Source of the DNA: Propionivibrio sp.
GTDB lineage: Bacteria > Pseudomonadota > Gammaproteobacteria > Burkholderiales > Rhodocyclaceae
Assembly: GCA_003249625.1 (NCBI GenBank)
Contig: QKII01000112.1
Span: 1-8,674, forward strand
Reading direction: 5' to 3'
Length of the DNA stretch: 8,674 nucleotides
Of this stretch, positions 1 to 8,674 are shown piece after piece. The position numbers were made by a program, and so were the translations under genes. Below the pieces are notes generated by a model. The model had not been told where the DNA came from. It searched no databases and worked only from the letters and a program-made list of their open reading frames with translations. Position 1 is the first letter of the stretch. Every line of letters begins with the position of its first letter.

Positions 1-677
1 TAGCTGATCTCGAAGCCGAGATAGCACGATTCCGCATCCATGTCGGCGGCGCGCGGCAGATCGTCGAGCAACGTGACGATCCGCGAGATCTTGCCGAAGG
101 TCGTCAGGTAGCGGATGAACGAGACCGGGTCCATGCCGTTTTTCAGCACGTCCCTGCCGAAGCGTAGCGAGATGTGCCAGTTCTGCGTTTCGACGCTGTC
201 CTCCTGGCGTGAGCCGTCACGCTCGACGGGTTCCGGGGGGACGCTCGGAATGCCGCCAGCCTTGTTCGTGGTGCCCGTGGCCGCGCTTGTAGCACCGAGT
301 TTCTTCAACCGATCGATCAGCGTCTCGCTGCGGGCAAGGGTGTCGTCACTCGGAGCGCTCCCCTCGGCGACGCCGTCGATCAGCGTGCCCATGTGGTCAC
401 AGACTTCCAGGAAAAGTGCGACGATGTCGCTGTCGATCGTGAGTTCGCCGGCCCGGATGCGGTCGAGGATGTTCTCCGCGTTGTGGGTGAAATGCACGAC
501 ATAATCGAGCCCGAACAGACCGGCCGATCCCTTGATGGTATGCGCAGCACGGAAAATGGCGTTGATCAGGTCGGCGTCGTCAGGCGATTGCTCGACGCGC
601 AGGAGCGCTTCCTCCATACCCTCAAGCAGTTCGCGGCTTTCGATGACAAATGTTTTGAGCGCGTCGTCAAGGTCCAT
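1..677 (-). CDS. cheA: CheA-type chemotaxis histidine kinase, N-terminal part (cut by window edge)
   Basis: The first 225 residues of a CheA-like kinase are present; the rest lies beyond position 1. Residues about 1-105 form an Hpt (P1) domain with the motif HTIKGSAG, in which His46 should be the phosphate-accepting residue. A low-complexity linker (about 128-160, rich in Ala, Gly, Pro, Thr and Glu) follows. A folded segment then starts at WHISLRFGRDVLKNGMDP and continues through CYLGFEI, resembling the region between P1 and the dimerisation domain in many proteobacterial CheA proteins. In this family the kinase autophosphorylates and passes phosphate to CheY-type receivers. It is the last visible gene of the leftward operon, 10 nt after the STAS gene. 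The ATG at 677 is preceded by GAAAGG, which overlaps the upstream TGA. Catalytic (HATPase) and CheW-like domains are not visible, so a different Hpt-containing hybrid kinase is possible, but the operon context favours CheA. Confidence 0.88.
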   Translation of the reverse strand, partial: MDLDDALKTFVIESRELLEGMEEALLRVEQSPDDADLINAIFRAAHTIKGSAGLFGLDYVVHFTHNAENILDRIRAGELTIDSDIVALFLEVCDHMGTLIDGVAEGSAPSDDTLARSETLIDRLKKLGATSAATGTTNKAGGIPSVPPEPVERDGSRQEDSVETQNWHISLRFGRDVLKNGMDPVSFIRYLTTFGKISRIVTLLDDLPRAADMDAESCYLGFEIS

Positions 678-687
678 GGCTGGCCTT

Positions 688-1008
688 TCAGTTCGTGGGG
701 CGGATCAGCACCGGGTCGCCAAAGAAACCCGAAAGGTCGCAAAGATCGATCAGGTCCAGCACGGGATCGCTGTGCCGCACAAAGCGGATGTTCTTGCCGG
801 CGGCCTGTGCTTCTCGCTTGGCCATGACCATCAATTGCAATCCCGCACTGTCGATTTCCGTGACCTCGGAAAGATCGATATCGATGTCGCTGGACGGTTC
901 GCCGGCAATTGTGTCGAGAATGGTCTGCTTGAGTGCAGCGGCGGTGAAAATGGTGAATTCCCCTCTGACCGCCAAGGCCGGCGTGCCTGTATCGGGAAGA
1001 TCGCTCAT
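688..1008 (-). CDS. STAS-domain protein (anti-sigma-factor-antagonist-like)
   Basis: This is a 106-residue single-domain protein. It shows the usual STAS layout: a beta strand (ALAVRGEFTIF), a helix (AALKQTILDTI), a central strand (DIDIDLSEVTEID) leading into DSAGLQLM, and further strand-helix units. In SpoIIAA/RsbV-type proteins the Ser in the equivalent of DSAG is phosphorylated by a partner kinase; that Ser is kept here, so phospho-switching is plausible but not shown. No membrane segment or second domain is present. It sits between the CheY-like gene and cheA, with 10-nt gaps on both sides. The ATG at 1008 has a GAGGG ribosome-binding site that overlaps the stop codon of the preceding gene. 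Small STAS proteins are known in some chemotaxis-like clusters, but their role there is poorly defined. I infer a role as signalling partner or scaffold. Confidence 0.88.
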   Translation of the reverse strand: MSDLPDTGTPALAVRGEFTIFTAAALKQTILDTIAGEPSSDIDIDLSEVTEIDSAGLQLMVMAKREAQAAGKNIRFVRHSDPVLDLIDLCDLSGFFGDPVLIRPTN

Positions 1009-1018
1009 GATGTCGCCC

Positions 1019-1387
1019 TCACGGGAGAATCAGCTTGGAAACGGCGGCAAGCATCTGTGCCGGCTGGAATGGCTTGACTACCCAGGCTTTTGCGCCGGCC
1101 GCCTGTCCTTCGGCCTTTTTGGCGTCGCCGGCCTCGGTGGTGAGCATGATCACCGGGGTGAACTTGTAGGCGGGCAACTGTTTGGCCGCCTTGAGGAACG
1201 TTATGCCGTCCATGTTCGGCATGTTTACGTCGCTGATGATCAGGTGGATTTTCTTGCCGTCGAGCTTGGAGAGAGCGTCCTTTCCGTCGCAGGCGTCGAT
1301 TACGTCGTAGCCGGCGCCCTTCAGGGCGATGGAGACGACTTGGCGCAGCGATGCGGAGTCATCGACGATCATGATGGTTTTGGCCAT
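1019..1387 (-). CDS. cheY: CheY-like single-domain response regulator
   Basis: The protein has 122 residues and is a stand-alone receiver domain with no output domain. The acidic pocket is Asp9-Asp10, the phospho-acceptor is Asp53 (in SDVNMPNMDG), the switch Thr is Thr83 (MLTTE) and the conserved Lys is Lys105 (VKPF), so all key residues are present. The aromatic switch position, Tyr106 in E. coli CheY, is Trp102 here. In the family such proteins receive phosphate from CheA and act on the flagellar motor or another target. It lies 14 nt after the receptor gene and 10 nt before the STAS gene in the same leftward operon. The start has an AAGGA ribosome-binding site overlapping the TGA of the receptor gene. 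The symbol is a family name: the protein could serve a non-flagellar pathway, as several CheY paralogues do. Confidence 0.93.
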   Translation of the reverse strand: MAKTIMIVDDSASLRQVVSIALKGAGYDVIDACDGKDALSKLDGKKIHLIISDVNMPNMDGITFLKAAKQLPAYKFTPVIMLTTEAGDAKKAEGQAAGAKAWVVKPFQPAQMLAAVSKLILP

Positions 1388-1401
1388 GAGAGTAAGTCCT
1401 T

Positions 1402-2652
1402 TCAGAAGAAGGTGATTTCGCCGCTGCCACCGCTGGTGGTTTTGTTGTTCTGTTCGAGCGTGCCGCCACCGTGAATGACGTGCTGCTCGGGCATGGTGTA
1501 GGTTTGCGACAGTTCTTCAAGCCAGCGTCCGGCCTCGATTGGCTCGTGTTCACTTCCTTCACGCTGCTGCAACTTTCCGGTGTCGATTTTCTCCTTCAGT
1601 TTTCCGAAGTCCTGATTGACGTGGTCCAGCACCTGGCTGACACGGTCCTGGAACTGCAAGGCAACAAGCACGTTATCGATTTCCTGGCCGATGGCCACGC
1701 TTTCGCTGCGCAGGTGTTCGGACGATTCCGCGAGACCGGTCGCGGCGTGGCTGAAACGCGCGATGACGTCGCCGATCACGTTGCTGGAATTATTGACGAG
1801 AGTTTTGTCCTGCTCGGCATAGTCTTGAGAAATGCTTAGCGAATGGGCGATGGCGGCGTTCACCGTTTCGACAGTCGTGCCGATTTTCTTGCCGGTGTCG
1901 CCCGAGAGCGTCGAGAGCTTGCGAACCTCGTCGGCGACGACGGCAAAACCGCGGCCCGCTTCGCCGGCGCGCGCCGCTTCGATTGCCGCGTTGAGGGCCA
2001 GCAGATTGGTTTGGTTGGCGATGTCGCCGACGTCCTTGGCCATGCGCTGCAATTCTTCGGTGTGGGCGGAGAGCGCCGTGATTTCATCGAGCAGGGCGAC
2101 CTTGTTTTCCAGTGCGTGTTTCAAGCCGCTTACAATTGCATCCAGGTCCTGTTGGGCACTGTGCAGCAGCGTGATCAGCGATTCGCCCTGTCCACCGCTG
2201 TCCAGTTGCGCGACGGATTCGCCAAGACGGCGGGAAATGTCGGCGAAGCGCTGGGTCAGCGCGATGGTTTCCTGTTCCATGTGCGAACGCGCCATTTCGA
2301 CCTGTCCGCCCCATACCGGCAACACCTGCGAGCACAGATCGTCCAGTCCGGCGATTCCGAACTGGCGCCGCGATTCGTCAAGCATCTCCTGGCAATGCCG
2401 CGCATCTGCATCGCGTTGCTTGACCAGTCGGCGGTTGATGCGGCAATGACTCCAATAGCCGGCAATCAGCGCTGCCACGGCGAATCCCGAAGCCAGACCG
2501 ATCGCCAGAGGTGCGAGATTGCCGCTGTACAGAATAAGGGGAACGCCCAGCGCGGCTATCCACCCGAGACTCCAGGCGGAAACCATCGGTGCGTGCCGGG
2601 TTCCCCCAAGCGAGTTTCCTTCGGTTGACGAGATGGTGTCTTGTGCCGGCAT
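1402..2652 (-). CDS. Methyl-accepting chemotaxis protein, short membrane type without a sensory domain
   Basis: The 416-residue protein has two adjacent hydrophobic segments (about residues 26-43 and 46-67) joined by only a few residues, so there is essentially no periplasmic sensor. I see no clear HAMP domain. A long helical cytoplasmic region follows. The highly conserved MCP hairpin tip is at about 207-246, containing [21 protein letters not shown] and [15 protein letters not shown], and contacts CheA/CheW in the family. Further on is [14 protein letters not shown] (about 332-345), a motif I recognise from short proteobacterial receptors. The C-terminus is a flexible Gly/Ser/Thr/Asn stretch ending in EITFF. 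It is the first gene of the leftward operon with cheY, STAS and cheA. The ATG at 2652 has a strong GGAGGG site (2662-2667, 9-nt spacing). It probably senses membrane, cytoplasmic or partner-protein signals. The riboswitch-like leader upstream suggests c-di-GMP control. Confidence 0.92.
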
Positions 2653-2945
2653 GTGTCCGAACCCTCCGTGCGTTAATCGACGATCATTCGCCCGTCGCCG
2701 CGCTTATAAGGAATTTGTGCTCGCACGGCCCCGCGTGCTTCCACGGGATGACGGTTTGTGCACTATAGACAACGTCATGCGAATTTGCCTGCACCGCGTG
2801 TGAAGGTGTGATGGCTCGCGTCGGGGCCGGGGAAGCAGAGTAGTGCGGCAACAGCATTCGGAACTCAACGCGTCCTCTCCTTTTTGGTTGTGTCGGAGGC
2901 AAGGGAACGCATGGCGGTCGCCTGCGTGACGATGCGTGGATCGTC
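2653..2945 (-). other. Long untranslated leader between the riboswitch and the receptor gene
   Basis: About 290 nt lie between the end of the c-di-GMP aptamer and the receptor start codon, with no convincing gene on either strand. On the minus strand the stretch starts with two hairpins. Near 2877-2882 there is an AAGGAG followed 8 nt later by TTG (2866-2868), which opens a 54-codon frame ending in TAA at 2704. Its product would be rich in Arg, Ser and Cys and looks like no protein I know. A small GC-rich stem (GCACG/CGTGC) lies around 2725-2740. The stretch ends with the GGAGGG ribosome-binding site of the receptor gene. No run of T follows any hairpin on the minus strand, so there is no obvious intrinsic terminator. 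This is probably the riboswitch expression platform plus leader RNA. Confidence 0.5.
2908..2926 (-). other. Second leader hairpin
   Basis: On the minus strand CGCAGGC pairs with GCC-A-TGCG, giving two short GC stems (CGCA/TGCG and GGC/GCC) around a 4-nt loop with a single bulged base. It follows the stronger hairpin of 2926-2947 directly, sharing one base. No T-run follows, so it is not a classical intrinsic terminator. It may belong to the riboswitch expression platform. Confidence 0.35.
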
Positions 2946-2947
2946 AC
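2926..2947 (-). other. Perfect 8-bp hairpin immediately after the riboswitch
   Basis: The minus strand reads GTGACGAT, a 6-nt loop, then ATCGTCAC, a perfect 8-bp inverted repeat that begins one base after the closing GGGTTGC strand of the aptamer. Its position next to the aptamer's closing stem suggests it takes part in switching or stabilises the 3' side. It lacks a following U-tract, so termination would need Rho or another mechanism. Confidence 0.55.
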
Positions 2948-3028
2948 TGCAACCCGGCCGGCATAGAGAAGATATCTCTTTAGCCCCGTGGCTTTGCGTC
3001 CCCGTCTTTCGACAGGTTTGCCAATCAC
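2946..3028 (-). promoter_or_regulatory. Cyclic-di-GMP-I (GEMM) riboswitch
   Basis: Read on the minus strand, the conserved elements appear in the order expected for GEMM-I: GGCAAACC (3022-3015); a stem GTC/GAC capped by a GAAA tetraloop (3010-3007); the nearly invariant ACGCAAAGCC (2999-2990); a GGGGC/GCC helix carrying the loop stem AGAGA/TCTCT (2979-2965); and the closing GGCCGGGTTGC (ending 2949). The GCAA/TTGC outer stem pairs, but its extension further out is weak. The family binds c-di-GMP and controls genes for motility, chemotaxis and surface structures. Here it lies on the same strand as the receptor-cheY-STAS-cheA operon, about 296 nt before the first start codon. Whether binding turns expression on or off cannot be told, because no terminator is evident. 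The match to the consensus is strong enough that I doubt a chance resemblance. Confidence 0.92.
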
Positions 3029-3034
3029 ATTGCT

Positions 3035-3040
3035 TATATA
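3035..3040 (-). promoter_or_regulatory. Candidate -10 element for the riboswitch-chemotaxis transcript
   Basis: TATATA on the minus strand would place the transcription start near 3028, exactly where the aptamer begins. The matching -35 position (about 3058-3063) reads CTCTCG, a poor match to TTGACA. The alternative TATAAC at 3047-3052 would start transcription about 12 nt earlier. An activator-dependent promoter or another sigma factor may be used. Confidence 0.3.
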
Positions 3041-3052
3041 ACTAAAGTTATA
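3037..3052. promoter_or_regulatory. Perfect palindrome in the promoter region of the riboswitch transcript
   Basis: TATAACT-AA-AGTTATA is a perfect 7-bp inverted repeat with a 2-bp spacer in an AT-rich patch just upstream (minus strand) of the riboswitch. It contains -10-like hexamers on the minus strand (TATAAC, and TATATA at 3035-3040). No good -35 sits at standard spacing. A dimeric regulator overlapping the promoter would explain the symmetry; this is inference. Confidence 0.45.
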
Positions 3053-3220
3053 GTCACCGAGAGCGAAGATATCATGAGGATCTTCCCGTGCGAAGATGTC
3101 TCCTCAAGGTTTTTCGGAATTTTTGTGCAGCCAGGATGCATTGGCGGCGGGTCCGTGCACTATCGTACGGGCGCAGGAAGCTTGGCGCTCGTTATGTATT
3201 CGGCTTGTTGCGCAGGCTTC
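3053..3220. other. Non-coding gap between the HAD gene and the riboswitch promoter
   Basis: I see no convincing gene here. The direct repeat GCGAAGAT occurs at 3063-3070 and 3090-3097. A broken stem TGAGGA-TCTTC / GAAGA-TGTC-TCCTCA spans 3075-3106 and is followed by TTTTT at 3110-3114 on the plus strand only. No clear terminator for the leftward prfC-HAD transcript is visible. The open frame starting at 3088 on the plus strand gives an Arg/Cys-rich product typical of a GC-rich shadow. Confidence 0.4.
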
Positions 3221-4030
3221 TCAGGTTGAGGTCTGCGAGTAATGTACCGAGGACGTCAGCAACAGTTCTTGAAGCATTCGCGCAATGCCGTCGAGGTGAA
3301 GCGCCGGAGCGATGCGGTCTGCGACGGCTTTCAGTTCGGGGTGGCCGTTGTCCATGGCGATGCCGAGGCCGACGCCCTTGAGCATCTGCATGTCGTTCAG
3401 TCCGTCGCCGAAAGCGATCGCTTGCGCGGGAGAGAAACCGGTGCGTTCCATGACCCACTGGCAGGCGGTCCATTTGTTGATCGCGCGCAACTGAACGTCA
3501 ACGGCCCACGGATGCCAGCGTACGATATCGAATTCGGGAAAGCGTTGGCGAATTGCCGGGATCAGCGAGGCATCGAGCGATTCGTCGAAGAACAGCCAGC
3601 CTTGAAAGACGTCGCGCCAGCGATGAATGGGATCGTCGGACTGGTAGGCCATGGCCACGCTGTCGAGCGGTTGCGTGGTCATCGGTACTTGGGTGTTGAG
3701 ATAGCCCGAAGTGCCGTCATTGACACCGAAGTAATGTCCCTGTCCGGCTGTCCAGTCAAACAGTTCGGCGAGGCGCTGGCGGGGCAACGGAACGCTGAAC
3801 ACGACATCGTTGCCATGCAGGATGCGTGCGCCGTTCTGGGTGATCGCAAAGGTGGGGCGAATCTGGTCGATGAATGGCTTGGCATGCCCGTGCGCCCGCC
3901 CGGTGGCGATGACGACCGTATGTCCGTCCCGTTTGAGCTGGTCGATGGCAGCGAGCGCGGAGGGCGGAATCGTCAGCGTGCTGTGGTCGAGCAGCGTATT
4001 GTCGATGTCGAAGAAGAATATGCTGGGCAT
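3221..4030 (-). CDS. HAD-superfamily phosphatase, Cof (IIB) type
   Basis: This 269-residue protein has all four HAD motifs: motif I FFDIDNTLLD with nucleophile Asp8 and acid/base Asp10; motif II ATGR (Thr43); motif III with Lys186 (INKWTA); and motif IV GDGLND (Asp209, Asp213), which bind Mg2+. A large insert between motifs II and III (about 80-182) fits the C2B cap of the Cof family, whose members dephosphorylate sugar phosphates, nucleotides or flavin precursors. The substrate cannot be predicted here. The length is normal for the family. It is cytosolic: there is no signal peptide. The ATG at 4030 starts 4 nt after the prfC stop and lacks a strong ribosome-binding site, so translation is probably coupled to prfC. 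The C-terminal tail after about residue 256 is Ser/Thr-rich and unlike the family core. Confidence 0.92.
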   Translation of the reverse strand: MPSIFFFDIDNTLLDHSTLTIPPSALAAIDQLKRDGHTVVIATGRAHGHAKPFIDQIRPTFAITQNGARILHGNDVVFSVPLPRQRLAELFDWTAGQGHYFGVNDGTSGYLNTQVPMTTQPLDSVAMAYQSDDPIHRWRDVFQGWLFFDESLDASLIPAIRQRFPEFDIVRWHPWAVDVQLRAINKWTACQWVMERTGFSPAQAIAFGDGLNDMQMLKGVGLGIAMDNGHPELKAVADRIAPALHLDGIARMLQELLLTSSVHYSQTST

Positions 4031-4034
4031 GGAG

Positions 4035-5672
4035 TCAGTTCAGAACCTGTCCGTGCTCGCGCGAGGCATGGAAACCGACCTTGGTCCACTTCTCGCGCGT
4101 GACGTCGAGGTTGTAACGCGTGCTGGCAAGATACACCAGATTGCCGTCGACGTCTTTTGCCATGCGGTGTTGCTGTTCACGCTCGAAATTCTTGCGCGTT
4201 GTTTCATCGGGGAACGTCAGCCAGCGGGCGGTATGGATGTCCGCAGGTTCGAAGATGGCGTCGACCTTGTACTCGGTCTGCAGGCGCTGTGCGACGACCT
4301 CGAACTGCAGCACGCCGACGGCGCCAAGCAGGAGAGTGCCGCTGGCGAGGTTCTCGAAGACCTGAATCGCACCTTCCTCGCCGAGTTCCTGCAGTCCTTT
4401 CTGCAACTGCTTGCTCTTCAGCGGGTCGCGCAGGCGGGCACTGCGGAAGAGTTCCGGCGAAAAGTAGGGGATGCCCTTGAAGCCAAGCGTTTCGCCTTCG
4501 GTCAGCGTGTCACCGATGTGCAACTGGCCGTGGTTGTGGATGCCGATGATGTCGCCGGCGACAGCATCTTCCATCAGTACGCGCTCATTCGCCATGAAGG
4601 TCAGTGCATTGGCCAGCTTCATCTCGCGGTCCATGCGCACATGCTTTACTTTCATCCCGGACGTGTAGCGCCCCGAACAGACGCGGAAGAAGGCGATGCG
4701 GTCGCGGTGCTTCGGGTCCATGTTCGCCTGAATCTTGAAGACAAAACCGGAGAAGGGCGCTTCCGCCGGTTCGACCATGCGCACGCCCGCATCGCGTGAT
4801 TGCGGGGGCGGTGCCCAGTCGAGCAACGCCTCTAGAATTTCCTGGACCCCAAAGTTGTTGATCCCGGAGCCGAAGAAGACGGGGGTTTGCTGGCCAGCCA
4901 GGAAATCGACGAGGTCGAACGGGCTGCTGGCGCTGCGGATCAGATCCACGTCCTCGCGCAGCTTGCCGACTTCGAGCGGGAATTGCTCATCGAGGAAGGC
5001 ATTGTCGATGCCGTCGATCTTCTCCGCCTCGGTGCGTTTTTCCTCACCCGGGGAAAAGCGCAGCAGACTGTCGTTGCCAAGGTGATAAACGCCACGGAAG
5101 GTTTTTCCCATGCCGATCGGCCAGGTGATCGGCGCGCATTCGATGTTCAGCACGTTCTCGATCTCTTCGAGCAGTTCGAAAGGCTCACGTACTTCGCGGT
5201 CGAACTTGTTGACGAAGGTGATGATCGGTGTGTTGCGCATGCGGCAAACGTCCAGCAGCTTGATCGTCTGCGCCTCGACGCCCTTGGCCGCGTCGATGAC
5301 CATCACCGCCGCGTCTACGGCGGTCAGCACGCGGTAGGTGTCTTCCGAAAAATCCTGGTGGCCCGGTGTGTCGAGCAGGTTGACGGTATGTCCGTTGTAT
5401 TCGAATTGCATCACGGAACTGGTGACCGAGATGCCGCGCTGCTTTTCCACTTCCATCCAGTCCGAAGTCGCGTGGCGCGCGCTCTTGCGGCTCTTGACCG
5501 TGCCAGCCAACTGGATCGCCCCGCCGAAGAGCAGCAGCTTCTCGGTCAGCGTCGTCTTGCCGGCGTCCGGGTGAGAAATGATGGCGAAGGTGCGGCGCTT
5601 GGCGACATCGCGCAGGATTTCCGGAGGGAACGGCGAGGACGAGGTGGAAGAAGAGGTCGGGGTGGAACTCAT
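4035..5672 (-). CDS. prfC: Peptide chain release factor 3 (RF3)
   Basis: RF3 is the translational GTPase that removes RF1/RF2 from the ribosome after peptide release. From the chosen start the protein has 545 residues (E. coli RF3 has 529) and matches RF3 end to end. It has the P-loop SHPDAGKT (33-40), switch I around RGISVTSS (79-86), DTPGH (101-105), NKFD (155-158), the RF3 stretch [16 protein letters not shown] and VGVLQFEVV in domain III. The N-terminus carries a short Ser/Thr/Pro-rich extension of about 15 residues. An in-frame ATG at 5816 would add 48 residues unlike any RF3, and the best -10 hexamer (5711-5716) lies inside that stretch, so I place the start at 5672. The ribosome-binding site there is weak (GAAAG). 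It is followed 4 nt later by the HAD gene. Confidence 0.96.
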
Positions 5673-5710
5673 TGAATGCGCTTTCGACGGGGAGGAAACG
5701 GAAAGCTGGA

Positions 5711-5716
5711 AGTATA
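5711..5716 (-). promoter_or_regulatory. Candidate -10 element of the prfC promoter
   Basis: TATACT on the minus strand, preceded by GG, matches five of six bases of the sigma-70 -10 consensus. Transcription would start near 5703, leaving a leader of about 30 nt before the ATG at 5672. No strong -35 is seen at 17 bp. The position supports the shorter prfC start. Confidence 0.45.
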
Positions 5717-5768
5717 CCGAAGAAGCGTTCCGGGCACGCGATGCCATGAGGTGTCGGGTTGGAAGGGC

Positions 5769-5793
5769 GCAATTGACCAGCGGGCGGTCATTG
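5769..5793. promoter_or_regulatory. Imperfect inverted repeat with a -35-like TTGACC upstream of the AraC gene
   Basis: CAATTGACC and GGTCATTG form an inverted repeat (one extra base in the left arm) with a 7-bp spacer. The left arm includes TTGACC (5773-5778), a good -35 for plus-strand transcription; the -10 position (5796-5801, CAAGAT) is poor. It lies between the divergent prfC and AraC-family genes, so it could be an operator of the AraC regulator or of another factor. Confidence 0.35.
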
Positions 5794-5842
5794 CTCAAGA
5801 TGGAGATCGTCTCCACGACCTGCCCGGAGGTCTTTCCGCGTC

Positions 5843-6670
5843 ATGTCCACCGCTGATCAACGTTTCTGGCGTTCCGCCGCTTTCCCTTTTGTCGAAGCGC
5901 GCTGTGCCCGTGCCAGCCGCAACAGCTACATTCCCCACGCGCACGACAGTCTTTCGATCGGCTCGGTGGAGGAGGGCGAGAGTGCATTCTCGTTACGCGA
6001 CGTCGAGCGAAGCCTCGGTCCCGGGGATGTCGTACTGATTCCGCCGGGCGTCGTGCATTGCTGCAACCCGGTGAAGGATGCGCGCTGGAGCTACCGGATG
6101 CTCCATCTGGATCCTTTGTGGGTGAGCGACGTAATCGGCGAATGGCAGCCGTTCGCCGCCGGCGTCTTCGACGGTTTCCCTGAAACGGCGATTCAACCGG
6201 TTGTTCATTCCCGGTTGGTTATGTTGACCGATTTCTTGTTTGGCGATGCGCCTGAGGCCGAGAAGGAGGCCGAGGTGTTGTTGTTCGTCGGTGATCTGTA
6301 TCGCATCCTCCAGGACCGGGGATGGTTTGCGGAACCACCGGCTGCATCGAGTAACGCGGGGTTGAGCGACGCATTGGCCCTGATCGAATCGCGCTGCACC
6401 GAGCCGTTGCCGCTGGCGATGCTGGCGTCAGTCGCCGGAATGAGCCGCTACCACTTCCTGCGCCGCTTTCGCGACACGGTCGGCATGACGCCGCACGCCT
6501 GGCAGATCGACCTGCGCATTCGCCGGGCGCGCGGACTCCTCGAACAAGGTCTGTCGCTGGCCAACGTGGCAGCGCAGCTCGGTTTTGCCGATCAGAGCCA
6601 TTTTCAGCGCGCCTTCAAGCGGCGTGTCGCGGCGACCCCGAGTGAATACCGCTCACAATCCGTCATTTGA
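5843..6670 (+). CDS. AraC-family transcriptional regulator
   Basis: This is a 275-residue two-domain regulator. Residues about 20-90 look like the cupin-type AraC ligand-binding domain, with YIPHAHDSLSIG (His32, His34) and GDVVLIPPGVVH as the typical strands. Residues about 173-270 are the DNA-binding domain with two helix-turn-helix units: LAMLASVAGMSRYHFLRRFR (191-210) and SLANVAAQLGFADQSHFQRAFK (238-259), followed by the family ending ATPSEYR. The family binds a small ligand and activates nearby genes. The ATG at 5843 has GGAGG 12 nt upstream, rather far but usable. It is divergent from prfC and lies 96 nt before a LysE-type exporter in the same direction; such pairs often have the regulator controlling the exporter. 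The ligand is unknown, but an amino acid or related compound would fit the neighbour. Confidence 0.94.
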   Translation: MSTADQRFWRSAAFPFVEARCARASRNSYIPHAHDSLSIGSVEEGESAFSLRDVERSLGPGDVVLIPPGVVHCCNPVKDARWSYRMLHLDPLWVSDVIGEWQPFAAGVFDGFPETAIQPVVHSRLVMLTDFLFGDAPEAEKEAEVLLFVGDLYRILQDRGWFAEPPAASSNAGLSDALALIESRCTEPLPLAMLASVAGMSRYHFLRRFRDTVGMTPHAWQIDLRIRRARGLLEQGLSLANVAAQLGFADQSHFQRAFKRRVAATPSEYRSQSVI

Positions 6671-6766
6671 CCGGTTTGCTCTTGCTCACAGAGCGCAATT
6701 TCGTTCAAGACGGCCGTTCCGTACTTTGCCAGAGTAATGCCTTCTCAATCTGGCAGGGAGTGGAAT

Positions 6767-7390
6767 GTGGCAGTGTGGCAGCAGTTTCTGGTGATTGCCG
6801 GGGCGCATTTTCTGGCATTGCTCAGTCCGGGGCCGGACTTTTTCCTGATCGTTCGCAGTGCTGTGGTCAACGGGCCGCGCAAGGCGAGCGGCGTCTGCGT
6901 CGGCATTGCTGTCGCCAATGCGTTGTATATCGCTCTGGCGATTGCCGGTGTGTCTCTGCTGCAAACATCGGCGTTGTTCTTCTCTCTGCTCAAGTGGGGC
7001 GGTTGCGGCTACCTCGCCTGGCTCGGCTGGAGATTCCTCTGCTCGTCTGGCGAACTTGTCATGCCGAGCGCCGGCAGCGCGGCGGCGAGTTCGTCCTGTT
7101 GGTGGAAAGAGTGCAGGACCGGCTTTCTCTCCGGCATTCTCAATCCGAAAAACTCGCTGTTCTACGCCAGTCTGTTCTCGCTCGGTTTCAACGCTGCAAC
7201 GCCGCTGGGCATTCGCCTTGCCAGCGGCGCATGGATGTTTTCAGCGGTTTTTCTCTGGGATCTCGGTGTGGCGCATGCTGCAGGCCATCCTTCCGTCATG
7301 CGTCGTTTCCGGGCGCATGTCCGCAGGCTTGAGCGACTGACCGGAGTTGTACTTCTGGTCGTCGCTGCAGCGATTGCCGGGGTGCGTTGA
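6767..7390 (+). CDS. LysE/RhtB-family amino-acid exporter
   Basis: This hydrophobic inner-membrane protein has 207 residues from the chosen start, the usual family length, and about five to six membrane segments. Family signatures are SPGPD (20-24) after the first hydrophobic segment, GVCVGIAVAN (42-51) and NPKN (126-129). Members export amino acids or derivatives using the proton gradient; the substrate cannot be told from sequence here. I chose the GTG at 6767 because it has GGGAG at 6756-6760 with 6-nt spacing and places the first membrane segment at the N-terminus. An in-frame ATG at 6737 would add ten polar residues and has only a weak AGAG upstream. It lies 96 nt after the AraC-type regulator on the same strand, so co-transcription or control by that regulator is likely. 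No T-rich terminator is visible after the stop. Confidence 0.92.
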   Translation: MAVWQQFLVIAGAHFLALLSPGPDFFLIVRSAVVNGPRKASGVCVGIAVANALYIALAIAGVSLLQTSALFFSLLKWGGCGYLAWLGWRFLCSSGELVMPSAGSAAASSSCWWKECRTGFLSGILNPKNSLFYASLFSLGFNAATPLGIRLASGAWMFSAVFLWDLGVAHAAGHPSVMRRFRAHVRRLERLTGVVLLVVAAAIAGVR

Positions 7391-7464
7391 TTGGCGTCTT
7401 GCAGTTGGGAACGAAGTACATGTTGTAAAGGCGCTCTGATCCTGGTGCCGGATTTGGCGGCCAG

Positions 7465-7482
7465 CACGAATTCCGGTTCGTG
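7465..7482. other. Perfect 6-bp inverted repeat between the exporter and sensor genes
   Basis: CACGAA-TTCCGG-TTCGTG is a perfect 6-bp inverted repeat with a 6-nt spacer, followed by AATGGGGG rather than T residues. It could be an operator or an RNA hairpin in the leader of the sensor gene. The 198-bp gap that holds it has no other gene and no convincing promoter; TTGCAG at 7399-7404 is the best -35-like hexamer. Confidence 0.35.
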
Positions 7483-7588
7483 AATGGGGGAATTGCTGCT
7501 AAAGTCCCACCGAAAAAGCAGCCGGACGGCGCGTTGCCTTTCCGGGGCGCTTTGGGATCAAGAATACGTTTCAGCGCTGGACAACCGC

Positions 7589-8674
7589 ATGGGCAAATTC
7601 GCCTTTTTCTTCAATTCGCTCAAAACGCGGCTCACCGTCGGAACTCTGGCCATTTTTCTGCTCAGCCTCTGGACGCTGTCGTTTTACGCCAGCCGCACGT
7701 TGCGTAGCGATATGGAACGGGTGTTGGGTGAGCAGCAGTTCGCCACCGTGTCCCTGATTGCCGACCGCATCGATCACGAGTTCGAAGACCGGATCGACTG
7801 GCTGAGCGAGGTAGCGCTTCAGACAGAGAAAATGATGGTGGAAGGGCCGCAGGCGATCCAGGCGAGTCTCGAAGGCTGGAAGAATCTGTTCGGCAAGTTC
7901 AACGGTGGCACGTTCGTCACTGACAGCACCGGAATGACCATCGCTGCCATTCCTCTCTCGTCGGGGCGGGTTGGGGTGAGCTACGCGGATCGTTCTTATC
8001 TCAGGAAAGTGCTCGACGAAGGGCAGGTGGCGATTAGTGCACCGGTCATGGGTCGGACGTCCGGAGTCCCCGTGATCGTCGTGGCGGTTCCGCTACGCAC
8101 CCGAGAAGGCGTGATCGTTGGGGTGCTGTGTGGTGTCATCAACATGGGAGAGCCAAACTTCCTTGATCAGGCCACGCAAAATCACCATGGCGGCACTGGA
8201 GGCTATCTGCTGGTTGTTCCGCGACAGCGGATGATTGCGACAGCCACGGACAAACGGCGTGTCATGGAGGTAATTCCTGCCGGGCTCAGTCCGCTGTTCG
8301 ATCGTTTTGCAGAGGGGGGTGAGGGGTTTGGTGTCACCATCAATTCGTTTGGCACAGAGGTTCTTTCTGCCGCCAAGCAGGTGCCGGCGGCAGGGTGGTT
8401 CGTCTCGGGGTATCTGCCAACCGACGAGGCGTTCGCTGTGGTTCGTCAGATGCAGCGGCGCATGGTGGTTTCAACGGTTCTTCTGACGCTCCTTGCGGCC
8501 ATGCTGTCCTGGTGGCTGCTTAAGCGCCAACTGGCGCCGATGATGCTTGCTGCCGAATCGCTGGCGGAACTTGCTGGAAAGGAGGACGCGGCTCGACCGC
8601 TTTCTGTTGTTCGCGAGGATGAGATCGGGCGGTTGATTCTGGCGTTCAATCGCTTGCTGGAGAAACTCGGGCAG
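7589..8674 (+). CDS. Membrane sensor with Cache-like extracellular domain and HAMP start (cut by window edge)
   Basis: The first 362 codons are open to the window end with no stop. Residues about 12-34 form a membrane segment. Residues about 40-285 form an extracellular domain of the double Cache type, with SYADRSYL (131-138), then PVMGRTSGVPVIVVAVPL and GVIVGVLCGVI, the usual Cache strand pattern. A second membrane segment lies at about 292-312 (starting MVVSTVLL). The remaining residues resemble the start of a HAMP linker (RQLAPMMLAAESLAEL ... DEIGRLILAFNRLL). Cache domains sense small ligands such as amino acids or organic acids. The output domain is outside the window: GGDEF/EAL, histidine kinase and MCP are all possible. 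The ATG at 7589 is the first plausible start, but its ribosome-binding site is weak. Confidence 0.88.
   Translation, partial: MGKFAFFFNSLKTRLTVGTLAIFLLSLWTLSFYASRTLRSDMERVLGEQQFATVSLIADRIDHEFEDRIDWLSEVALQTEKMMVEGPQAIQASLEGWKNLFGKFNGGTFVTDSTGMTIAAIPLSSGRVGVSYADRSYLRKVLDEGQVAISAPVMGRTSGVPVIVVAVPLRTREGVIVGVLCGVINMGEPNFLDQATQNHHGGTGGYLLVVPRQRMIATATDKRRVMEVIPAGLSPLFDRFAEGGEGFGVTINSFGTEVLSAAKQVPAAGWFVSGYLPTDEAFAVVRQMQRRMVVSTVLLTLLAAMLSWWLLKRQLAPMMLAAESLAELAGKEDAARPLSVVREDEIGRLILAFNRLLEKLGQ

Follow-up and report, generated by a model that had tools for sequence, protein, structure and literature searches.

A c-di-GMP-I riboswitch aptamer upstream of a chemosensory operon in Propionivibrio sp.: an intact RNA element and a plausible operon leader

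Background

Riboswitches of the c-di-GMP-I class are frequently located before motility and chemotaxis genes. An arrangement of this kind was predicted on a contig of Propionivibrio sp., of which a stretch of 8,674 nt (hereafter the window) was analysed as a whole. It raises the question of whether the RNA element is genuine and whether it governs the chemosensory genes following on the same strand. The original prediction held that c-di-GMP sets the levels of a receptor, a receiver, a STAS protein and CheA together. In the open-licence literature, no paper on riboswitches in Propionivibrio was found.

Results and discussion

Identity of the aptamer

A search of the whole window with cmscan revealed a match to the c-di-GMP-I family (RF01051) on the minus strand, from 3032 to 2945, with 82.8 bits (E 1.1e-15) at a family cut-off of 35 bits. 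All 87 of the 87 model positions are covered and no non-standard pairs are marked. The other three matches listed for the window are far under their own cut-offs. The class had been proposed from the order of conserved GEMM-I blocks on the minus strand, and these blocks are present: GGCAAACC at 3022-3015, a GAAA tetraloop capping a stem of the aptamer at 3010-3007 (seen in the sequence and the Rfam alignment), the core block ACGCAAAGCC at 2999-2990 and the closing strand GGGTTGC at 2955-2949. The covariance-model check suggested along with the proposal was significant. The predicted extent, 2946-3028, was correct in position; the model match reaches a few bases further on the 5' side and one base further on the 3' side.

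In the c-di-GMP-I class, the GNRA tetraloop receptor-like motif is CUAA..UAUG. In the aligned sequence, GAAA as the GNRA tetraloop is accompanied by receptor-like GGCUAA and CUAUG. The ligand contacts G20, A47 and C92 (Vc2 numbering) were taken to correspond to positions 3022, 2995 and 2949, and the sequence has G, A and C at these places. A change of G20 to A is associated with cGAMP binding, according to an excerpt of PMC6274999. Because of the G at 3022 (G20) and the A and C at the other contacts, c-di-GMP is favoured over cGAMP as the expected ligand. A chance match or pseudo-hit is extremely improbable, being countered by the E value and the full-length match, and support for it was not found. 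At the sequence level, the aptamer is securely identified as a genuine and ordinary member of the c-di-GMP-I class, with which it shares the full-length match, the GAAA tetraloop, the conserved core and a same-strand gene on its 3' side. No difference from the class was seen in the aptamer, whereas the expression platform that follows is of a non-terminator type.

The chemosensory operon and its surroundings

Downstream on the minus strand, four genes are arranged in one run with gaps of 10-14 nt. The first specifies a methyl-accepting chemotaxis protein (MCP) of 416 aa (1402-2652; PF00015 MCPsignal, E 3.7e-26) and is preceded by an RBS-like GGAGGG at 2667-2662. It is followed by genes for a CheY-like single-domain response regulator (1019-1387; PF00072 Response_reg, E 3e-25), a STAS-domain protein (688-1008; PF13466, E 7.8e-16) and the N-terminal Hpt part of a CheA (3-677; PF01627, E 2.8e-18), which runs off the window end. 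Pfam bears out all four predicted genes, CheA by its Hpt part. This part shares 65.7% identity with the N-terminal region of an orthologue of 775 aa encoded at locus L001; that protein contains Hpt, H-kinase_dim, HATPase_c and CheW domains. Upstream of the aptamer, also on the minus strand, genes for a HAD hydrolase (4030-3221) and release factor RF3 were assigned by Pfam.

At 7484-8674, on the plus strand, the window encodes a protein, truncated at the window end, that matches dCache_1 and HAMP weakly. Its counterpart in a closely related genome (G252, see below; L300, 1901-5500) is a 1199-aa frame in which GGDEF and EAL motifs were recognized by eye. Judged by this counterpart, a c-di-GMP enzyme is probably encoded about 4.5 kb from the riboswitch.

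The leader between aptamer and MCP gene

The gap between aptamer and MCP start comprises 292 nt (2944-2653), and the MCP start lies 370 nt from the aptamer GG, a riboswitch-to-gene distance surpassed in 6 of 77 cases when heuristic gene starts are used. The entire gap is devoid of intrinsic terminators because it nowhere contains three or more consecutive T. A terminator scan also returned none in the window; the same scan misses some visible terminators, namely T-run hairpins in the leaders L240, L247 and L248, but for the window its negative result is corroborated by the absence of T runs from the gap. Just 3' of the aptamer, a perfect 8-bp hairpin (GTGACGAT/ATCGTCAC; 2926-2947, minus strand) is located, which is present in the minimum-energy folds that span the whole stretch.

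On the 5' side of the aptamer, the GC content drops to 0.354 (35%) at 3033-3080. This dip holds a weak candidate for a sigma-70-like promoter on the minus strand, ATGATA-17-TATAAC (3047-3075), with 9 of 12 consensus bases; no promoter was returned by a standard scan, for which the last -10 base must be T. Transcription might start near 3040 from this candidate. A promoter inside the leader, downstream of the aptamer and before the MCP gene, is possible as well.

Two open frames of the gap were evaluated by a codon score trained on the window genes, for which true window frames reach 0.09-0.49 in-sample (5th-95th percentile). The first, TTG..TAA with 54 codons (2704-2868, minus strand), starts 216 nt before the MCP start, at +154. 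It was rejected as an ordinary gene, its score of -0.455 resembling that of wrong frames. A word-based search, which needs shared 5-residue words and is hampered because proteins this short are frequently missed in gene prediction, detected no homologue of the 54-residue peptide. The TTG frame is probably not an ordinary gene. The second, an ATG frame (2857-2684) with its ATG about 19 nt from a GGAG, scored -0.005, which also falls short of the 5th percentile for true frames; it was rejected likewise. Either frame could possibly serve as a leader peptide.

When 581 nt around the riboswitch were compared with 297 genomes of the family of Propionivibrio soli by DNA search, the only matches obtained were to the aptamer, apart from four short ones in other parts of the query. 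Blastn and tblastx comparisons of the gap with the loci collected to that point gave nothing convincing (best tblastx E 0.014), and the sequence 5' of the MCP start has only an 11-nt match in common with the P. soli operon.

Conservation of the operon and origin of the placement

The closest MCP in the genome collection is that of P. soli (58%). When 297 family genomes and 28 from the genus, which includes P. soli, were compared by the HAD gene, G252 was the closest (92%). At E ≤ 1e-60, the MCP was found at 46 places in 39 of the 297 family genomes. Thirty of these 46 places, those with loci, were examined; the CheY gene is next in 30/30, and STAS and CheA genes are present in 29/30. In the 28 loci with upstream sequence, to which L133 and L141 do not belong, no RNA family reached its gathering score and the riboswitch count was 0/28. 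A rescan of the P. soli MCP locus at E ≤ 5 also yielded no RNA family. As for a plasmid origin, a single plasmid record matched the MCP, at 42% over 76% of its length.

Positions 3257-7484 of the window align with G252 at 86%, and the match ends at 3257. No MCP orthologue was detected at E ≤ 1e-20 in G252, a genome that may be incomplete. Since the match stops at 3257 and no MCP orthologue is found there, the segment carrying the riboswitch and the operon is, compared with G252, lineage-specific. The riboswitch placement before the operon is real and, as far as the examined relatives show, lineage-specific; it looks recent.

c-di-GMP-I riboswitches before MCP and other genes

RF01051 was detected in 148 of the 297 family genomes (146 over the cut-off), in 0 of 14 control genomes, and with 24 hits in 16 of the 28 genomes of the genus of G252 and P. 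soli. Downstream genes were surveyed for 85 of 102 gene references, 17 having been set aside on visual inspection as regex hits on the second strand, near-duplicates, or frames that were short or implausible; 13 loci were without motif hit and two hits without gene. The survey yielded DUF1631 (20), peptidase S8 (18), HDOD (5), 4HB_MCP_1 (4), FliE (3) and others.

The riboswitches before 4HB-type MCP genes, L081, L240, L247 and L248, all belong to the genus; the MCP type was taken from its own Pfam table for L081 and assigned by 50-51% identity to L081 for the other three. They resemble the window in genus and in the MCP gene downstream, and the leaders of L247, L248 and L081 are about 300-450 nt long compared to 370 in the window. 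In three genus MCP-leader aptamers compared, 75-76% of the residues are identical to the window aptamer over 75 nt. In all four leaders, however, the aptamer is followed by a T-run hairpin (by eye; the scanner lists L081 only) that the window lacks, and the MCP of the window is of another type. Thus, a riboswitch before an MCP gene recurs in the genus, with another platform and another MCP type.

A more distant precedent is Bc1 of Bacillus thuringiensis. As described in excerpts of PMC11218506, c-di-GMP-I riboswitches act via terminators or sequesters, and Bc1 is a member of the class located before mcpE with two intrinsic terminators. According to the same excerpts, Bc1 failed to respond to c-di-GMP in vitro, and the genes behind it did not track intracellular c-di-GMP; an earlier reporter study cited there had seen a Bc1 effect. 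The window and Bc1 have in common the c-di-GMP-I aptamer, a long leader and an MCP gene downstream, but the window has none of the terminators, and its MCP gene is followed by receiver, STAS and CheA genes. The riboswitch class and its place before MCP genes, as with mcpE, are therefore known already; the new part is a further instance before a chemosensory operon.

Several other arrangements were noted in the family. The genes for DUF1631 are recurrently preceded by c-di-GMP-I riboswitches (20/85), which may hint at a c-di-GMP-related role of this domain. L163 and L167 form a divergent c-di-GMP-I pair about 350 bp apart (G004 contig C18, 88577-88664 minus and 89017-89104 plus), and pairs on one strand, about 2.2-2.4 kb apart, are present in G194, G214 and G235. 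In L183, L189, L203 and, by eye, L167, the first good downstream gene resembles FliE and is about 400-600 nt off. In L200 (G205 contig C39), a hairpin with a run of ten T comes after the riboswitch, as in the genus MCP leaders, and another gene lies downstream.

Folding of the window leader

In an unconstrained fold of the first 191 nt, the aptamer core is paired with a segment around 2915-2903. This candidate anti-aptamer (2903-2915, minus strand) is complementary to the core, with z -2.63 and p 0.01 in a duplex test when a 15-nt core is used and p 0.066 with a 13-nt core. Further downstream, alignment to eight other leaders indicated an RBS-like GGAG (2880-2877) with the TTG (2868-2866). An anti-SD CTCC (2898-2895) faces this GGAG; in the window alone, the pairing has p 0.19 against shuffles. 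With the partners of these two candidate segments, other parts of the leader, near 2823 and 2922, pair at least as well. Most of the GGAG is paired whether the aptamer is forced or the fold is free. At 2671-2664, which overlaps the MCP RBS, the mean unpaired probability is 0.51 with the aptamer forced and 0.37 in the free fold. In these models, the change in exposure of the MCP RBS would be small and opposite to that of an off switch, the site being more exposed with the aptamer formed. The 78-nt stretches from 2876 to about 2763 are C-rich and G-poor, ranking in the top 3-12% of the window.

A leader subclass before exported-protein genes

Cyclic-dinucleotide switches of both ON and OFF type with similar aptamers are known, according to an excerpt of PMC9262584. 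Anti-aptamers were surveyed for 82 aptamers from 103 sources, the remaining 21 loci being without new motif hit (duplicates or regex misses). As a family-wide rule the anti-aptamer was rejected, since 11 of 82 reached p ≤ 0.05 and the median z was -0.29; five of these 11 are leaders outside the subclass described here and have the segment at other positions. In nine leaders including the window, the anti-aptamer lies at +107 to +110 (+119 in L145), and six of the nine have p ≤ 0.05. It is at +107 in the window, and five of the other eight are at p ≤ 0.05.

Two consensus folds were obtained for the nine leaders, from two alignments of the same sequences differing at the 3' end. Fold A contains the aptamer and a helix closing RBS and start codon, fold B the anti-aptamer helix with the RBS free. 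In the RBS-closing helix, 10 cells are changed on both sides compared to 3.3 in shuffles (0/500 as high), and 6 pairs are changed on both sides compared to 2.6 (6/500); the number of pair types is not unusual (106/500), and the helix was derived from the same alignment. The anti-aptamer helix has no both-side changes across the nine leaders because its aptamer side is nearly invariant. For the nine leaders as a group, these folds and base changes support translation being switched off by c-di-GMP.

With a whole-leader model, 11 members of at least 111 bits were found in the 297 genomes, three of them outside the model, and the next score was 73; in the 28 genus genomes, nothing exceeded 57.0 bits. 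The members are L143, L144, L145, L150, L166, L173, L188, L192, L297, L298 and L299, and by eye their downstream genes specify S8-like, ShlB-like, cytochrome-like and other exported proteins. The subclass is predicted to be a c-di-GMP translational OFF switch, with the anti-aptamer (about +107) as one element and, as the other, a covarying helix by which RBS and start codon are closed.

The window is like the subclass in aptamer subtype and anti-aptamer position, but has no exported-protein gene downstream. Against a leader model built without it (R2), the window scored 84.2 bits, above 20 of 20 control riboswitch loci (31.6-68.6) and below three members outside the R2 model (113-159 bits). 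The 20 controls for R2, like the 31 for a post-aptamer model (R3), are a chosen part of the riboswitch loci. Against R3, the window reached 4.0 bits (E 0.1 in 501 nt, filters off), which is not significant; its best-scoring place was the expected one, ending at the TTG. With default filters on 34 sources, R3 listed two members (74 and 90 bits) and several unrelated places at 7-16 bits, one of them at window 6639-6678, but not the window leader. Membership of the window in the subclass, suggested by R2, was not confirmed by R3, which covers the post-aptamer hairpin and the RBS-closing helix.

Does the leader control the operon?

The best explanation overall, to which we assign a probability of about 0.58, is that the aptamer heads the leader of the MCP-CheY-STAS-CheA operon and exerts c-di-GMP control. 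The aptamer is probably transcribed from the AT-rich candidate promoter just upstream and would make up the beginning of a leader of roughly 390 nt in this Propionivibrio relative. The operon would be read from this leader, and c-di-GMP binding would alter its expression. Because a terminator hairpin is missing, the control point would be access of ribosomes to the leader RNA, direct or via Rho on untranslated C-rich RNA. For the sign of the response, there is a slight and tentative preference for lower operon expression at high c-di-GMP, because the segment freed on aptamer folding contains the anti-SD; the fold at the MCP RBS leans the opposite way. The recurrence of riboswitches before MCP genes in the genus, with leaders of similar length, and the anti-aptamer at the same place as in eight other leaders speak for operon control; the long distance to the MCP start, the p of 0.066 with the shorter core, the weak promoter match and the possible internal promoter speak against it. 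The original claim that c-di-GMP sets all four gene levels is partly supported: the arrangement it requires was found, an aptamer upstream on the same strand with neither an intrinsic terminator nor a convincing gene in between, but the absence of the riboswitch from all 28 orthologous loci and the barely shifting MCP RBS exposure count against it, as does the Bc1 precedent before mcpE, unresponsive in vitro in the excerpts of PMC11218506. Control of the operon by its leader is judged plausible.

The missing riboswitch at the orthologous operons, and the missing segment at the syntenic place in G252, would also be expected if the leader were transplanted or a relict, with the MCP operon expressed from a promoter of its own and the riboswitch without control. 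The leader, the RBS-like site at 2880 and the start at 2868 would then once have served an exported-protein gene that was lost. Leaders closest in aptamer subtype indeed precede S8-like or other exported-protein genes (by eye) with starts at about +147 to +160, into which the TTG at +154 falls, yet its frame is without coding signal or found homologue. The leader type was found in 0 of 28 genomes of the genus (best 57.0 bits versus at least 111 for members). On the other hand, the blastn and tblastx comparisons revealed no convincing trace of a lost gene in the gap, the post-aptamer part scores outside the subclass and the aptamer itself is intact. A relict is considered unlikely, while remaining the main competitor of operon control. 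Within operon control, a special case would make use of the 54-codon frame: c-di-GMP would lead to release of the anti-SD, site 2880 would be closed, the frame would stay untranslated and Rho would stop transcription before the MCP gene. The two consensus folds of the nine leaders are near-equal in energy (-41.91 and -41.65), the both-side changes in the RBS-closing helix exceed those of all 500 shuffles, and the C-rich stretches downstream of the site would suit Rho. In the window itself, however, the RBS-closing pairing is no better than in shuffles, little of the GGAG is free in either fold, and the post-aptamer model does not support subclass membership. Such a switch is rated improbable, and so is the full combination in which the riboswitch gates translation of the 54-codon frame, Rho polarity in consequence turns the array off at high c-di-GMP, and the leader was recently transferred from an exported-protein gene. 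Control of the operon by its c-di-GMP-I leader stays the preferred reading.

Conclusions

Should the leader indeed govern the operon, the abundance of an entire chemosensory array would be subject to c-di-GMP, and the riboswitch-free orthologues would offer a comparison that reveals how control of this kind is gained. Even without control, the locus is an example of a riboswitch set upstream of an otherwise riboswitch-free conserved operon.
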